Source: Mesorhizobium amorphae
GTDB taxonomy: Bacteria; Pseudomonadota; Alphaproteobacteria; Rhizobiales; Rhizobiaceae
NCBI RefSeq assembly: GCF_014843845.1
Contig: NZ_JHQS01000051.1
Coordinates: 248,001 to 312,000, forward strand
DNA: 64,000 nucleotides
Reading direction: 5' to 3'
Shown here: one piece after another, positions 1 to 64,000 of the stretch
How the letters are laid out: the number at the start of each line of letters is the position of its first letter
How positions within the stretch are numbered: position 1 is the first letter of the stretch
Notes under the pieces: generated by a model
Told to the model about the DNA's origin: nothing
Database searches by the model: none
The model's input: the letters and a program-made list of their open reading frames with translations, nothing else
Position numbers and translations under genes: made by a program

Positions 1-1
1 C

Positions 2-2809
2 GATGGCGGCTGGTCGGTCAAGTCGCTGGCCGCGACGCTGCCCGGCCGCGCCACGCTGGAAGCCAACGGCATGCTCAGCGTCCAGGATCACTTTGGCTTC
101 ACCGGCTCGCTGCTGCTCGCCGTGGCGCAGCCGTCCGGTTTCGCCGCCTGGCTGTCGAAAGATGTCGACGAGGCGATCCGCCGGCTGCCCGCCGCCGGCT
201 TCAAGGCCAAGGTCGATCTCAGCGAGAAGCGCCAGGCGTTCAGCGATCTCGAACTGATCCTCGGCAAGGCGAAGTTTTCCGGCCGCATCGATTCCAGCCA
301 GCCTGACGATGCCAGACCGTCGGTGCTGATGCGGCTGGAGGGCGGCGAGCTCGACGTCGACGGGCTGACGGCCTTCGCCTCGATCTTCGTCAGCGACAAG
401 GGGGCCAACCGCTTTTCAGACCGCGATCTCGATTTCCAGATCAAGGCCGGGCCGGTCAGTGCCGGCGGCCTGACCGCCGACAAGGTCGACACGGCGCTGA
501 GACTGCGCGAAGGCCTGCTTGAAATCGATAGGCTGTCGGTCGGCGGACTGGCCGGCGCCTCGATCAGCGCCACCGGCCGGATCAAGGATTTCCCGGCGAG
601 CCCGACCGGCAAGCTCGACGCCTCGGTGGTCGCTGTCGATCTGAAGCCGCTGGTCGATGTCGCTAAGCAGCACTATCCTGGCAACGAGGTGCTGAAGGGC
701 CTGGCGGCCCGCGCAGCCGCCTATCCCGAGCTGTTCCAGGACGCCCGCATCGATCTGGTGACGAGTGCGGCCGACAATGGCGACGGCACGACGGGGCTGG
801 CGGTCAGCGCACAGGGCAAGGCCGGCGGCTCGGCCTTTTCGGCATCGCTTTCCGGCAAGGGGGCGGCCGACAGGCTTCTCGAGGCGCCGGTGATGCTGAC
901 CTTCAATGCCAGGAATGCCGACGCCACGGCGCTGCTCGCGCTTTATGGTTTGCCGGCGCTGCCGCTTGGCATGCTTGGCCAGGCAACCACCGAAATCTCG
1001 GCGAAAGGCACGTTTGGCGGTGGCCTTGCGACGAGCTTCGCCCTTACGGGCGACGATTTCCGGGCGGCGTTCGAGGGAACGGTTGCCGAGACGCCGCAAG
1101 GGGCGACCGCAAAGGGCAAGATCAGCCTCGACGCCGCCGACATCGAGCCGTGGCTGATGACGACCGGCGTCGGATTGCCCGGCATGGGCACCGGCATGTC
1201 GGCATCGCTCACGTCACAGGCCGACTATGGCAATGGTCTGCTGGTGCTGGACGAGTTCAGCGGCGCCCTCAACGAAGCGGCGGTTTCCGGCGACGTCAAT
1301 GTCGACGTGAAGGACGGGGTGCCGCATCTGGCCGGGGCGCTGGCGCTCGACGAACTCGACCTCGACCCGATGGCGGTGGCGCTGTTCGGCGACCAGTCCT
1401 TCCTCGCCGGCAAAGGTCCCTGGCCGACGGCGCCGTTCAGCCAGAAGTCCAACCTGCCGTTCACCGCCGATCTCGACCTTACTACCGCGGCACTTGCCGC
1501 CGGCCAGTTCGCCACCGCCTATGACGCAGCGCTGTCGCTGAAGCTCGACCAGGAGGGCATGCGCGTTTCCGACCTCAAGGCCAAGCTCTTCGGCGGCGCG
1601 CTGACCGGCCTGTTCGAACTGAAGAACAATGACGGCACCGGGCTTTTCTCCGGCCAGATGAAACTTGCCGGCGGGGATCTCTCGGCCGTGCTGCCGGGGG
1701 CCGGCTTGAGCGGCAGCGGCGATGTCTCGACGACGCTGTCGACCAGCGGCAAATCGGTCGATGCCATGGTGGCGGCGCTGTCCGGCTCGGGCACGGCGGC
1801 GCTGAAGGGCCTCGCCATCGCCGGCGTCAATCCCGATGCCTTCGGCGCCTTCATCGCCAAGGCCGATACGATCGGGCGCGATATCGATGCGGCCAAGACC
1901 GCCGGCTTTGCGCCTGAGATCGCCGCCGACGGCGGTTTCGCCGCGGGTGACACCGACATTGCCTTCACACTTGCCGGCGGCATTCTGCGGGCGCCGCCGA
2001 TCAGTTTCGAAAACTCGGCGGCAACGCTGTCTGCCGACATCTCTGCGGACCTGAACGCGAGCACCGTCGACGCAAGAGGGTCGATCACCTATCGGCCCGG
2101 CGACGAGGCGCTGGTCGGCTCCGACCCGGCGGTGAACTTCAGCGTCGAGGGCCCGCTCGGCGCTGCCATGCGCCAGTTCGACAGCGAACCGCTGGCGCAA
2201 TTCCTGACGCAGCGCGCGCTGGAGAAGGAGCAGCAGCGGGTCGAAGCGATGCAGGCGGCGCTGCTGGAGAAGCAGCGGCTGCGGCGCGAGGTGCGCTACT
2301 ACGCCGCCCTGCAGACCGAACGCGACAGGGCGGCCGAGGAATTGCGCCGGCAAGAGGAAGAGGCGCGGCTGCAGGCCGAGGCCAAGGCAAAAGCCGATGC
2401 CGAGGCAAAAGCCCGGGCCGAAGCCGAGGCAAAAGCCAAGGCGGAGGCTGACGCCAAGGCGCAAGCCGAAGCGGATGCCAAAGCCAAGGCCGATGCCGAA
2501 GCCCAAGCCGAGGCGGACGCGAAAGCCAAAGCCGATGCTGAAGCGAAGGCCAAGGCAGAGCAACAGGCGGCCGACGATGCGGCCAAGGCGCAGGCCGCCG
2601 AGCAGGAACGCCGGAAGGCGGAGGAGGCGGCGCGGATCGCGTCGGAAGAAAAGGCCAGGCTCGAGGCCAAACGCAAGGCCGCCGAGCAGGCGTCAAAGGT
2701 CGACCGCTCACTTCCCGGCGTCAATGACAGTTCAGCCCCAGCGCCGCTGAAGCCCAAGGCCAATCCGTTCACGATCGACAATCTGCTGAAGTCGCTGGAC
2801 GGCGGCTAG
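2..2809 (+). CDS. AsmA-family protein, 5'-truncated by window edge
   Basis: The reading frame is already open at base 2 and runs 935 codons to TAG, so the true start lies upstream of the window. The visible part has the repeating beta-rich pattern of AsmA-like proteins (phrases such as SGSGDVSTTLSTSGKSVDAM and a C-terminal AsmA_2-type segment). These are inner-membrane-anchored periplasmic proteins linked to outer-membrane assembly and lipid transport. The last 200 residues or so (about nt 2180-2700) form a long charged helix made of Ala-Lys-Ala-Glu/Asp repeats, which should be a coiled coil, followed by a short Pro-rich tail. The N-terminal membrane anchor is not visible. The family call is good; the exact role is unknown. 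Confidence 0.8.
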   Translation, partial: DGGWSVKSLAATLPGRATLEANGMLSVQDHFGFTGSLLLAVAQPSGFAAWLSKDVDEAIRRLPAAGFKAKVDLSEKRQAFSDLELILGKAKFSGRIDSSQPDDARPSVLMRLEGGELDVDGLTAFASIFVSDKGANRFSDRDLDFQIKAGPVSAGGLTADKVDTALRLREGLLEIDRLSVGGLAGASISATGRIKDFPASPTGKLDASVVAVDLKPLVDVAKQHYPGNEVLKGLAARAAAYPELFQDARIDLVTSAADNGDGTTGLAVSAQGKAGGSAFSASLSGKGAADRLLEAPVMLTFNARNADATALLALYGLPALPLGMLGQATTEISAKGTFGGGLATSFALTGDDFRAAFEGTVAETPQGATAKGKISLDAADIEPWLMTTGVGLPGMGTGMSASLTSQADYGNGLLVLDEFSGALNEAAVSGDVNVDVKDGVPHLAGALALDELDLDPMAVALFGDQSFLAGKGPWPTAPFSQKSNLPFTADLDLTTAALAAGQFATAYDAALSLKLDQEGMRVSDLKAKLFGGALTGLFELKNNDGTGLFSGQMKLAGGDLSAVLPGAGLSGSGDVSTTLSTSGKSVDAMVAALSGSGTAALKGLAIAGVNPDAFGAFIAKADTIGRDIDAAKTAGFAPEIAADGGFAAGDTDIAFTLAGGILRAPPISFENSAATLSADISADLNASTVDARGSITYRPGDEALVGSDPAVNFSVEGPLGAAMRQFDSEPLAQFLTQRALEKEQQRVEAMQAALLEKQRLRREVRYYAALQTERDRAAEELRRQEEEARLQAEAKAKADAEAKARAEAEAKAKAEADAKAQAEADAKAKADAEAQAEADAKAKADAEAKAKAEQQAADDAAKAQAAEQERRKAEEAARIASEEKARLEAKRKAAEQASKVDRSLPGVNDSSAPAPLKPKANPFTIDNLLKSLDGG

Positions 2810-2870
2810 CAATTCCAGGAAGAGTGCGTAGCGGTTTTCCGTCCGTAATTCTGTAAAACATAGGATTAGT

Positions 2871-2895
2871 GCGGTTTAATCAATCGTTGAACCGC
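2871..2895. terminator. Hairpin between the AsmA-like gene and the RHH gene
   Basis: GCGGTT at 2871-2876 pairs with AACCGC at 2890-2895 around a 13-base loop. It lies between two convergent genes, right at the stop codon of the minus-strand RHH gene. The stem is short and has no clean T-run, so terminator function is only suggested. Confidence 0.35.
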
Positions 2896-2896
2896 T

Positions 2897-3127
2897 CTAA
2901 GGCGAACCGCTCATCCCACGCTTCGCCCAGTCCAGCACATGCAACCTGAGTGCGGAGGAGAGGTTGGCGTCGCGGGGGCGGGTCTCATCGATTTCGGCGA
3001 CCAAAGCGGCAAGCGTCAGTTTGCGCGCCGCGGCGATGGCGACGAGATCGTCATAGAAGGGCTTTTCGAGCGAATAGCTGGTGCGGTGGCCGCTGATCGT
3101 CACCGAGCGTTTTTCGACCGGGCTCAC
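2897..3127 (-). CDS. Ribbon-helix-helix domain protein (RHH_4 type)
   Basis: A 76-residue protein starting at GTG (GTG AGC CCG). The pattern RSVTISGHRTSYSLEKPFYD followed by a helix with LTLAALVAEID matches the small ribbon-helix-helix family (PF13467) widespread in rhizobia, usually annotated as DNA-binding but without known targets. It is the last gene of a minus-strand operon behind sspB and the DUF4169 gene, only 10 bases from the latter. The family call is by recognition; no operator can be assigned. Confidence 0.75.
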   Translation of the reverse strand: MSPVEKRSVTISGHRTSYSLEKPFYDDLVAIAAARKLTLAALVAEIDETRPRDANLSSALRLHVLDWAKRGMSGSP

Positions 3128-3137
3128 GTCAACGCAC

Positions 3138-3335
3138 TCACTGGTCGTCGCGACTGCCGGGCTTCTCGCGGCGATGGCCGGCGATGAATTTCTCGGCCTT
3201 GTCGGACGTCAGCCGGTCACGGTTCCGATCGGCCTTGGACCGGCCGTGCAGCACCCGGTTCTGTTCGGCCAGCCGTTCTTTCTCGCTCCGCGCCTTCTGC
3301 TTGCGGGCCTGGCGGAGATTGACGACGTCGCCCAT
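3138..3335 (-). CDS. DUF4169 family protein
   Basis: A 65-residue, very basic protein opening MGDVVNLRQARKQKARSEKE, the hallmark of DUF4169. It is largely helical and charged, with no catalytic motif. It sits 18 bases after sspB and 10 bases before the RHH gene, so the three are probably co-transcribed. The function of the family is not known. Confidence 0.8.
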   Translation of the reverse strand: MGDVVNLRQARKQKARSEKERLAEQNRVLHGRSKADRNRDRLTSDKAEKFIAGHRREKPGSRDDQ

Positions 3336-3353
3336 GTCGCGCCGCCTTTCGGA

Positions 3354-3887
3354 TCACTTCTTGCGGAAGGCGTCGAGGGATACGACGTCGGCGCCCTTGC
3401 CGGCTGCATCGGTCGCGGCAGGCTTCTTCTCGGCCTCGGCTGCAGCCTTCTTCTTCGACTCGGGCTTTTTCTCGACAACGGCGAGCGGTTCGGGAGCTGG
3501 TGCCGCCGGCTCGTCCTCTGCCGCGCCATCCGTCTTGACGTCGAATTCGAGCTCGAAATTGACGGAGGGATCGTAAAAGCCGCGCACGGCCGAGAAGGGG
3601 ATCTCGAGTTTTTCCGGCACGTCGGAGAAGGACAGGCCGACCTCGAAGCCAGTGTCGGTCACTTTCAGGTCCCAGTACTGGAACTGGATGACGATGGTCA
3701 TCTGCTCGGGATAGCGCTCGCGCAGCCGCGAAGACACGCGCACGCCCGGCGCGCCGGTGAGGAAGGTGATGAAGAAATGATGGTTGCCGGGAAGGCCGGT
3801 GCGCGCGACTTCGGCCAGAACCTTGCGCATGACGCCGCGCAACGCCTCCTGGGCCAGAATGTCGTAGCGGATGTGGTCGTCGGCCAT
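3354..3887 (-). CDS. sspB: SspB-family ClpXP adaptor protein
   Basis: A 177-residue protein of the alphaproteobacterial SspB type. The N-terminal body contains LPGNHHFFITFLTGAPGV and the strand MTIVIQFQYWDLKV, as in the Caulobacter adaptor that delivers ssrA-tagged proteins to ClpXP. The acidic/Ala-Lys-rich linker and C-terminal tail (about residues 120-177, ending near VVSLDAFRKK) fit the flexible tail that contacts ClpX. The permuted ssrA gene lies about 2.4 kb away on the same strand, so tag source and adaptor are near neighbours here. It is first gene of a three-gene operon. Confidence 0.85.
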   Translation of the reverse strand: MADDHIRYDILAQEALRGVMRKVLAEVARTGLPGNHHFFITFLTGAPGVRVSSRLRERYPEQMTIVIQFQYWDLKVTDTGFEVGLSFSDVPEKLEIPFSAVRGFYDPSVNFELEFDVKTDGAAEDEPAAPAPEPLAVVEKKPESKKKAAAEAEKKPAATDAAGKGADVVSLDAFRKK

Positions 3888-4005
3888 GTGGCGATCAGGT
3901 TCCGTTGAATCGTCCGCCTAGCTGTAATCAAGCTTGAGCGCGGCGTAAACCGGATATAGATCGCAGCCGCCTCGAAGCGAAGGCCATTGGCGACGATTTA
4001 AAGAC

Positions 4006-4695
4006 TCAGGCGCTGACGAGCGCGCTTCTCTTGGCCGCGTGGCTCGCGCTCTTTTGCCTGCCGAAGGCGTTGAGGAAGGTCCGCACGCCATTGGTGGCGG
4101 ACTGAAGCACCTCATCGTCCGGCGGCGTGCCGCCGAGCATGAAGGTTATCTGCAACTCGGCGTTGATCAGCGCAAGAAACTGGCGTGCTGCCACATCGGG
4201 ATCCTGGATCAACAGGTGACCGGCATAGGCAAGACGGGCGAAGCGGGCGGCAAGCGCCGACCAGGTTCGGCCCGGCCCCTGTTCGCGCCATTCGGCAAAG
4301 AGTTCGGGATAGCGCTCGCCCTCGGTCTGGATCAGCTTGCGCAGGAACCTGCCGTCGCGGTTGCAGATGCAGTTGCGGTTCATGCGCATGGCGAAGCCGA
4401 TCAGATCCGCCTCAAGGTTGCTGGGCTGGTCGGGGAAGGTGGCGATGGTGGCGAATGTGCCGGCATTGCAACGCTCGGTGAGATCGCGGACGACGGCGAC
4501 GAAGAGTTTTTCCTTGTCGCGATGGTGGTTGTAGACCGTCTGCCGCGACACGCCGGCCTCGGCCGCGATCAGGTCGATATTGGCGCCGGCAAAGCCCTCT
4601 CGGCAAAAGACCGAGGCGGCAGCCTCGACAACCGAAATGCGTTTCGCCTCGTGGCTGCGTGGCGGGAAAGTGTCAGGAGAAACGCCAGGCTTCAT
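4006..4695 (-). CDS. TetR/AcrR-family transcriptional regulator
   Basis: A 229-residue protein. The DNA-binding helix-turn-helix lies around residues 38-60 (DLIAAEAGVSRQTVYNHHRD), followed by a ligand domain of the AefR-like C-terminal type. It is divergent from the Bcr/CflA drug exporter. The 208-bp gap between them contains a perfect 9-bp-arm palindrome placed over both predicted promoters. This supports local control of the exporter and autoregulation. The inducer is unknown. Confidence 0.85.
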   Translation of the reverse strand: MKPGVSPDTFPPRSHEAKRISVVEAAASVFCREGFAGANIDLIAAEAGVSRQTVYNHHRDKEKLFVAVVRDLTERCNAGTFATIATFPDQPSNLEADLIGFAMRMNRNCICNRDGRFLRKLIQTEGERYPELFAEWREQGPGRTWSALAARFARLAYAGHLLIQDPDVAARQFLALINAELQITFMLGGTPPDDEVLQSATNGVRTFLNAFGRQKSASHAAKRSALVSA

Positions 4696-4702
4696 AAAAA
4701 TC

Positions 4703-4744
4703 TATATAGCGGTGATTGACGAATTAGACAAGACTGTCTAATTT
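4703..4744. promoter_or_regulatory. Divergent TetR/MFS promoters with overlapping TetR operator
   Basis: AATTAGACA (4722-4730) and TGTCTAATT (4735-4743) form a perfect inverted repeat with a 4-base centre. On the plus strand TTGACG (4716-4721), a 17-base spacer and TAATTT (4739-4744) make a promoter toward the MFS gene. On the minus strand TTGTCT (4731-4726), 17 bases and TATATA (4708-4703) make one toward tetR. The operator fills the plus-strand spacer and covers the minus-strand -35, so one repressor dimer could close both. Confidence 0.7.
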
Positions 4745-4903
4745 TGTGGACATAACATAAGGACATTTCGCGTCGGAGAGACGAATGGATTCGCTCTAGA
4801 GACGAACAAGTTCGCTCTGAGGTGTCGGAATGTCACGGGATGGAACGTCCTGGGGTTAGACGCCGGTTCTCGGCGGCAACCAGATTCGAAAGAAGCCTTT
4901 ATC

Positions 4904-6109
4904 ATGAGTCCCAAATTCCTCCGCATTGCGGTCGTGCTTGGCCTGTTGTCCGCCATCGGCCCGTTCGCCATCGACATGTATCTTCCGGCGCTGCCTTCGA
5001 TCGGCGAGGATTTGCACGCCGGTACCTCGGCCGTGCAGATGAGCCTGCTGATCTTCTTCCTGTCGATGGGTTTTGGTCAGATCCTGGTCGGACCGATCTC
5101 CGACATGGTCGGGCGCAAGCTGCCGCTCTATGGTGGTCTGGTGCTGTTTATGGTCGGCGGCGTCGGCTCGGCGCTGGCGCCGACCATCGAATGGCTGATC
5201 GCCTTCCGCTTCCTGCAAGGGCTCGGCGCCAGCGCCGGCATGGCGGTGCCGCGCGCCATTGTGCGCGACCTGCACACCGGCAATGAGGCGGCGAAGCTTA
5301 TGTCGCTGCTGATGCTGGTGTTTTCGGTGTCGCCAATTCTCGCGCCGCTGACCGGCAGCCAGATCATCGAGACGTTCGGTTGGCGCGCCGTGTTCTGGAC
5401 GGTGACGGGTGCGGCAGCACTCGCCACCATCCTGCTCGCGACTTCGCTCAAGGAAACACGCCCGGTCGAAGAGCGCGCCGGCTCCTCTTTCGGCACGGCG
5501 CTGTCCGGTTACCGCTTCCTGATGGGCGACCGCAATTTCCTTGGCCTGGTGGCGATCGCCGGCTTCGGCATTGCGAGCTTCTTCGTCTATCTGTCGAGCT
5601 CGTCCTTCATCCTGATCGACCATTACGGACTGTCGCCTTCGGTCTACAGCGTGTTCTTCTCGATCAATGCGGTCGCCTTCATCGGCATGTCGCAGCTGAC
5701 TGGAATGCTGGCCGAGCGGTTTGGTCTTAGGCGCGTCGTGCGTGTCGCGGTGACCGGCTATGCAACCACAATGGTGGTGCTGTTCGCCATCATGGCGACG
5801 GGTGTAGACCGGCTCGACGTGATGGCGGCGCTGCTGTTCGTCGGCTACGGCTTCCTCGGCCTGGTCATCCCGACGACGTCGGTGCTGGCTATGGAAGAGC
5901 ATGGCGAGATCGCCGGCACGGCCTCGGCGCTGATGGGCACGCTGCACTTCGCCATCGGCGCGCTTGCCATGGGCGTCGCCGGCCTGTTCTTCGACGGCAC
6001 GCCGCTGCCGATGGTTGCCGGCATCACGCTGTGCGCGGTGATTTCGTTCAGCCTGGCCAAGGTGACGCTCGGCCGTTCGCGCGAAGCAGTCGAAGCGCCG
6101 GCGGAATAA
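4904..6109 (+). CDS. Bcr/CflA-family multidrug efflux MFS transporter
   Basis: A 401-residue, 12-helix major facilitator. The first helix ends in FAIDMYLPALPSI, the D-M-Y-L-P-A-L-P signature of the Bcr/CflA drug:H+ antiporters (bicyclomycin/chloramphenicol type). A motif-A-like loop, GPISDMVGRK (about residues 63-72), follows helix 2. Length is normal for the family. It is divergent from a TetR regulator with a shared operator, the classic arrangement for an inducible efflux pump. A factor-independent terminator follows directly. The substrate cannot be read from sequence. Confidence 0.85.
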   Translation: MSPKFLRIAVVLGLLSAIGPFAIDMYLPALPSIGEDLHAGTSAVQMSLLIFFLSMGFGQILVGPISDMVGRKLPLYGGLVLFMVGGVGSALAPTIEWLIAFRFLQGLGASAGMAVPRAIVRDLHTGNEAAKLMSLLMLVFSVSPILAPLTGSQIIETFGWRAVFWTVTGAAALATILLATSLKETRPVEERAGSSFGTALSGYRFLMGDRNFLGLVAIAGFGIASFFVYLSSSSFILIDHYGLSPSVYSVFFSINAVAFIGMSQLTGMLAERFGLRRVVRVAVTGYATTMVVLFAIMATGVDRLDVMAALLFVGYGFLGLVIPTTSVLAMEEHGEIAGTASALMGTLHFAIGALAMGVAGLFFDGTPLPMVAGITLCAVISFSLAKVTLGRSREAVEAPAE

Positions 6110-6130
6110 CTGACATCCATAGAAGCAAAG

Positions 6131-6156
6131 AGGCCGGGTCATTGCCGGCCTTTTTT
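6131..6156 (+). terminator. Rho-independent terminator after the MFS gene
   Basis: AGGCCGG (6131-6137) and CCGGCCT (6145-6151) pair around a 7-base loop, followed by a run of T to 6156. It lies 22 bases past the transporter stop codon. Confidence 0.8.
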
Positions 6157-6244
6157 GCGCCTGCCGCGACCGTATCTCACCCCAGCGGCAAGCGAGCAAC
6201 GCCGACCCGTGTCAGGCCTTGGCTAATGCATGCATTGAAAGGGA

Positions 6245-6590
6245 GAAGTGGAGGTTTCTGTTGCCAGGTACCTCCGAACCCCGCCTAGAAGTGCGAACCT
6301 CTAGGGCTTGATTTGAAGCGTTCGCACTGCATTAAGCAGCGAGACGAGCTTCCGCATAGTTGTCGTTGGCAACTATAAGTTTAGCCCGATGACGGTGGTA
6401 CAATGCCGGGCAAAAGTACGATCTTTACACCTTCGTCGATCCTATTTCGCCCCCAGCAGAAGCCGCTCCTTTGAAAGAGCGGTTTTTGGTGGAGGCGCCG
6501 GGTACCGCCCCCGGGTCCGAACGGCTTATTTCATCGCCTATTTATCGCCATAGTCGGTCAAGCCGACAAAACGAATATAGGGGCCGATCA
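6245..6590 (-). ncRNA. ssrA: Circularly permuted two-piece tmRNA
   Basis: Read on the minus strand, an acceptor piece ends at ACCA (6490-6487) after the 3' acceptor strand CGCCTCC (6497-6491). An internal spacer (6486-6455) follows, then the coding piece starts GGGGGCG (6454-6448). These two strands pair over 7 bp with one G-U. A T-stem CCGGG/CCCGG flanks a 7-base loop at 6514-6498. The tag frame runs 6370-6332 and reads ANDNYAEARLAA then TAA, the rhizobial tag type (the charged Ala is added ahead of it). Downstream, GTGCGAAC/GTTCGCAC and GGAGGT/ACCTCC form hairpins. Order acceptor-spacer-coding is the alphaproteobacterial permuted arrangement. Outer ends are approximate. A TTGACA at 6632-6627 may be the -35; the -10 is unclear. 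Confidence 0.93.
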
Positions 6591-6774
6591 TGGAAAATGA
6601 AAGGCCGCAATGTCCTTTCGTGCATGTGTCAAACTGGATCGTTGAGGATTGACTTGCTCGCGCGCTCAACCGAAGCTTCCGGGCGGTGAGGAGTTTCAGC
6701 CTAGCGCACAAGTTGCGTCAGCACGCCACAACCCTCATCGACCGGATCCGTGGCGCCGACGAGGGGAATTTTTC

Positions 6775-7086
6775 ATGGCCGACTATCTCGCAGACGTGAA
6801 GAAGTACGACGCCGGCGCCAGCGCCGATGCGGTCGACAAGATCGTGAAGCATCTGGGCATTGCGCTGCGCAACCGGGATTCTTCGCTGGTGTCCTGCACC
6901 GATCCCAAGGAACTGGAGCGCGTCAGGGAGAATTGGGCCGCGAAGAAGCTCGGCGTCGCCGACGCCGGCAAAGCGGACGCGTCGATCGAAAAGACCTGCA
7001 AGGCGATGGCCGCCGACAACACCAAAAGCCGGGTGACCTTCTACTATCTGGTCGCGAAAGATCTGGGCAAGCTCGGCGCCCTCTGA
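6775..7086 (+). CDS. DUF2853 family protein
   Basis: A 103-residue protein beginning MADYLADVKKYDAGA, with the DUF2853 pattern (VDKIVKHLGIALRNRDSSLV, then the KAMAADNTKSRVTFYYLVAK end). It is small, soluble, mostly helical and of unknown function. The ATG at 6775 is chosen because GAGGGG lies 9 bases upstream; the frame is open further back but that part looks non-coding. The stop codon is immediately followed by the first copy of the long hairpin element. Confidence 0.8.
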   Translation: MADYLADVKKYDAGASADAVDKIVKHLGIALRNRDSSLVSCTDPKELERVRENWAAKKLGVADAGKADASIEKTCKAMAADNTKSRVTFYYLVAKDLGKLGAL

Positions 7087-7228
7087 GACCTTTTTGATAA
7101 TTCTACTCTGGCGGCCGACTGACACGGTCTTCTGCGCTTCCGGTGCTCACGTACTTTAAGTACGCTCCGCTCCGGTTCTCGAAAACCACGCCATTCGACT
7201 CGCCAGAGCGAATTCTGAAAAAGGTCTC
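7085..7228. repeat. Long hairpin element, copy 1
   Basis: The outer arms GAGACCTTTTTGATAATTC (7085-7103) and GAATTCTGAAAAAGGTCTC (7210-7228) are complementary except for 3 positions. Inner arms CTCTGGCG (7106-7113) and CGCCAGAG (7201-7208) pair perfectly. The centre carries the core shared with the other two copies: CTTCCGGTGCTCA, then the palindrome CGTACTTTAAGTACG, then CTCCGCTCCGGTTCTCG. It begins inside the stop codon of the DUF2853 gene. Confidence 0.85.
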
Positions 7229-7337
7229 CACCGCATCGGCCCGAAACAGGGGCCAGGATGGGGAAGACTTTAGACAAGCGTGGCGTCAGCGCGTACTTGC
7301 GCTATGATTGGCGAAACCTCGAATCGAGCCGGAACCG

Positions 7338-8132
7338 ATGCGCCAGTATCTCGACCTGTTGAAGCATGTGCTGGAAAACGGCGTCGATCGCGGCGACCGC
7401 ACCGGCACGGGCACGCGTGGGGTGTTCGGCCACCAGATGCGCTTCGATCTGTCGCGCGGCTTTCCGGTCACCACCACCAAGAAGCTGCATATGAAGTCGA
7501 TCATCCATGAGCTCCTGTGGTTCCTGGCTGGCGACACCAACATCAAATACCTCAACGATAACGGCGTCTCCATCTGGGACGAATGGGCGGACGAGAATGG
7601 CGATCTCGGCCCGGTCTACGGCAAGCAATGGCGCTCCTGGCCGGACGGCCATGGCGGCGGGATCGACCAGATTGCTGGCCTTCTGAAGGAGATACGCAAG
7701 AATCCCAATTCACGTCGGCTGATCGTTTCGGCGTGGAACCCGGCCGAGGTGGAGGCGATGGCGCTGCCGCCCTGCCACTGCCTGTTCCAGTTCTACGTTT
7801 CTGAGGGCAGGCTCTCCTGCCAGCTCTACCAGCGCTCGGCCGACATTTTCCTCGGCGTTCCCTTCAACATCGCCTCCTATGCGCTGCTGACCCTGATGGT
7901 GGCGCAGGTGACGGGGCTAAAGCCCGGCGATTTCGTCCATACGCTCGGTGACGCGCATCTCTATTCGAACCATTTCGAGCAGGCGCGCGAACAGTTGCAG
8001 CGCACGCCCAAGGCGCTGCCGACGATGTGGATCAATCCGGAGGTCAAGGACCTCTTCGCCTTCCGCTTCGAGGACTTCCGGCTGGAGAACTACTTCGCCG
8101 ATGCGTCGATCAAGGCGCCGATCGCCGTTTAG
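7338..8132 (+). CDS. thyA: Thymidylate synthase
   Basis: Converts dUMP and methylene-tetrahydrofolate to dTMP and dihydrofolate. Starting at ATG 7338 the protein is 264 residues, the same length as E. coli ThyA. The catalytic Cys146 is in [18 protein letters not shown] binds phosphate near residue 21, and [10 protein letters not shown] and DAHLYSNH motifs are intact. An in-frame GTG upstream would add ten residues but has no support. In many rhizobia thyA sits next to folA; here folA is 13.8 kb away. A hairpin element starts at its stop codon. Confidence 0.95.
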
Positions 8133-8300
8133 GTGTGTCGATATTCAGGTGATGTCGGCCTGCAAATGGCGGCTTCCTGCGCTTCCGGTGCTCACGTACT
8201 TTAAGTACGCTCCGCTCCGGTTCTCGGAACCCACCTTGTTTGGTCGCTTCGCGCCCATCTTCGACTCCGACTCGGCCTGACCTGAATCTCAACGCACCTA
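8130..8300. repeat. Long hairpin element, copy 2
   Basis: The core (about 8175-8227) is identical to copy 1 over nearly 50 bases. The outer arms are different from copy 1 but complementary to each other: 8130-8150 (TAGGTG...ATTCAGGT) pairs with 8280-8300 (ACCTGAAT...CACCTA) at 18 of 21 positions. The left arm starts inside the thyA stop codon. Confidence 0.85.
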
Positions 8301-8343
8301 AGCCGCCAATGTCGGACATAGGACGCTGGCTGGAACAATCGCC

Positions 8344-8550
8344 TCAATCGATGCCGACCATGACGTCGGACGCCTTGATCACGGCATAGGCTTGCTTGCC
8401 CCTTTCGAGCTTGAGGTCGTCCACCGCCTCATTGGTGATCGAAGCGGTGACGACGGCGCCGCCAATGTCGATGCGGACATGCGATGTGGTGGCTCCCTTG
8501 ACGATCTCGATGATCGTTCCCTTGAGGGTGTTGCGGGCGCTGATCTTCAT
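8344..8550 (-). CDS. Molbindin (Mop/TOBE-domain molybdate-binding protein)
   Basis: A 68-residue single TOBE domain: MKISARNTLKGTIIEIVKGA followed by TTSHVRIDIGGAVVTASITN and AYAVIKASDVMVGID. This is the exact size of Mop proteins, which assemble as hexamers and store or buffer molybdate in the cytoplasm. The ATG at 8550 is preferred over one four codons earlier because GGAG lies 6 bases upstream of it. It is divergent from modABC, and the shared gap contains a ModE-like inverted repeat. Confidence 0.85.
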   Translation of the reverse strand: MKISARNTLKGTIIEIVKGATTSHVRIDIGGAVVTASITNEAVDDLKLERGKQAYAVIKASDVMVGID

Positions 8551-8640
8551 GGGAGGCTCCATCGCTCTATTCAGTAAAGGTCATCGTAGGCCGAGAAAAC
8601 CCCGGCATACAATGCCGTAGCCCGCGAAAGGCCTTTCCTT

Positions 8641-8665
8641 GTTATATTCATCTGGATATATCGAT
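8641..8665. promoter_or_regulatory. Candidate ModE-type operator between mop and modA
   Basis: GTTATAT (8641-8647) and ATATATCGAT (8656-8665) form an imperfect inverted repeat resembling the ModE box (a C/TGTTATAT half-site and its mirror). It lies 50 bases before modA and 90 before the molbindin start. The match is by eye. Confidence 0.5.
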
Positions 8666-8713
8666 TGCAGGCTTTGAGCCGAACGGATTTTCAAAACCCT
8701 GGGAGAATATTTC

Positions 8714-9502
8714 ATGCTTGATTTCAGGTTGAACGCAATCGCCATCGGCGGGCTGACGGCAATTTTGATGGCGGCAGTGCCGGCCGCCCATGCCGAAGAC
8801 AAGGTGGTGGTGTTTGCGGCAGCCAGCCTCAAGGACGGGCTCGACGCCGTCAACAAGGCCTGCGAGGCCGATGTCGGCGAAGCGGCGACCATCTCCTATG
8901 CGGCAAGCTCGGCGCTGGCCAAGCAGATCGAAGGCGGCGCGCCGGCCGATGTGTTCATCTCGGCCGACCTCGACTGGATGAAATATCTCTCCGACAAGAA
9001 GCTGACCAAGCCGGACACCGAGGTGAAGCTGCTCGGCAACCAGATCGTGCTGGTGGCGCCGAAGGATTCCAAGGTTGAGGCCAAGATCGAAAAGGGCTTC
9101 GACCTTGCCAAGCTGATCGGCGACGGCAAGCTCGCCATGGGCGATGTCAAGGCGGTGCCCGCCGGCAAATACGGCAAGGCGGCGCTGGAATCGCTGGGCG
9201 TGTGGTCCTCGGTGGAAGGCAAGGTGGCACAGGCCGAGAATGTGCGCGCGGCGCTGAAGCTGGTGTCGACCGGCGAAGCCGCGCTCGGCATCGTCTATGC
9301 CACCGACGCGCATGCCGAAAAGGGCGTCAAGGTGGTCGGCACCTTCCCGGAGGATTCGCATCCGCCGATCGTCTATCCGGTTGCCCAGACCGCGGATTCG
9401 AAGGACAAGGACACACCGGCCTTCCTGAAATGCCTTGAGTCCGCCAAGGCGGCCGAGCTTTTCAAGGCGCAGGGTTTCACCATCCTGGCGCCGAGCAACT
9501 GA
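8714..9502 (+). CDS. modA: Molybdate ABC transporter substrate-binding protein
   Basis: A 262-residue periplasmic binding protein. It has a signal peptide ending near AVPAAHAED (residues 1-28), then the ModA opening VVVFAAASLKDGLDAV, ASSALAKQIEGGAPADVFISAD and GEAALGIVYATDA. It captures molybdate (or tungstate) for ModBC. It is first gene of modABC, with modB beginning 16 bases after its stop codon. A ModE-like repeat lies upstream, so repression by molybdate-loaded regulator is likely. Confidence 0.92.
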   Translation: MLDFRLNAIAIGGLTAILMAAVPAAHAEDKVVVFAAASLKDGLDAVNKACEADVGEAATISYAASSALAKQIEGGAPADVFISADLDWMKYLSDKKLTKPDTEVKLLGNQIVLVAPKDSKVEAKIEKGFDLAKLIGDGKLAMGDVKAVPAGKYGKAALESLGVWSSVEGKVAQAENVRAALKLVSTGEAALGIVYATDAHAEKGVKVVGTFPEDSHPPIVYPVAQTADSKDKDTPAFLKCLESAKAAELFKAQGFTILAPSN

Positions 9503-9518
9503 GGCACGACACCAAGGC

Positions 9519-10223
9519 ATGAACTGGCTGCTGGACCTCACTCCCGACGAATGGAATGCGGTCCGGCTGTCGATCAAGGTGGCGACGGTGGCGATGATCG
9601 CCAGCCTGCCGCCCGGCATATTGATCGCGCTGGTGCTGGCGCGCGGCCAGTTCTGGGGCAAGACCCTGCTCAACGGATTGGTGCATCTGCCACTGATCCT
9701 GCCGCCGGTGGTGACCGGCTATCTGCTGCTGCTGACCTTCGGCAGGCGCGGTCCGGCTGGCGCGTTCCTGGCCGAACATTTCGGCATTGTCTTTTCCTTT
9801 CGCTGGACGGGCGCAGCACTGGCCTGCGGCATCATGGGATTTCCCTTGATGGTGCGGGCGATCCGGCTGTCCGTCGAGGCGGTCGATCGCAAGATGGAAG
9901 CGGCGGCCGGAACGCTCGGCGCCAATCCGCCCTGGGTGTTTGCCACTATCACGTTGCCGCTGATCCTGCCCGGGCTGATCGCAGGCGCGATCCTGTCCTT
10001 CGCCAAGGCGATGGGCGAATTCGGCGCCACGATCACATTCGTCTCCAACATCCCGAACGAGACGCAGACGCTGCCCTCAGCGATCTACACCTTTACGCAG
10101 GTGCCGGGCGGCGATGAAGGCGCGCTCAGGCTGACGCTGATCTCGATCGTCATCTCGATGGCGGCGCTTGTCGCCTCGGAGGTGCTGGCGCGGCGTGTCG
10201 GCCGACGGATGGACATCGAATGA
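9519..10223 (+). CDS. modB: Molybdate ABC transporter permease
   Basis: A 234-residue inner-membrane protein with about five helices. The permease EAA loop reads MEAAAGTLGANPPWVFATITLP, and LPPVVTGYLLLL and FAKAMGEFGATITFVSNIP are typical of ModB. The start MNWLLDLTPDEWNAV at 9519 gives the normal length; the longer open frame upstream overlaps modA and is not coding. Its stop overlaps the modC start by 4 bases (ATGA), indicating translational coupling. Confidence 0.92.
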   Translation: MNWLLDLTPDEWNAVRLSIKVATVAMIASLPPGILIALVLARGQFWGKTLLNGLVHLPLILPPVVTGYLLLLTFGRRGPAGAFLAEHFGIVFSFRWTGAALACGIMGFPLMVRAIRLSVEAVDRKMEAAAGTLGANPPWVFATITLPLILPGLIAGAILSFAKAMGEFGATITFVSNIPNETQTLPSAIYTFTQVPGGDEGALRLTLISIVISMAALVASEVLARRVGRRMDIE

Positions 10224-11332
10224 CGGTCCTGGTCGACATCAGCCACCGGTTCGGCGATTTCGCGGTCGACGCCAGCTTCGAGAGCGCCGGGCGGCTGACG
10301 GCACTGTTCGGGCCTTCGGGCTCGGGCAAGACGACGCTGATCAACCTGATCGCCGGGCTGATCCGCCCCGACAGGGGCCGGATCGCGGTAGATGGCCGTG
10401 TGCTGGTCGATACCGATGCCGGTCTCTTTGTGCCCAAGCACAGACGCCGCATCGGCATGGTGTTCCAGGATGCGCGGCTGTTCCCGCATATGAGCGTCGC
10501 CGGCAATCTGCGCTACGGCCGCTGGTTCACGCCGGCAGCGGAACGCTATGCGGATTTCGATGCGGTCGTCGAGCTGCTCGGCATCGGCCATCTGCTCGAC
10601 CGGCGGCCGGCAAAACTTTCCGGCGGCGAGAAGCAGCGCGTGGCGATCGGCCGGGCGTTGCTTGCCAGCCCGAAACTGCTGTTGATGGACGAGCCGCTGG
10701 CTTCGCTGGATGAAGCCCGCAAGGCCGAGATCCTGCCCTATATCGAGCGGCTGCGCGACGAGACGAAGATCCCGATCGTCTATGTCAGCCATTCCGTCGC
10801 CGAGGTGGCGCGGCTGGCCAGCGACGTCGTCGTGCTGGCGCAAGGCCATGTCGTTGCCTCAGGAGCGACCGGAGCAATCATGCAGCGGCTCGACCTTTTG
10901 CCCGCCGAAGAGCGCGGCGAGGGCGGCGCGGTGCTGGACACCAAGGTGCTGCGCCACGATGAGGCCTTCGGCATGAGCGTGCTTGGCTCGGCGGCGGGCG
11001 ATATCCGCGTGCCGCGTCTGGCGGCACCGGTCGGGGCGCCGGTCCGCATCCGCATTCGTGCCCGCGACGTGATGATCGCCACCGAACCGCCGGTTGGCCT
11101 CAGCGCGCTCAACATACTGCCGGGAACGATTGTGGCCGTCAGGCCGGGGATGGGGCCCACGGTGGAAATCGCCATCGACTGCAATGGCGCAATCGTGCTG
11201 GCGCGCATCACCGAGCAGTCGAAACACACGCTGCGGCTCAGGCTTGGCGGCAAGGTCTTTGCCGTGATCAAGACGGTGAGCTTTGACAGCGCGACCACCG
11301 GCGCCGGGCTGCCGGTCGAGGCCGATGGGTGA
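10220..11332 (+). CDS. modC: Molybdate ABC transporter ATP-binding protein
   Basis: A 370-residue ATPase. Walker A is GPSGSGKT (residues 31-38), the ABC signature LSGGEKQ is at 133-139, and Walker B LLLMDEP is at 153-159 with the switch His in YVSHS. The C-terminal part from about residue 295 is a TOBE (molybdate-binding) domain, TGAGLPVEADG at the very end. Length and domain order are those of ModC. It powers molybdate uptake with ModAB. The gene is the last of the operon and overlaps modB by 4 bases. Confidence 0.92.
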   Translation: MTVLVDISHRFGDFAVDASFESAGRLTALFGPSGSGKTTLINLIAGLIRPDRGRIAVDGRVLVDTDAGLFVPKHRRRIGMVFQDARLFPHMSVAGNLRYGRWFTPAAERYADFDAVVELLGIGHLLDRRPAKLSGGEKQRVAIGRALLASPKLLLMDEPLASLDEARKAEILPYIERLRDETKIPIVYVSHSVAEVARLASDVVVLAQGHVVASGATGAIMQRLDLLPAEERGEGGAVLDTKVLRHDEAFGMSVLGSAAGDIRVPRLAAPVGAPVRIRIRARDVMIATEPPVGLSALNILPGTIVAVRPGMGPTVEIAIDCNGAIVLARITEQSKHTLRLRLGGKVFAVIKTVSFDSATTGAGLPVEADG

Positions 11333-11342
11333 CCAAAGCACA

Positions 11343-11373
11343 ATACCGCTATGTTGCTTTGGAATAGCGATAT
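11343..11373. promoter_or_regulatory. Candidate operator upstream of the ModE-like gene
   Basis: ATACCGCTAT (11343-11352) and ATAGCGATAT (11364-11373) form an inverted repeat (9 of 10 positions) with an 11-base centre. It sits 45 bases before the ModE-like gene and resembles the E. coli ModE half-site with its CGCTAT core. It may serve autoregulation. Confidence 0.5.
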
Positions 11374-11417
11374 GGCCGCGGAAGCGCTAGTCTGGACGTG
11401 ACAGCGGAGAACAGGAC

Positions 11418-11759
11418 ATGCCGTCGCTGAGTTTGCGCATAAACCTCGATCCGGATGGGCGCGTCGGGCCTGGCAAGATCGAACTTCTGGAGCAGATCGC
11501 CGCCTTCGGCTCGATCTCGGCCGCGGCGCGCCGCATGGAGATGTCCTACAAGCATGCCTGGGATCTGGTCGAGGATATGAACCGGGTTTTCGGCAAGCCG
11601 CTGGTTGCGGCGCAGACCGGCGGCAGGAAGGGCGGTGGCGCCCAGCTGACCGCGGTGGGCCTGGCGGTCGTCAGCCGCTTCCGGGCGATAGAGCGCGCTG
11701 CGACATCGGCTGCGGCGACGCATATGGAGGCCCTGCAGGCGGAAATCGACGCAGGATAA
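11418..11759 (+). CDS. ModE-like winged helix-turn-helix regulator lacking molybdate domains
   Basis: A 113-residue protein equal to the N-terminal DNA-binding domain of ModE: GKIELLEQIAAFGSISAAARRMEMSYKHAW is the helix-turn-helix (about residues 18-50), then TGGRKGGGAQLTAVG forms the wing and a dimerising helix follows. The two TOBE domains that bind molybdate in full ModE are absent. It lies directly behind modABC. Molybdate sensing could be supplied by the separate molbindin, but that is only inference. Short ModE forms of this kind are known in several proteobacteria. Confidence 0.85.
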   Translation: MPSLSLRINLDPDGRVGPGKIELLEQIAAFGSISAAARRMEMSYKHAWDLVEDMNRVFGKPLVAAQTGGRKGGGAQLTAVGLAVVSRFRAIERAATSAAATHMEALQAEIDAG

Positions 11760-11812
11760 GCGGCGTACAGTCGAGAAACTGTTCAGGCCCAGTCGTTTGC
11801 TGCAGGGCAGGA

Positions 11813-11838
11813 GAGGGGTGACCCGAAGGGCACCCCTC
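11813..11838. terminator. Bidirectional hairpin between the modE-like and sugar-ABC genes
   Basis: GAGGGGTG (11813-11820) pairs with CACCCCTC (11831-11838), and inside it CCC pairs with GGG around GAA. It separates two converging genes and would form in either transcript. No long T-run follows. Confidence 0.55.
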
Positions 11839-11846
11839 GTCCGACA

Positions 11847-12806
11847 TCACTCCGAAAGGGTGAACGGAGCGGTGTACTTGTCGACATTGTCCTTGGTGAT
11901 GAGCAGGCAGTCGAACAGCTGCTTTTCGGTCGCGGCTCCGGTCTTGCCGGTCTTGATGAAGGAATCTGCCTGCTGCACGGCCTTGGCCGAGTAGACGGCC
12001 ACCGGCTGCAGCACCGTGTATTGGAGTTCGCCCGCCTTGATGGCGGCGACGGCGTCCGGCGAACCGTCGAAGCCGCCGACCTTGATGCTCGACAGCTTTC
12101 CGGCTTCCTTCAGCGCGGCGATCGCGCCGAGCGCCATCTCGTCATTGCCGCTGGTCACACCGATGATGTCGGGATGGGCCTGTAGCAGGCTCTGCATCTT
12201 GTCGTGGCCCTGGGTGCGGTCCCAATTGGCGACTTCCGAGCCGACCTTCTTGAGATCTGGATACTGGCTGATCACGGTCTCGTAGCCGTTCGAGCGCGTG
12301 GCGGCGTTGTTGTCGGAAGGGGCGCCGAGCAGTTCGACATAGTTGCCCTTTTCGCCGATGTCGGTCACCCATTGCTGGCCGCCGAGTGCCGCACCCTGTG
12401 CATTGTTCGAGACGAGCTGTGCCTTGGCCAGACCCTCCTGGTTGATCTCGGCATTGACCAGGAAGACCGGGATGTTGGCGGCAATCGCCTTCTTCACCGC
12501 GCCGATCGAGCCGCTGGCATCAGCGGGGTCGAGGATGATCGCCACGGATTTGTTGGTGATCGCGGTGTCGATCAGCTTGCTCTCGGTGTTGGTGTCGGCC
12601 TTCGAGGCGCCGACCGTCGCGGTGTAGCCCAGCTTCTCGGCTTCGGCCTTGGCGACGTTGCCTTCGGTGAGCCAGTAGGGGTTGGCGGGATCGATGACGA
12701 TGATCGAGATGAGGCCTTCGGCCGATGCCGCGGTTACCGATCCGGCGAGGATCGGGGCGGCGAGGGCGAGCGTCGAGAGCATCAGAATTCTGGCACTGCG
12801 ATACAT
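11847..12806 (-). CDS. Sugar ABC transporter substrate-binding protein, ribose-binding type
   Basis: A 319-residue periplasmic binding protein of the RbsB family (Peripla_BP_4). The signal peptide ends near SVTAASAEG. Ligand-domain signatures include IDPANPYW, DTAITNKSVAIILDPADA, VTSGNDEMALGAIAALKEAG and VGGFDGSPDAVAAIKAG. The ATG at 12806 is preferred over the frame 36 bases upstream because AGGAGG lies six bases before it. It is last gene of an operon with DUF2291, ATPase and permease genes. The ligand cannot be named; the linked kinase and GlpD-like enzyme suggest a sugar alcohol. Confidence 0.85.
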   Translation of the reverse strand: MYRSARILMLSTLALAAPILAGSVTAASAEGLISIIVIDPANPYWLTEGNVAKAEAEKLGYTATVGASKADTNTESKLIDTAITNKSVAIILDPADASGSIGAVKKAIAANIPVFLVNAEINQEGLAKAQLVSNNAQGAALGGQQWVTDIGEKGNYVELLGAPSDNNAATRSNGYETVISQYPDLKKVGSEVANWDRTQGHDKMQSLLQAHPDIIGVTSGNDEMALGAIAALKEAGKLSSIKVGGFDGSPDAVAAIKAGELQYTVLQPVAVYSAKAVQQADSFIKTGKTGAATEKQLFDCLLITKDNVDKYTAPFTLSE

Positions 12807-12838
12807 GGAGTTCCTCCTTTGGTTGGCAATCGTGCCGG

Positions 12839-13801
12839 TCAACCGGCAGTCTTCTCGAGAGCGGGATCGGCCGTTTGGGCCTTGTCCTTTTGCGGAGAAG
12901 TCGGGGGGCTGCCGGCCGAGCTCGGGAGCTTGACGCGGCGGCGATACTGGATGGCGTTGAGCAGCACCGCCAACACGATGACCGCGCCGGTGAACACTGT
13001 CTGCCAGTAGGCGGAGACGCCGATGATGACGAGGCCGTCGGACAGGAAGCCGATGACGAAGGCGCCGACCAGCGTGCCGCGGATATTGCCGCGGCCGCCG
13101 GTGAGCGCGGCGCCACCGATAACGACCGCGGCAATGGCGGTGAGCTCGTATGAGGTGCCTGCGGTCGGTCCGGCCGAGGTCAGTTCGGAAGACAGGATGA
13201 GGCCCGCCACCGAGGCGCAGATGCCGGAGAGCATGTAGACCGAGACCTGCACTCGCTTGACCGGCACGCCGGAGAGTTCGGCGGCGCGCTCATTGCCGCC
13301 GGAGGCATAGAGCCAGCGGCCGAAAGCGGTGCGGTTGAGGATGATGCTGCCGATGAGGGCGATGACCGCCATGACAAGCACGCCGACGGGGATGTCGAGC
13401 AGGCGGTTGAAGCCCAGCCACTCGAAGCCCGTGTTGCCGAGTTCCGGCTTGCCGCCGAGGTCGTTGTAGGTGAGGCCGTTGGTCATCAGCAGCGCCGCGC
13501 CGCGCACCACATAAAGCATGCCGAGCGTGGCGACGAAGGCCGGCACCTTCAGCCAGGCGATGAGCACGCCGTTGACGAGACCGACCAGCGCGCCGAGCAC
13601 GCAGACCAGCACCGCGACGACCCAGACCGGCGGGTAGAGGATGACGCCGAGCGCGGTCAACTGCACGCCCTGTATCAGGAAGCCGGCGATCACGCCGGAG
13701 AAGCCGAGCGTGGAACCGACCGAGAGGTCGATGCCGCCATTGAGGATGACCAGCAGCATGCCGACCGCCAGGATGCCGAAGATGGCGACATGCGAGGCCA
13801 T
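12839..13801 (-). CDS. Sugar ABC transporter permease, ribose type; 5' end disturbed
   Basis: An RbsC-like permease with the family hallmark VGMLLVILNGGIDLSVGSTL near the first ATG (13801) and about eight to nine helices. The homologous N-terminal helix is plainly coded upstream in the same frame (FALIAIIIVFSLLSPYYF, then SVANFLT), but between ATG 13801 and the in-frame TAG at 13930-13928 there is no ATG, GTG or TTG. A GTG at 13941-13939, overlapping the ATPase stop, opens a second frame that stops at 13869-13867. A single missing base near 13905-13912 would join the two. Either the sequence has an indel here or the gene uses an unusual start. The rest is intact. Confidence 0.8.
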   Translation of the reverse strand: MASHVAIFGILAVGMLLVILNGGIDLSVGSTLGFSGVIAGFLIQGVQLTALGVILYPPVWVVAVLVCVLGALVGLVNGVLIAWLKVPAFVATLGMLYVVRGAALLMTNGLTYNDLGGKPELGNTGFEWLGFNRLLDIPVGVLVMAVIALIGSIILNRTAFGRWLYASGGNERAAELSGVPVKRVQVSVYMLSGICASVAGLILSSELTSAGPTAGTSYELTAIAAVVIGGAALTGGRGNIRGTLVGAFVIGFLSDGLVIIGVSAYWQTVFTGAVIVLAVLLNAIQYRRRVKLPSSAGSPPTSPQKDKAQTADPALEKTAG

Positions 13802-13927
13802 GGTCAGGAAATTGGCGACCGAGAAGTAATAGGGAGACAGCAGCGAGAAGACGATGATGATGGCGATCAGCGCGAAAGGCTGAAGCCGCCGCCCGATGCC
13901 CTCGGACGGGAGCGGCTGCGATCGGGG

Positions 13928-15508
13928 CTAGCGTCGGTCACGGTGATGGCTCCTGTGTTCTTCCTGGTCGGAGAGCACGGCTTCGCCGGAAGCGGCCATG
14001 ATCTCCTCCTTCGTGGCATCGGCGCCGAATTCGGCCGAGATCCTGCCGCGACGCATGACGATGATGCGGTGCGCGATGCTCAGGCACTCGGTGACTTCCG
14101 AGGTCGAGAACACGACGGCGAGACCACGTGCCGCGCGCTCGCTGAGCAGCCGGAACACTTCCGCCTTGGCGCCGATGTCGATGCCGCGGCTGGGTTCGTC
14201 CAGCAGCATGACCTTAGGGCTGGTGGTCAGCATCTTGCCGATGACGACCTTCTGCTGGTTGCCGCCGGACAGCGATCCGATCGGCGCACCGCCGCCCGCG
14301 GTCTTGACGCGCACGTCGCGGATGGACCCATCGACCAGCGAGCGCTCCTGCGACCGCGACAAGAACATCCCCTTGACGAAGGCGCCGATGCTGGCGAGCG
14401 ACAGGTTCGCACCGACCGACATCGTCTGGACAAGGCCATCGCGCTGGCGGTCCTCGGGTACCAGCACGAGGCCCCTTGCGATGCGCTCGGCAATGCTGAG
14501 GCGGGAGATGTCATTGCCTTCAAGCAGGATGCGCCCGCCGGCCGCCGACAGGCGCCCGGCGATGCATTCGAGCAATTCCGTGCGTCCGGCGCCCATCAGA
14601 CCGTAGATGCAGACGATCTCGCCGCTGCGGACGTCGAGCGACAGCCTGTCGACGACCAAGCGCTCCGAACTCGTGACATCGGCGACGCTGACCTCGTCGA
14701 CCGACAAGGCAATTTCGCCGAAGGTATGGCCGGTGGGTGGCGTACCGAGGTCGAAATTCTCGCCCACCATGTTGCGGACGATCCATTCGAGATTGATGTG
14801 CTTGGCATTGGCGGTCGCGGTGATCGCGCCGTCCCTGAGCACCACGGCGTAGTCGGTGATTTGCAGCGCCTCTTCGAGGTGGTGCGAGATGTAGACGATC
14901 GAGACGCCACGGGCCGTCAGGTCGCGGATCACCTTGAACAGCACCTCCACCTCGGTCGCGCTCAGCGCCGAGGTCGGCTCGTCCATGATCAGGATGCGGG
15001 AGTCGACCGAGAGCGCGCGGGCGATCTCGACGATCTGTTGCTGCCCCAGGCGCAGGTCCTGCACCAGCGTCATCGGGTCGATGTCTTCCTCGAGGTCTGC
15101 CATCAGCAGTCGTGTCTGGCGGGCCTCCTCGGCGAAATCGACGCCGGTCGCGCCGGGTATTTCCCGGCCCATGAAGATGTTGTCGCGCACGCTCAGATTG
15201 GGGGCGAGGCTGAGCTCCTGATGGATGATCGAGATGCCGCGGTCGCGGGCATCGGAAGACGAGGAGAAGGTGACGGACTGGCCGTCGAGTTCGATGCTTC
15301 CCGATGTCGGCGTGGTCACGCCGGACAGGATCTTCATCAATGTCGATTTGCCGGCGCCGTTTTCGCCGAACAGCGTCGTCACCTTGCCGCGGTGGATGTC
15401 GAAATTGACCCCTTTCAGGGCGTGCGTGCCGCCATAGGTCTTTACGATGTTGCGGGCCGCAAGCACTGTGTCGCCGGCCGCAGGCTCGAATTCGGGCGCC
15501 GCATTCAT
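13928..15508 (-). CDS. Sugar ABC transporter ATP-binding protein, RbsA/MglA type
   Basis: A 526-residue protein with two ABC cassettes in tandem, as in ribose/galactose importers. The first has Walker A GENGAGKS (residues 48-55) and LRLGQQQIVEIARAL. The second has the degenerate Walker A GLMGAGRTE near residue 304 and signature LSGGNQQKV. It energises the adjacent permease and ribose-type binding protein. Its start overlaps the DUF2291 stop by 4 bases (ATGA), so the two are coupled. Confidence 0.9.
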   Translation of the reverse strand: MNAAPEFEPAAGDTVLAARNIVKTYGGTHALKGVNFDIHRGKVTTLFGENGAGKSTLMKILSGVTTPTSGSIELDGQSVTFSSSSDARDRGISIIHQELSLAPNLSVRDNIFMGREIPGATGVDFAEEARQTRLLMADLEEDIDPMTLVQDLRLGQQQIVEIARALSVDSRILIMDEPTSALSATEVEVLFKVIRDLTARGVSIVYISHHLEEALQITDYAVVLRDGAITATANAKHINLEWIVRNMVGENFDLGTPPTGHTFGEIALSVDEVSVADVTSSERLVVDRLSLDVRSGEIVCIYGLMGAGRTELLECIAGRLSAAGGRILLEGNDISRLSIAERIARGLVLVPEDRQRDGLVQTMSVGANLSLASIGAFVKGMFLSRSQERSLVDGSIRDVRVKTAGGGAPIGSLSGGNQQKVVIGKMLTTSPKVMLLDEPSRGIDIGAKAEVFRLLSERAARGLAVVFSTSEVTECLSIAHRIIVMRRGRISAEFGADATKEEIMAASGEAVLSDQEEHRSHHRDRR

Positions 15509-16164
15509 TGGACGCTCAGCTTCACGGGCGTGACCAGCCAGCCCTTGGGATTGATCAGCTTGAAGACGCCGACGACCGAGATGGTCTTGCCGGTGAGCTT
15601 GGTGTTGTCGATGACCGACAGAACCTGCTTCTTCATCTCGTTGTTCAGGGCCGAGCCCGCGTTCTGATACTCGATCTGGTTGATGAACTGGCCGAATGTG
15701 ATGGCGCCGGTGGCGTCGCGCAGGTCGGTGCCGTTGATCGCCGGGCCGGTCTGGACGCGAACGACCAGGGTGTCGGGCACGTCGGCGACCTTGACGGTGT
15801 AGATGCCGGATTTTCCCTCGCCGACAACGCCTGCGAATTTGACCGAGAATTCAGTGCCGACATTGGCAGGCACGCCATACTGCTTCTCCGCCGCCGCCTT
15901 GTCCTTGGCGATGGCCGAAGCAAGGGTGGGGGCATCCACGGCGCGCTGCTCGACGGCGGCTTGGACGTTCGGGAATTCAGCCTTGCCGAACGCCTCCGGG
16001 GAAAAGGCGGCCTTCCGGGTGTCTTCGTCCGAGCCGATCGTGACGATTTTGGTGTCGAGGATCATCGCGGCGAGCACGACCAGCACCCCGGCCGCAAGCA
16101 CAATCCAGCTCACATTCGAGGCCGGTCGCCGGTTCATCGTTGGGGTGGCAGGCTGGGAACTCAT
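15505..16164 (-). CDS. DUF2291 family protein linked to sugar ABC importer
   Basis: A 219-residue protein with one N-terminal membrane helix (VSWIVLAAGVLVVLAAMILD, about residues 18-37) and an exported domain. The DUF2291 pattern is seen in YGVPANVGTEFSVKFAGVV, TGPAINGTDLRDATGAITFG and the end VFKLINPKGWLVTPVKLSV. Members of this family almost always sit with RbsABC-like transporters, but their role is not established. Here it is first gene of the importer operon, downstream of a promoter motif shared with the kinase operon. Confidence 0.85.
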   Translation of the reverse strand: MSSQPATPTMNRRPASNVSWIVLAAGVLVVLAAMILDTKIVTIGSDEDTRKAAFSPEAFGKAEFPNVQAAVEQRAVDAPTLASAIAKDKAAAEKQYGVPANVGTEFSVKFAGVVGEGKSGIYTVKVADVPDTLVVRVQTGPAINGTDLRDATGAITFGQFINQIEYQNAGSALNNEMKKQVLSVIDNTKLTGKTISVVGVFKLINPKGWLVTPVKLSVQ

Positions 16165-16290
16165 GATGTGACGACCCGTTCTGTCGCGGCGATCAGGGAT
16201 GGCATTTCGTTGCTGTGGCGCGATGCGCCGCTGTGCGGGCAGCCCGCTTGCACATCGAAAACCTCCCGCGCTGCGCTCCCAACACGCAAT

Positions 16291-16333
16291 CGACCATACC
16301 GTGATGTGAAATTACCGTCAATAACTGTGATAC
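16291..16333 (-). promoter_or_regulatory. Shared promoter/operator motif, importer operon
   Basis: On the minus strand TTGACG (16321-16316), a 17-base spacer and TATGGT (16298-16293) form a promoter firing toward the DUF2291 gene. The whole 43-bp block matches 20681-20723 at 33 of 43 positions without gaps. TATCACA (upstream of the -35) and TTCACA (in the spacer) are conserved and could be the contact points of the cluster's DeoR regulator. The remaining gene-free stretch 16165-16482 shows no convincing gene; a 104-codon minus-strand frame there lacks support. Confidence 0.7.
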
Positions 16334-16482
16334 TTTCCCCATATTGTAACATGTGCGTGAGCAATCTTTGATTGTGATCTAGGTCAACATACTGTTTTTG
16401 TTTGATTTTTATAGACCGGCGCAATATCTCACCAAGGCTGTGATGCTGCGAGCTTTGTGGTCGTGATGAGGCCATATCGTCC

Positions 16483-18225
16483 TCAGGCCTGTTTGGCGCG
16501 GTCGCCCACGCCTCGCGCGTGGCGGTCGGGTTGCAGTCGCATCAAATTGCTGCCGCTGAGCTGAGCGACGACGGCGTCAATCTCCTCATCCATGCGCTGC
16601 CGACTCCAGCCGAGCGCCTGGCCTGCAACCGAGGCGATCTGCTGCAGGTCGCTCGTCGTCAGGGAACCGCTGATTGCCAGGGTCGTGCGCCGCATGACGA
16701 TGTCGGCGAGATGTTCGACGAATTCGTTGCGGACGATGTAGTCGATCTCGAACAGGCTGTAGTCGTTCGCATCCGGCAAGCGGTCTTCATTGCCGGATGC
16801 GCTCCGGTGGCGCGCAATCAGGGCTGCGCTGGCTCCGTAGCGCGACAGCAACTGGTCGAGGCGAGCCACGTCGATGCCGCTGGCCGATGCGGCATCGGCC
16901 AGCCAGGTTGCGCGCGCGGCTGCGTCCATGGGAAAACCCTTGCCGCCACCGATCGGCATCGATTGCGTGCTCGCCTTGCGCTTGCTGCCGAGCCGATCGA
17001 GCACGGTGTCGGCGACTTCCTCGGCGAAACCGCGAAACGTCGTCCATTTGCCGCCGATCAGCGAGATGATCGGGAAGGGCCGTGAGGGATCCGGCTCGGC
17101 GACGGGCGCTGAATGATCCCGGCTGATCAGGCCGGGGATCGAGGCGTCGGATGACGGCAAGGGCCTGATGCCGCTATAGGCATAGACGATCTGGTCGCGT
17201 CCGAAGCTCATGCCCGGCAGGAGCGTGCGCACGCTTTCGAGCAGATAGTCGATCTCCTCCGGCTCGCAACGGACCGTGTCTGGGTTGTCGGCCGGAAGGT
17301 CCGTAGAACCGACAAGCGCCTTGCCGAGATAGTCGTAGACGAGACAGATACGGCCGTCGTCGGCCTCGAAATAGAGCATGCGCCCAGCCAGGCATTGCAC
17401 CAGCGCATCGTGCTTCAGGAGGATGTGCGAGCCCTTGGTTCCACCGATCATTTTCGACGGTGCGCCGAGCGCGGCGTTGACATGGTCGATCCATGGACCG
17501 GTGGCGTTGACGACCAGCTTCGGCCGCAGCGAAAACGCGCCGCCATTGTCCCGCTTGAACGTCAGCACCCCGTTCGAGGCGGAGATCAGCGACGTGTAGT
17601 TGGCCGCGCTGGAGCCTGCATTGGCCTCAAGTCCGTCGGCGACCAGCTCGACCACCAGCCGTTCGGGGTGGCTGATCTTGGCGTCGTAATAGGTGCCGGT
17701 GGCGACGATCGATCCGGTCAGCGCCGGCATGTCGCGCAGCGCCTTGCTTCGCCCGACCAGCCGGTGGCGCGGCATGACCCGGTGCCGCGAGCCGTAGAAA
17801 TCGTAGATCATCAGGCCGATCTTGATGAGGATGGCGCCTCGGCTGCGCGGTGCGCTGGTCGAGCCGAGCAGCGTGCGCAGCGCCGCCCACATGCCCTTGC
17901 CCCAGGAAAAGATCGGGATGACTGTCGGCAGCGGGCTGACATAGTGCGGCGCGTTCTTGAGCAGCAGGTTGCGCTCCAGCGTCGACTGCGCCACCAGCCC
18001 GAACTCGCCGGTCTCCAGGTATTTCAGCCCGCCATGGATCAGGCGTGAGGGCGCGGCACTGGTGCCCGAGCCGAAATCCGCTTTGTCGACGATAAAGCAG
18101 TTGACACCTTGCGCGCAGAGATCGCGAAACAGGCCGGCCCCGTTGATGCCGGCACCGAGAATGACGACCTCGACATCGCCGGCTTTGCCGGCCAGAGCGT
18201 CCTCCCGGGTTTCGTCGGGCTTCAT
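16483..18225 (-). CDS. GlpD-like FAD-dependent polyol-phosphate dehydrogenase
   Basis: A 580-residue flavoprotein of the glycerol-3-phosphate dehydrogenase family. FAD-binding VVILGAGINGAG lies at residues 20-31, followed by GSGTSAAPSRLIHGGLKYLE, the FAD ribityl-site motif of GlpD, and LIGGKWTTFRGFAEEVAD. A C-terminal DAO_C helical domain spans about residues 410-540. It should oxidise glycerol-3-phosphate or a related polyol phosphate at the membrane, passing electrons to quinone. Its ATG overlaps the DeoR stop by 4 bases, and the kinase precedes that, so phosphorylation then oxidation is encoded in order. Erythritol-type EryB enzymes belong to the same family. Confidence 0.8.
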   Translation of the reverse strand: MKPDETREDALAGKAGDVEVVILGAGINGAGLFRDLCAQGVNCFIVDKADFGSGTSAAPSRLIHGGLKYLETGEFGLVAQSTLERNLLLKNAPHYVSPLPTVIPIFSWGKGMWAALRTLLGSTSAPRSRGAILIKIGLMIYDFYGSRHRVMPRHRLVGRSKALRDMPALTGSIVATGTYYDAKISHPERLVVELVADGLEANAGSSAANYTSLISASNGVLTFKRDNGGAFSLRPKLVVNATGPWIDHVNAALGAPSKMIGGTKGSHILLKHDALVQCLAGRMLYFEADDGRICLVYDYLGKALVGSTDLPADNPDTVRCEPEEIDYLLESVRTLLPGMSFGRDQIVYAYSGIRPLPSSDASIPGLISRDHSAPVAEPDPSRPFPIISLIGGKWTTFRGFAEEVADTVLDRLGSKRKASTQSMPIGGGKGFPMDAAARATWLADAASASGIDVARLDQLLSRYGASAALIARHRSASGNEDRLPDANDYSLFEIDYIVRNEFVEHLADIVMRRTTLAISGSLTTSDLQQIASVAGQALGWSRQRMDEEIDAVVAQLSGSNLMRLQPDRHARGVGDRAKQA

Positions 18226-18998
18226 GGCGTCTTTGTCTTGACGATGCGCAGCCTGACGCCCGCCTGCTCAAGCGTTTGCGCATGCCTGTCGCTGATGCCA
18301 TCGGTGACCAGGACCGCCTCGAAGCTTGTCAGCTCGTCGAGCACATGCAAGGCGACCTTGTCGAACTTGGAATGGTCGACAAGCAGCACGCGCTTGATCG
18401 CAGCGGCCATCATCGCCTGCTTGACCCGCACGACATGCTGATCCTGGATAAAGGCCGTGGTGCCGCTGATCGCCGACGCAGAACAGATCAAAAGGTTGGC
18501 GCGCAGCCGCGAGATCGCATTCTCGCAGACGATGCCGATATAGGCATTGTAGGTGCGATGGTACTGGCCGCCGAGGCAGATGAAGTCGATGTCGTCGACA
18601 TTGGTCAGGAGTGCGGCGGTCGAGACGCTGTTGGTGATGACGGTCAGCGGTTTGACCTCGAGCAGCAGCGGCGCGACGGCATTTGCCGTGGTGGAATCGT
18701 CCAGGATCACCGCTTGCCCGGGCTCGACATAGTCCATGGCGGCGCGGGCCAGCGCGTCCTTTTCGGCCCTGCCCACCGTCACCCGGTAACGGAAGGCGCT
18801 TTCATAGAGACCCGACGGCTGCACGGTGACGGCGCCATGCAGCTTTCTGAGCACGCCCTGATGCGCCAGCTGGTCGATGTGGCGGTGGATTGTCATGCGC
18901 GACACGCCGAAATGCTCGACCAGATCGTCGATGCGCACCTGGCCGAGCTTGATGACATACTCGGCGATCTCTTCGCGCCGTTCGTCGGCCTTGATCAT
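18222..18998 (-). CDS. DeoR/GlpR-family transcriptional regulator
   Basis: A 258-residue repressor. The N-terminal DeoR helix-turn-helix reads VRIDDLVEHFGVSRMTIHRH (about residues 18-37), followed by LRKLHGAV, and the effector domain contains ILDDSTTANAVAPLLL and the IFICLGGQ-like LGGQYHRTYNAYIG, as in regulators that sense sugar phosphates. The ATG at 18998 overlaps the kinase stop by 4 bases; a longer upstream frame is a kinase shadow. It probably controls both operons of this cluster through the repeated motif at 16291-16333 and 20681-20723. Confidence 0.85.
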   Translation of the reverse strand: MIKADERREEIAEYVIKLGQVRIDDLVEHFGVSRMTIHRHIDQLAHQGVLRKLHGAVTVQPSGLYESAFRYRVTVGRAEKDALARAAMDYVEPGQAVILDDSTTANAVAPLLLEVKPLTVITNSVSTAALLTNVDDIDFICLGGQYHRTYNAYIGIVCENAISRLRANLLICSASAISGTTAFIQDQHVVRVKQAMMAAAIKRVLLVDHSKFDKVALHVLDELTSFEAVLVTDGISDRHAQTLEQAGVRLRIVKTKTP

Positions 18999-20530
18999 TC
19001 CGTGACCCCCATGCTTTGCCCCGCAAGGCTTTCGATCTCCGCCCATTTCGGCCTGAGCTGCTCGGCGATGCGGCCATAAAGAGAATACCGCTCGTCGAAA
19101 ACGGCGCTGCGCTCCGGGTCCGGCAGATACTGCCGGCTCACCGTGCAGGTTGCGTGCGCGCCCTCCTGCGGCGAGGCGAACAGGCCGACCGCCGCGCCGG
19201 CGCAAAGTGCGGCGCCGAAGGCCGCCGCCTCATCGGTCGAGGTCACGCTGACCGGGACCTTGAGCACGTCGGCGAACATCTGCGCGAGGGCCGGATTGCG
19301 CGAGCCGCCGCCGGTCAGCCGTACCTCGCGAACGGCAAAGCCGTCGCGGAGGGCTTCGACGTGGGTGCGGTGGTTGAAGACGATGCCTTCCAGCACCGCC
19401 TTCAACATGTCGCCGCGGTCGTGCCAGCCGCGCAGGCCAACGAAGCTGGCGCTGGCGGCATTGCCGTAGGGCGAGCCGAACAGATAGGGGTGGAAGAGCA
19501 GGGTCGACGGCTTCTTCAGCGCCGCATCGATTTCCGCCGCCAGCCTTTCGTGGATCGAGCCGCCGGTCCGTTTGGCTTCCTCCTGCTCGGCGCGGCAGAG
19601 CGTGTCGAGGAACCAGTCGTAGTTGGCCGTCGAGGCCGGCGAGATCGACATGTTGTTCCAGCGCCCGGGATCGATGGCGTTGCGGCAGAACCAGCGGGCG
19701 TCGACGCGCGGTTCGCTGGAAACCACTTCGTTGATCGAATAGGTGCCGGCGACGATGCTGACCACACCGTCTTCATGGCCGCCAATGCCGAGCGCCGAGG
19801 CCGTGACGTCATGCAGGCCGCAGGCGACCGGCGTGCCTTCGGCTAGCCCGGTCAGTGCTGACGCCTCGGCGGTGACGTAGCCGGCGATGTCGGCTGGATG
19901 CAGAGCCGGCGGCAAGGCCGCGAACAGCTCGTCCAGGCCGAAGACGCGCATCGCCTCGGGCGCGTAGTTTTGCGTGCGCACATCAGTGAAGGAGGTGCTC
20001 GCCTCGGTGAGGTCGGTGGCAATAGTGCCGGTCAGGCAGAAGCGCAGCCAGTCCTTGCAGCCGACGATATGGCCGATGCGGTCGAAACGCTCCGGCGCGT
20101 GCTTTTTCAGCCAGGCGAGCAGCGCCGAGGGGGCGGAGGCATGCGGGACCTGGCCGGTGAGGGCAAGCGCCTCGGAGAAAACCGGGCCTTTTGCCCAGTC
20201 ATCGACGATTTCGCCGGCGCGGCTGTCGAGCGACAATATGCCGGGGCCGAGCGGTCGGCGCTCCTTGTCGAGCAGATAGAGGCCATCGCCATGCGCGGTC
20301 GCCGCCACCGCCTTGATGTCGCGAGCAGGCCGGCCGCTGAGCGCGATCGCTTCGCCGATCGCTTCGGCGGTCGCTTGCCAGAGGCCCGCTATGTCGCGCT
20401 CGACCCGGCGCGGCTGCGGCATCGACTGCGGCACGCGCCGCCGCGCCACCGAAAGCTGCGAACCGTCGGCGTCGAAGACCACCGCCTTCGTCACCGTCAG
20501 GCCGTTGTCGATCCCAAGCAGGCTGGCCAT
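18995..20530 (-). CDS. FGGY-family carbohydrate kinase
   Basis: A 511-residue kinase of the FGGY family: N-terminal GIDNGLTVTKAVVFDADG (phosphate-binding loop), GCKDWLRFCLTGTIATDLTEAS, and the C-terminal family signature region VRLTGGGSRNPALAQMFADV. It differs from GlpK and from the EryA proteins I know, so the substrate is left open (glycerol, a tetritol or pentitol, or a ketose). It is first gene of the kinase-DeoR-dehydrogenase operon, with 4-base overlaps throughout. Confidence 0.85.
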   Translation of the reverse strand: MASLLGIDNGLTVTKAVVFDADGSQLSVARRRVPQSMPQPRRVERDIAGLWQATAEAIGEAIALSGRPARDIKAVAATAHGDGLYLLDKERRPLGPGILSLDSRAGEIVDDWAKGPVFSEALALTGQVPHASAPSALLAWLKKHAPERFDRIGHIVGCKDWLRFCLTGTIATDLTEASTSFTDVRTQNYAPEAMRVFGLDELFAALPPALHPADIAGYVTAEASALTGLAEGTPVACGLHDVTASALGIGGHEDGVVSIVAGTYSINEVVSSEPRVDARWFCRNAIDPGRWNNMSISPASTANYDWFLDTLCRAEQEEAKRTGGSIHERLAAEIDAALKKPSTLLFHPYLFGSPYGNAASASFVGLRGWHDRGDMLKAVLEGIVFNHRTHVEALRDGFAVREVRLTGGGSRNPALAQMFADVLKVPVSVTSTDEAAAFGAALCAGAAVGLFASPQEGAHATCTVSRQYLPDPERSAVFDERYSLYGRIAEQLRPKWAEIESLAGQSMGVTE

Positions 20531-20871
20531 GATTTTTCTCGGTCAGCGCCTGCCGGCAGGCATTGCGAATTGATGCCGAACGATGGTGGCGCTGAACATC
20601 ATGGAAATTATCCTCGCCTGGATTCGCGGCTGCGATCGCGACCGCCGGATAGACAGCGGCGGGATTCGAAGCAGCACAACTGACCATACAATTCTGTGAA
20701 TTTAACGTCAATATGTGTGATATCTGCCGGAAGACTGCACTCCGCGAGGCAAGGATATGATTATCAGACTGGTATAAAACGCTGTTTTTCTAGCTCTTGC
20801 GCGTTGCCGGCCCATCTCGCCGATCATGTTACCCCGCGCGAGACCACGAACTGCGCAAGGGAGGCCCCTCG
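20531..20871. other. Gene-free stretch between the kinase operon and cobF
   Basis: This 341-base gap between two minus-strand transcription units holds the kinase-operon promoter motif (20681-20723). The rest shows no gene, RNA or repeat that I can support. AT content rises around 20690-20800. Confidence 0.6.
20681..20723 (-). promoter_or_regulatory. Shared promoter/operator motif, kinase operon
   Basis: On the minus strand TTGACG (20711-20706), 17 bases and TATGGT (20688-20683) form a promoter about 150 bases before the kinase start. It aligns without gaps to 16291-16333 (33 of 43 identical), with identical -35, spacing and -10. Conserved TATCACA and TTCACA blocks flank and overlap the -35. 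Confidence 0.7.
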
Positions 20872-21648
20872 CTAGTTGTCCTCCGGCTCGCCGGGTTTGC
20901 GCAGCAAATAGGTGTCCATGATCCAGCCCTTTTCCATTCGGGCCTTTTCCCGGACTTCGGCGATTTCCTTGCCGACATCGCCGAGGCGGCCGGACATGAC
21001 GATCTCGTCGGGCGTGCCGAGATAGGCTCCCCAGTGGATGACCAGGTCCTCGTCATCAAGCGTGTTGAAGGCGCATTTGCCGTCGAGCATGACCACGGTA
21101 CTGCCTGCGTTCTCCGGCATGCCTTCCTGCGTCAGGCGGCGGCCGGTGGTGATCAGGACGGGGTCGCCGATGCGATTCAGCGCCATTCTGTGGCTGGCAG
21201 CCAGCGCCTGGACGGCGGTGATGCCGGGAATGACCTCGAGTGCGAATTCGACATTGCCCCGCAAACGCACACGTTCGAGGATGCGCAGCGCGCTGTCGTA
21301 GAGCGAGGGATCGCCCCAGATCAGGAAGGCGCCGCAGCCGTCTTCGGCAAGCTCGTCGCGGATCAGGCCCTCGTAGATCGCGGCGATGGCTTCGTGCCAG
21401 TCATCGACGGTGGCGCGATAGGAGGGTGACGGCTCGGCCCGCACCGGCACGTCGAACTCCACCCGGCGCGAGTCGGGGTTGGCGACGAAGCGGTCGCAGA
21501 TCTGGCGGCGCAGTTCGGCGAGATCGTTCTTCTTGGCGCCCTTGTCGGGAATGAACAGCACCTCGGCGCGGTTCAGGCCGTTGATGGCCTGGACCGTCAT
21601 ATGCTCCGGATTGCCGGCGCCGATGCCGATGACGAGAAGCTTGCGCAT
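20872..21648 (-). CDS. cobF: Precorrin-6A synthase (deacetylating)
   Basis: A 258-residue S-adenosylmethionine-dependent methylase of the aerobic cobalamin pathway; it methylates C1 of precorrin-5 and removes acetate. The tetrapyrrole methylase core is seen in LLVIGIGAGNPEHMTVQAIN (residues 4-23), FLIWGDPSLYDSALRILERV and VIPGITAVQALAA. The tail KGWIMDTYLLRKP is typical of CobF. No other cob gene is in the window, so it is away from the main cobalamin operon. Confidence 0.92.
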   Translation of the reverse strand: MRKLLVIGIGAGNPEHMTVQAINGLNRAEVLFIPDKGAKKNDLAELRRQICDRFVANPDSRRVEFDVPVRAEPSPSYRATVDDWHEAIAAIYEGLIRDELAEDGCGAFLIWGDPSLYDSALRILERVRLRGNVEFALEVIPGITAVQALAASHRMALNRIGDPVLITTGRRLTQEGMPENAGSTVVMLDGKCAFNTLDDEDLVIHWGAYLGTPDEIVMSGRLGDVGKEIAEVREKARMEKGWIMDTYLLRKPGEPEDN

Positions 21649-21799
21649 GGCGAAGTCCTGCCCGATCGGGACGCCGGTGTCCAGACTGCGTGGGACAAGC
21701 GTCCGCGGCTGCGCGAATGGCTTTGAAACGCCACATTGAAACGGCTAGATGTGATGCGCATCCGGGGTCATGCCTTGGATTGTTGCCGAAGGGGGGTCC

Positions 21800-21943
21800 A
21801 TGTTTCGCACTATCCTGACCGCAGCGCTGGCGGTTTCGGCCGCGCCGGCCTTCGCCTTCCCGATGCCCGAGCATGACATCGACATATTGCTGCTCGAGCC
21901 GTCGGACGACAGTGGCGCCGGAGAAGTCGGGAACGGCGGCTGA
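21800..21943 (+). CDS. Small secreted ORF coupled to folA
   Basis: A 47-residue ORF: MFRTILTAALAVSAAPAFAF is a clean signal peptide with A-F-A cleavage, leaving a short acidic mature peptide rich in Asp, Glu and Gly. GGGGGG lies 4-9 bases upstream. Its TGA overlaps the folA ATG by one base (TGATG), the geometry of translational coupling. It could be a genuine exported microprotein or an upstream ORF that sets folA translation. I do not recognise the sequence. Confidence 0.5.
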   Translation: MFRTILTAALAVSAAPAFAFPMPEHDIDILLLEPSDDSGAGEVGNGG

Positions 21944-22455
21944 TGGACATCGCGATCTACGTTGCCATCGCCGAAAACGGTGTGATCGGCCGAGACGGCG
22001 GGCTGCCATGGCGGCTTTCCACCGATCTCAAGCGCTTCAAGGCCGACACGATGGGCAAGCCCATCATCATGGGCCGCAAGACCTTTGAAGGCATCGGCCG
22101 GCCGTTGCCGGGCCGGCTCAACATCGTGGTGACACGCGACAAGGCCTGGCGGGCCGAGGGTGTCGAAACCGCCAACTCACTGGACGAGGCGATCAAGCTG
22201 GCGACCGTGCGCGGGCGCTGCATGGCCGGCGCCGATGAGATCTGCGTGGTCGGCGGCGGCGAGATCTACGCCCAGGCGTTGCCACTGGCCGACCGCCTGC
22301 ATGTCACCCATGTGCTGGCTTCGGTAGATGGCGACGCGCATTTCCCTTTGATCGGCCCCGAGACATGGCGCGTTGTCAGTGCTGACGACATTCCGGCCGG
22401 CGAGAAAGACAGCCACGCGACACGCTATACAGTCTATGAACGGCGCCGCGACTAG
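21943..22455 (+). CDS. folA: Dihydrofolate reductase
   Basis: A 170-residue enzyme that reduces dihydrofolate to tetrahydrofolate with NADPH. IAIYVAIAENGVIGRDGGLPWRL holds the substrate loop and the W of LPW; the acidic residue D27-type position is in LSTDLKRFK; IIMGRKTFEGIGRPLPGR and VVGGGEIYAQALPLADRL bind NADPH. It functionally pairs with thyA, which regenerates dihydrofolate. In this window thyA is 13.8 kb upstream. The hflKC-DUF2065-degP genes follow. Confidence 0.95.
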   Translation: MDIAIYVAIAENGVIGRDGGLPWRLSTDLKRFKADTMGKPIIMGRKTFEGIGRPLPGRLNIVVTRDKAWRAEGVETANSLDEAIKLATVRGRCMAGADEICVVGGGEIYAQALPLADRLHVTHVLASVDGDAHFPLIGPETWRVVSADDIPAGEKDSHATRYTVYERRRD

Positions 22456-22610
22456 GCATTGAAGACGATAAAGGGTCGCGAACCGCCCAAAACGGATGGC
22501 CGGGCAGCAGATCGCGTTGAAAGCGAGGCTTGGCGTCCCTATAGAAGAACAACATTGGATTTTGCGCCATCAGGCTGGCGCCGAGGGAATTTCCAAGCGA
22601 AAGGATATTC

Positions 22611-23729
22611 ATGCCCTGGAACGACAAGAGCGGCGGCGGCGGCCCATGGGGTGGCGGCGGCAATCAGGGACCCTGGGGGCAGGGACCCAAGGGACCGAGC
22701 GGCCCGCAGGGGTCACCTCCCGATCTGGAAGACATCATCCGGCGCGGCCAGGACAGATTGCGGCGGGCCTTGCCGGGCGGCGGCGGCGCCAGTCCGGCCG
22801 TATTCGCGCTGATCGCAGCGGCACTTGTGGTGCTGTGGGCGTTCAAGGCGGTCTATACCGTGCAGCCAGATGAGGTCGCGGTCGAACTGCGCTTCGGCAA
22901 GCCGAAGGCTGAGCTTTCCCAGCCCGGCCTGCATTTCCATTGGTGGCCTGTCGAAACGGTCGAGACCGCCAACATCGCCGAACAGCTCGTCGATATCGGC
23001 GGCGGCGGCGCGACGAGTGGCAACACGTCCGGGCTGATGCTTACCGGCGACCAGAACATCGTCAACGTCCAGTTTTCGGTGGCCTATCAGGTCTCGGATC
23101 CGAGGGCGTATCTGTTCGACGTCTCCGATCCGGACGGCATGCTGCGCCAGGTGGCCGAAAGCGCCATGCGCGAGGCTGTCGGCCGCCGGCCGGCCCAGGA
23201 CATTTTCCGCGACGACCGCCAGGGCATTGCCGCGTCGGTGCGCGAGATCATCCAGACGACGCTGGACGGCTACAAGGCCGGCCTCAACGTCAACGCCATT
23301 TCGATCGAGGATGCCGCGCCGCCGCGCGAGGTGGCCGATGCCTTTGACGAGGTGCAGCGCGCCGAGCAGGACGAGGACAAGTTCGTCGAGCAGGCCAACC
23401 AGTATTCCAACCAGAAGCTCGGCCAGGCGCGCGGCGAGGCGGCCCAGATCCGCGAAGACGCGGCCGCCTACAAGAACCGAGTCGTGCAGGAGGCCGAAGG
23501 CGAGGCGCAGCGCTTCATCTCGGTCTATGACGAATATGCCAAGGCGCCAGAGGTGACGCGCAAGCGGCTCTACCTGGAAACGATGGAGAGGGTGCTGAAG
23601 GATTCGAACAAGGTCATCGTCGAGCAGGGCAACGGGCAGGGAGTCGTTCCCTACCTGCCGCTGCCGGCACTGCAGCAGAAGGCGCCGCCGCCGGCGCCCC
23701 TGGGCGCCACGACGGGAGGAACCCAGTGA
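22611..23729 (+). CDS. hflK: FtsH protease regulator HflK
   Basis: A 372-residue membrane protein. The first 60 residues are Gly/Pro-rich (GGGGPWGGGGNQGPWG), then a single transmembrane helix (about 63-83, VFALIAAALVVLWAFKAVYT) and a SPFH/band-7 domain starting VQPDEVAVELRFGK. With HflC it forms the large periplasmic cage around FtsH that restrains proteolysis of membrane proteins. The GTG/ATG of hflC overlaps its stop. The order folA-hflK-hflC-DUF2065-degP is usual in this group. Confidence 0.93.
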   Translation: MPWNDKSGGGGPWGGGGNQGPWGQGPKGPSGPQGSPPDLEDIIRRGQDRLRRALPGGGGASPAVFALIAAALVVLWAFKAVYTVQPDEVAVELRFGKPKAELSQPGLHFHWWPVETVETANIAEQLVDIGGGGATSGNTSGLMLTGDQNIVNVQFSVAYQVSDPRAYLFDVSDPDGMLRQVAESAMREAVGRRPAQDIFRDDRQGIAASVREIIQTTLDGYKAGLNVNAISIEDAAPPREVADAFDEVQRAEQDEDKFVEQANQYSNQKLGQARGEAAQIREDAAAYKNRVVQEAEGEAQRFISVYDEYAKAPEVTRKRLYLETMERVLKDSNKVIVEQGNGQGVVPYLPLPALQQKAPPPAPLGATTGGTQ

Positions 23730-24670
23730 TGGCCAACCGTCTCCCCATCATCGCCGTCGTCGCGGCGGTCATCCTGTTCCTGATCTATTCGTCGGTCTTC
23801 GTGGTCAATGCACGCCAGCAGGCGCTCGTGCTCAGGTTCGGCGAGATCGTCGAAGTCAAGAATGAACCCGGCATCTATTTCAAGGCGCCGTTCGCCTTCT
23901 TCGATGCCGACAGCGTGCAACTGATCGAGAACCGCGTGCTGCGCTTCGACCTCGACAACATCCGCGTCCAGGTGTCGGGCGGCAAGTTTTACGAGGTCGA
24001 CGCCTTCATCGCCTATCGCATCTCGGACCCGCGCGTATTCCGTGCGGCGGTCTCCGGTCAGATCGAACTGGCCGAGGCACGGCTGCGGACGCGTCTCGAC
24101 GCGGCACTGCGCCGTGTCTACGGTCTGCGCGATTTCGAAGCGGCGCTCTCGGAAGAGCGCGCCGTGATGATGCGCGAAGTGCGCGATCAGCTGCGGCCCG
24201 ACGCCACGTCGCTCGGCCTGCAGATCGAGGATGTGCGCATTCGCCGGACCGATCTGACCGCCGAGGTTTCGCAGCAGACCTTCGACCGCATGAAGGCCGA
24301 ACGCCTGGCCGAAGCCGAGCGGCTGAGGGCGCGAGGCAATGAGGCGGCACAGCGCATCAAGGCCCGCGCCGACCGCGAAGTGGTGGAGATTGTCGCCGAG
24401 GCGCAGAAGGAATCGGAAATCCTGCGCGGCGAGGGCGAAGCCCAGCGCAGCGCGACCTTCGCGGCAGCCTACCAGCGTGATCCGGCCTTCTTCGATTTCT
24501 ACCGCTCGATGAATGCCTACGGCACAGCGCTGGACAACACCGGCACGACGATGGTGTTGTCGCCGGAATCCGAGTTCTTCCGCTACTTCCGCGATCCAAG
24601 CAGCAAGGAAGCACCGGTGACGCCAACAGCGCCCGCCGCACCGGCGGCGCAGCCGGGCACCGGCCAGTAA
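23729..24670 (+). CDS. hflC: FtsH protease regulator HflC
   Basis: A 313-residue SPFH-domain partner of HflK. An N-terminal helix (LPIIAVVAAVILFLIYSSVF) is followed by VVNARQQALVLRFGEIVEVK, DNIRVQVSGGKFYEVDAFIA and a long helix KAERLAEAERLRARGNEAAQ. The C-terminal tail is Pro/Ala-rich. ATG 23729 overlaps the hflK TGA by one base; a GTG one codon earlier is also possible. Confidence 0.93.
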   Translation: MANRLPIIAVVAAVILFLIYSSVFVVNARQQALVLRFGEIVEVKNEPGIYFKAPFAFFDADSVQLIENRVLRFDLDNIRVQVSGGKFYEVDAFIAYRISDPRVFRAAVSGQIELAEARLRTRLDAALRRVYGLRDFEAALSEERAVMMREVRDQLRPDATSLGLQIEDVRIRRTDLTAEVSQQTFDRMKAERLAEAERLRARGNEAAQRIKARADREVVEIVAEAQKESEILRGEGEAQRSATFAAAYQRDPAFFDFYRSMNAYGTALDNTGTTMVLSPESEFFRYFRDPSSKEAPVTPTAPAAPAAQPGTGQ

Positions 24671-24676
24671 CGGCCG

Positions 24677-24862
24677 GTGCAGGATTTTCTGGCAGCCATA
24701 GGTCTGGTCCTCGTTGTCGAGGGCCTGATCTATGGCGGCTTTCCGAACCTCGCCAAGAGACTGGCAGGTGAGGTGCTGTCGATGCCGGAGAATGCACTGC
24801 GCATAGCCGGGCTGGTGGCGATCGCCATCGGCGTCGGCATCGTTTGGCTGGTGCGCGGCTGA
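24677..24862 (+). CDS. DUF2065 family membrane protein
   Basis: A 61-residue protein starting at GTG 24677, six bases after hflC. It has two predicted membrane helices, FLAAIGLVLVVEGLIYGGFP and LRIAGLVAIAIGVGIVWLVR, the DUF2065 pattern. It is regularly found between hflC and degP in rhizobia, suggesting a role in envelope protein quality control, but no function is proven. Confidence 0.85.
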   Translation: MQDFLAAIGLVLVVEGLIYGGFPNLAKRLAGEVLSMPENALRIAGLVAIAIGVGIVWLVRG

Positions 24863-25032
24863 CGATGGCGACGATGGTCATGGGTGTCAGGGAAATGAGT
24901 CCCGGCGTAAACGGAGGATTTATCCTCAGCCGATAGTCATAGCCGCAAACGTGCCGTATTTTTTGCCAACATGACGCAACGCGGCGTTTTTGCGAAAGCG
25001 CTCTTCTTTTCAGAAACATCCGGAGGCCCTCG

Positions 25033-26550
25033 ATGACAACCAAGACCGTTCTGCGCGCTGCGAGGCGGACATTTGTCGCCGGCGCCGCCGCGCTTCTCGT
25101 CGGTTCGCTTGCGGTCCCGTCTTTCGTCACGCCGACGATCGCCGCCGACGGACCGGCTTCGGTCGCCGACCTTGCCCAGGGGCTGCTTGGCGCCGTGGTC
25201 AACATCTCGACGTCGCAGACGGTGAAAGGCTCGGAGGGACCGGGCGCGGTGCCGATGCCGCAACTACCGGAAGGCTCGCCCTTCCAGGATTTCTTCGACG
25301 ATTTCTTCAAGAACCGTGGCGGCGACAAGGATGGTGGCGCCCAGAAGGTCCAGTCGCTGGGCTCAGGCTTCGTCATCGACGCCGAGCAGGGCATCGTCGT
25401 GACCAACAACCACGTCATCGCCGATGCCGACGATATCGAGGTGAATTTCTCAGACGGCGTGACGCTGAAGGCGACGCTGGTCGGCACCGACACCAAGACC
25501 GACGTCGCGGTGCTGAAGGTCGATCCGAAGGGTCACAAGCTGACGGCGGTGAAGTTCGGCGATTCCACCAAAATGCGGGTCGGCGATTGGGTGATGGCGA
25601 TCGGCAATCCGTTCGGCCTCGGCGGCACGGTGACGGTCGGCATCGTCTCGGCGCGCAACCGCGACATCAATTCCGGCCCCTATGACGACTTCATCCAGAC
25701 CGACGCGGCCATCAATCGCGGCAATTCCGGCGGACCGCTGTTCAACAGCGTCGGGGAAGTCATCGGCATCAACACGGCGATCATCTCGCCGTCGGGGGGC
25801 TCGATCGGCATCGGTTTCTCCATTCCCGCGCAGCTCGCCTCGGGCGTCGTCGACCAGCTTCGCCAGTTCGGCGAGACGCGGCGCGGCTGGCTCGGCGTGC
25901 GCATCCAGCCGGTGACCGACGACATTGCCGAGAGCCTCGGCATGGCGACCGCCAAGGGCGCGCTGGTGGCAGGCGTGATCAAGGGCGGACCGGTCGACAA
26001 CGGCACCATCCTGGCCGGTGACGTCATCATCAAATTCGACGGCAAGGACATCAACGAGATGCGCGACCTGCCGCGCGTCGTCGCCGAAAGCCCGGTCGGC
26101 AAGGCGGTGGACGTTATCATCGTGCGCAAGGGCGTCGAGCAGACCGTGAAGGTCACGCTCGGCCGGCTCGAGGACGGCGAGAAGCTGGCCAGCGGCGAGG
26201 ACGGCAGCAATACTGACCAGGACAATGGCGACAAGGCGCCTGCGGTTTCGACGGCATCCGTGCTTGGCATGACGATCGGCGAGCTCAACGACGAGACGCG
26301 GACCAAATTCGGCATTGCCGCCGACGTGTCGGGTGTCGTCATCACCGACGTCACCAAGGATTCGGCCGCGGCCGAGCGCGGCATCCAGCCCGGCGAAGTG
26401 ATCACGGAGATCGCGCAGGAATCGGTTGCCACGCCGAAGGACGTCATGGACCGGATCGGCGCGCTGAAGGAGCAGGGCCGCAAGAACGCGCTCTTGATGC
26501 TGGCGTCGAAGACCGGTGAGTTGCGGTTCGTGACGATCCGGATGGATTGA
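25033..26550 (+). CDS. degP: Do-family periplasmic serine endopeptidase (DegP/MucD-like)
   Basis: A 505-residue HtrA protease with a signal peptide (residues 1-38). The catalytic triad is intact: His127 in TNNHVIADAD, Asp157 in TKTDVAVLKV and Ser232 in GNSGGPLF. Two PDZ domains follow (about 270-370, starting GWLGVRIQPV, and 415-500, GVVITDVTKDSAAAERGIQP). It degrades and refolds damaged envelope proteins. It has its own 170-base upstream gap, with GGAGG eight bases before the ATG, so separate stress control is likely. Confidence 0.93.
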   Translation: MTTKTVLRAARRTFVAGAAALLVGSLAVPSFVTPTIAADGPASVADLAQGLLGAVVNISTSQTVKGSEGPGAVPMPQLPEGSPFQDFFDDFFKNRGGDKDGGAQKVQSLGSGFVIDAEQGIVVTNNHVIADADDIEVNFSDGVTLKATLVGTDTKTDVAVLKVDPKGHKLTAVKFGDSTKMRVGDWVMAIGNPFGLGGTVTVGIVSARNRDINSGPYDDFIQTDAAINRGNSGGPLFNSVGEVIGINTAIISPSGGSIGIGFSIPAQLASGVVDQLRQFGETRRGWLGVRIQPVTDDIAESLGMATAKGALVAGVIKGGPVDNGTILAGDVIIKFDGKDINEMRDLPRVVAESPVGKAVDVIIVRKGVEQTVKVTLGRLEDGEKLASGEDGSNTDQDNGDKAPAVSTASVLGMTIGELNDETRTKFGIAADVSGVVITDVTKDSAAAERGIQPGEVITEIAQESVATPKDVMDRIGALKEQGRKNALLMLASKTGELRFVTIRMD

Positions 26551-26585
26551 GTCCGGAAAAGCCAGCAATAGTCTGATTGAAAAAG

Positions 26586-26613
26586 AAAAGGGCGGCTAAC
26601 GGGCCGCCCTTTT
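26586..26613. terminator. Bidirectional terminator after degP
   Basis: AAAAGGGCGGC (26586-26596) and GCCGCCCTTTT (26603-26613) form an 11-bp stem with a 6-base loop. It has A- and T-tails, so it works in both directions. It overlaps the stop codon of the converging GNAT gene. Confidence 0.85.
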
Positions 26614-27168
26614 CCTTGTCTGCCAGTCTTGGCGCGACAGCCGGTAAAAGACATGCCGCTTGAGCGAAGGGTGGCTGTCGGGAATATCGGGATGGTCGAA
26701 GTCGCTTGATGGGTCGGCGCTCATGCCGAGGCGTTTCATGACGGCGGTAGAGCGATGGTTATCGGCCACGGCGAAGGAAACGATCTCCTCGAGATCAAGC
26801 GTTTCGAAACCAAAGGCCAGCCAGGCGTCCGCCGCCTCGGTCACATAGCCCTTGCCCCAGAATTCGGGCGCCAGCCGCCAGCCGATCTCGATCGTGCCGG
26901 CCGGCAGGGAGGGCACATGATCGGTGACGAGGAGGCCGACAAAGCCGATGCACTCGCCGGTGGCCGCGATCTCGGCTGCGGCGAAACCGTAACCATCCTC
27001 CGCGATCCAGTCCCTGAATTCGTCCATTTTGGCGTCGGCTGCGGTACGGTCGCGGCGAAACGGAAAGAATTCCATGACGCGTTCGTCGGAGTTGATGCGG
27101 TGGAAAAGCGCGCGATCGCGATCCTCCCAATTGCGCAGGATCAGGCGCTCGGTGCGCATCGGCTTCAT
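26596..27168 (-). CDS. GNAT-family N-acetyltransferase (RimJ/RimL-like)
   Basis: A 190-residue acetyltransferase opening MRTERLILRNWEDRDRALFH, the RimJ-type start. IEIGWRLAPEFWGKGYVTEA holds the acetyl-CoA-binding loop, and IVSFAVADNHRSTAVMKRLG is the motif B end. It likely acetylates a protein N-terminus or small amine; the substrate is unknown. Its start overlaps the serB stop by 4 bases, so it is the distal gene of a serB-GNAT operon. Confidence 0.85.
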   Translation of the reverse strand: MKPMRTERLILRNWEDRDRALFHRINSDERVMEFFPFRRDRTAADAKMDEFRDWIAEDGYGFAAAEIAATGECIGFVGLLVTDHVPSLPAGTIEIGWRLAPEFWGKGYVTEAADAWLAFGFETLDLEEIVSFAVADNHRSTAVMKRLGMSADPSSDFDHPDIPDSHPSLKRHVFYRLSRQDWQTRKRAAR

Positions 27169-28052
27169 TCGGCAAAGTCCTCCCGACGGTAGCCCTGCAG
27201 ATAGAGCAGCGCGGTGAGGTCGGCATGATCGATGCGGACCTTTGCCTCGGCTGCTACGGTGGGCTTGGCGTGCAGGGCGACGCCGGTGCCGGCGAGGCGG
27301 ATCATGTCGAGGTCGTTGGCGCCGTCACCGACGGCAATGGCATCGGCCGGCGTCAGGTCGAGACGGGCAGCAATTTCGAGCAGCGCTTCAGCCTTGGCGG
27401 CGCGGCCAAGGATCGGCTCGGCGACGAGCCCGGTGAAGAGATCGTTCTCCTCGATCAGCCGGTTGGCACGGTTTTCCTGGAAGCCGAGCTTGGCGGCGAT
27501 GCGACTGGTGAAGACATCGAAGCCGCCGGAGACGAGTGCCGTCCAGGCACCGTTGGCCCTCATGGTCTGGACAAGCGCGCGCCCGCCGGAGGCCAACGTC
27601 AGCCGGTTGGCGATGATGCGGTCGACGACAGCCGTGTCGAGGCCCTTCAGCAGGCTGACACGCTCGCGCAAGGCCGGCTCGAAGGCGATCTCGCCGTTCA
27701 TCGACCGCGCCGTGATCGCCGCGACGCGATCCTTGACGCCGATCTCGTCGGCCAGTTCGTCGATACATTCCTGGTCGATCATCGTCGAATCCATGTCGGC
27801 CAGCAGGATCTTCTTTCGCCTGCCGTCGGCCGGCTGCACGATGATGTCGACCGGTTCGGAGGCCAGTGCCGTGCGTAGCCTGGCGGTCATTTCGCCGGCT
27901 TCGGCTTGCTCGGGCAAAACGAGATCGCAGGCGATGTCTTCGGCCAGCCAATGAACAGCGCTTGCACCGACCGACCGTGAGGCCATATTCGCAAGCGCGG
28001 CCGACACTGCGCGGCCTTCGGGATGGGACACAAGCGTGGCGATCAGGGGCAT
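27165..28052 (-). CDS. serB: Phosphoserine phosphatase
   Basis: A 295-residue HAD-family enzyme that completes serine synthesis by dephosphorylating phosphoserine. The nucleophile motif is [14 protein letters not shown], motif II is the Ser of [11 protein letters not shown], and motif III is [11 protein letters not shown]. The ATG at 28052 ([17 protein letters not shown]) gives the usual length; the frame beyond it runs into miaA. It is divergent from miaA with only 34 bases between starts. Confidence 0.92.
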
Positions 28053-28086
28053 CGAAAATTCCGGTGGGCAGGCGAGTGAGGGCCGC

Positions 28087-28986
28087 GTGAAGAACGCGAT
28101 CCTGATAGCCGGGCCGACCGCCAGCGGCAAGTCGGCGCTTGCGCTCGATCTCGCCGAACGTAGCGGCGGCATCATCGTCAACACGGATTCGATGCAGGGC
28201 TATTCGGTGCTCGATGTGCTGACGGCGCGCCCGAGTGCCGCCGAACTCGGCCGCGTGCCGCATTTTCTCTACGGCCATGTCCATCCGTCCGTCGCCTATT
28301 CCACCGGCGCCTGGCTGCGCGACGTGACGAAGCTGATCGACGACGGCACGTTCTCCGAACGGCCTGTGATTTTCGTCGGCGGCACCGGGCTTTACTTCAG
28401 GGCGCTTGCGGAAGGGATTTCGGACATGCCCGAGATTCCGCAATCGATCCGCGACCGCTGGCGCCATGAACTCAAGGAGCAGGGCGCGGCCAGGCTGCAC
28501 AGCATCCTGCTGCGCGAGGATTCGGCGGTCGCAATGCAGCTGAAACCGACCGACAGCCAGCGCATCGTGCGGGCGCTGGAAGTGCTCGACGCCTCGGGCC
28601 GCTCCATTGCGGACTGGCAGGCGGCGCGCGGCCGGCCGCTGATCGACCGCGACAGCGCGCGCTTCCTGGTGATCGAGCCGGACCGGGCGGAACTGGTCGA
28701 GCGGATCGAGGCGCGGTTCGACCGGATGCTGGACAAGGGAGCGCTGGACGAGGTCAAGCGGCTGGTGGCTCTCGGCCTCGATCCGGATCTCCCGGCGATG
28801 AAGGCGATCGGCGTTCGCGAGCTGCAGGCGGCAATGGCCGAGCAAATGGGTTTTCCCGAGGCGATCGAGCGCGCCAAGATCGCGACGCGGCAATATGCCA
28901 AGCGCCAGGCGACGTGGTTTCGGCATCAGCTGGGGCCAGAATGGCAACGATTGCATCCGTCCGCCGGCGCGGCGCTCCCGGTTTGA
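28087..28986 (+). CDS. miaA: tRNA dimethylallyltransferase
   Basis: Adds the isopentenyl group to A37 of tRNAs that read UNN codons. Starting at GTG 28087 the protein has 299 residues. P-loop [16 protein letters not shown] is at the N-terminus, followed by [32 protein letters not shown] and the C-terminal [13 protein letters not shown]. An earlier in-frame GTG at 28036 would overlap divergent serB. GAGGG lies just upstream of 28087. Confidence 0.92.
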
Positions 28987-29113
28987 TGCCCGTTCCCAAT
29001 GCAATTAGAAAACTGGAAATAAACCGAGCTTCCCGCTCAGGTTGTCCCGATTAACCCTCCGTAAGGCGGCAGCATGTCATAAAGTCGATGGGCAGTTTTG
29101 CTACGGGGAGCAA

Positions 29114-29905
29114 ATGCGTTTCCATAAAGCGGAATCCGCATTTTTCGTGTTTATTTTCGTGATCCTGGCCGCCGGCCTGGTGACGCTGCACGCCTATGGT
29201 CTTCTGCAAGGCATCGCGACCGACCTGGATACGGCCTCGCGCATCGAAAAGATCGTCTATCTCAACAAGTTGTTGTTTGCGACCGGCGTGCTTCTGGCAA
29301 CGGCGCTGTTCTTCGGCGTCTTCTTCATTTACCCGATGATCCGCGGTCAGGCGACGGAAGAGGGCAAGCTGCGCGCCATGACCGTCTCGCTCAGCGCGCG
29401 CTCGGAGACACTGGAGCACGCAGCGCTGACCGACGGCCTGACCGGCATGCAGAACCGCCGCTATTTCGACGATGCGCTGAAGGAATATCTCGAGGAATTC
29501 CGCCGCATCGAAAAGCCGGTTGGGCTGATGATCCTCGACCTCGACCATTTCAAACAGGTCAACGACACGCATGGCCACGATGTCGGCGACGAGGTGCTGA
29601 GGGCGGTCGCCGGCTGCCTGAAGGGCATGACCCGCTATCACGACGTGGTGGCGAGGCTCGGCGGCGAGGAGTTCGCCGTGGTGACGCCGAACATGGACGC
29701 CGAACTGCTCTCCAAATTCGCCGAACGCATCCGCAAGGCGATCGCCAACATGTCGGTTCTGTCGGGCAATGTCCGGCTGAAGATCACCACCAGCGTCGGC
29801 CTCGCCGTCTGGGACCGCAAGGAAACGGCCGAGGATTTCTACCGACGCGCCGACCGCCAGCTTTATGAAGCCAAGAGGCAGGGACGCAATCGCGTCTGCG
29901 CCTAA
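29114..29905 (+). CDS. Membrane-anchored diguanylate cyclase (GGDEF)
   Basis: A 263-residue protein with two N-terminal membrane helices (AFFVFIFVILAAGLVTLHAY and LLFATGVLLATALFFGVFFI), a short linker and a GGDEF domain from about residue 105 (LTDGLTGMQNRRYFDDAL). The signature is GGEEF (ARLGGEEFAVV), an active variant, and the metal site DLDHFKQVNDTHGHDVGD is intact. It should make cyclic di-GMP. No canonical RxxD inhibitory site is evident five residues upstream. ATG 29114 has GGGGAG before it. A hairpin element begins at its stop. Confidence 0.9.
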   Translation: MRFHKAESAFFVFIFVILAAGLVTLHAYGLLQGIATDLDTASRIEKIVYLNKLLFATGVLLATALFFGVFFIYPMIRGQATEEGKLRAMTVSLSARSETLEHAALTDGLTGMQNRRYFDDALKEYLEEFRRIEKPVGLMILDLDHFKQVNDTHGHDVGDEVLRAVAGCLKGMTRYHDVVARLGGEEFAVVTPNMDAELLSKFAERIRKAIANMSVLSGNVRLKITTSVGLAVWDRKETAEDFYRRADRQLYEAKRQGRNRVCA

Positions 29906-30048
29906 AATCCCATCATTGAATTCGCGATGCTGGCCGTATGCTGCCGTTTTCTGTGCTTCCGGTGCTCACGGACTTAAATGTCCGCTCCGCTCCGGTTCTC
30001 GAAAACGGCACCATCCGACTCAGCCTGACGAATTCACTGATGGGATTT
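29905..30048. repeat. Long hairpin element, copy 3 (variant core)
   Basis: The outer arms 29905-29924 (AAATCCCATCATTGAATTCG) and 30029-30048 pair at 19 of 20 positions. Inner arms GCCGTTTTC (29943-29951) and GAAAACGGC (30001-30009) pair perfectly. The core keeps CTTCCGGTGCTCA and CTCCGCTCCGGTTCTCG but its central palindrome is CGGAC-TTAAAT-GTCCG instead of CGTAC...GTACG, a paired change that keeps the stem. It starts at the stop codon of the GGDEF gene. Confidence 0.85.
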
Positions 30049-30121
30049 ACCCACGCTGGCCAACGAAGCTGAGCCCCTGGAAGCTCAAATATCGTTGGCA
30101 GGAGGATCCAGTGCCAGGGAC

Positions 30122-31972
30122 TCAATCGTTCTGCGGGCGCAGCCCGAAAGTGGAAGGCTTGAGGCCGTAGCGCAGGTCGAAATCGTCGTCCGGTTGCATG
30201 CGCGGGGTTGTGGCCGGCTTGCGATAGTCGGGGTCGCCGGCCTGCCGGCCGCTATCGACGACCTCGGCGAATGCCATCTGCTGCTGCGGTTTCGGCACAT
30301 TGCGCAGCCGTTCGACGATCGCCGCGAGATCGACGTCGTCGCCGGTCTCGGACGACGAGGCCTGCTCGCGCTTGCCCGTGCCGGGGATCAGATCCTGTGG
30401 CAGTTTTTCGAATTTCAGCCGCATGGTCGTCGCCACGCCCTCGCCGAAGGCGATGGCCTCGCGCTGGCCCATGGAAGACAGGAAGGCGAGCGTCGAGGCC
30501 GAGGAGTCGGCGATCGCCGAACGGATGATCGCCTGGTCCTGCTCATTGGCGAGCCGCATGGCGAAGAAGGTCGAGCATTGCGACAGGATGGTCGGATCGA
30601 GTTCCCCCGGGCGCTGGGTGACGACGCCGAGATAGCAGCCATATTTGCGGCCTTCCTTGGCGATGCGCGACAGCGCGTGCCTGGTCGGCGCAAAGCCGAG
30701 GCGCGGATCGGCCGGCATGTAGCGGTGCGCTTCCTCGCACAGCAGCAGCAGTTGCAGCTTCCCTTCGCTCCACAAAGCGAGGTCGAAGGCCAGGCGCGCC
30801 AGTACCGAGCAGACGGAGTTGACGACTTCGGACGGCATGCCGGCCATCTCGAAGCAGGTGACCGGACGACCGTGGTGCGGCACACGGAAGATGTTGCCGA
30901 TCGTCTCGTGGATCGTGTCCTCGATCAGGCGCGAGTTGAACATGAAGCGGTAGCGCGGATCGGACGCCGCCGATTCGATGCGGGTCTTCAGCGATTTGAG
31001 GATGGGGCGGTCGTTCTTGCTTTCCAGCATACCAATGCGCTCGTCGATCTGCTTGATGAGATCGGCGATGCGGTAGGGCACCGGCGTATCGGCCGTCAGC
31101 GCGTCGCTGCCACGCCTCAGGTAGGTACCGGAACCAGGGTTGCGATAGAGGTTCTTGGCGGCGGGGATGAGATCGCGCAAGGCATCGACTTCTTCCGCCA
31201 CCGTCTCGCGGCCGCGAAACAGCACCTCGGCGAATTCCTCGAGCCTGAACATCCAGAAGGGCAGGTCCAGCGTCTTCGAATCGACCCTGACGCAATGTTC
31301 GGGCAGCGAGGCGGCAAACTCGTTGTGCGGGTCGAGGATGAGGATGCGCAAATCGGGCCGCGCGGCGATCGACTTGCGCAGGAGTAGCGAGACGGCAGTC
31401 GACTTGCCGACGCCGGTGGTTCCGACAATGGCGAAGTGACGCGCCAGCGTGTCGTCGATGGCGATGTTGGCGTCGATTGCCTCGTCCTGCGACAGCGTAC
31501 CGATGGTGATCGAATGACGCCCGGCGAGATCGTAGACCGCCTGCAGGTCGCGGCTGCGGATGCGGTGGGCGATGGCGCCGATATGCGGATAGGTGGTGAT
31601 GCCGCGATCGAAGACCGGCTTGGCGCCGGGCTCGGTGGCATCGCGCACTTCACCGATGAGCTCGATGCTGACCTCGATCGGGTTCTGGCCTTCATTGCTC
31701 CAGGCGCGGTCCGACTTGCCGATCTCATAGACAAGGCCGACGGTTCGCGTGGAGCCGAGATTGATCGAGATCATCTTGCCGACCGTCCACAGGCCGGTGA
31801 TCGCACCTTCAATGTCGTCGGCATAGGCGCTGATGGTGGCGCGCGCGCCGTCGCATTGCACGACATTGCCCAGGATGCGCTTGTCGTTCTGTTCCGCGTG
31901 GCGGCGCTCCTGCGAGGTCGGTTCTCCGACGGAGGCTTCGCGTTCGACAAACATAAGCGGTCTGATCCCCAT
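30122..31972 (-). CDS. HerA-like ATPase (DUF87 domain)
   Basis: A 616-residue protein of the HerA/FtsK superfamily. An N-terminal HAS-barrel-like domain is followed by Walker A GTTGVGKSTAVSLLLR (about residue 187), LILDPHNEF, and Walker B LLLLCEEAHRYMP. The arginine-finger-type region RLANEQDQAIIRSA follows. Archaeal HerA works with NurA nuclease in DNA end resection; no NurA-like gene is adjacent here. The bacterial single-gene form is common in rhizobia and its role is unsettled. The start among three candidates (31981 TTG, 31972, 31954) is uncertain. Confidence 0.8.
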   Translation of the reverse strand: MGIRPLMFVEREASVGEPTSQERRHAEQNDKRILGNVVQCDGARATISAYADDIEGAITGLWTVGKMISINLGSTRTVGLVYEIGKSDRAWSNEGQNPIEVSIELIGEVRDATEPGAKPVFDRGITTYPHIGAIAHRIRSRDLQAVYDLAGRHSITIGTLSQDEAIDANIAIDDTLARHFAIVGTTGVGKSTAVSLLLRKSIAARPDLRILILDPHNEFAASLPEHCVRVDSKTLDLPFWMFRLEEFAEVLFRGRETVAEEVDALRDLIPAAKNLYRNPGSGTYLRRGSDALTADTPVPYRIADLIKQIDERIGMLESKNDRPILKSLKTRIESAASDPRYRFMFNSRLIEDTIHETIGNIFRVPHHGRPVTCFEMAGMPSEVVNSVCSVLARLAFDLALWSEGKLQLLLLCEEAHRYMPADPRLGFAPTRHALSRIAKEGRKYGCYLGVVTQRPGELDPTILSQCSTFFAMRLANEQDQAIIRSAIADSSASTLAFLSSMGQREAIAFGEGVATTMRLKFEKLPQDLIPGTGKREQASSSETGDDVDLAAIVERLRNVPKPQQQMAFAEVVDSGRQAGDPDYRKPATTPRMQPDDDFDLRYGLKPSTFGLRPQND

Positions 31973-32107
31973 TCCCAGCAACGTCCACCCTACACAAATG
32001 GGGTTAAAGCCGGGTGAGGTCGGATGGTGTAGGCGGCGTTAAGGTTGGCACGAAAATACAATCTATCGGCCTCTTCTCCTCGCCGTTGATTTCGGTATAT
32101 TGAACGA

Positions 32108-32649
32108 ATGAACGACATAGCGAACGTATCTTCTTCCAGCATCGGCAAGAAGATACGCTCCGAAAGGGCGCTGCGGGACTGGTCCCTGGCGGAACTTGCG
32201 GAACGGTCGGACGTCTCAAGGCCATGCTCAGCACGATAGAGCGCGGCAAGACCAGCCCGACCGCGGCACTGCTGGTGCGCATCGCCGCGGCCTTCGGTAT
32301 GACGCTTTCCACACTCATTGCGCGGGCGGAACTGCAAGGCGGCGGCCTGTTGCGCGAAAGCGAGCAGCCGGTGTGGCGCGACCCAGCTACGGGTTATGTC
32401 CGGCGCCACCTCTCGCCAGCCTCGGACATGCCGCTCGAACTGATCAAGGTGCGGCTGCCGGCGGGTGCCAGGGTCAGCTTCCCGGCAGCGTCCTATGCCT
32501 TCATCAAGCAGCAGATCTGGCTGATCGGCGGGCGGCTCGATTTCACCGAAGGCGACGTCGTGCACTATCTGCGGCCCGGCGACTGCCTGGCGCTCGGCGC
32601 ACCGTCCGACTGCACTTTCCACGCCCCGGGACCGGAGGCAGCCGACTAG
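32108..32649 (+). pseudogene. XRE-family regulator with C-terminal cupin domain, frameshifted
   Basis: The ATG at 32108 starts a helix-turn-helix (SSSIGKKIRSERALRDWSLA then ELAERSDVS) that runs out of frame at 32218. The next frame continues exactly where expected (KAMLSTIERGKTSPTAALLV) and carries the cupin domain (LIGGRLDFTEGDVVHYLRPG then DCLALG) to 32649. Restoring one A in the CAAGG run at 32216-32220 would rebuild a single protein of about 180 residues of the HTH-cupin type. Whether this is real decay or a sequence error cannot be told from one read-out. Confidence 0.75.
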
Positions 32650-32653
32650 GTGG

Positions 32654-32986
32654 TTGCGCTGGTCAGAGGGTGATCGCGTTGCGAGACGTCCCAAGCGCTC
32701 CGACAATGGCGGGCCGCCGCTCGACGACTATGACGGCCCACCCTGGGGAAAGGGCGACGCCTTTATCTTCTTCGCCTGGCAGGCAGCCCATGCGAAAGCC
32801 TGGAAAGCGCCAAACCGCGAAATCATGCTGATGCGGCTGGACAAGGCCGAGCGGCTCGGCCTGACCTATGAGGAGTACACGCTCGAAATCCTCGAGCGCG
32901 GCCGGCACCTGCAGGAGGAAGACACCGAACGCATCGCCGAAATCCGCCGGGCGCGGAAGCGAAGGCGCTTCAACCACTTCGAATGA
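32654..32986 (+). CDS. Conserved-looking hypothetical protein
   Basis: A 110-residue protein starting with TTG five bases after the upstream cupin stop. It is Arg/Glu-rich with GGPPLDDYDGPPWGKGDAFI near residue 19 and a helical half containing LDKAERLGLTYEEYTLEILE. No membrane segment, signal peptide or known catalytic motif is visible. No recognised family. Codon use matches neighbouring genes. The start is uncertain because no ATG or GTG is available in frame. Confidence 0.55.
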   Translation: MRWSEGDRVARRPKRSDNGGPPLDDYDGPPWGKGDAFIFFAWQAAHAKAWKAPNREIMLMRLDKAERLGLTYEEYTLEILERGRHLQEEDTERIAEIRRARKRRRFNHFE

Positions 32987-33052
32987 CGCCGACCTCGAAC
33001 TGCTCCCACCGCACCACCGATAGTCACTGCTTCAAAGGACACACGGCAAAGC

Positions 33053-33581
33053 ATGAGTTCCATCGAAATCAAGGTTTTGAGCCACGATGCGGAAACCGAG
33101 AAAATGCTGGCCGACCTGCTGGTCGAAACGGTTGCTGCCGGCGGATCGGTCAGCTTCATGCATCCGCTGGCGCGAGAAGCGGCGGAGGCATTCTGGGGCC
33201 AGTCCCTCGCGGCGGCGGCGCGCGGCGAGAGGGTTGTGCTGGGTGCTTGGGATGGCGAGGCTCTGGTCGGCACCGTCACCTTGCTGCTCGACTTTCCTCC
33301 CAACCAGCCGCACCGGGCCCGAGATCGCCAAGCTGATGACCCGGCTCGCCCATCGTGGCAAGGGCGTGGCGACCCGGCTGATGCGGGCCGCGGAGGATCT
33401 TGCCGTCGAGATGGACCGGACCCTGCTGGTGTTGGACACGGCGACAGAGGAGGGCGCTTGCGGCCTCTACGAAAAACTCGGGTTCACGCTCGCCGGCGAA
33501 ATCCCGGACTTTGCGTTGAAGCCGCATGGCGGACTGACCGGCACGCTCATCTACTGGAAGCGCATCGGTCGGCGTCGCTGA
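33053..33581 (+). pseudogene. GNAT-family acetyltransferase, frameshifted
   Basis: The frame from ATG 33053 reads a GNAT N-terminal half through LVGTVTLLLDFPPNQPHR, then loses sense. The plus-one frame takes over at once with PEIAKLMTRLAHRGKGVATR (the acetyl-CoA loop) and LYEKLGFTLAGEIPDFALKP, ending at 33581. Removing one G from CGGGCC at 33315-33317 restores a single protein of about 175 residues. Either a recent single-base lesion or a base-calling error. Confidence 0.75.
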
Positions 33582-33583
33582 CT

Positions 33584-34465
33584 TTACGTCGACGCCGCGC
33601 CGGCGAGGCGCGACAGAAGCCACTGACGGAAGTCTTGTTCGGCGCGCGTCAGCGGTGCGGCCGACGCCCGTGTCAGGAAATGCCCGGAGCTGCTCGAGAG
33701 TTCGAAGTCGGAGAGCCTGACCAGATGTTTGCCGGCGAGCGCGGCGTCGATCATCGGCCGTGAACCCAGCAGCACGCCGGCGCCGGCCTTGGCCGCTTCC
33801 ATGGCGGCAACGAAACTGTCGAAGCGGTGCGAGCGCCTCGGGTGTCCCGGCACGCCGGCGGCGGCGAACCATTCCGCCCACATTTCACGCGCTCCGGCGA
33901 CCAGAAGCAAAGGCAGCGAGGTCCAGTCGGGATTGCCGGCGAGGGTCGGGGAGGCCACCGGCACAAGCCGCTCGATGGTCAGCCTGTCGGCTTCGCGGCC
34001 GGGAAAGGCTCCGTTGCCGAAGCGAATGTCGAGCGCCAGGCCAGGCTGATCGTAATCCGTCGGCCGATGGATCGTCACCATGTCGAGCTGGATCTGCGGA
34101 AGAGCCTTCGCGAGATCGGGTAGCGAAGGCACCAACACCAGCAGCGCAAAGGAGATCGGTACTCGAATGGTGACGGTCTGGATGGCGCGCGGCTCGAACA
34201 ATTCCGTGGTGCTGTTGCCGATGGTGGCGAACGCCGACTGGATGTGAGGCAGGTAAGCAGCGCCCTCCGGCGATAGCGCGACGCCGCGCGCCAGCCGTGA
34301 AAACAGCCGGACCTTCAACCGTTCCTCGAGAGACCGGATGTGCTGGCTGACGGCCGCCTGTGTCAGGCCGAGCTCGGTCGCCGCGGCCGTGAAATTCGAT
34401 AGTCGCGCCGCCGCCTCGAAACTGCGCAGCCAATCGAGAGGGGGCAAAGCCGGAATCCGAGCCAT
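33584..34465 (-). CDS. LysR-family transcriptional regulator
   Basis: A 293-residue regulator. The N-terminal helix-turn-helix is FEAAARLSNFTAAATELGLT then QAAVSQHIRSLEERL, in the style of GcvA-like LysR proteins (ALPPLDWLRSFEAAARL opening). The effector domain follows. ATG 34465 gives the standard length; the longer frame upstream overlaps the promoter region. It is divergent from the tmpA-like dioxygenase, 106 bases apart, so it is the likely local activator of the phosphonate genes. Confidence 0.88.
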   Translation of the reverse strand: MARIPALPPLDWLRSFEAAARLSNFTAAATELGLTQAAVSQHIRSLEERLKVRLFSRLARGVALSPEGAAYLPHIQSAFATIGNSTTELFEPRAIQTVTIRVPISFALLVLVPSLPDLAKALPQIQLDMVTIHRPTDYDQPGLALDIRFGNGAFPGREADRLTIERLVPVASPTLAGNPDWTSLPLLLVAGAREMWAEWFAAAGVPGHPRRSHRFDSFVAAMEAAKAGAGVLLGSRPMIDAALAGKHLVRLSDFELSSSSGHFLTRASAAPLTRAEQDFRQWLLSRLAGAAST

Positions 34466-34499
34466 TAGCTCTCTTTGGTCATTGGCCGAAAAATCATAA

Positions 34500-36304
<1,805 letters not shown>

Positions 36305-37013
36305 CGCAACCCTCACTGGAGGAGACGGACCATGTGTTTTTGCTTCGACGGCGAAAGCGTGGTGACTGCATCCCGGCCGTATGACTGCCGCGAGCGCCTG
36401 CCTGCCGCAAGTGCTCCCGTATCGCTGCCGACCGCTTCCCGCGGCGAGCCCAGCGCCGCTGCCGGCTCGTTCGAACCCGCCGATGCCAGGCACGTTCGCG
36501 GTCTTGCTGCTGCGCTTGTTCCGATGTATTAGCCGCGCCCGGCATGCGGCCTTCCTTTTCATTAGCCGCACCGTGTCAACCACGCTTTTGATGGAGGCGA
36601 CGATGAGATCTTGTTCACGCATTTTGCGCCTCCGCGGCGGAGAGTCGGGCTGATCCGCGCCCACAGCGGGTTCCCACTTCCTGACAATCTGAGGACCGCC
36701 GCGCTGCGACGCGTGGTTGTCGTCTGGTTCGCGATGCATCGACGTTCAAAACGGTGGGAGCCGAGAGCTCCCTGCCGACGTTGACGGCTGCCCGAAGGGC
36801 TGAGATGCGGCTTTGCAACACCTCGCCAGACCATTGTAATCATTGAAGAATAGGCCTTGTGTCGAGCTCGTCGTGGGCGTAGAGACGCTGCCCATTCCTA
36901 ACCCGTCTTCCTGAAAGGAGACCTGTCAATGTCCCGGCAATCCAGATCGACACAGTCCGTGCCGACGCTGGAATTGCGTGCGGCTGACAGGGTTCCAATC
37001 AGGAAGAACGGCC
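36305..37013 (+). other. Long gene-poor leader upstream of the PcfJ-domain gene
   Basis: About 700 bases without a supported gene. A 66-codon ORF at 36332-36532 has a good GGAGGAG 8 bases upstream but no recognisable content. A short Arg-rich ORF, MRSCSRILRLRGGESG, at 36603-36653 has GGAGG upstream and looks like a leader peptide. It is followed by hairpins: GACAA (36682-36686)...TTGTC, and GGGAGC-CGAGA-GCTCCC (about 36756-36772). A 45-codon ORF starts at 36929 behind AAAGGAG and overlaps the PcfJ start in another frame. The pattern suggests a regulatory leader rather than random spacer, but no known riboswitch class is assigned. Confidence 0.4.
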
Positions 37014-38174
37014 ATGGCAAAGTCCATGATCCAGCGCAGGCAGGACGCCGAGCGCGAACGCATTGAAGCATATGCCGCAACGCTGCGGCGGGTTTCCCAC
37101 GTCCCGCGTCCCGCTCCGGATTTCGAGCGGGCGCTTGATGAGGCACGCCGGGGCTTTGCCGGCGTCGCGATCCGCGACGGCGCGCTGTGGCGTCCGAAGC
37201 TGAAGACGCGCGACCGCGCGCGCTTGCGGCTGGCCGCGGCGCGCCATCTCTATGCGCGCTACCCGGTCTCAGTCGCGCTCGAGGCCATCTGGCTGGACGG
37301 TTCGGGGCTGGATGCCAATGAGGTGGCGCTCCGCAAGGCCTGGTACATCGCGGTCGCGCGTGGCGACTCGCTGTACAAGGCGGGCGCCAATGCATGGCTG
37401 TCGCGCAAGGAGGTGCATTGCTTCCTGAACGTGGCCGGCGATTTCACCTTCGACGAGGCGTTCTGGTTGGCGATCGCGCGGTCCTACACGGATGATCCCG
37501 GGTTGGCCGCCCGCCTTGCGCGGACGAAGATCGCGCGCACGCCGCGCGGCGAGTTGGCCTTCTGGCGTGAGGTGACGCGGTTCTTCTGCGGGCATCCTGC
37601 CTCGAAGGAGGAGATCGACGATCTCTGCGACTATATCGGCGCCATGCACCAGCGCGACGCGGCGTACAGCCTGAAGGGCCGCACGCTCGCCTCGCTGCGC
37701 CGGCAGATGCTGGAATGGCACCGCGACATTGCCGCGATCGAACGCATCGAGGCAATACGCCGCCGCGCCGCCGGGCGGGCTCCACGTACTGCCGGACCGC
37801 AGTCGGAGAGCCGCGCCTGGGACGGCTCGCGTCTCGAGGACTGGGAGTGGAAGCCGTCGGCCAAGGAGGCGAAGGCGCATGGCGAGCGCTTCTTCGTTCG
37901 CCAGCTGAAGACGGCCGAGGACCTGGTTGCCGAGAGCCGGGCGATGCATCACTGCGTCTCGATGTACGCGGCCAAATGCATCGCCGGCTACGCCTCGATC
38001 TGGGTGCTGCGGCGCACGGCGCTCGGCAGGATCGAGCGGCTGCTGACGATCGAGCTCGATCCGCAAAACCGTGCGGTGCAGGTGCGCGGTTTCGGCAATC
38101 GCGTCGCTTCGGCGGAGGAGTGCAAGGTCGTCGAGCGCTGGGCCAAGGCGAGGGGCGTGGTGCTCAGGGCCTGA
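37014..38174 (+). CDS. PcfJ-domain protein
   Basis: A 386-residue protein. The C-terminal 110 residues carry the PcfJ pattern: TAEDLVAESRAMHHCVSMYA, then AGYASIWVLRRT, LLTIELDPQNRAVQVRGFGN and EECKVVERWAKARGV. The N-terminal two thirds is helical and basic, with no motif I know. PcfJ domains occur on conjugative plasmids and chromosomes; their function is unknown. ATG 37014 (MAKSMIQRRQDAERERI) is preferred over a frame 36 bases upstream. It lies alone behind a long leader, with a strong terminator after it. Confidence 0.7.
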   Translation: MAKSMIQRRQDAERERIEAYAATLRRVSHVPRPAPDFERALDEARRGFAGVAIRDGALWRPKLKTRDRARLRLAAARHLYARYPVSVALEAIWLDGSGLDANEVALRKAWYIAVARGDSLYKAGANAWLSRKEVHCFLNVAGDFTFDEAFWLAIARSYTDDPGLAARLARTKIARTPRGELAFWREVTRFFCGHPASKEEIDDLCDYIGAMHQRDAAYSLKGRTLASLRRQMLEWHRDIAAIERIEAIRRRAAGRAPRTAGPQSESRAWDGSRLEDWEWKPSAKEAKAHGERFFVRQLKTAEDLVAESRAMHHCVSMYAAKCIAGYASIWVLRRTALGRIERLLTIELDPQNRAVQVRGFGNRVASAEECKVVERWAKARGVVLRA

Positions 38175-38186
38175 AAAAACGGAAGA

Positions 38187-38213
38187 CCCGCGCGGCGGAA
38201 AACGCCGCGCGGG
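38187..38213. terminator. Strong GC hairpin between convergent genes
   Basis: CCCGCGCGGCG (38187-38197) and CGCCGCGCGGG (38203-38213) pair over 11 bp around GAAAA. It lies 12 bases past the PcfJ stop and 36 before the end of the converging monooxygenase gene. The T-tract is weak. Confidence 0.7.
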
Positions 38214-38248
38214 TTATGCCTTCCTGGTTGCACAAGCGGGATAGCGGA

Positions 38249-40051
38249 CTAGCCTTTGTGGTGCACCTGCTGCAGCCCGTAGACCGGCGTCGGGATGCCT
38301 TCATGCCGCGCCTTGAGCTGCAGCGACAGGAACTGCGAATAGTGGCGCGACTGGTGCAGATTGCCGCCGTGGAACCAGAGCGCTTCCTGCTGCGTCGGCT
38401 TCCACATGTTGCGCAATTCGCCTTCCCAGGGCCCCGGGTCCTTGGTGGTGCTGGAGCCGAGACCCCAGCATTTGCCGACCTTGTCGGCGACCTCTCGGGA
38501 AATGAGGTCGGCCGCCCAACCATTCATCGAGCCGTAGCCGGTGGCATAGACGATGAGGTCGGCCGGCAGTTCCGATCCGTCGCTGAGCAGGACCGAATGT
38601 TCCTTGATCTCCTTGACCTCGGCGCCGCTTTTCAGCTTGATCGAACCGTCGATTATCAGGTCGGACGCGCCGACGTCGATATAGTAGCCGGAGCCGCGCC
38701 TGAGGTACTTCATGAACAGGCCGGACTCGTCATCGCCCCAGTCGAGCATGAAGCCGGCCTTTTCCAGGCCCTTGTAGAATTCGGCATCGCGCTTCTTCAT
38801 GTCGGCGTAGGCCGGGATCTGGAATTCATGCAGGATCTTGTAGGGCAGCGAGGCAAAGATGAGGTCTGCCTTGGCCGTGGTCATGCCGCCTTGCACGGCC
38901 TTTTCCGAGTAAAGCGCCCCCAGACCGATTTCCATCAGCGTGTCGGATCTGGAGATATGGGTGGTCGAGCGCTGCACCATGGTGACTTCGGCGCCGGCCT
39001 CCCAAAGGGCCGCGGCGATGTCGTGGGCTGAATTGTTCGAGCCGATGACGACGGCGCGCTTGCCGGCATAGGCATCCGGGCCGGGGTGCTGCGAGGAATG
39101 GTGCTGATCGCCCTTGAAGCTGTCCATGCCCTTGAAGTTTGGCATGTTGGCCTTGCCGGATTGTCCCGTCGCCAGCACCAGTTGCTTCGGCTTCAGCGTG
39201 ATGTCCTTGCCGTCGCGGTGCACGATGACGGTCCATTCCTTCTTCTTGTCGTCATAGGTAGCGCTCCTGGCCTCGGTCGAGGACCAGTAGTTCAGCTCCA
39301 TGACCTTGGTGTACATTTCCAGCCAGTCGCCGATCTTGTCCTTGGGCGAGAAGACCGGCCAGTTCCTGGGAAAATCGATATAGGGCAGATGGTCGTACCA
39401 GACCGGGTCGTGCAGGCAGAGAGACTTGTAGCGCTTGCGCCAGCTGTCGCCGGCGCGCTCGTTCTTCTCGACGATGATGGTCGGCACGCCGAGCTGCCGC
39501 AGCCGCGCGCCGAGCGCGATGCCGCCTTGGCCGCCGCCGATGATCAGCGTGTGCGGCTGCGTCTTGAAGCCGAGTTCGGCGGCTTCCTTCTCGCGTTCTT
39601 CCTTCCAGGTCGGGCGGTTCTTGCCGTGGCCATGCTTGGCGCCCATCGGCCGGGCGAAGCCCGCCGGCTCCTCGTGGCCCTTCAACTCGACCATGGTGGT
39701 GAGCAGCGTCCAGATCTTGCCGTCCTTCAGTCTGATATGGCCGAAGCCGCGCGCCACTTCCGTTTCGAAGCTGATCCAGCCTTCGAGCAACCCGTCGCTT
39801 TCGGTGGCGTCCTCGCCCTCGGCGATCGCCCAGTTCGAAGGTTTCGTTTTCGCCAGCTGGCTGACCAGCATGTCGCGCACCTGGTCGCGGCCTTCCATGG
39901 TCTTGATGTTCCAGGTGAAGGTGACGAGATCGCGCCAGTAGCAGTCGCCCTGAAAACAGGCGACGGCCTTGTCGATATCGCCGGCGGAGAGAGCCTTGCC
40001 GAATTTGTCGAGCAGGTCGGCAAGCTTCTTGTTCGGGGCCTTTTCCAGCAT
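38249..40051 (-). CDS. Flavin-containing monooxygenase with N-terminal NTF2-like domain
   Basis: A 600-residue protein. Residues 1-135 resemble an NTF2/SnoaL fold (LADLLDKFGKALSAGDIDKA ... YWRDLVTFTWNIKTMEGRDQ). The rest is an FAD- and NADPH-dependent monooxygenase: GGGQGG at 172-177, the FMO-type FKGDQHHSSQHPG near 312-324, GSNNSAHD at 337-344 and ATGYGSMNGW near the end. ATG 40051 has GGAGG upstream. Related two-domain proteins are annotated as YUCCA-like or N-hydroxylating oxygenases; the substrate is unknown. No operon partner. Confidence 0.82.
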   Translation of the reverse strand: MLEKAPNKKLADLLDKFGKALSAGDIDKAVACFQGDCYWRDLVTFTWNIKTMEGRDQVRDMLVSQLAKTKPSNWAIAEGEDATESDGLLEGWISFETEVARGFGHIRLKDGKIWTLLTTMVELKGHEEPAGFARPMGAKHGHGKNRPTWKEEREKEAAELGFKTQPHTLIIGGGQGGIALGARLRQLGVPTIIVEKNERAGDSWRKRYKSLCLHDPVWYDHLPYIDFPRNWPVFSPKDKIGDWLEMYTKVMELNYWSSTEARSATYDDKKKEWTVIVHRDGKDITLKPKQLVLATGQSGKANMPNFKGMDSFKGDQHHSSQHPGPDAYAGKRAVVIGSNNSAHDIAAALWEAGAEVTMVQRSTTHISRSDTLMEIGLGALYSEKAVQGGMTTAKADLIFASLPYKILHEFQIPAYADMKKRDAEFYKGLEKAGFMLDWGDDESGLFMKYLRRGSGYYIDVGASDLIIDGSIKLKSGAEVKEIKEHSVLLSDGSELPADLIVYATGYGSMNGWAADLISREVADKVGKCWGLGSSTTKDPGPWEGELRNMWKPTQQEALWFHGGNLHQSRHYSQFLSLQLKARHEGIPTPVYGLQQVHHKG

Positions 40052-40273
40052 CAGTTTCCTCCGGGGTCTTGGGATCGCTTCTTGGGTGAGCGGGTGGCGG
40101 GGGCATTGTCCGGCGCGGCGAAAGTATTTCGCCAAAACCGCCATCGCGTCACGCCCTCCAATAGTTTGGCGCGTTTTCAGCGGTTTAGCGGGTATTCGGC
40201 CATCATAGCCTCTGCCGGTTCTCAAACAGCACGGCCAACCCGTTTCATCGGGTTGATGCATTCACATTCGCCG

Positions 40274-40302
40274 TTGACAGCGGCGCAAAACCAATTCTAT
40301 TG
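40274..40302 (+). promoter_or_regulatory. ilvI promoter
   Basis: TTGACA (40274-40279), a 17-base spacer and CTATTG (40297-40302). Transcription would start near 40308-40310, only a few bases before the leader-peptide ATG at 40312, so the leader message would be practically leaderless. Confidence 0.7.
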
Positions 40303-40311
40303 TCCGCGACC

Positions 40312-40362
40312 ATGAAAACGGCACTCATTCTCGTAGGAAAGCGCGTGGGCAAGGCGGTGTAA
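40312..40362 (+). CDS. ilvIH leader peptide
   Basis: A 16-residue ORF, MKTALILVGKRVGKAV, with Leu-Ile-Leu-Val in tandem at codons 5-8. It lies between the promoter and an intrinsic terminator in front of acetolactate synthase. Ribosome stalling at these codons when branched-chain aminoacyl-tRNAs are scarce would control read-through, as in classic ilv attenuators. Confidence 0.85.
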   Translation: MKTALILVGKRVGKAV

Positions 40363-40395
40363 CCGCCGGGCGAAAACCTCCCATGCGCACACACA

Positions 40396-40417
40396 GGCTC
40401 CCTCGGGGGCCTTTTTT
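40396..40417 (+). terminator. ilvIH attenuator terminator
   Basis: GGCTCCCTCGGGGGCC (40396-40411) folds into a short GC stem with a tetraloop-like CTCG, followed directly by TTTTTT. It lies 34 bases after the leader-peptide stop and 65 before the ilvI start, the position of an attenuator. Confidence 0.8.
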
Positions 40418-40481
40418 ATTGCCCGAAACACGACTAAACGACCAGCAATCGCCAGATGGCGGACAGTACGGGACCAGACCG

Positions 40482-42263
40482 ATGAGCAATGGACAGAGTG
40501 AGCGGCGCGAAATGACGGGCGCCGAAATGGTGGTGCAGGCGCTGAAGGACAATGGTGTCAAGCATGTCTTCGGCTATCCGGGCGGCGCCGTTCTCCCGAT
40601 CTACGATGAAATCTTCCAGCAGGACGAAGTCGAGCACATCCTGGTCCGCCACGAGCAGGGCGCTGGCCATGCGGCGGAAGGCTATGCGCGATCGACCGGC
40701 AAGGCCGGCGTCATGCTGGTGACCTCGGGCCCTGGCGCAACCAATGCGGTGACGCCGCTGCAGGACGCGCTGATGGATTCGATCCCGCTCGTCTGCCTGA
40801 CCGGGCAGGTGCCGACGTCGCTGATCGGCTCCGACGCCTTCCAGGAGTGCGACACGGTCGGCATCACGCGCCCCTGCACCAAGCACAACTGGCTGGTGAA
40901 GGACGTCAACGAACTGGCCGCGACCATCCACGAGGCCTTCCATGTCGCGACCACCGGGCGTCCAGGCCCGGTCGTGGTCGACATCCCGAAGGACGTGCAG
41001 TTCGCCAAGGGCATGTACGTGCCGCCGCAGACGGCGCCGCGCACCAGCTACCAGCCGAAGGTCCAGGGCGACCTCGACAAGGTCAAGGCGGCGGTCGAAC
41101 TGATGGCCGGTGCCAAAAGGCCGATCATCTATTCGGGTGGCGGCGTCATCAATTCCGGCTCCGAGGCCAGCCATCTGCTGCGCGAACTGGTCGACCTGAC
41201 CGGCTTTCCCATCACCTCGACGCTGATGGGGCTCGGTGCCTATCCGGCTTCCGGCAAGAACTGGGTCGGCATGCTCGGCATGCACGGCACTTACGAGGCC
41301 AACATGGCCATGCATGATTGCGACGTGATGATCTGCATCGGCGCGCGCTTCGACGACCGCATCACCGGCCGGCTCAACGCGTTCTCGCCGAACTCAAAGA
41401 AGATCCACATCGACATCGATCCGTCGTCGATCAACAAGAACGTCCACACCGACGTGCCGATCATCGGCGATGTCGGCCGGGTTCTGGAGGATCTGGTGCG
41501 GCTGTGGCGAGCCAGCGCCAAGGCCGACAAGAAGGCGCTGCACCCCTGGTGGGAGCAGATCGCCAAATGGCGCGCAAGGGACTCGCTCGCCTACAAGATG
41601 AACCACGACGTGATCATGCCGCAATACGCCATCCAGCGGCTCTATGCGCTGACCAAGGACATGGACACCTACATCACCACCGAGGTCGGCCAGCACCAGA
41701 TGTGGGCCGCGCAGCACTATCATTTCGAGAAGCCGAACCGCTGGATGACGTCAGGCGGGCTGGGCACGATGGGCTATGGCCTGCCGGCGGCGCTCGGCGT
41801 GCAGATCGCGCATCCCAACGCACTGGTCATCGACATCGCCGGCGACGCCTCGGTGCAGATGACGATGCAGGAGATGAGCACGGCGGTGCAGTACAATGCG
41901 CCGATCAAGATATTCATCCTCAACAACCAGTATATGGGCATGGTGCGGCAGTGGCAGCAGCTGCTGCACGGCAACCGGCTGTCGCATTCCTATACCGAGG
42001 CGATGCCCGACTTCGTCAAGCTGGCCGAGGCCTATGGCGGCCACGGCATTCGCTGCGACAAGCCGGACGAGCTGGACGACGCGATCAAGGAAATGATCTC
42101 GGTGAAGAAGCCGGTGCTGTTCGACTGCCGCGTGGCGACGCTCGCCAACTGCTTCCCGATGATCCCGTCGGGCAAGGCACACAACGAGATGCTGCTGCCT
42201 GACGAGGCGACCGACGAGGCGGTGGCCAACGCCATCGACGCCAAGGGCAGGGAACTGGTGTAG
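40482..42263 (+). CDS. ilvI: Acetolactate synthase, large (catalytic) subunit
   Basis: A 593-residue thiamine-diphosphate enzyme, first common step of valine, leucine and isoleucine synthesis. VFGYPGGAVLPIYDE holds the N-terminal active-site region with the Glu in VRHEQGAGHAAEGYAR; FAD-associated segments are in the middle; the ThDP/Mg site is GDASVQMTMQEMSTAVQYNA through ILNNQYMGMVRQWQQL. The ATG at 40482 (MSNGQSERREMTGAEM) lies downstream of the attenuator. Its small subunit ilvH is separated from it by an unrelated gene, which is unusual. Confidence 0.93.
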   Translation: MSNGQSERREMTGAEMVVQALKDNGVKHVFGYPGGAVLPIYDEIFQQDEVEHILVRHEQGAGHAAEGYARSTGKAGVMLVTSGPGATNAVTPLQDALMDSIPLVCLTGQVPTSLIGSDAFQECDTVGITRPCTKHNWLVKDVNELAATIHEAFHVATTGRPGPVVVDIPKDVQFAKGMYVPPQTAPRTSYQPKVQGDLDKVKAAVELMAGAKRPIIYSGGGVINSGSEASHLLRELVDLTGFPITSTLMGLGAYPASGKNWVGMLGMHGTYEANMAMHDCDVMICIGARFDDRITGRLNAFSPNSKKIHIDIDPSSINKNVHTDVPIIGDVGRVLEDLVRLWRASAKADKKALHPWWEQIAKWRARDSLAYKMNHDVIMPQYAIQRLYALTKDMDTYITTEVGQHQMWAAQHYHFEKPNRWMTSGGLGTMGYGLPAALGVQIAHPNALVIDIAGDASVQMTMQEMSTAVQYNAPIKIFILNNQYMGMVRQWQQLLHGNRLSHSYTEAMPDFVKLAEAYGGHGIRCDKPDELDDAIKEMISVKKPVLFDCRVATLANCFPMIPSGKAHNEMLLPDEATDEAVANAIDAKGRELV

Positions 42264-42291
42264 GCAGAGCTGATAAACACAGGGTTAGACC

Positions 42292-43278
42292 ATGACGACG
42301 TCAGCAAGGGCCCTTTCGTTGATGTTGCACCACACGTTTCGCATGCTGTGCGCATTTGCAATGGTCCTTGCCATCAACGATAGCGCGATAGCCCAGGATA
42401 CCCTTAGCGTGCGAGGAACAACCGTATCGTTGGTTCCTCCGAAAGGTTTCGAGCCCACGGGAGATTTTGCCGGTTTTGTGAACAACGACATTAAGGGAAC
42501 GATCGCAGTTACCGAATTGCCTAAGGAGGCTTTCGGCGAAATGTCGACACTTTTTTCAGATGTCGACAAAGTAAACGCAAAATTCTCCAATGGAGGAATC
42601 AGGGCGAATACTCTTGAATGGCTGAAAATAAATACAGGGGAATCCATCCCTCTTATACATGGGACGCAGACCACTTTAGACGGTCATTTTGACAAATGGA
42701 TGGCTGTGTATGGCGGAAACAAAACATCCTTGGTGACCCTGCAAGTCTTGGAGCCAAATTCTCTCGATCCTTTAGTCGTCAAGGCGGTGTTCGCCTCGGT
42801 GAAGACCGGAGTCGTGGCGTCGCAAGAGGAGCAGCTTTCGCGCTTGCCATTTGAACTCAAGGTAGTCGAACCTTTTCGATTCATAGGTACACCGGCAGGC
42901 CTGGGAGCGCTGCTAACCGTCGGTCCAAACGATTTGAACTCTGGCAACCTCCAGCCGATCTTGATGGTTGTTCATCAAGCAGGACCAGTGGCACCCGACA
43001 GCCTGGAGAAGATGGCTGAAACCCAGCTCAGGATCACGTCAAGCTTCAGGGCTGCGCAGATCCGCTCAACCAGGCCCATAAAGTTTGCCGGTGCGGAGGG
43101 TATTTTGCTTGAGGGCACAGTCACGTTGGATGGAAGCGTCAAGCAGTTCTCCCAGCGCTTTAGCATTGGAAAAGACGGCCTTTTTTTGCGTTTGGTTGTG
43201 ATGGGAAGCGAAGCGCAGATGCAAGAATTGCGGGATGTGGTCGAACAGATTGCCTCCTCAGTCGCCCTCAAAAGCTGA
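42292..43278 (+). CDS. Secreted hypothetical protein inserted between ilvI and ilvH
   Basis: A 328-residue protein with a signal peptide (about residues 1-35, ending near NDSAIAQD). The mature part has two similar-sized halves with beta-rich stretches such as TTVSLVPPKGFEPTGDFAGF. No catalytic motif or known family is recognised; the fold could be DcrB/PsbP-like, a guess. It is visibly AT-richer and uses more A/T-ending codons than its neighbours. It splits the usual ilvI-ilvH pair, so it looks like an acquired gene that now rides on the ilv transcript. Confidence 0.7.
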   Translation: MTTSARALSLMLHHTFRMLCAFAMVLAINDSAIAQDTLSVRGTTVSLVPPKGFEPTGDFAGFVNNDIKGTIAVTELPKEAFGEMSTLFSDVDKVNAKFSNGGIRANTLEWLKINTGESIPLIHGTQTTLDGHFDKWMAVYGGNKTSLVTLQVLEPNSLDPLVVKAVFASVKTGVVASQEEQLSRLPFELKVVEPFRFIGTPAGLGALLTVGPNDLNSGNLQPILMVVHQAGPVAPDSLEKMAETQLRITSSFRAAQIRSTRPIKFAGAEGILLEGTVTLDGSVKQFSQRFSIGKDGLFLRLVVMGSEAQMQELRDVVEQIASSVALKS

Positions 43279-43401
43279 CAGCAGCATACTTTTGGGAGAA
43301 TGCCCTGGAACAATCTATGGAAAGCCGCAGCTAAGCTAACGCGGCAAAAGTGTCTCAGTCCGTGTTGGACAACCAAACATCGAGGATAGAAAAGTCACCC
43401 C

Positions 43402-43974
43402 ATGAACGCACAGCTACAGCCGACCGGCTCCGCCTATTTCATCGCCAAGGAAACGGAAAAGCCCGAAAACCACACGCTTTCCGTGCTGGTCGACAATGAG
43501 CCGGGCGTGCTTGCCCGGGTCATTGGTCTTTTTTCCGGGCGCGGCTACAACATCGAGAGCCTCACCGTTTCCGAGACCGAGCACGAAAAGCATCTGTCGC
43601 GCATCACCATCGTGACGCGTGGCACGCCGCATGTGCTGGAGCAGATCAAGCACCAACTCGAGCGCATCGTGCCGGTGCACCGCGTCGTCGATCTCACCGT
43701 GCGCTCGCACGAGCTGGGCCAGGAGCGGCCGCTGGAGCGCGAACTGGCGCTGGTCAAGGTTGCCGGCACCGGCGATTCCCGGGTCGAGGCGCTCCGGCTC
43801 GCCGACGCCTTCCGCGCCAGCGTCATCGACGCCAACACCGAGCATTTCATTTTCGAGATCACCGGCAAGGGCTCCAAGCTCGACCAGTTCATCGCCATCA
43901 TGAAGCCGCTCGGCCTGGTCGAAATCTGCCGCACCGGCGTGGCGGCGATGAACCGCGGCCCGCAAGGGATGTAG
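43402..43974 (+). CDS. ilvH: Acetolactate synthase, small (regulatory) subunit
   Basis: A 190-residue regulatory subunit. The N-terminal ACT domain begins HTLSVLVDNEPGVLARVIGL and includes FSGRGYNIESLTVSETEHEK; the C-terminal ALS_ss_C domain follows from about residue 95. It confers valine feedback on IlvI. The first 22 residues are an extension typical of rhizobial forms. A 123-base gap after the inserted gene precedes it; an own promoter is possible. Confidence 0.93.
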   Translation: MNAQLQPTGSAYFIAKETEKPENHTLSVLVDNEPGVLARVIGLFSGRGYNIESLTVSETEHEKHLSRITIVTRGTPHVLEQIKHQLERIVPVHRVVDLTVRSHELGQERPLERELALVKVAGTGDSRVEALRLADAFRASVIDANTEHFIFEITGKGSKLDQFIAIMKPLGLVEICRTGVAAMNRGPQGM

Positions 43975-44093
43975 TTCCCAGCCGTCTTCGTTCAGCTTGC
44001 AATCCTGAGCATCTGGCCCGGCCAAAGGCTGTCGGTGGCCTTTGTGTACTTGATGTAAAGGGACAATAATACTGACTTATCTGGGAGGGTATC

Positions 44094-44690
44094 ATGTCGC
44101 TCAACGCGTTTCTTGCCCTGCTGGTCTATGCCCTCGTCACCTCGATCACGCCGGGGCCGAACAACCTCATGCTGCTGGCGTCGGGCGTGAATTTCGGCAT
44201 CGTCAGGACAATTCCGCACATGCTGGGCATCAGCATCGGCTTCCTGGTGCTGCTGATAGCCGTCGGCCTTGGCCTGGGTGCGGTGCTGACGGCATTTCCG
44301 GCATTGCATACGGGATTGAAGATCGCTGGCGGGGCGTATCTGCTCTACCTCGCCTGGAAGATCGCGATGTCCCGTTCGCTGACCGGCAAGGGTGAGGCAG
44401 AGGCGCGGCCGATGCGTTTCATCGATGCGGCGGCGTTCCAGTGGGTCAATCCCAAGGCCTGGGTGATGGCGATCACCGCCATGGCCGTCTACACCAATCC
44501 CGACCACCCGTTCCTGTCGGTGGTGCTGATCTCGATCGCCTTCACTGTCGTCAACCTGCCGAGCGTCTCGGTATGGGCGGGGTTCGGCACCGCGCTGCGC
44601 GGTTTCCTGTCCGATCCGGTGCGGCTGAAATGGTTCAACATCGCCATGGGCGTGCTGCTGGCGGCAACGCTGTGGCCGATGCTGAGGTAG
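44094..44690 (+). CDS. LysE-family amino-acid exporter
   Basis: A 198-residue membrane protein with five to six helices. SITPGPNNLMLLASGVNFGI is the LysE/RhtB opening motif and AFQWVNPKAWVMAITAMAVY the second conserved block. It exports an amino acid or similar small metabolite; the substrate is unknown. It has its own 119-base upstream gap, GGGAGG before the ATG, and no operon partner. Confidence 0.88.
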   Translation: MSLNAFLALLVYALVTSITPGPNNLMLLASGVNFGIVRTIPHMLGISIGFLVLLIAVGLGLGAVLTAFPALHTGLKIAGGAYLLYLAWKIAMSRSLTGKGEAEARPMRFIDAAAFQWVNPKAWVMAITAMAVYTNPDHPFLSVVLISIAFTVVNLPSVSVWAGFGTALRGFLSDPVRLKWFNIAMGVLLAATLWPMLR

Positions 44691-44859
44691 CCTGCCGCCT
44701 TATTGTGCAGTGCACATTAAATCTTCGTAATGCCGCGTTTTGGCCCTTTTCCGACAAAGGCGTGTCCTATCTATTCGGCGAATTCGCGGCGCGGAGCCGT
44801 GATTTGAGCTGGAACAAGACCACCGGGTTCGGCGTGTCGGATGAGAGGACTTGTTGTCG

Positions 44860-46116
44860 ATGCGCGGAAAAATCCTCTTTGCGGTGATTGCGGTGGCCTG
44901 CCTCGCCGGAGCCGGTCTCTATCTTTCGCCCATGGCCATGGGCAAGGTCCAGCAGCTGATTTCGGGTCAGAAGGCGGCGGCCACGGACAAGACCGCCAAG
45001 GCATCGGACAAGCCTGCTGCGGGTGGCGCCCGCTCGGCTTCGATCGTTTCAGCAGCCGCATCAACCGCGGATTTCCCGATCCGCCGCTATGCCATCGGCT
45101 TCGTGTCTTCGCCGGCGGTGGTCAGCATCAACGCCCGGGTATCCAGCCAGATCGTAGCGATCGCGGTCAAGGACGGCCAGATGGTGAAGGCCGGCGACCT
45201 GCTGCTCTCGCTCGACGACCGCGCCCTGAAGGCGCAACTGGCCAAGGACCAGGCGACGCTCGTCAAGGACCAGGCGATGCTCGTCAGCGCCACGGCGGAT
45301 CTCCAGCGCGCCAAGGACCTCGTCGCCAAGCAGGCCGGCACGCAGCAGACCTACGATCAGGCGATCGCTGCGCAGAAAGCCGCGGCCGCAACCATCGATG
45401 CCGACAAGGCGACGATCGATGCCGACAACGTTCAGCTCAGCTATGCAACCATTTCGGCACCGATCGCCGGCAGGCTGGGCGCCGTCAATGTCTCGGTCGG
45501 CGATCTCGTCACCGTCAGCAACGGCAACAGCAGTACCGCGACGCCGCTCGTCACCATCACCCAGATGGACCCGCTGCAGGTGAATTTCACCCTGCCGGAG
45601 AGCAACCTCGCTCTGCTGCACAAGGCGCTTGCAAACCCGCAGCAAGGGGCGGTGACGCTGACCAAGGACGGCGACCCGACGCCGATCGGCAAGGGCACGC
45701 TCGATTTCGTCGATTCCAGTGTCGACACCGCGTCGGGCACGATTGCCACGCGGGCGAGCATACCGAACGCAGATCTTTCACTGTGGCCGGGCCAGTATGT
45801 GAATGTCATCCTTGACGCCGGCATCATGCCGCAGATGACCTCCGTTCCCACCGTCGCGGTCCAGCCCAGCCAGAAGGGGCCGTTCGTCTATGTCGTCAAG
45901 CCGGACAACACCGTCGAGATGCGGCCGGTGCAGGTGGCGCTGACCGAAGGCGAGAACAGCGCCATCAGCCAGGGGCTGAAAGGCGGTGAGAAGGTTGTCA
46001 CCGAGGGCCAGACAAGGCTGAAGGACGGCGCCGCCGTGCATGAAGGCAAGGCCACGGCGAGTGCTGCCGCGCCCAAGGTGGCCGAGGCGACTAACGCCGG
46101 CGAGGCGGCCCAATGA
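44860..46116 (+). CDS. RND efflux periplasmic adaptor (HlyD/MFP family)
   Basis: A 418-residue membrane fusion protein. A membrane-anchoring helix at residues 3-24 (GKILFAVIAVACLAGAGLYL) is followed by a lipoyl half-motif INARVSSQIVAIAVKDGQMV then KAGDLL, a helical hairpin rich in Ala/Lys/Asp, the second half-motif YATISAPIAGRLGAVNVSVG, and beta-barrel and membrane-proximal domains. It links the inner-membrane pump to an outer-membrane channel. The pump gene overlaps by 4 bases; no TolC-like gene follows, so a shared channel must be used. Confidence 0.9.
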   Translation: MRGKILFAVIAVACLAGAGLYLSPMAMGKVQQLISGQKAAATDKTAKASDKPAAGGARSASIVSAAASTADFPIRRYAIGFVSSPAVVSINARVSSQIVAIAVKDGQMVKAGDLLLSLDDRALKAQLAKDQATLVKDQAMLVSATADLQRAKDLVAKQAGTQQTYDQAIAAQKAAAATIDADKATIDADNVQLSYATISAPIAGRLGAVNVSVGDLVTVSNGNSSTATPLVTITQMDPLQVNFTLPESNLALLHKALANPQQGAVTLTKDGDPTPIGKGTLDFVDSSVDTASGTIATRASIPNADLSLWPGQYVNVILDAGIMPQMTSVPTVAVQPSQKGPFVYVVKPDNTVEMRPVQVALTEGENSAISQGLKGGEKVVTEGQTRLKDGAAVHEGKATASAAAPKVAEATNAGEAAQ

Positions 46117-49100
46117 TCTCCGAATTCTGCATTCGCAGGCCCGTCGCCACCCTTTTGATGTCGTTCGCCCTCGTGCTGGGCGGGCTGTTTGCTTACAAGT
46201 TCCTGCCGGTGGCGGCGCTGCCGAGCGCCGAATTCCCGGTGGTCAACGTGTCGGCCCAGCTGGCCGGCGCCTCGCCGGAAACCATGGCGACTTCGGTGGC
46301 GACGCCGCTGATCAAGCAGTTCGCCACCATTGCCGGCATCGATTCGATCTCGACCACCAACTCGCTCGGCCAGACCTCGATCGCCATCCAGTTCGTGCTC
46401 AACCGCGACATCGACGCGGCCGCGGCCGACGTGCAGGCGGCGATCGCGCGCACGCAGAAATCATTGCCGCCTCAGATGACGGCGCCGCCGAGCTACCGCA
46501 AGGTCAATCCGGCCGATGCGCCGATCCTTTTGATGTCGTTGGTCAGCGACACCGTGCCTTTGACCGATCTCGACGCCTTCGCCGAGAATGTCATCTCGCC
46601 GTCGCTGTCGACCATCGATGGGGTGGCGCAGGTCTCGATCTTCGGCCAGCAGAAATATGCGGTGCGCATCCAGATCGATCCGACCGCGCTTGCCGCGCGC
46701 GGCATCTCGATCGATCAGCTGCAGGCGGCGATCGCGTCTGCCAACAGCAATACGCCGCTCGGCGTGCTGCAGAACGACAAGCAGCAGCTCACCATCACCG
46801 CCAACACCCAACTCGACAACGCCGCTGGGTTCTCCAACCTCATCATCGCCACCAAAAACGGTCACCCGGTGCGGCTGGGCGAGGTCACCCGCGTCGTCGA
46901 TTCGGTCGAGACGACGACGACGGCGAGCTGGTACGACGGTACCCGCGCGATCATCATGGCCGTGCAGCGCCAGCCCGACGCCAACACCGTCGACGTCGTC
47001 GACAAGGTCAAGGCAATGCTGCCGTCCTTCCAGGACCAGATGCCGGCCGCCGCATCAATCAAGCTGCTAAACGACCGTTCGACCTCGATCCGTCAGGCCG
47101 TCGACGACGTCCAGTTCACGCTGCTGTTGACCATCGCGCTGGTGGTCATGGTGATCTTCGTGTTCCTGCGCCGGGTGACGGCGACCATCATCCCGGCCGT
47201 GGCGGTGCCGATCTCGCTGATCGCCACGCTTGGCGCGATGTTCCTGTTCGGCTTTTCCATCGATAACATATCGCTGATGGGCCTGACGCTTGCGGTGGGC
47301 CTCGTCGTCGACGATGCCATCGTCATGCTCGAAAATATCTTCCGCCATATGGAGGAGGATGGGTTGTCGGCCTTCGACGCATCGCTGAAGGGCGCGCGCG
47401 AAATCGGCTTCACCATCATCTCGATCTCGATCTCGCTGGTGGCGGTGTTCATCCCCGTGCTTTTGATGGGCGGCGTGATCGGCCGCATCTTCAATGAATT
47501 CGCCGTCGTGGTGACGGTCGCCATCCTGGCGTCGATGTTCGTCTCGCTGACGCTGACGCCGATGCTGTGCTCGCGGCTGCTGTCGGTCACGAAGGCTGAT
47601 CGCGACAAGCATGGCCCCGGCCACAAGCAGGACCTCGTCACACGCAGCTATGACCGGGTCTTGAGCTTCTGCCTGCGCCACACCTTCCTGGTGTTCCTCG
47701 TCTTCATCGGCACCGCTGCGGCGTCGGTATGGCTGATCGAGGTCTCGCCGAAGGGCTTCTTCCCGCAGGAGGATATCGGCCAGATATCGGTGACGACCAT
47801 CGCCCGGCAGGACATCTCGTTCGACGCTATGGCCAAACTGCAGGGGCAGGTGGCCAGCGTCTTCTCGCATTCGCCCTATGTCGACCATGTGGCGTGGTCG
47901 GCGGGCAGCGGCAACAATGCGCTCAACCAGGGGCAGCTCTTCGTCCAGCTCAAGGGCAAGGACCAGCGTCCCGATATCGAGAAGGTGCTTTCGGATCTGC
48001 GCAAGCAACTGGCTGGCGTGGCGGGTATCGAGGCCTACATGCAGCCGGTGCAGAACCTGAGGCTGGGTTCGCGCTCGTCGGCAAGCGCCTACCAGCTCGT
48101 GGTTCAGGGCCTCGATACCGGCCTGACCGACACCTGGGCGCAGAAACTGAATGACGCGATGGCGGCCGACCATGCGACCTTCACCGACGTCACCAGCGAC
48201 CTGCAGAACAATGCCCTGCAGGCATCGCTGGTGGTGGATCGCGACAAGGCCGCCCAGCTCGGCATCGACACCGACACGCTGCGCACCGCCCTCTATGGCG
48301 GGTTCGGCACCGACCAGGTTTCGACGATCTTCGGCTCGGCCGACAGCTATGAAGTCATCACCGAGCTCGATCCCAAGATCGAATGGTCGCCCGAGCGGAT
48401 GCTCGCCATCCAGATGAGAACGGCGAGCGGCTCCCTGGTTCCGCTTGGCGCCTTCGCCCGGGTCGATCGCACGGCCGGCGCGCTGACGGTCAACCAGCTC
48501 GGCCAGCTTCCGGCCGTGACCATCTCCTACAATCTGCCGCAGGGCGTGGCGCTCGGCGACAGCGTGACCCGCATCAACGCGCTCAAAGAGCAGATCGGCA
48601 TGCCGAAGGCGATCTCGACCACCTTCGCCGGCACGGCCAAGACCTTCCAGGATTCGCTGGCCAACCAGGGCCTGCTGGTCGGCGGCGCGATCCTGACCAT
48701 CTATATCGTGCTCGGCATTTTGTACGAGAGCTTCATCCACCCGCTCACCATCCTCACCGGCCTGCCATCGGCGGTGCTGGGCGCCGTTGTCGCCTTGCGC
48801 TTTGCCGGCATGGATCTGTCTGTCATCGCGGTGATCGGCATCCTGATGCTGATCGGCATCGTCAAGAAGAACGGCATCATGATGGTCGACGTCGCTCTGG
48901 AACTGCGACGAGAAGGCATGTCGGCGACCGAGTCCATCCACAAGGCGTGCCTGATGCGTTTCCGCCCGATCATGATGACGACGCTGGCGGCACTGATGGG
49001 CACGTTCCCGATCGCGCTCGGTACCGGCGCCAGCGCCGAGCTGCGGCAGCCGCTGGGCGTTGCGGTCGTCGGCGGCCTGCTCGCCTCGCAGGCGCTGACG

Positions 49101-49277
49101 CTGTTCGTCACTCCGGTGATCTATGTCTACATGGAGAATTTCTCGGGCTGGCTGGTCGGGCTCATGCCGAAGAAGAGCCAGCCGACGCTCCAGCAGGATG
49201 AGGCTGCGGAGCAGCCCTCGCTGTTTGATCCGGAGGAAGGACGGGTTGTCCGACTCCAGAAAGCTGCGGCCGAATAG
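46113..49277 (+). CDS. RND efflux transporter permease (AcrB/MdtBC-like)
   Basis: A 1054-residue, 12-helix proton-driven pump. The start ISEFCIRRPVATLLMSFALV and the helix-4 proton-relay region GLTLAVGLVVDDAIVMLENI (two Asp) are intact, as is the helix-10/11 part VIGILMLIGIVKKNGIMMVD. Two large periplasmic domains separate helices 1-2 and 7-8. The closest known types are MdtB/MdtC and related multidrug pumps. It is coupled to the adaptor by a 4-base overlap. No regulator gene is adjacent. Confidence 0.93.
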   Translation: MISEFCIRRPVATLLMSFALVLGGLFAYKFLPVAALPSAEFPVVNVSAQLAGASPETMATSVATPLIKQFATIAGIDSISTTNSLGQTSIAIQFVLNRDIDAAAADVQAAIARTQKSLPPQMTAPPSYRKVNPADAPILLMSLVSDTVPLTDLDAFAENVISPSLSTIDGVAQVSIFGQQKYAVRIQIDPTALAARGISIDQLQAAIASANSNTPLGVLQNDKQQLTITANTQLDNAAGFSNLIIATKNGHPVRLGEVTRVVDSVETTTTASWYDGTRAIIMAVQRQPDANTVDVVDKVKAMLPSFQDQMPAAASIKLLNDRSTSIRQAVDDVQFTLLLTIALVVMVIFVFLRRVTATIIPAVAVPISLIATLGAMFLFGFSIDNISLMGLTLAVGLVVDDAIVMLENIFRHMEEDGLSAFDASLKGAREIGFTIISISISLVAVFIPVLLMGGVIGRIFNEFAVVVTVAILASMFVSLTLTPMLCSRLLSVTKADRDKHGPGHKQDLVTRSYDRVLSFCLRHTFLVFLVFIGTAAASVWLIEVSPKGFFPQEDIGQISVTTIARQDISFDAMAKLQGQVASVFSHSPYVDHVAWSAGSGNNALNQGQLFVQLKGKDQRPDIEKVLSDLRKQLAGVAGIEAYMQPVQNLRLGSRSSASAYQLVVQGLDTGLTDTWAQKLNDAMAADHATFTDVTSDLQNNALQASLVVDRDKAAQLGIDTDTLRTALYGGFGTDQVSTIFGSADSYEVITELDPKIEWSPERMLAIQMRTASGSLVPLGAFARVDRTAGALTVNQLGQLPAVTISYNLPQGVALGDSVTRINALKEQIGMPKAISTTFAGTAKTFQDSLANQGLLVGGAILTIYIVLGILYESFIHPLTILTGLPSAVLGAVVALRFAGMDLSVIAVIGILMLIGIVKKNGIMMVDVALELRREGMSATESIHKACLMRFRPIMMTTLAALMGTFPIALGTGASAELRQPLGVAVVGGLLASQALTLFVTPVIYVYMENFSGWLVGLMPKKSQPTLQQDEAAEQPSLFDPEEGRVVRLQKAAAE

Positions 49278-49635
49278 TTCGACCGCAACCTGCTGGCTCA
49301 AGCCGCCGTACCTGCGGCCGCATGCCGGCGGTCCTGGAACCCTTTTCACAGTGATGGTGACTGGTTGATTTGCAGCCATTGCAAGATCGGCAGGCGCTGC
49401 GGGAGGACGAGGAGTTCGATGCGTCAACGACGCGATGCCCGAAATACTCTCGATCGGTGTGCTGCATGTCCCGGGTGCCGGGATTCAGGACAACCTCGCC
49501 GACAAGGCAAAGAAGCTTGGCATCCCGGTTTGGAAGTTCGGCGCCGGTTGATCGGCCGATGCGCCATCGCGCGAATTCCCCGAGGCATGTGAACGGCTCG
49601 TTTCTGATAAAGACGCGGGCCGCGTCGTGGCGACG
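49278..49635 (+). other. Gene-free stretch with possible gene remnant
   Basis: No intact gene. On the plus strand two adjoining frames give coherent protein-like text: LQDRQALREDEEFDAS in one frame to about 49421, then VNDAMPEILSIGVLHVPGAG in the next from 49423. That second frame passes an in-frame TGA near 49549 and goes on with SADAPSREFPEACERLVSDK to about 49630. This may be a decayed gene of unknown family. The evidence is weak and there is no recognised homolog. Confidence 0.3.
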
Positions 49636-50046
49636 CTAGTTCCTGACGGCCTCGTCAATGACCGCGATCGCGTCGACCTCTATGAGGTAGCCTGGGGACA
49701 TTATCGCTACCCCGACCACCACATTCGCTGGTTTGTGATCTCCAAACAGCGAAATCTGCGCTTCTTCGATGATCGGGACGTGTTCATCACGCTTATAATC
49801 GACAATGTAGATTGTGATCTTGCAAACTTGCTCAGGCCGTGCACCTGCCGCACGGAGCGCTCGGCCGAGATTGCCGAATGCCAGGCGCGCTTGCGCCGCA
49901 AAATCACCAGGCCCAACGAGCTTGCCGTGTATGTCTTCGGGCTGCTGACCTGAGACGAATACCAGCTTGGAACCCGTCGCAACGACAACCTGTGTGTACA
50001 TCTCTGGAATTGGCAGATCATCTGGGTTGATGAGTTCGAGCGACAT
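49636..50046 (-). CDS. RidA-family protein (YjgF/UK114)
   Basis: A 136-residue protein with the RidA pattern: YTQVVVATGSKLVFVSGQQP near residue 16, FAAQARLAFGNLGRALRAAG in the middle and the C-terminal LIEVDAIAVI. RidA proteins hydrolyse reactive enamines or imines, but the key Arg of true RidA (usually in a V-R motif near residue 105) is not evident here, so it may belong to a Rid subgroup with another role. The ATG at 50046 is chosen; the frame upstream is non-coding. It is flanked by remnants of mobile DNA. Confidence 0.75.
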   Translation of the reverse strand: MSLELINPDDLPIPEMYTQVVVATGSKLVFVSGQQPEDIHGKLVGPGDFAAQARLAFGNLGRALRAAGARPEQVCKITIYIVDYKRDEHVPIIEEAQISLFGDHKPANVVVGVAIMSPGYLIEVDAIAVIDEAVRN

Positions 50047-50170
50047 CAAATAATCTCCTGCTTCGTTCGACTGAAATCGACATTGGTGATCATCGCGTTG
50101 CTGGCAAGCAGGACGATGGCAAGCGTTCGGCGCTGGTGCGCGTGGCGGTCCGCGGCATGGTGAGGCGCCG

Positions 50171-50299
50171 ATGAACATACGTTACCGGGTCGAGCTGAGA
50201 CAAGCCGAGCGCGACGAGTTGAATACGCTCCTGAATGGCGGCAAGTATGCCGCGCGCAAGCTCAAACGAGCCCAAATCCAAGAGTCACAATCACTGTGA
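50171..50299 (+). mobile_element. IS630-family transposase fragment
   Basis: A 42-codon ORF, MNIRYRVELRQAERDELNTL followed by LNGGKYAARKLKRAQI, matches the N-terminal helix-turn-helix of IS630-type transposases (the usual form is YRVxLTxxER...GKxxARKLxRAQILL). It stops after 42 residues, so the rest of the transposase, with its DDE domain, is lost. It lies between ridA and the nitrile hydratase operon, 20 bases before nthA. Confidence 0.7.
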
Positions 50300-50319
50300 A
50301 ACGGTGCTAGTCTGAGATC

Positions 50320-50925
50320 ATGTCCCACGATCATGACCACGACAACGAACTCGACCCGTTTGCCGCGCGGGTGCGCGCGCTGGAGACGATCCTGACCGAG
50401 AAGGGCCTGATCGATCCGGCCGCCATCGACGTCATCGTCGACACCTACGAGACAAAAGTCGGACCGCGCAACGGCGCCAGGGTGGTGGCGAGGGCCTGGG
50501 TCGACGCGGAGTTCGCCGCCTGGCTGAAGCGCGATGCGACGGCGGCGATCGCCTCGCTCAGCTACACCGGCCGTCAGGGCGAGCACATGCAGGCCGTGTT
50601 CAACAGCGAGGCGACGCACAACCTCGTCGTCTGCACGCTCTGCTCCTGCTACCCGTGGTCGGTGCTCGGCCTGCCGCCGGTCTGGTACAAGGCGCCGCCC
50701 TATCGCTCGCGCGCGGTGATCGATCCGCGTGGCGTGCTGGAGGAATTCGGCCTGACCTTGCCGGCCGCGACAAAAATCCGTGTCTGGGATTCGACTGCCG
50801 AGCTGCGCTATCTGGTGGTGCCGATGCGGCCGGAAGGGACACAAGGCTGGAGCGAGGAGCGGCTGGCCGAACTGGTGAGCCGCGATGCGATGATCGGCAC
50901 CGGCCTGGCCAAGGAGCCGGCATGA
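50320..50925 (+). CDS. nthA: Nitrile hydratase alpha subunit, cobalt type
   Basis: A 201-residue subunit that carries the metal. The claw-setting motif is VCTLCSC with Cys105, Cys108 and Cys110; Thr after the first Cys marks the cobalt-dependent class (iron enzymes have Ser). [20 protein letters not shown] is also typical. The N-terminus is His/Asp-rich ([11 protein letters not shown]). It hydrates nitriles to amides in the cytoplasm. Its stop overlaps the beta-subunit start by 4 bases. No amidase gene lies in the window. Confidence 0.93.
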
Positions 50926-51581
50926 ACGGGCCGCAGGATCTCGGCGGACAGATGGGTTTCGGGCCGGTCGCGCCCGAAAAGGACGAGCCGTATTTCCATG
51001 CGGATTGGGAGAAGCGCGCGCTTGGCGTGACGCTCACCGCCGGTGCCATGGGCGCCTGGAATATCGACGAGAGCCGGCATGCGCGCGAATCGCTGCACCC
51101 GGCCGACTATTATGCCTCGAGCTACTACCAGATCTGGATCAAGGCGCTGGAGGTGCTCTTGAAGCGCCACGGTTTTGTCAGCGAGCGCGATCTCGAGGCG
51201 GGCAAGGCTGTTGATCCAGCCGCAACCCCCAAAAGAGTGCTGAAGGCCGAAAATGTGCCGGCGGCACTGGCCAGGGGCGGTCCCTGCGACCGGCCTGTTG
51301 CGACACCGGCGCGGTTCAAGACCGGCGATCTCGTGCGGGCCAAGACTCTCCATCCGACCGGCCACACGCGGCTGCCGCGCTATGCACGCGGCAAGCAGGG
51401 AAAGATAGACGCGGTGCGCGATGGCTTCGTCTTTCCCGACAGCAACGCGCATGGCCAGGGCGAAAACCCGCAATGGGTCTATACGGTGGTTTTCGACGGC
51501 GCCGAGATCTGGGGCGAGGGCGCCGACCCGACGCTGACCGTGTCGATCGACGCCTGGGAGAGCTATCTTGAGCCGGCATGA
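50922..51581 (+). CDS. nthB: Nitrile hydratase beta subunit
   Basis: A 219-residue beta subunit. It begins [20 protein letters not shown], with the usual NGxxDxGG start, followed by a helical N-terminal domain with [20 protein letters not shown] and a C-terminal SH3-like barrel ([20 protein letters not shown] ... [20 protein letters not shown]). It caps the alpha subunit and forms the active-site cleft. The accessory gene starts inside its last codons. Confidence 0.93.
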
Positions 51582-51945
51582 GCCTGCCGCTGGATTGCCG
51601 GCGGGTTTCAACGAGCCGGTGTTCGCAGAGCCGTGGCAGGCCGAAGCCTTCGCCATGACGATGGTGCTGCACGACAAGGGCCTGTTTTCCTGGAGCGAAT
51701 GGGCCGATGCCTTGTCCGCCGAGGTCAAGAGGCCCGGCGCTGCAAGCGACGGCCACGACTATTACGAACACTGGCTGGCGGCGCTGGAAGGCCTGCTGTC
51801 GGCCAAGGGCGTCGCCGGCAGGAGCGATGTCGATGCGCTTGCCGCTGCCTGGGAACGCGCCGCGCATGCGACGCCGCACGGTAAGCCGATCCTGCTGGAG
51901 AATGATCCAGGGGCGAGCGGAGGTCGTGGCGACGCGAGCGCATAG
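51568..51945 (+). CDS. Nitrile hydratase accessory (activator) protein
   Basis: A 125-residue protein starting at TTG 51568, overlapping nthB by 14 bases. It resembles the N-terminal helical domain of nitrile hydratase beta (FNEPVFAEPWQAEAFAMTMV, then LFSWSEWADALSAEVKR and YYEHWLAALEGLLSAKGV). Such proteins escort the alpha subunit during cobalt insertion by subunit swapping. Order alpha-beta-accessory is standard for cobalt enzymes. A later start is possible. Confidence 0.85.
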   Translation: MSRHEPAAGLPAGFNEPVFAEPWQAEAFAMTMVLHDKGLFSWSEWADALSAEVKRPGAASDGHDYYEHWLAALEGLLSAKGVAGRSDVDALAAAWERAAHATPHGKPILLENDPGASGGRGDASA

Positions 51946-52090
51946 GCGGCGGCCTTACTGTTTGTTCTCTTTACGTTCTGAATTCTGCCTGATAGCCTGC
52001 GACATTGAAAGTCGGTAGACCCGCCACCTTTGGCAGGGGTGGTTGGCAACCGATCTTGTCTTTCCCTTGCGAATCCGGTCTTTCGCGCTG

Positions 52091-53218
52091 ATGGAATTCT
52101 CTCCCCAACAGGATGATGCCCTGAAGGCGGTTGCCCGCTGGCTCAAGGAGGGCCGGCCGCAGCTCTTCCGGCTGTTCGGCTATGCCGGTACCGGCAAGAC
52201 GACGCTGGCGCGCTATTTCGCCGAGCATGTCGACGGTCAGGTGCAGTTCGCCGCCTTCACCGGCAAGGCGGCGCAGGTGCTGCGCTCCAAGGGGGCGACC
52301 AACGCCCGCACCATCCATTCGCTGATCTACAGGCCGAAGGGCGAGGAATCGGTGTCGGACGAGGTGACCGGCAAGACCTCGATCTCGCCGACCTTCTCGC
52401 TCAACCGGCAAAGCCCGATCTCGCGCGCCAAGCTGGTCATCATCGACGAATGCTCGATGGTCGACGAGCAGCTTGGCCGCGACCTGATGAGCTTCGGCAC
52501 GCCGATCCTGGTGCTCGGTGATCCCGGCCAGCTGCCGCCGATCTCGGGCGGCGGTTTCTTCACCGACCACGAGCCGGACGCGCTGCTCACCGAAATCCAC
52601 CGCCAGGCCCGTGACAACCCGATCATCCGGCTGGCGCTCGACGTGCGCGAGGGCCGCGAATTCATGCGCGGCGACTACGGCACGGCGCAGGTCATCGGCA
52701 AGGAAGACGTCAACCAGGAACTGGTGCTGAAGGCGGACCAGGTGCTGGTCGGCACCAACCGCACGCGCCGGCGCTATAACCAGCGGCTGCGCGAATTGAA
52801 GGGGTTCAATGCCGATTATCCGCAGGCCGGCGACAAGCTGGTCTGCCTGCGCAACGATCCGGCCAAGGGCCTGCTCAACGGTTCGCTGTGGAAGGTGATG
52901 ACCTCGTCGCGCGAGACAGTGAAGCCGGGCATCAACCTTCTGGTCTCGCCGGAAGAGGACGATCCGGACCGCGGCGTTGCCAAGATCAAGCTGCTCAAGG
53001 CGGCATTCGAGGATCCGGATGCGGAGATTCCGTGGCAGCAGAAGAAGCGCTTCGACGATTTCGACTATGGCTACGCGCTGACCGTGCACAAGGCGCAGGG
53101 CTCGCAATGGAACGAGATCGTGCTGTTCGACGAAAGCTGGGCGTTCAAGGAAACCCGCCAGCGCTGGCTCTACACCGCGATCACCCGCGCGGCCGAACGG
53201 TTGACGATCGTCAGATGA
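52091..53218 (+). CDS. RecD-like ATP-dependent DNA helicase
   Basis: A 375-residue superfamily-1 helicase. Walker A is GYAGTGKTTLARYFAE (near residue 31), motif Ia FAAFTGKAAQVLRSKGATNA, motif II VIIDECSMVDEQ, motif III LVLGDPGQLPPISGGGFF, and the C-terminal UvrD_C_2 block YGYALTVHKAQGSQWNEIVL with YTAITRAAERL. It is much shorter than RecD and resembles the stand-alone RecD2/Dda-type helicases that rhizobia and phages share. Partner unknown. Confidence 0.85.
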   Translation: MEFSPQQDDALKAVARWLKEGRPQLFRLFGYAGTGKTTLARYFAEHVDGQVQFAAFTGKAAQVLRSKGATNARTIHSLIYRPKGEESVSDEVTGKTSISPTFSLNRQSPISRAKLVIIDECSMVDEQLGRDLMSFGTPILVLGDPGQLPPISGGGFFTDHEPDALLTEIHRQARDNPIIRLALDVREGREFMRGDYGTAQVIGKEDVNQELVLKADQVLVGTNRTRRRYNQRLRELKGFNADYPQAGDKLVCLRNDPAKGLLNGSLWKVMTSSRETVKPGINLLVSPEEDDPDRGVAKIKLLKAAFEDPDAEIPWQQKKRFDDFDYGYALTVHKAQGSQWNEIVLFDESWAFKETRQRWLYTAITRAAERLTIVR

Positions 53219-53623
53219 TCATGGCGGCTTGGCCGGCCTGGCGTCGAGCCAACGCCAGGCGGCGGCTTCGTCCTTCCAGTCGAAGTGCCTGAGCTCGAAA
53301 GGCGGTGGCGCGGAGAAGAAGCCCTGGGCGTAGGGGATCCAGTCCGGTTTGCCGACCGCGGCGCAGCGGCGGATATGCTCCAGGGCATGGGCCGTGCCCT
53401 GCCTGGCGGTTTCGTCGGACACGTGGGGCCAGTCGACACCATCGTGGTCGATCAGGCGCACCAGCACGTCCAGTTTCGGATGGAGCGCATAAGCCGCCTC
53501 CAGCAGTCCGAACAGGTTTTCCGCGTCGGCGGCCGCGACATGGCCGACGATATCGACAGCGAAAAGGTCTTCACGGTCGGTGTCGATGCGGCGCACCGCC
53601 GGCACGGCGTCGAGAAAGTTCAA
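53219..53623 (-). CDS. STAS/SpoIIAA-like protein
   Basis: A 134-residue protein read from TTG 53623, with GAAAGGA upstream. The pattern [20 protein letters not shown], then [20 protein letters not shown] and [20 protein letters not shown] at the end, is that of SpoIIAA-like (DUF3478-type) proteins. No ATG or GTG fits, so the start is tentative; the long frame beyond it is a shadow of pdxJ. The function is unknown. It converges with the helicase gene: its stop codon begins one base after that gene ends. Confidence 0.65.
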
Positions 53624-53731
53624 GGGCTGTTCCTTTCGCGGTTCATCCCCTTGGAACACCCAAAACCCTCTGTCTGTTCCCGACAAAGGCGCTATAGATG
53701 CGCCCCGTCTTGTGAAACTGGACCCGATGCC

Positions 53732-54472
53732 ATGCCCGCAAAGCTCTCCGTCAACCTCAATGCCATCGCCATGCTGCGCAACCGGCGCGACCTGCCATGG
53801 CCGAGCGTCATCGGGCTCGGGCGCCTCGCTCTTTCCGCCGGCGCGCATGGGCTGACGGTGCATCCGCGACCCGATGAGCGGCATACGCGGCACTCCGATT
53901 TGCCGGAGATCAGGGCCTTGATCGACGACGAGTTTCCAAAGGCCGAGTTCAACATAGAGGGCTATCCGTCCGAGGATTTCCTGGCGCTTGTGGAAAAGCA
54001 CCAGCCGGAACAGGTGACGCTGGTGCCCGACGACCCGGCCCAGGCCACGTCGGACCATGGCTGGAACTTCGCCACGGACGCCACCTTCCTCACTCCGATC
54101 GTCAAACGCCTCAAAAAGGCAGGTGTGCGCGTGTCGCTGTTTTCCGATTCGGACCCGGACGGCGCCAGGATCGCGCGCGATATCGGCGCCGACCGGATCG
54201 AGCTTTACACGGGGCCGTATGGCAGCTGCCATTCCGATTCCGCCAAGGCGGCCAAGGAACTGGAAAGATTGGGAAAAACCGCGGACGCTGCGATCGCCGC
54301 CGGGCTTCAGGTCAATGCCGGGCACGATCTCACGGTGAACAATTTGCCGGCACTGGCCAAGCGCATTCCGGCATTGGCCGAAGTGTCGATCGGACATGGG
54401 TTGACAGCCGATGCGTTGGAGTATGGCATGGCCGGCACGGTGGGGCGGTTTCTCAGGGCTTGCGGATGGTAG
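53732..54472 (+). CDS. pdxJ: Pyridoxine 5'-phosphate synthase
   Basis: A 246-residue TIM-barrel enzyme that condenses deoxyxylulose phosphate with aminoacetone phosphate in vitamin B6 synthesis. Landmarks are [30 protein letters not shown] (phosphate and substrate His), [28 protein letters not shown] and [16 protein letters not shown]. The ATG at 53732 gives the full-length family size. It stands alone, with about 100 bases before kup. Confidence 0.93.
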
Positions 54473-54575
54473 AGAGGCAAGCCTCGCGTTGCCGGCATGG
54501 AAGCCATAACGTCGGGGCACTTGATATTGCATCGCAGCAAGCGTAGAGCACCGCGCGTTTATCGGAGTGTCGTTT

Positions 54576-56495
54576 ATGGCCCTTGCCAACACTGGTAGTG
54601 AGGCAGAAACCGTCGACCAATCGAGCCATCCCGAAATCGAGCAGCATAGCACCAAGGTGCTGATGCTGGGGGCGCTCGGCGTGGTCTATGGCGATATCGG
54701 CACCAGTCCGATTTATGCGTTTCGCGAGGCATTGCATGCTTCGTCCGGCGGCGATGTCGCCGAGCGCGGCGATATTCTCGGCGTGCTGTCGCTGATCATC
54801 TGGTCGCTGACGATCATCGTCACCATCAAATACATCATGTTCGTGCTGCGCGCGGACAACCGCGGCGAGGGCGGCGTGCTGTCGCTGATGGCGCTGGCGC
54901 GCGGCAGTCTCCCGACGCGCTCGGCGGTCATCCTCGGCGTCGGCATTGTCGGCGCCTCGCTGTTCTTTGGTGACGCCGTCATCACGCCGGCAATCTCGGT
55001 GCTTTCCGCGGTCGAGGGCATGAATGTCGTCACGCCAGCGTTCCAGCCCTATGTGGTGCCGCTGACATTGCTCATTCTCGCCATCGTGTTCGCGGTGCAA
55101 CGGTTCGGCACAGGCGGCGTGGGCCTGGTGTTCGGTCCGGTGACGGCCATATGGTTCCTGGCCATCGGGCTTTCCGGCCTCAACCACATCATCGACGACC
55201 CGGAAATCCTGCTGGCGGTCAGCCCGCACTATATCGTCGCCTTCCTGATCAATTCGCCTGACGTCGCCTTCGTCACGATCGGCGCTATTTTCCTGGCCGT
55301 CACCGGCGCCGAGGCGCTCTATGCCGATCTCGGCCATTTCGGACGCAAGCCGATCGTGCTCGCCTGGCTGGCGATCGTGTTCCCTTGCCTGCTGCTCAAC
55401 TATGCCGGGCAGGGAGCCTTCGTGCTGGCGCATGGTGGCGTCGTCGGCCATCCGTTCTTCGAGATGAACCAGGGATGGACGCTTATCCCGATGGTGGTAC
55501 TGGCGACCGCGGCAACCGTGATCGCCAGCCAGGCGGTGATTTCCGGCGCCTTTTCGCTGACCAGGCAGGCGGTGCAGCTCAACATGCTGCCGCGGCTCGA
55601 GATCCTGCACACGTCGGAAAAACAGTCCGGCCAGATCTACATGCCGCGCGTCAATCTGCTGCTGGCGCTGACGGTGATGCTGCTGGTCGTCGGTTTCGGC
55701 GAATCGAGCAGGCTTGCCGCGGCCTACGGCATTTCGGTCACCGGCAACATGCTGGTGACGACGGTGCTGCTCTATGTCGTCATGACCCGTATCTGGAAAT
55801 GGCGGCTCTGGGTGGCGACCGCGATGACGGGGTTGTTCGTCTTCATCGATATAGGCTTCTTTGCATCCAACATCGTCAAGGTCTTCGAAGGCGGCTGGGC
55901 GTCGCTGGCGGTGGCCTTCACCGTCGTGCTCGCCATGTGGACCTGGGTGCGCGGCAGCCGCTATCTGTTCGACAAGACCCGCCGCAACGAGATTCCGCTC
56001 GATTTCCTCGCCGGCAATCTGCTGAAGAAGAAGCCGCAGCTGGTGTCGGGCACGGCCGTATTCCTGACCAGCGATCCGCTGAGCGCGCCGACCGCGCTGA
56101 TGCACAGCCTGAAGCATTACAAGGTGCTGCACGAACAGAACGTCATCCTGTCTGTGGTGACGGCGCCGCAGCCGGTTGTGCCCGACAGCGACCGCGTCAA
56201 GATGGAGACGGTCAACGAGCTGTTCATGCGGGTGACGCTGAACTTCGGTTATATGGAACAGCCGAACATTCCGCGCGCGCTGGCGATCTGCCGCAAGCAG
56301 GGCTGGAAGTTCGACATCATGACGACGTCCTTCTTCCTGTCGCGGCGTTCGCTCAAGGCCTCGCCCAATTCAGGCATGCCGGTGTGGCAGGACAAGCTGT
56401 TCATCGGCCTGGCGCGCACGGCGGCGGATGCGACCGAGTATTTCCAGATTCCGACCGGGCGCGTTGTCGAGATCGGCACGCAGGTGGCCATTTGA
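54576..56495 (+). CDS. kup: Low-affinity potassium transporter Kup
   Basis: A 639-residue KUP/HAK/KT transporter with 12 membrane helices: LGALGVVYGDIGTSPIYAFR at the start, ALYADLGHFGRKPI in the middle and a cytoplasmic C-terminal domain of about 180 residues. It imports K+ with protons. ATG 54576 is preferred over GTG 54567 because GGAG lies 9 bases before it. Rhizobia often have more than one kup copy; this is not distinguishable here. Confidence 0.92.
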   Translation: MALANTGSEAETVDQSSHPEIEQHSTKVLMLGALGVVYGDIGTSPIYAFREALHASSGGDVAERGDILGVLSLIIWSLTIIVTIKYIMFVLRADNRGEGGVLSLMALARGSLPTRSAVILGVGIVGASLFFGDAVITPAISVLSAVEGMNVVTPAFQPYVVPLTLLILAIVFAVQRFGTGGVGLVFGPVTAIWFLAIGLSGLNHIIDDPEILLAVSPHYIVAFLINSPDVAFVTIGAIFLAVTGAEALYADLGHFGRKPIVLAWLAIVFPCLLLNYAGQGAFVLAHGGVVGHPFFEMNQGWTLIPMVVLATAATVIASQAVISGAFSLTRQAVQLNMLPRLEILHTSEKQSGQIYMPRVNLLLALTVMLLVVGFGESSRLAAAYGISVTGNMLVTTVLLYVVMTRIWKWRLWVATAMTGLFVFIDIGFFASNIVKVFEGGWASLAVAFTVVLAMWTWVRGSRYLFDKTRRNEIPLDFLAGNLLKKKPQLVSGTAVFLTSDPLSAPTALMHSLKHYKVLHEQNVILSVVTAPQPVVPDSDRVKMETVNELFMRVTLNFGYMEQPNIPRALAICRKQGWKFDIMTTSFFLSRRSLKASPNSGMPVWQDKLFIGLARTAADATEYFQIPTGRVVEIGTQVAI

Positions 56496-56527
56496 TGGGC
56501 TCGAACTAGATCATCGAGGAGGCGGGC

Positions 56528-57570
56528 ATGAGCGGCGAATTGGTGCTTGTGTCCGGCGGGTCGGGCTTCCTCGGCGCTCACTGCATCCTGGCTCTGCTGG
56601 ATGCAGGCTACCGCGTTCGCACGACCGTGCGGTCCAGCAAGCGTGAAGCCGATGTTCTGGCGATGCTGAGGGCCAGCGGCGCCGAACCCGGCGATGCGCT
56701 CTCCTTTGCCCATGCCGATCTCATGGCCGACGCAGGCTGGCCGCAGGCCGTTGCCGGTTGCGACTATGTACCTCCATGTCGCCTCGCCATTTCCGCCCGG
56801 CGTGCCGAAACATGAGGACGATCTGATCGTTCCTGCCCGTGGAGGCGCATTGCGCGTGCTCAGGGCCGCGCGGGACGCCGGTGTCAGACGGGTGGTGATC
56901 ACCTCCTCCTTTGCTGCCGTCGGCTACGGCCAGACGCCAATTGCCGGCCGCCCGTTCACGGAGGAGAACTGGACCAATCTGGCGGACAAGGTGAGCGCCT
57001 ATGTGAAATCGAAGACACTGGCGGAGCGGGCCGCGTGGGATTTCATTGCCGATCAAGGCGGCGCATTGGAGCTGGCAGTCGTCAATCCGGTCGGGATTTT
57101 CGGACCGGTTCTGGGCCCCGACCATTCGACCTCGACAGATTTCATAGGACGCCTGCTGGACGGTGCGATGCCCGGTCTGCCACGCATGCTGTTCGGCGTG
57201 GTCGACGTGCGGGACGTGGCGGACCTGCATCTGCGCGCCATGACCAACCCCGCCGCCAAGGGCGAACGGTTCCTGGCCATCAGCGGGGATTTCATGACGA
57301 TGCTGGAGATCGCACAAACGCTGAAAGCGCGGCTGGGCAATGCAGCGTCGCGCGTTCCGACAAGAGTGCTGCCGGATTTGGCTGGTGAGGCTCGTCGGCC
57401 TGTTCGACGGGCAAGCGGCCCAGATCGTGACGGAGTTGGGCAAGGCCAGGAACGCGACGAGTGCGAAGGCCATGCGCCTGCTGGGCTGGGCGCCGCGTTC
57501 GCGCGAAGATGCGCTGGTTGCGACCGGGGAAAGCCTGATCCGGCTGGGGCTGACCAAGACATCGAAATAG
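56528..57570 (+). pseudogene. NAD-dependent epimerase/dihydroflavonol-reductase-like gene with two frameshifts
   Basis: ATG 56528 opens a Rossmann-type reductase: LVLVSGGSGFLGAHCILALL. The frame breaks at about 56770 (an extra A in GTACC), resumes as LHVASPFPPGVPKHEDDLIV through VITSSFAAVGYGQTP and the catalytic YVKSK (Y-x-x-x-K), and breaks again at 57377-57379 (an extra T in GATTTGG). It ends in a third frame (RLVGLFDGQAAQIVTELGKA) at 57570. Removing both bases restores a protein of about 346 residues. Real pseudogene or sequence error. Confidence 0.75.
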
Positions 57571-57613
57571 TGGTGCGGGAAGCCGATCTACCTGGCTTCC
57601 CGCACCGCAGACC

Positions 57614-58507
57614 TCAACCGGCCAGGGCGGACTTGTTCGCCTCGAGGAACTCTCTCAGCGTTTGCGGCTTCCTGCCCGAAAGCGTTTCGATCGCGTCGGT
57701 CACCATGGCGATGCGGCCGGAGCGCGTGTTGGCGTCGAAGGAGACGATGACGCGCGCGAATTCCTCGGGAACGCCGGCCGCCTTCACGCCCTCGGTCAAG
57801 GCTTCGTCGGGCAGTTGGATGACGTCCAGCGGTTTGCCGGTGACTTCGCTGACCAAAGCGGCGATCTCGGCCGTCGTATGCGCCTTTGGGCCGGTCAGCG
57901 TGTAGGTCTTGCTTTCGCTCGAGCCGGAAGCGAGGCCGGCGGCAATCGCCGCCGCCATGTCGTCGCGCGCAGCGTGGGCAATACGGCCATCGCCGGCGGA
58001 CGTGTACCACTGTCCCGAGGCGATTGCGTGCGGCAGCGCCATGAACAGGTTCTCCTGATACCAGCCGTTGCGGAAGATCGTATAGGGGATGCCGCTGGCC
58101 TTGATCGCCTGCTCGGTGCCGTAGTGGTCACCGGCAAACAACACCGGCGATACCGGTTCAGGGTTGGGCATCGAGGTGTAGAGCAGATGCGAGACGCCGG
58201 CCTTCGTGGCCGCGGCGACGGCATTCTCGTGCTGCTTCAGGCGTTTGCCTGTTTTGAGATCGAGATCGCCGGTCGAAATGATCAGGACCCTGTCGGCGCC
58301 CTTGAATGCGCTTTCCAGCGAGGCTGCGTCGCTGAAGTCGGCGGCTCTGACAACGACGCCGCGCGCCGCCAAATCGGCCAGGCTTTCGGGATTGCGCGTC
58401 GTGGCGATGATCTGCCCAGGCGCAACTTTGTGCGTGTCCAGGAGATAGTGGATGACACCGCGGCCAAGCTGGCCGGAGGCGCCGGTGACGAGAAGGGTTT
58501 GGGTCAT
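57614..58507 (-). CDS. NAD(P)H:quinone oxidoreductase, QorB/NmrA-like SDR
   Basis: A 297-residue atypical short-chain dehydrogenase. TLLVTGASGQLGRGVIHYLL binds NAD(P)H, LLYTSMPNPEP and YTIFRNGWYQENL are typical of the YtfG/QorB group, and the C-terminal part holds the quinone site. These reduce quinones and react to oxidative or electrophile stress. It is divergent from an HxlR regulator with a palindrome between, the qorB-qorR type of arrangement. Confidence 0.85.
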   Translation of the reverse strand: MTQTLLVTGASGQLGRGVIHYLLDTHKVAPGQIIATTRNPESLADLAARGVVVRAADFSDAASLESAFKGADRVLIISTGDLDLKTGKRLKQHENAVAAATKAGVSHLLYTSMPNPEPVSPVLFAGDHYGTEQAIKASGIPYTIFRNGWYQENLFMALPHAIASGQWYTSAGDGRIAHAARDDMAAAIAAGLASGSSESKTYTLTGPKAHTTAEIAALVSEVTGKPLDVIQLPDEALTEGVKAAGVPEEFARVIVSFDANTRSGRIAMVTDAIETLSGRKPQTLREFLEANKSALAG

Positions 58508-58549
58508 CGGGAGATCCTGATTTTGCGCCGAAGCGGTGGGTGCTGCATA

Positions 58550-58566
58550 GGTCTCAAAAAGAGACC
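58550..58566. promoter_or_regulatory. Candidate HxlR operator
   Basis: GGTCTC (58550-58555) and GAGACC (58561-58566) form a perfect inverted repeat around AAAAA. It lies in the gap between the quinone reductase and hxlR genes, 43 bases before the former. Confidence 0.55.
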
Positions 58567-58643
58567 AGCACTAAAATAGGAATTGACCTGTCGTCGTAAA
58601 GAAGGCAGTTTTTCGGGAGGTAGGCACACGCAGGGAACCAGCG

Positions 58644-59048
58644 ATGGACGGTAAGATCGTCAATCTGAAATCGAAGCTCGAGATCTACAAAGCCATGACG
58701 GCCGGCGCCAATTTCGCCGATTGCCCGGTTCGCGACGTCATGCGGGGCATCAACGGCAAATGGAGCCCATTGCTGGTGATGGCGCTGGCGGAAAAGCCCT
58801 ATCGCTTCGGTGAGCTGCGCCGGCTGGTTCCTGACATCTCGCAGCGCATGCTCACGCAGACGCTGCTTGAGCTGCAGCGCGACGGCTATGTGCATCGCGA
58901 GGTGTTCCCGACCAAGCCGCCGAGCGTCGAATACAGCCTGACCGATCTTGGACGGTCGATGTTCCATCCCTTGTATCAACTGGTCCAATGGGCCGAGCTC
59001 AACCATGAGGCCGTGCGCGACGCGCGGGCCGCCTTCGACGCTGCTTAG
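58644..59048 (+). CDS. HxlR-family transcriptional regulator
   Basis: A 134-residue winged-helix regulator. The HxlR core reads CPVRDVMRGINGKWSPLLVM (Cys47? near the N-terminus is the redox-type Cys of this family), FGELRRLVPDISQRMLTQTL and GYVHREVFPTKPPSVEYSLT. It is divergent from the quinone reductase, which it probably represses; several such regulators sense electrophiles through that Cys. The exact Cys numbering is not certain. Start ATG 58644. Confidence 0.87.
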   Translation: MDGKIVNLKSKLEIYKAMTAGANFADCPVRDVMRGINGKWSPLLVMALAEKPYRFGELRRLVPDISQRMLTQTLLELQRDGYVHREVFPTKPPSVEYSLTDLGRSMFHPLYQLVQWAELNHEAVRDARAAFDAA

Positions 59049-59139
59049 CCCAGAACTCGTCTTTCGAAGCGTCAAAGCGCCGAGTTGATTTGGCGATGCC
59101 CCTGAGGGATTGTGCCCGCCGGTTGGGTTTGGGCGGGCA

Positions 59140-60378
59140 ATGCAAGAATCTCTCGACATCGCGATTGCAGGCGCCGGGCCGGCGGGGCTGGCCACGGCGC
59201 TCTATTTGAAACGCGCCAGGCACCGCGTCACCATCTTCGAGCGCTTCGACGAACCGAAAGCCGTCGGGTCGGGGCTGATCCTGCAGCCGACCGGGCTGAC
59301 CGTGCTTGCAGACCTTGGCCTGCTCGACGACATCCTGGCGCTGGGCAGCCGCATCGATCGTCTGCACGGCGCCGATGCCAGGAGCGGACGCACGGTGCTC
59401 GCCGTCCGCTACGATGCGCAGCGCGGCCGCCGGTTCGGGCTGGCGGTGCACCGTGCGGCGCTGTTCGGCGTGCTGTTCCGTGCCGCCAAGCGCGAGGCGA
59501 TCGCCATCGAAACCAGTGTCGAGATCGAGGCGCTGGAGAGCGGCGAACGTGTGATGCTCGCCAGCGCCAACGGAAAAAGGATCGGACCCTTCGATCTGGT
59601 CGTCGACGCCAGCGGTTCGCGCTCGAAGCTGCGCCAGTGCCTGAGCGACCCAGGCGAGGTGCGCTCGCTCGCCTATGGCGCGTTCTGGGCCTCGCTTGGC
59701 TGGCGTGGCGAGGGCTTCGACGAAAACGCGCTGCTGCAGCGCTACGACAGGGCCAGAATCATGGTCGGCGTGCTGCCGATCGGCCGGCCGGAACCCGGCG
59801 CCGAACGAATGGCGGCGTTCTTCTGGAGCCTGAAGCCGGCGGACGCCGAAAGGGTGCGGGCCGCGGGCATCGATGCCTGGAAGGCGAGGGTGGTCTCACT
59901 GTGGCCGCAATGCGAGGCCTTCACCAGCCAGATCGACAGTTTCGACCAGCTTTCGCTGGCGCGCTATGGCCATCATACGATGAGGCTGCCGGCCGGCCGC
60001 CGGCTGGCGATCATCGGCGACGCCGCGCATTCGACCAGCCCGCAGCTTGGGCAAGGGGCGAACATGGCGCTGCTCGACGCGGCGGCGCTCAGCCACGCGC
60101 TGGCAAGGACGAACGGTGTCGACGAGGCACTGGAAGCCTATGTGAGGGCGCGGCGCTGGCACGTGCGGGTCTTCCAGGCGCTGTCGCTGGCGTTCACGCC
60201 GTTCTATCAGTCGGACTCTGTGGCGCTGCCGTTCATCCGCGACCGGCTGGTAGCGACGATCGCAAAGATCCCGCCGGCGCCGCAATTGCTCGCTTCGATG
60301 GTGGCCGGAACGGTGATCGATCCGTTCAGGCCGATCGGGCTAAAGGAAGCGAAGTGGCCTGATCGCTCCTCAGGATGA
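59140..60378 (+). CDS. FAD-dependent monooxygenase (UbiH/PHBH-like)
   Basis: A 412-residue flavoprotein hydroxylase. The N-terminal dinucleotide fold is DIAIAGAGPAGLATALYLKR, the middle DVVVDASG-type motif reads DLVVDASGSRSKLR, and the second FAD motif is LAIIGDAAHSTSPQLGQGAN. It hydroxylates an aromatic or related compound; the substrate is not visible. ATG 59140 is preferred over a start 10 codons earlier. Its 3' end overlaps the converging GST gene by 53 bases. Confidence 0.87.
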   Translation: MQESLDIAIAGAGPAGLATALYLKRARHRVTIFERFDEPKAVGSGLILQPTGLTVLADLGLLDDILALGSRIDRLHGADARSGRTVLAVRYDAQRGRRFGLAVHRAALFGVLFRAAKREAIAIETSVEIEALESGERVMLASANGKRIGPFDLVVDASGSRSKLRQCLSDPGEVRSLAYGAFWASLGWRGEGFDENALLQRYDRARIMVGVLPIGRPEPGAERMAAFFWSLKPADAERVRAAGIDAWKARVVSLWPQCEAFTSQIDSFDQLSLARYGHHTMRLPAGRRLAIIGDAAHSTSPQLGQGANMALLDAAALSHALARTNGVDEALEAYVRARRWHVRVFQALSLAFTPFYQSDSVALPFIRDRLVATIAKIPPAPQLLASMVAGTVIDPFRPIGLKEAKWPDRSSG

Positions 60379-61114
60379 GTTCCGAAAGATGCGAGCCCTT
60401 CGCCTGCAGGAAGGCATGCAGCCGCTGCGGATAGTCTGAGGCAACCGCGTCCCGTACCGAATGGCGTTCGCTCAATGCCTTGCGCCACACCCGGACAAGC
60501 GGCTTTCCGCTGAGAATGCCGAAATCGCCGATCCGGTCGAAGACATCGAAGTAGCGGAAGATCGGCCCGTAGACGGTATCGACGAGGGAAAGGCGCTCGC
60601 CGGCGAACCACGGTCCCAGGGAGGTGCGATCGGCCAGTTCTGTCTCGATCCGATCGAACATCGCCGCTAGGCCTTCGCTCTCGGCCCGGAAGGCTGCCTC
60701 GCTGGCAGCGGAATAGAACCGGCCGATGGCGTTGAGGATGGCCGAGCCGAACTCGATCCAGGCGCGGTGTCGGGCGCGGGCATAAGGGTCGGCAGGGTGG
60801 AGCGGATTGGCCTCGGTCTCGTCCAGGAATTCGAGGATGACGGCCGATTCGAAAATCACCGTCTCCTGGCCGTTCTGCCGGACGCGCAGCAGCGGCACCT
60901 TGCCGAGCGGCGATATCGCCTCGAACCAGGCAGGTTTGTTGGCGAGGTCGATGGTGATGCGTTCGAACGGCACGCCCTTTTCGGCAAGGGAAATCGCCGC
61001 GCGCTGCACATAGGGGCAGAGATGATGGCTGACCAGGATGAGCTTGTCGGTCGTCCTATCGATCAGGCCGCCCGTATCCGGGATGTCGGTGATTTTGCAG
61101 ATTTCGCGTTTCAT
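60326..61114 (-). CDS. Glutathione S-transferase family protein
   Basis: A 262-residue protein. The thioredoxin-like N-terminal domain has LVSHHLCPYVQRAAISLAEK (Cys33-Pro-Tyr, as in omega/GSTO-like forms) and KVPLLRV with the Glu-Ser of the glutathione site (FESAVILEFLDE). A helical C-terminal domain follows. The Cys suggests thiol-transferase or dehalogenase-like chemistry. The gene is divergent from a MarR regulator, with three direct repeats between them. Confidence 0.85.
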   Translation of the reverse strand: MKREICKITDIPDTGGLIDRTTDKLILVSHHLCPYVQRAAISLAEKGVPFERITIDLANKPAWFEAISPLGKVPLLRVRQNGQETVIFESAVILEFLDETEANPLHPADPYARARHRAWIEFGSAILNAIGRFYSAASEAAFRAESEGLAAMFDRIETELADRTSLGPWFAGERLSLVDTVYGPIFRYFDVFDRIGDFGILSGKPLVRVWRKALSERHSVRDAVASDYPQRLHAFLQAKGSHLSELILRSDQATSLPLARSA

Positions 61115-61133
61115 TGGCTGTTTCCCAAGTTAA

Positions 61134-61195
61134 TGCAGATGCATCTATATAGATGCGGAAGCATCTATCGTCAAGCTTGATGCAATTGCATCTAT
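61134..61195. promoter_or_regulatory. MarR operator region with GCATCTAT repeats
   Basis: GCATCTAT occurs three times on the plus strand (61141-61148, 61161-61168, 61188-61195). The first is part of the inverted repeat GATGCATCTATATAGATGC. The cluster fills the gap between the divergent GST and marR genes, as expected for a regulator that controls both. Confidence 0.6.
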
Positions 61196-61211
61196 CGCCT
61201 ATGCTGCTCGC

Positions 61212-61664
61212 ATGAACAAGAAAGCCGCCCCTTCGCCCGAGGCCATCAAGGCTTGGGCCCGCCTGATGCGCGTTTCGCGCCGGCTCGTCGAGAAGGCTGA
61301 GGATGCGCTGAAGGAGGGGGGCTTGCCGCCGCTGACCTGGTACGACGTGCTGCACGAGCTTGCCGAAGCGGGCGAGGGCGGGTTGCGGCCGTTCCAGCTG
61401 ATCGAGCGGACCCTGTTTGCGCAATACAACATCTCGCGGCTGCTGGCGCGGCTCGAAGCCGACGGGCTGGTCGAGAAACTGCCGGTCTCGGATGACGGCC
61501 GCGGCCAGACCATCCGCATCACCGGCAAGGGACGCGAAACGCGTCGCCTCATGTGGGCCGTCTATGGCAGGTCGATCGCGGATCTGGTTGGCGCCAGGCT
61601 TTCCGCTGATGAACTCGACACATTGGCGGGACTGCTTGGGCGGCTGCGTCATCCGCCGGAGTGA
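61212..61664 (+). CDS. MarR-family transcriptional regulator
   Basis: A 150-residue regulator. LPPLTWYDVLHELAEAGEGG leads into the helix-turn-helix LIERTLFAQYNISRLLARLE, and the wing is VSDDGRGQTIRITGKGRETR (D-x-R-x-x-x-I/V pattern). It is divergent from the glutathione S-transferase gene and probably represses it; the inducer is unknown. Confidence 0.88.
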   Translation: MNKKAAPSPEAIKAWARLMRVSRRLVEKAEDALKEGGLPPLTWYDVLHELAEAGEGGLRPFQLIERTLFAQYNISRLLARLEADGLVEKLPVSDDGRGQTIRITGKGRETRRLMWAVYGRSIADLVGARLSADELDTLAGLLGRLRHPPE

Positions 61665-61702
61665 CTTGTCGCCGGAAAACTGGCCGGCGAGATCCCGCGA
61701 TT

Positions 61703-62140
61703 TCAGACCGGGTGGCTGCCCCAGAAAAAGGCCAACGTCGCCAGCACGCCAAGTGCCGCGCGAACCAGATGCAGATTGCCCCATCTGAGGATCAATGCCC
61801 TGGCTTGCGGATTGACGCCGGCCGCATCCATCGCTTCCAGCGTTCTGTTTGTCGGCATCATCACGATCAACGTCCATGGCCACGGCAAGATGATCAGCAC
61901 CGCCCCGACCAGATAGGCGAGACTGCTGGTCTGCCACCAGGCAAGGACACCGAGAACAAAGGCGACAACCGCGATCGAGGCCTGCATGGCGGCACCGCGC
62001 TTGTAGGAGGGCTGCCATTCCTGCAGCAGCGGCCGATCTTCCAGCCGAAGCCGGGCCGGCTGCTCGGCGACGCTTACATAGATGGCGGCGCCCGTGAAAG
62101 CAGCGGCAACGGCCAGTGCAAGCAATCCGATGAACATCAT
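61703..62140 (-). CDS. DUF1772 family membrane protein
   Basis: A 145-residue, four-helix membrane protein: MMFIGLLALAVAAAFTGAAI, then VAEQPARLRLEDRPLLQEW, a helix ending LAWW, LPWPWTLIVMMPTNRTLEAM (the DUF1772/anthrone-oxygenase-like motif with N-x-x-L) and a C-terminal helix. The family is sometimes annotated anthrone oxygenase, without proof in bacteria. It is divergent from the TetR gene in front of ilvC. Confidence 0.78.
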   Translation of the reverse strand: MMFIGLLALAVAAAFTGAAIYVSVAEQPARLRLEDRPLLQEWQPSYKRGAAMQASIAVVAFVLGVLAWWQTSSLAYLVGAVLIILPWPWTLIVMMPTNRTLEAMDAAGVNPQARALILRWGNLHLVRAALGVLATLAFFWGSHPV

Positions 62141-62214
62141 GCATCCCGGGATTTGGACCTTTGGGACAAATAGCGCTTGCACCGGGCCCGGCAATGCGTC
62201 ATAGAAGTGCCGAA

Positions 62215-62227
62215 CCGTAACGTACGG
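62215..62227. promoter_or_regulatory. Candidate TetR operator
   Basis: CCGTA (62215-62219) and TACGG (62223-62227) form an inverted repeat around ACG; the flanking sequence adds GTACGG/GTACG symmetry. It lies between the divergent DUF1772 and tetR genes. Confidence 0.45.
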
Positions 62228-62272
62228 TACGCTATCTGAGCGATTGGCGATCATCGGGGCAGGAAGAAAGTT

Positions 62273-62926
62273 TTGTTGCAGGCAAGCGCCGATATCGACA
62301 CCTGCGAAGCGCTGACGGAGCGGCAGAAAGCCGTGCTGGATGCAGCACTTCGCCTGCTGGTCGAGGAGGGCGATAATCTGACCATGACGGCGGTGGCGCG
62401 CCGCGCAAGCTGCTCCAAGGAAACGCTCTACAAATGGTTCGGCGACCGCGACGGGCTGCTGACGGCGACGGTGCAGTGGCAGGCCTCGAAAGTGCGCGTG
62501 GCGCCGGTCGACGGCAAGGGGCTCGGCCTCGCCTCGCTGACCGCGAGCCTGGAGCGCTTCGCGTCCGATTGGCTCAACGTGATCTCAAGCGACACCTCGA
62601 TCGCGCTCAACCGGGTGGCGGTCAGCCATGCCGGATCGGGCAAGGACAATCTTGGCGCCGTCGTGCTGGAAAATGGCCGCTTCGCTTTGGCCCGGCGCCT
62701 GAAGCCGGTGCTGGAAGCAGGCCGCCAGGCCGGGCTTCTCGACTTTTCGGATGCCGAAACGGCGTTCCGGAGCTTTTTCGGGCTGGTCGCCCGCGACGTG
62801 CAGATCCGTCTGCTGCTCGGCGACCGGCTGGAATTGACTGAGGCGACAATCGGCGGCGATGCCGCCCGGGCGACGCAACAGTTTCTCGCTCTTTTCGGAG
62901 CAAAAACCGGGCCACAAGGCCTCTGA
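62273..62926 (+). CDS. TetR/AcrR-family regulator upstream of ilvC
   Basis: A 217-residue regulator starting at TTG 62273. The N-terminal helix-turn-helix is LTMTAVARRASCSKETLYKW (about residues 36-55) after LTERQKAVLDAALRLLVEEG; the C-terminal domain is of the AefR-like type. It lies 24 bases before ilvC on the same strand, so they may be co-transcribed. It probably controls the divergent DUF1772 gene. Confidence 0.83.
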   Translation: MLQASADIDTCEALTERQKAVLDAALRLLVEEGDNLTMTAVARRASCSKETLYKWFGDRDGLLTATVQWQASKVRVAPVDGKGLGLASLTASLERFASDWLNVISSDTSIALNRVAVSHAGSGKDNLGAVVLENGRFALARRLKPVLEAGRQAGLLDFSDAETAFRSFFGLVARDVQIRLLLGDRLELTEATIGGDAARATQQFLALFGAKTGPQGL

Positions 62927-63970
<1,044 letters not shown>

Positions 63971-64000
63971 TTCGCTACTTATGGTTGCTGCGAAAGCCGG

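Follow-up and report, generated by a model that had tools for sequence, protein, structure and literature searches.

The window analysed here, a stretch of 64,000 nt from Mesorhizobium amorphae (NCBI RefSeq assembly GCF_014843845.1, contig NZ_JHQS01000051.1, positions 248,001 to 312,000 of the forward strand), contains a gene for a DUF2853 protein followed by a thymidylate synthase gene (thyA), and the stop codon of each is abutted by a long hairpin element, called w1 and w2, respectively (Table 1). Both elements were described in an earlier note on this DNA, and we found them at the same positions, spaced by 1045 nt. They share a 65-nt stretch with 92% identity, and the first arm bases do lie inside plus-strand stop codons, namely, TGA (7084-7086) of the DUF2853 gene and TAG (8130-8132) of thyA. 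The reported complementarity of the outer arms was reproduced in w2 (18 of 21 positions), while that in w1 amounts to 17 of 19 positions and not 16. The arms of the two elements had also been called unrelated in sequence; this is correct for the outermost ~10 nt, which vary from copy to copy, but w1 and w2 represent different subfamilies, within each of which the inner arm is conserved. A third copy, w3, is located directly 3' of the TAA stop (29903-29905) of a GGDEF gene, and the genes around it are convergent. Besides these elements, Rfam identified an alphaproteobacterial tmRNA gene closely upstream of w1 (window 6247-6606, minus strand) and a homologue of the Atu_C8 sRNA (window 40308-40427, plus strand).

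Table 1. Hairpin elements and adjoining genes in the window (positions as numbered in the window; for the elements, the strand is the structured one)
Feature	Position	Strand	Remarks
w1, type B element	7085-7228	-	covariance model match 7229-7084 minus, 112.6 bits
w1 stop-side outer arm	7085-7103		by TGA of DUF2853 gene
w1 distal outer arm	7210-7228		
w1 conserved core hairpin	7133-7181	-	exact core match C80:255133-255175
w2, type A element	8130-8300	-	covariance model match 8274-8128 minus, 92.2 bits
w2 conserved core hairpin	8178-8226	-	exact core match C80:256178-256220
w3, third copy, type B	29903-30050	-	covariance model match, 112.9 bits; absent from the earlier note
DUF2853 gene	6775-7086	+	Pfam PF11015, E 2.2e-36; stop codon abuts w1
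Thymidylate synthase gene (thyA)	7338-8132	+	Pfam PF00303, scanned from 7341; stop codon abuts w2
TOBE-domain gene	8344-8562	-	Pfam PF03459; convergent, on the far side of w2

The elements are built from a core of 48 nt between two arms of ~47 nt each, a length that is almost constant, and measure ~142-171 nt as a whole; in w2, the distal arm has 27 nt extra. One and the same core is combined with two arm families: type A (w2), with the conserved inner arms GATATTCAGGTGATGCCGGCCTG / CGGCCTGACCTGAATCTC, and type B (w1 and w3), with the conserved inner arms TCTACTCCGGCGG / CGCCGGAGCGA. Copies without the core, composed of the arms only, also occur (e.g., L041, L044, L046, L047, and L049). At L050 of the M. 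amorphae genome (C115:226904-226936), the apex motif is found in a hairpin with still other arms, from which more arm families probably exist. At L199, L201, L204, and L378, furthermore, the element is interrupted near its core by another short hairpin repeat, GGCCTTCGCCGGCCGAAGC...GGCTACGG.

In the M. amorphae genome, there are 10 near-exact cores (at most three mismatches) and 54 blast matches to w2 at E ≤0.01, pieces being counted, and the exact core pattern is present in 118 of 146 Mesorhizobium genomes. By using the core as a probe (at most four mismatches per core half), we collected 275 distinct copies, which means that the conservation of the core is partly by construction, and grouping by flank reduced these copies to 178 locus groups. 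Type A was defined by two different rules, giving 190 or 211 copies, and the type-A statistics below kept 182 to 200 copies after those without both arm anchors had been dropped. At least 117 stretches matching the family were obtained in a genome scan, where the carriers among the matches listed include Mesorhizobium, Pleomorphomonas, Bosea, Devosia, Agrobacterium, Phyllobacterium, Asticcacaulis, and Sphingosinicella together with genomes of Methylobacterium and Acetobacteraceae assembled from metagenomes. On plasmids, w2 has partial matches in 34 records, which include 14 from Sphingobium and 6 from Shinella, and no copies were found in phages with w1 as a query. When Rfam 15 was searched, w1, w2, and w3 matched none of its families at the gathering threshold, and for w1 and w2 there was no match even at E up to 5. 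The family is best explained as a dispersed, non-autonomous hairpin element of alphaproteobacteria.

The copies are placed with precision relative to stop codons. In 121 of the 178 locus groups, an in-frame stop, counted when preceded by at least 40 open codons, has its end at a distance of 45-49 nt upstream of the core; the same 5-nt window catches only 1-24 loci when shifted by 20 to 100 nt (denominators of the outward-shifted windows being somewhat below 178) and 22 at the mirror position on the far side. The stop-to-core distance peaks at 47 nt in type A and at 45-48 nt in the others, and among 200 type-A copies, 26 are without a counted stop nearby and 21 have a stop inside the element. 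TAG is preferred in type A (85/149) and TGA in the other copies (27/47), to be compared with TGA in 25, TAG in 8, and TAA in 5 of the 38 coding-looking ORFs of the window. Of 194 type-A copies, 181 have a plus-strand gene on their left; on their right, the neighbour is plus in 100, minus in 82, and unclear in 12 cases, about half of the copies being located between tandem genes. Judging from the stop registration and the direction of the left gene, therefore, the expectation of the earlier note that copies elsewhere sit at stop codons in sense orientation mostly holds. One inherited copy (L009, L144, L173, L181, L272, L299, and L349) is found directly behind the T-run of an intrinsic terminator instead of a stop codon.

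The two arms of the element covary. Each of the outer columns 1-10 is Watson-Crick paired in 127-171 of 189 type-A copies, numbers that none of 200 shuffles reached, and pairing in columns 11 and 12 does not exceed the shuffled maximum; as many as 175 haplotypes of the outer ~10 nt were distinguished among these 189 copies. In 48 copies picked for diversity, two-sided changes were detected in 29 of 49 pairs, compared with 13.6 after shuffling (none of 500 shuffles was as high) and with 12-17 pairs when the partner was slid. Compensatory changes thus exceed both the shuffled and the slid controls, as is expected of a structured RNA. Covariation was seen not only among copies but also between orthologues at one site (see below), and both lend support to the earlier proposal of selection for a long hairpin.

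This selection has a strand polarity. While the plus-strand RNA folds of w1 and w2 are already far from chance (z-scores of −6.3 and −4.2, respectively), the z-scores on the minus strand are −10.7 and −5.3, and the fold energy of w1 is −79.1 kcal/mol on the reverse strand versus −57.9 kcal/mol on the gene-sense strand. Folding favours the reverse strand in 258 of 275 copies (238 when only the arms are considered), in 169 of 178 locus groups, and in all of the 64 non-A copies; the invariant core by itself accounts for 3.5 kcal/mol in favour of the reverse strand. For 182 type-A copies, an alignment that also leaves out copies with an extra arm insert, the RNAalifold consensus was −73.9 in reverse versus −22.0 in forward. 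The 49 pairs of these 182 copies comprise 7764 Watson-Crick pairs, 740 reverse-strand G·U pairs, 86 A·C pairs, 300 other combinations, and 28 gaps, in which shared ancestry is contained. Nearly half of the G·U pairs (366/740) belong to three columns with G·U as a common inherited state, and G·U still amounts to 374 versus 82 for A·C when those columns are excluded. When the whole arms were aligned symmetrically, with disturbance from gaps and a conserved C·A position, the asymmetry was only weak in the outermost 14 columns (GT+TG 104, AC+CA 134).

Because G and T abound in the outer 5' arm, unequal rates in the two arms could mimic such a bias, and four pair classes were therefore separated. 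Single changes in type A led to G·U and A·C, respectively, in 11 and 4 cases from A-U, 23 and 6 from C-G, 112 and 22 from G-C, and 101 and 17 from U-A; by column, 34 favour G·U, 3 favour A·C, and 12 are even. A difference in rate between the 5' and 3' arms was hence rejected as the source of the G·U excess, which holds whichever base or arm changed. Strand-biased mutation was also rejected, with no matching bias at the unpaired columns (per 1000, C>T 8.1, G>A 6.4, A>G 17.3, and T>C 24.6). What has been preserved, then, is pairing on the strand opposite to the stop-abutting gene, where G·U is tolerated and A·C is not.

One of the sites where the element has been inherited lies behind a gene that we take to be cysH-like. 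Of its 54 loci, 50 have the element or, by eye, a remnant of it, 3 have another hairpin, and 1 has nothing, and many of the copies are decayed or truncated. In 31 element-bearing loci (the truncated, half, and empty loci and those with other hairpins being left out), there are 27 two-sided Watson-Crick changes of nine kinds, compared with a mean of 9.8 and a maximum of 18 after shuffling, and the one-sided changes consist of 58 reverse-strand G·U, 22 sense G·U, and 62 other mismatches; these counts are relative to the majority base and not to a reconstructed ancestor, and the relatives are non-independent, L092 and L214 being identical. Matched double changes were also noticed in other orthologues (L034/L146, L031/L156, and L009 + L173 versus L144 + L181). 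At a second inherited site, full, arms-only, and scar states were all found. One old, inherited copy sits between two genes of the same direction, which are probably an operon. At L205, L208, and L215, cysH-like sites without the element, unrelated hairpins begin at or near the stop codon.

Sites without the element reveal the origin of the arms. In the 25 readable empty orthologues of the M. amorphae copy L005, only a short spacer is present, and 26 of 30 loci at the thyA site have no element; as none of them has arm sequences by eye, the arms are brought in by the element and co-evolve afterwards. In several genomes, the spacer between the DUF2853 gene and thyA is free of w1 and holds another palindromic repeat, of the CCCCGTATAGTGACGGGGAGAA type (L055, L062, L063, L068, L072, L074, L076, and L080). 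Direct target duplication, a mark of MITEs, was examined in 138 type-A copies and rejected (mean flank score of 6.64 versus 6.37 in swapped controls), and inverted flank duplication was rejected with pairing beyond column 10 inside the shuffled range. The earlier note had supposed that an insertion mechanism might match the arms to each site; with armless empty sites, no direct duplication, and no pairing above the shuffled range past position 10, this idea is not supported. An exception with a repeated gene end is provided by the half elements L035 (in M. amorphae, at the cysH-like site), L231, and L067 (at the thyA site of genome G030), all of which end at the apex of the hairpin and continue with a second, partly altered copy of the last bases of the upstream gene. 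This rearrangement is recurrent and perhaps reflects a replication slip at the hairpin.

Distant copies were searched in 76 genomes of the class with a covariance model built on the reverse strand, and matches were obtained in six of them, M. amorphae included. The others include G155, an AT-rich genome of 1.8 Mb, with 30 matches and G164 with 13. From G155, 29 loci were fetched and 23 were aligned, six not fitting the search pattern. The reverse strand is the more stable one in 22 of these 23 loci, with a consensus of −34.3 versus −16.2; G·U outnumbers A·C by 92 to 12, more than one Watson-Crick type is seen at 31 of 42 pairs, and 16 of the 23 have a stop codon whose end is 24-33 nt upstream of the first conserved motif. 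A display of the distant loci covers 19 of 21, two being without a recognisable apex (the apex of L440 was taken as spurious). As for mobility enzymes, Y1 transposase (PF01797) has no match in the M. amorphae genome or in G155 and is matched in G164 and G188; reverse transcriptase has none in G155 and three matches in M. amorphae.

In our best reading of these sequence patterns, to which we would assign a probability of about 0.5, the element is constrained as an RNA antisense to the stop-abutting gene and may play a role at a boundary. The preserved molecule would be an RNA read from the reverse strand, either as the tail of the transcript of a convergent gene or by antisense transcription from downstream, and it would fold into a rod of ~50 pairs right where an antisense transcript would enter the 3' end of the gene. 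Such a rod might be a boundary at which the antisense transcript is stopped or cut, for example by a double-strand-specific RNase; we guess at this act because it fits both the position and the strand. Some of the findings count against the antisense reading. The right neighbour is on the minus strand in just 82 of the 194 type-A copies, so that it is not evident where a reverse transcript would come from. At the cysH-like site, other one-sided mismatches are as common as reverse-strand G·U (62 and 58), and an antisense role does not predict the exact abutment on the stop codon. In Thalassospira, moreover, small RNAs with the apex motif correspond to the strand that is gene-sense here, as far as the available part of that report goes, in which the gene context does not appear (PMC6413936). 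Any function would also be dispensable, since the cysH-like site includes decayed and truncated copies and 4 of 54 loci without the element. Only tentatively do we consider that the element is addressed to stop codons as an antisense functional RNA with a fixed 47-nt arm, which would either mark a boundary to antisense transcription or spread via an RNA intermediate recognising translation ends.

RNA is the likelier but not the sole reading of the G·U tolerance, because single-stranded DNA also tolerates G·T better than A·C. Folded single-strand DNA intermediates are known in IS200/IS605-type and integron attC recombination, and the hairpin could be kept as bottom-strand single-stranded DNA, a folded intermediate of a mobile element in which the tolerance of G·T reflects folding of DNA. 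The strand polarity and the dispersal, the single orientation relative to the left gene, and the absence of general target duplication would all agree with this, but we regard it as somewhat unlikely: neither M. amorphae nor G155 has a match to Y1 transposase (the enzymes searched were Y1 transposase and reverse transcriptase), and one inherited site, at which mobility should give no selection, shows compensation and the G·U bias as well.

It is unlikely that the hairpin acts in the gene-sense direction on the mRNA of the stop-abutting gene, through termination, stability, or an effect on the ribosome. The location of most copies downstream of stops in sense orientation and the good folding of the sense RNA as well would be accounted for in this way; the Thalassospira small RNAs are of the gene-sense strand (PMC6413936, available part), and REPs of Escherichia coli at 15 nt or less from the stop are described as affecting translation (PMC12306157). 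The pairing is, however, preserved on the other strand, and a T-run directly 3' of the hairpin, the mark of an intrinsic terminator, is absent by eye on either strand at both w1 and w2; the element at L018 and L036 is followed further on by a terminator-like hairpin that does have a T-run. With the old copy inside a probable operon in addition, the role in termination or stability of the gene's transcript that the earlier note had proposed is not upheld.

Quasipalindrome correction is a hairpin-templated repair from arm to arm, and it could copy one arm onto the other with no selection involved. Such repair would leave clustered changes that mend a mismatch otherwise conserved in most cases, as seen in L199 (GCTATTC/GAATAGC, the 3' arm of which recurs in L224) and in L157 versus L112 (GGCTTTCATTC/GAATGAAAGCC), but it gives no cause for the excess of G·U over A·C on one strand, and the strand asymmetry observed in young mismatches argues against it as the sole cause; we thus judge it quite improbable. 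Finally, insertion of the element into the loop of a pre-existing 3'-end hairpin, with the outer arms as old target sequence, is hardly credible: small stop-abutting hairpins do exist at some empty sites (e.g., TGAGCC..GGCTCA behind thyA), but the arm sequences appear in 0 of 25 readable empty L005 sites and 0 of 26 element-free thyA loci by eye, which contradicts it at both sites, and the arm length is nearly fixed.

Among known repeats, the likeliest kin of the element are RIME and CIR. RIME1 and RIME2 are Rhizobium-specific intergenic mosaic elements, reportedly described by Osteras in 1995, and CIR are Caulobacter intergenic repeats, said to come from Chen and Shapiro in 2003 under a title that refers to DNA methylation sites. 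Going by these titles and not by a comparison of sequences, both are, like the element, long repeats between alphaproteobacterial genes, and this core may be part of them. A mosaic build is a trait of RIME, and two arm families on one core are found here. GACTC and GAATC are present in the type-A consensus of 10 M. amorphae copies and may represent GANTC, the CcrM methylation site. Integron attC sites are imperfect palindromes by stop codons, where the bottom strand folds and the arms diverge yet stay paired; the element is also a stop-adjacent imperfect palindrome with a reverse-strand fold and divergent but paired arms. Unlike attC, in which the reverse is the case, the apex is conserved and the foot is variable in our element, which ends in GTTG..CAAC in contrast to YAAC..GTTR of attC; the RYYYAAC / GTTRRRY consensus of the terminal attC boxes does not agree with the end composition of 200 type-A copies.

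REPs, which the accessible text of one report describes as palindromic extragenic units of 20-40 bp that can lie near stop codons and form the super-families GTAG and CGTC (PMC3733652), resemble the element in being palindromic, extragenic, and near stop codons but differ from its ~142-171 nt with near-fixed arms of 47 nt. The M. amorphae genome is also without Y1 transposase, although the transposase is not required for CGTC repeats. In the available part of a Bradyrhizobium study, Br-REP1 and Br-REP2 are repeats of 3' UTRs that form parts of larger repeats, small RNAs complementary on both strands are suggested for them, and sense and antisense transcription starts cluster near ORF ends (PMC5082802). 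The heptamers GAATCTC/GAGATTC of the Br-REP consensus given there are also in the type-A arms, whereas the palindromes of that consensus are far shorter, and this core is not recognised in them by eye (PMC5082802). A description of this core was not found in the literature searched, the original sequences of RIME and CIR being outside the comparison. While the class of repeat is known, the strand polarity and the exact registration to stop codons look new.

Palindromic repeats at the 3' ends of genes are usually viewed as terminators or stabilisers of mRNA. In the family described here, the substitution pattern puts the constraint on the opposite strand and not on the strand of the gene's own mRNA, and in several distant alphaproteobacteria the position of the element relative to the stop codon is fixed almost to the base. 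It is now testable whether antisense RNAs at the ends of genes carry selected structures and also how a repeat family finds stop codons.
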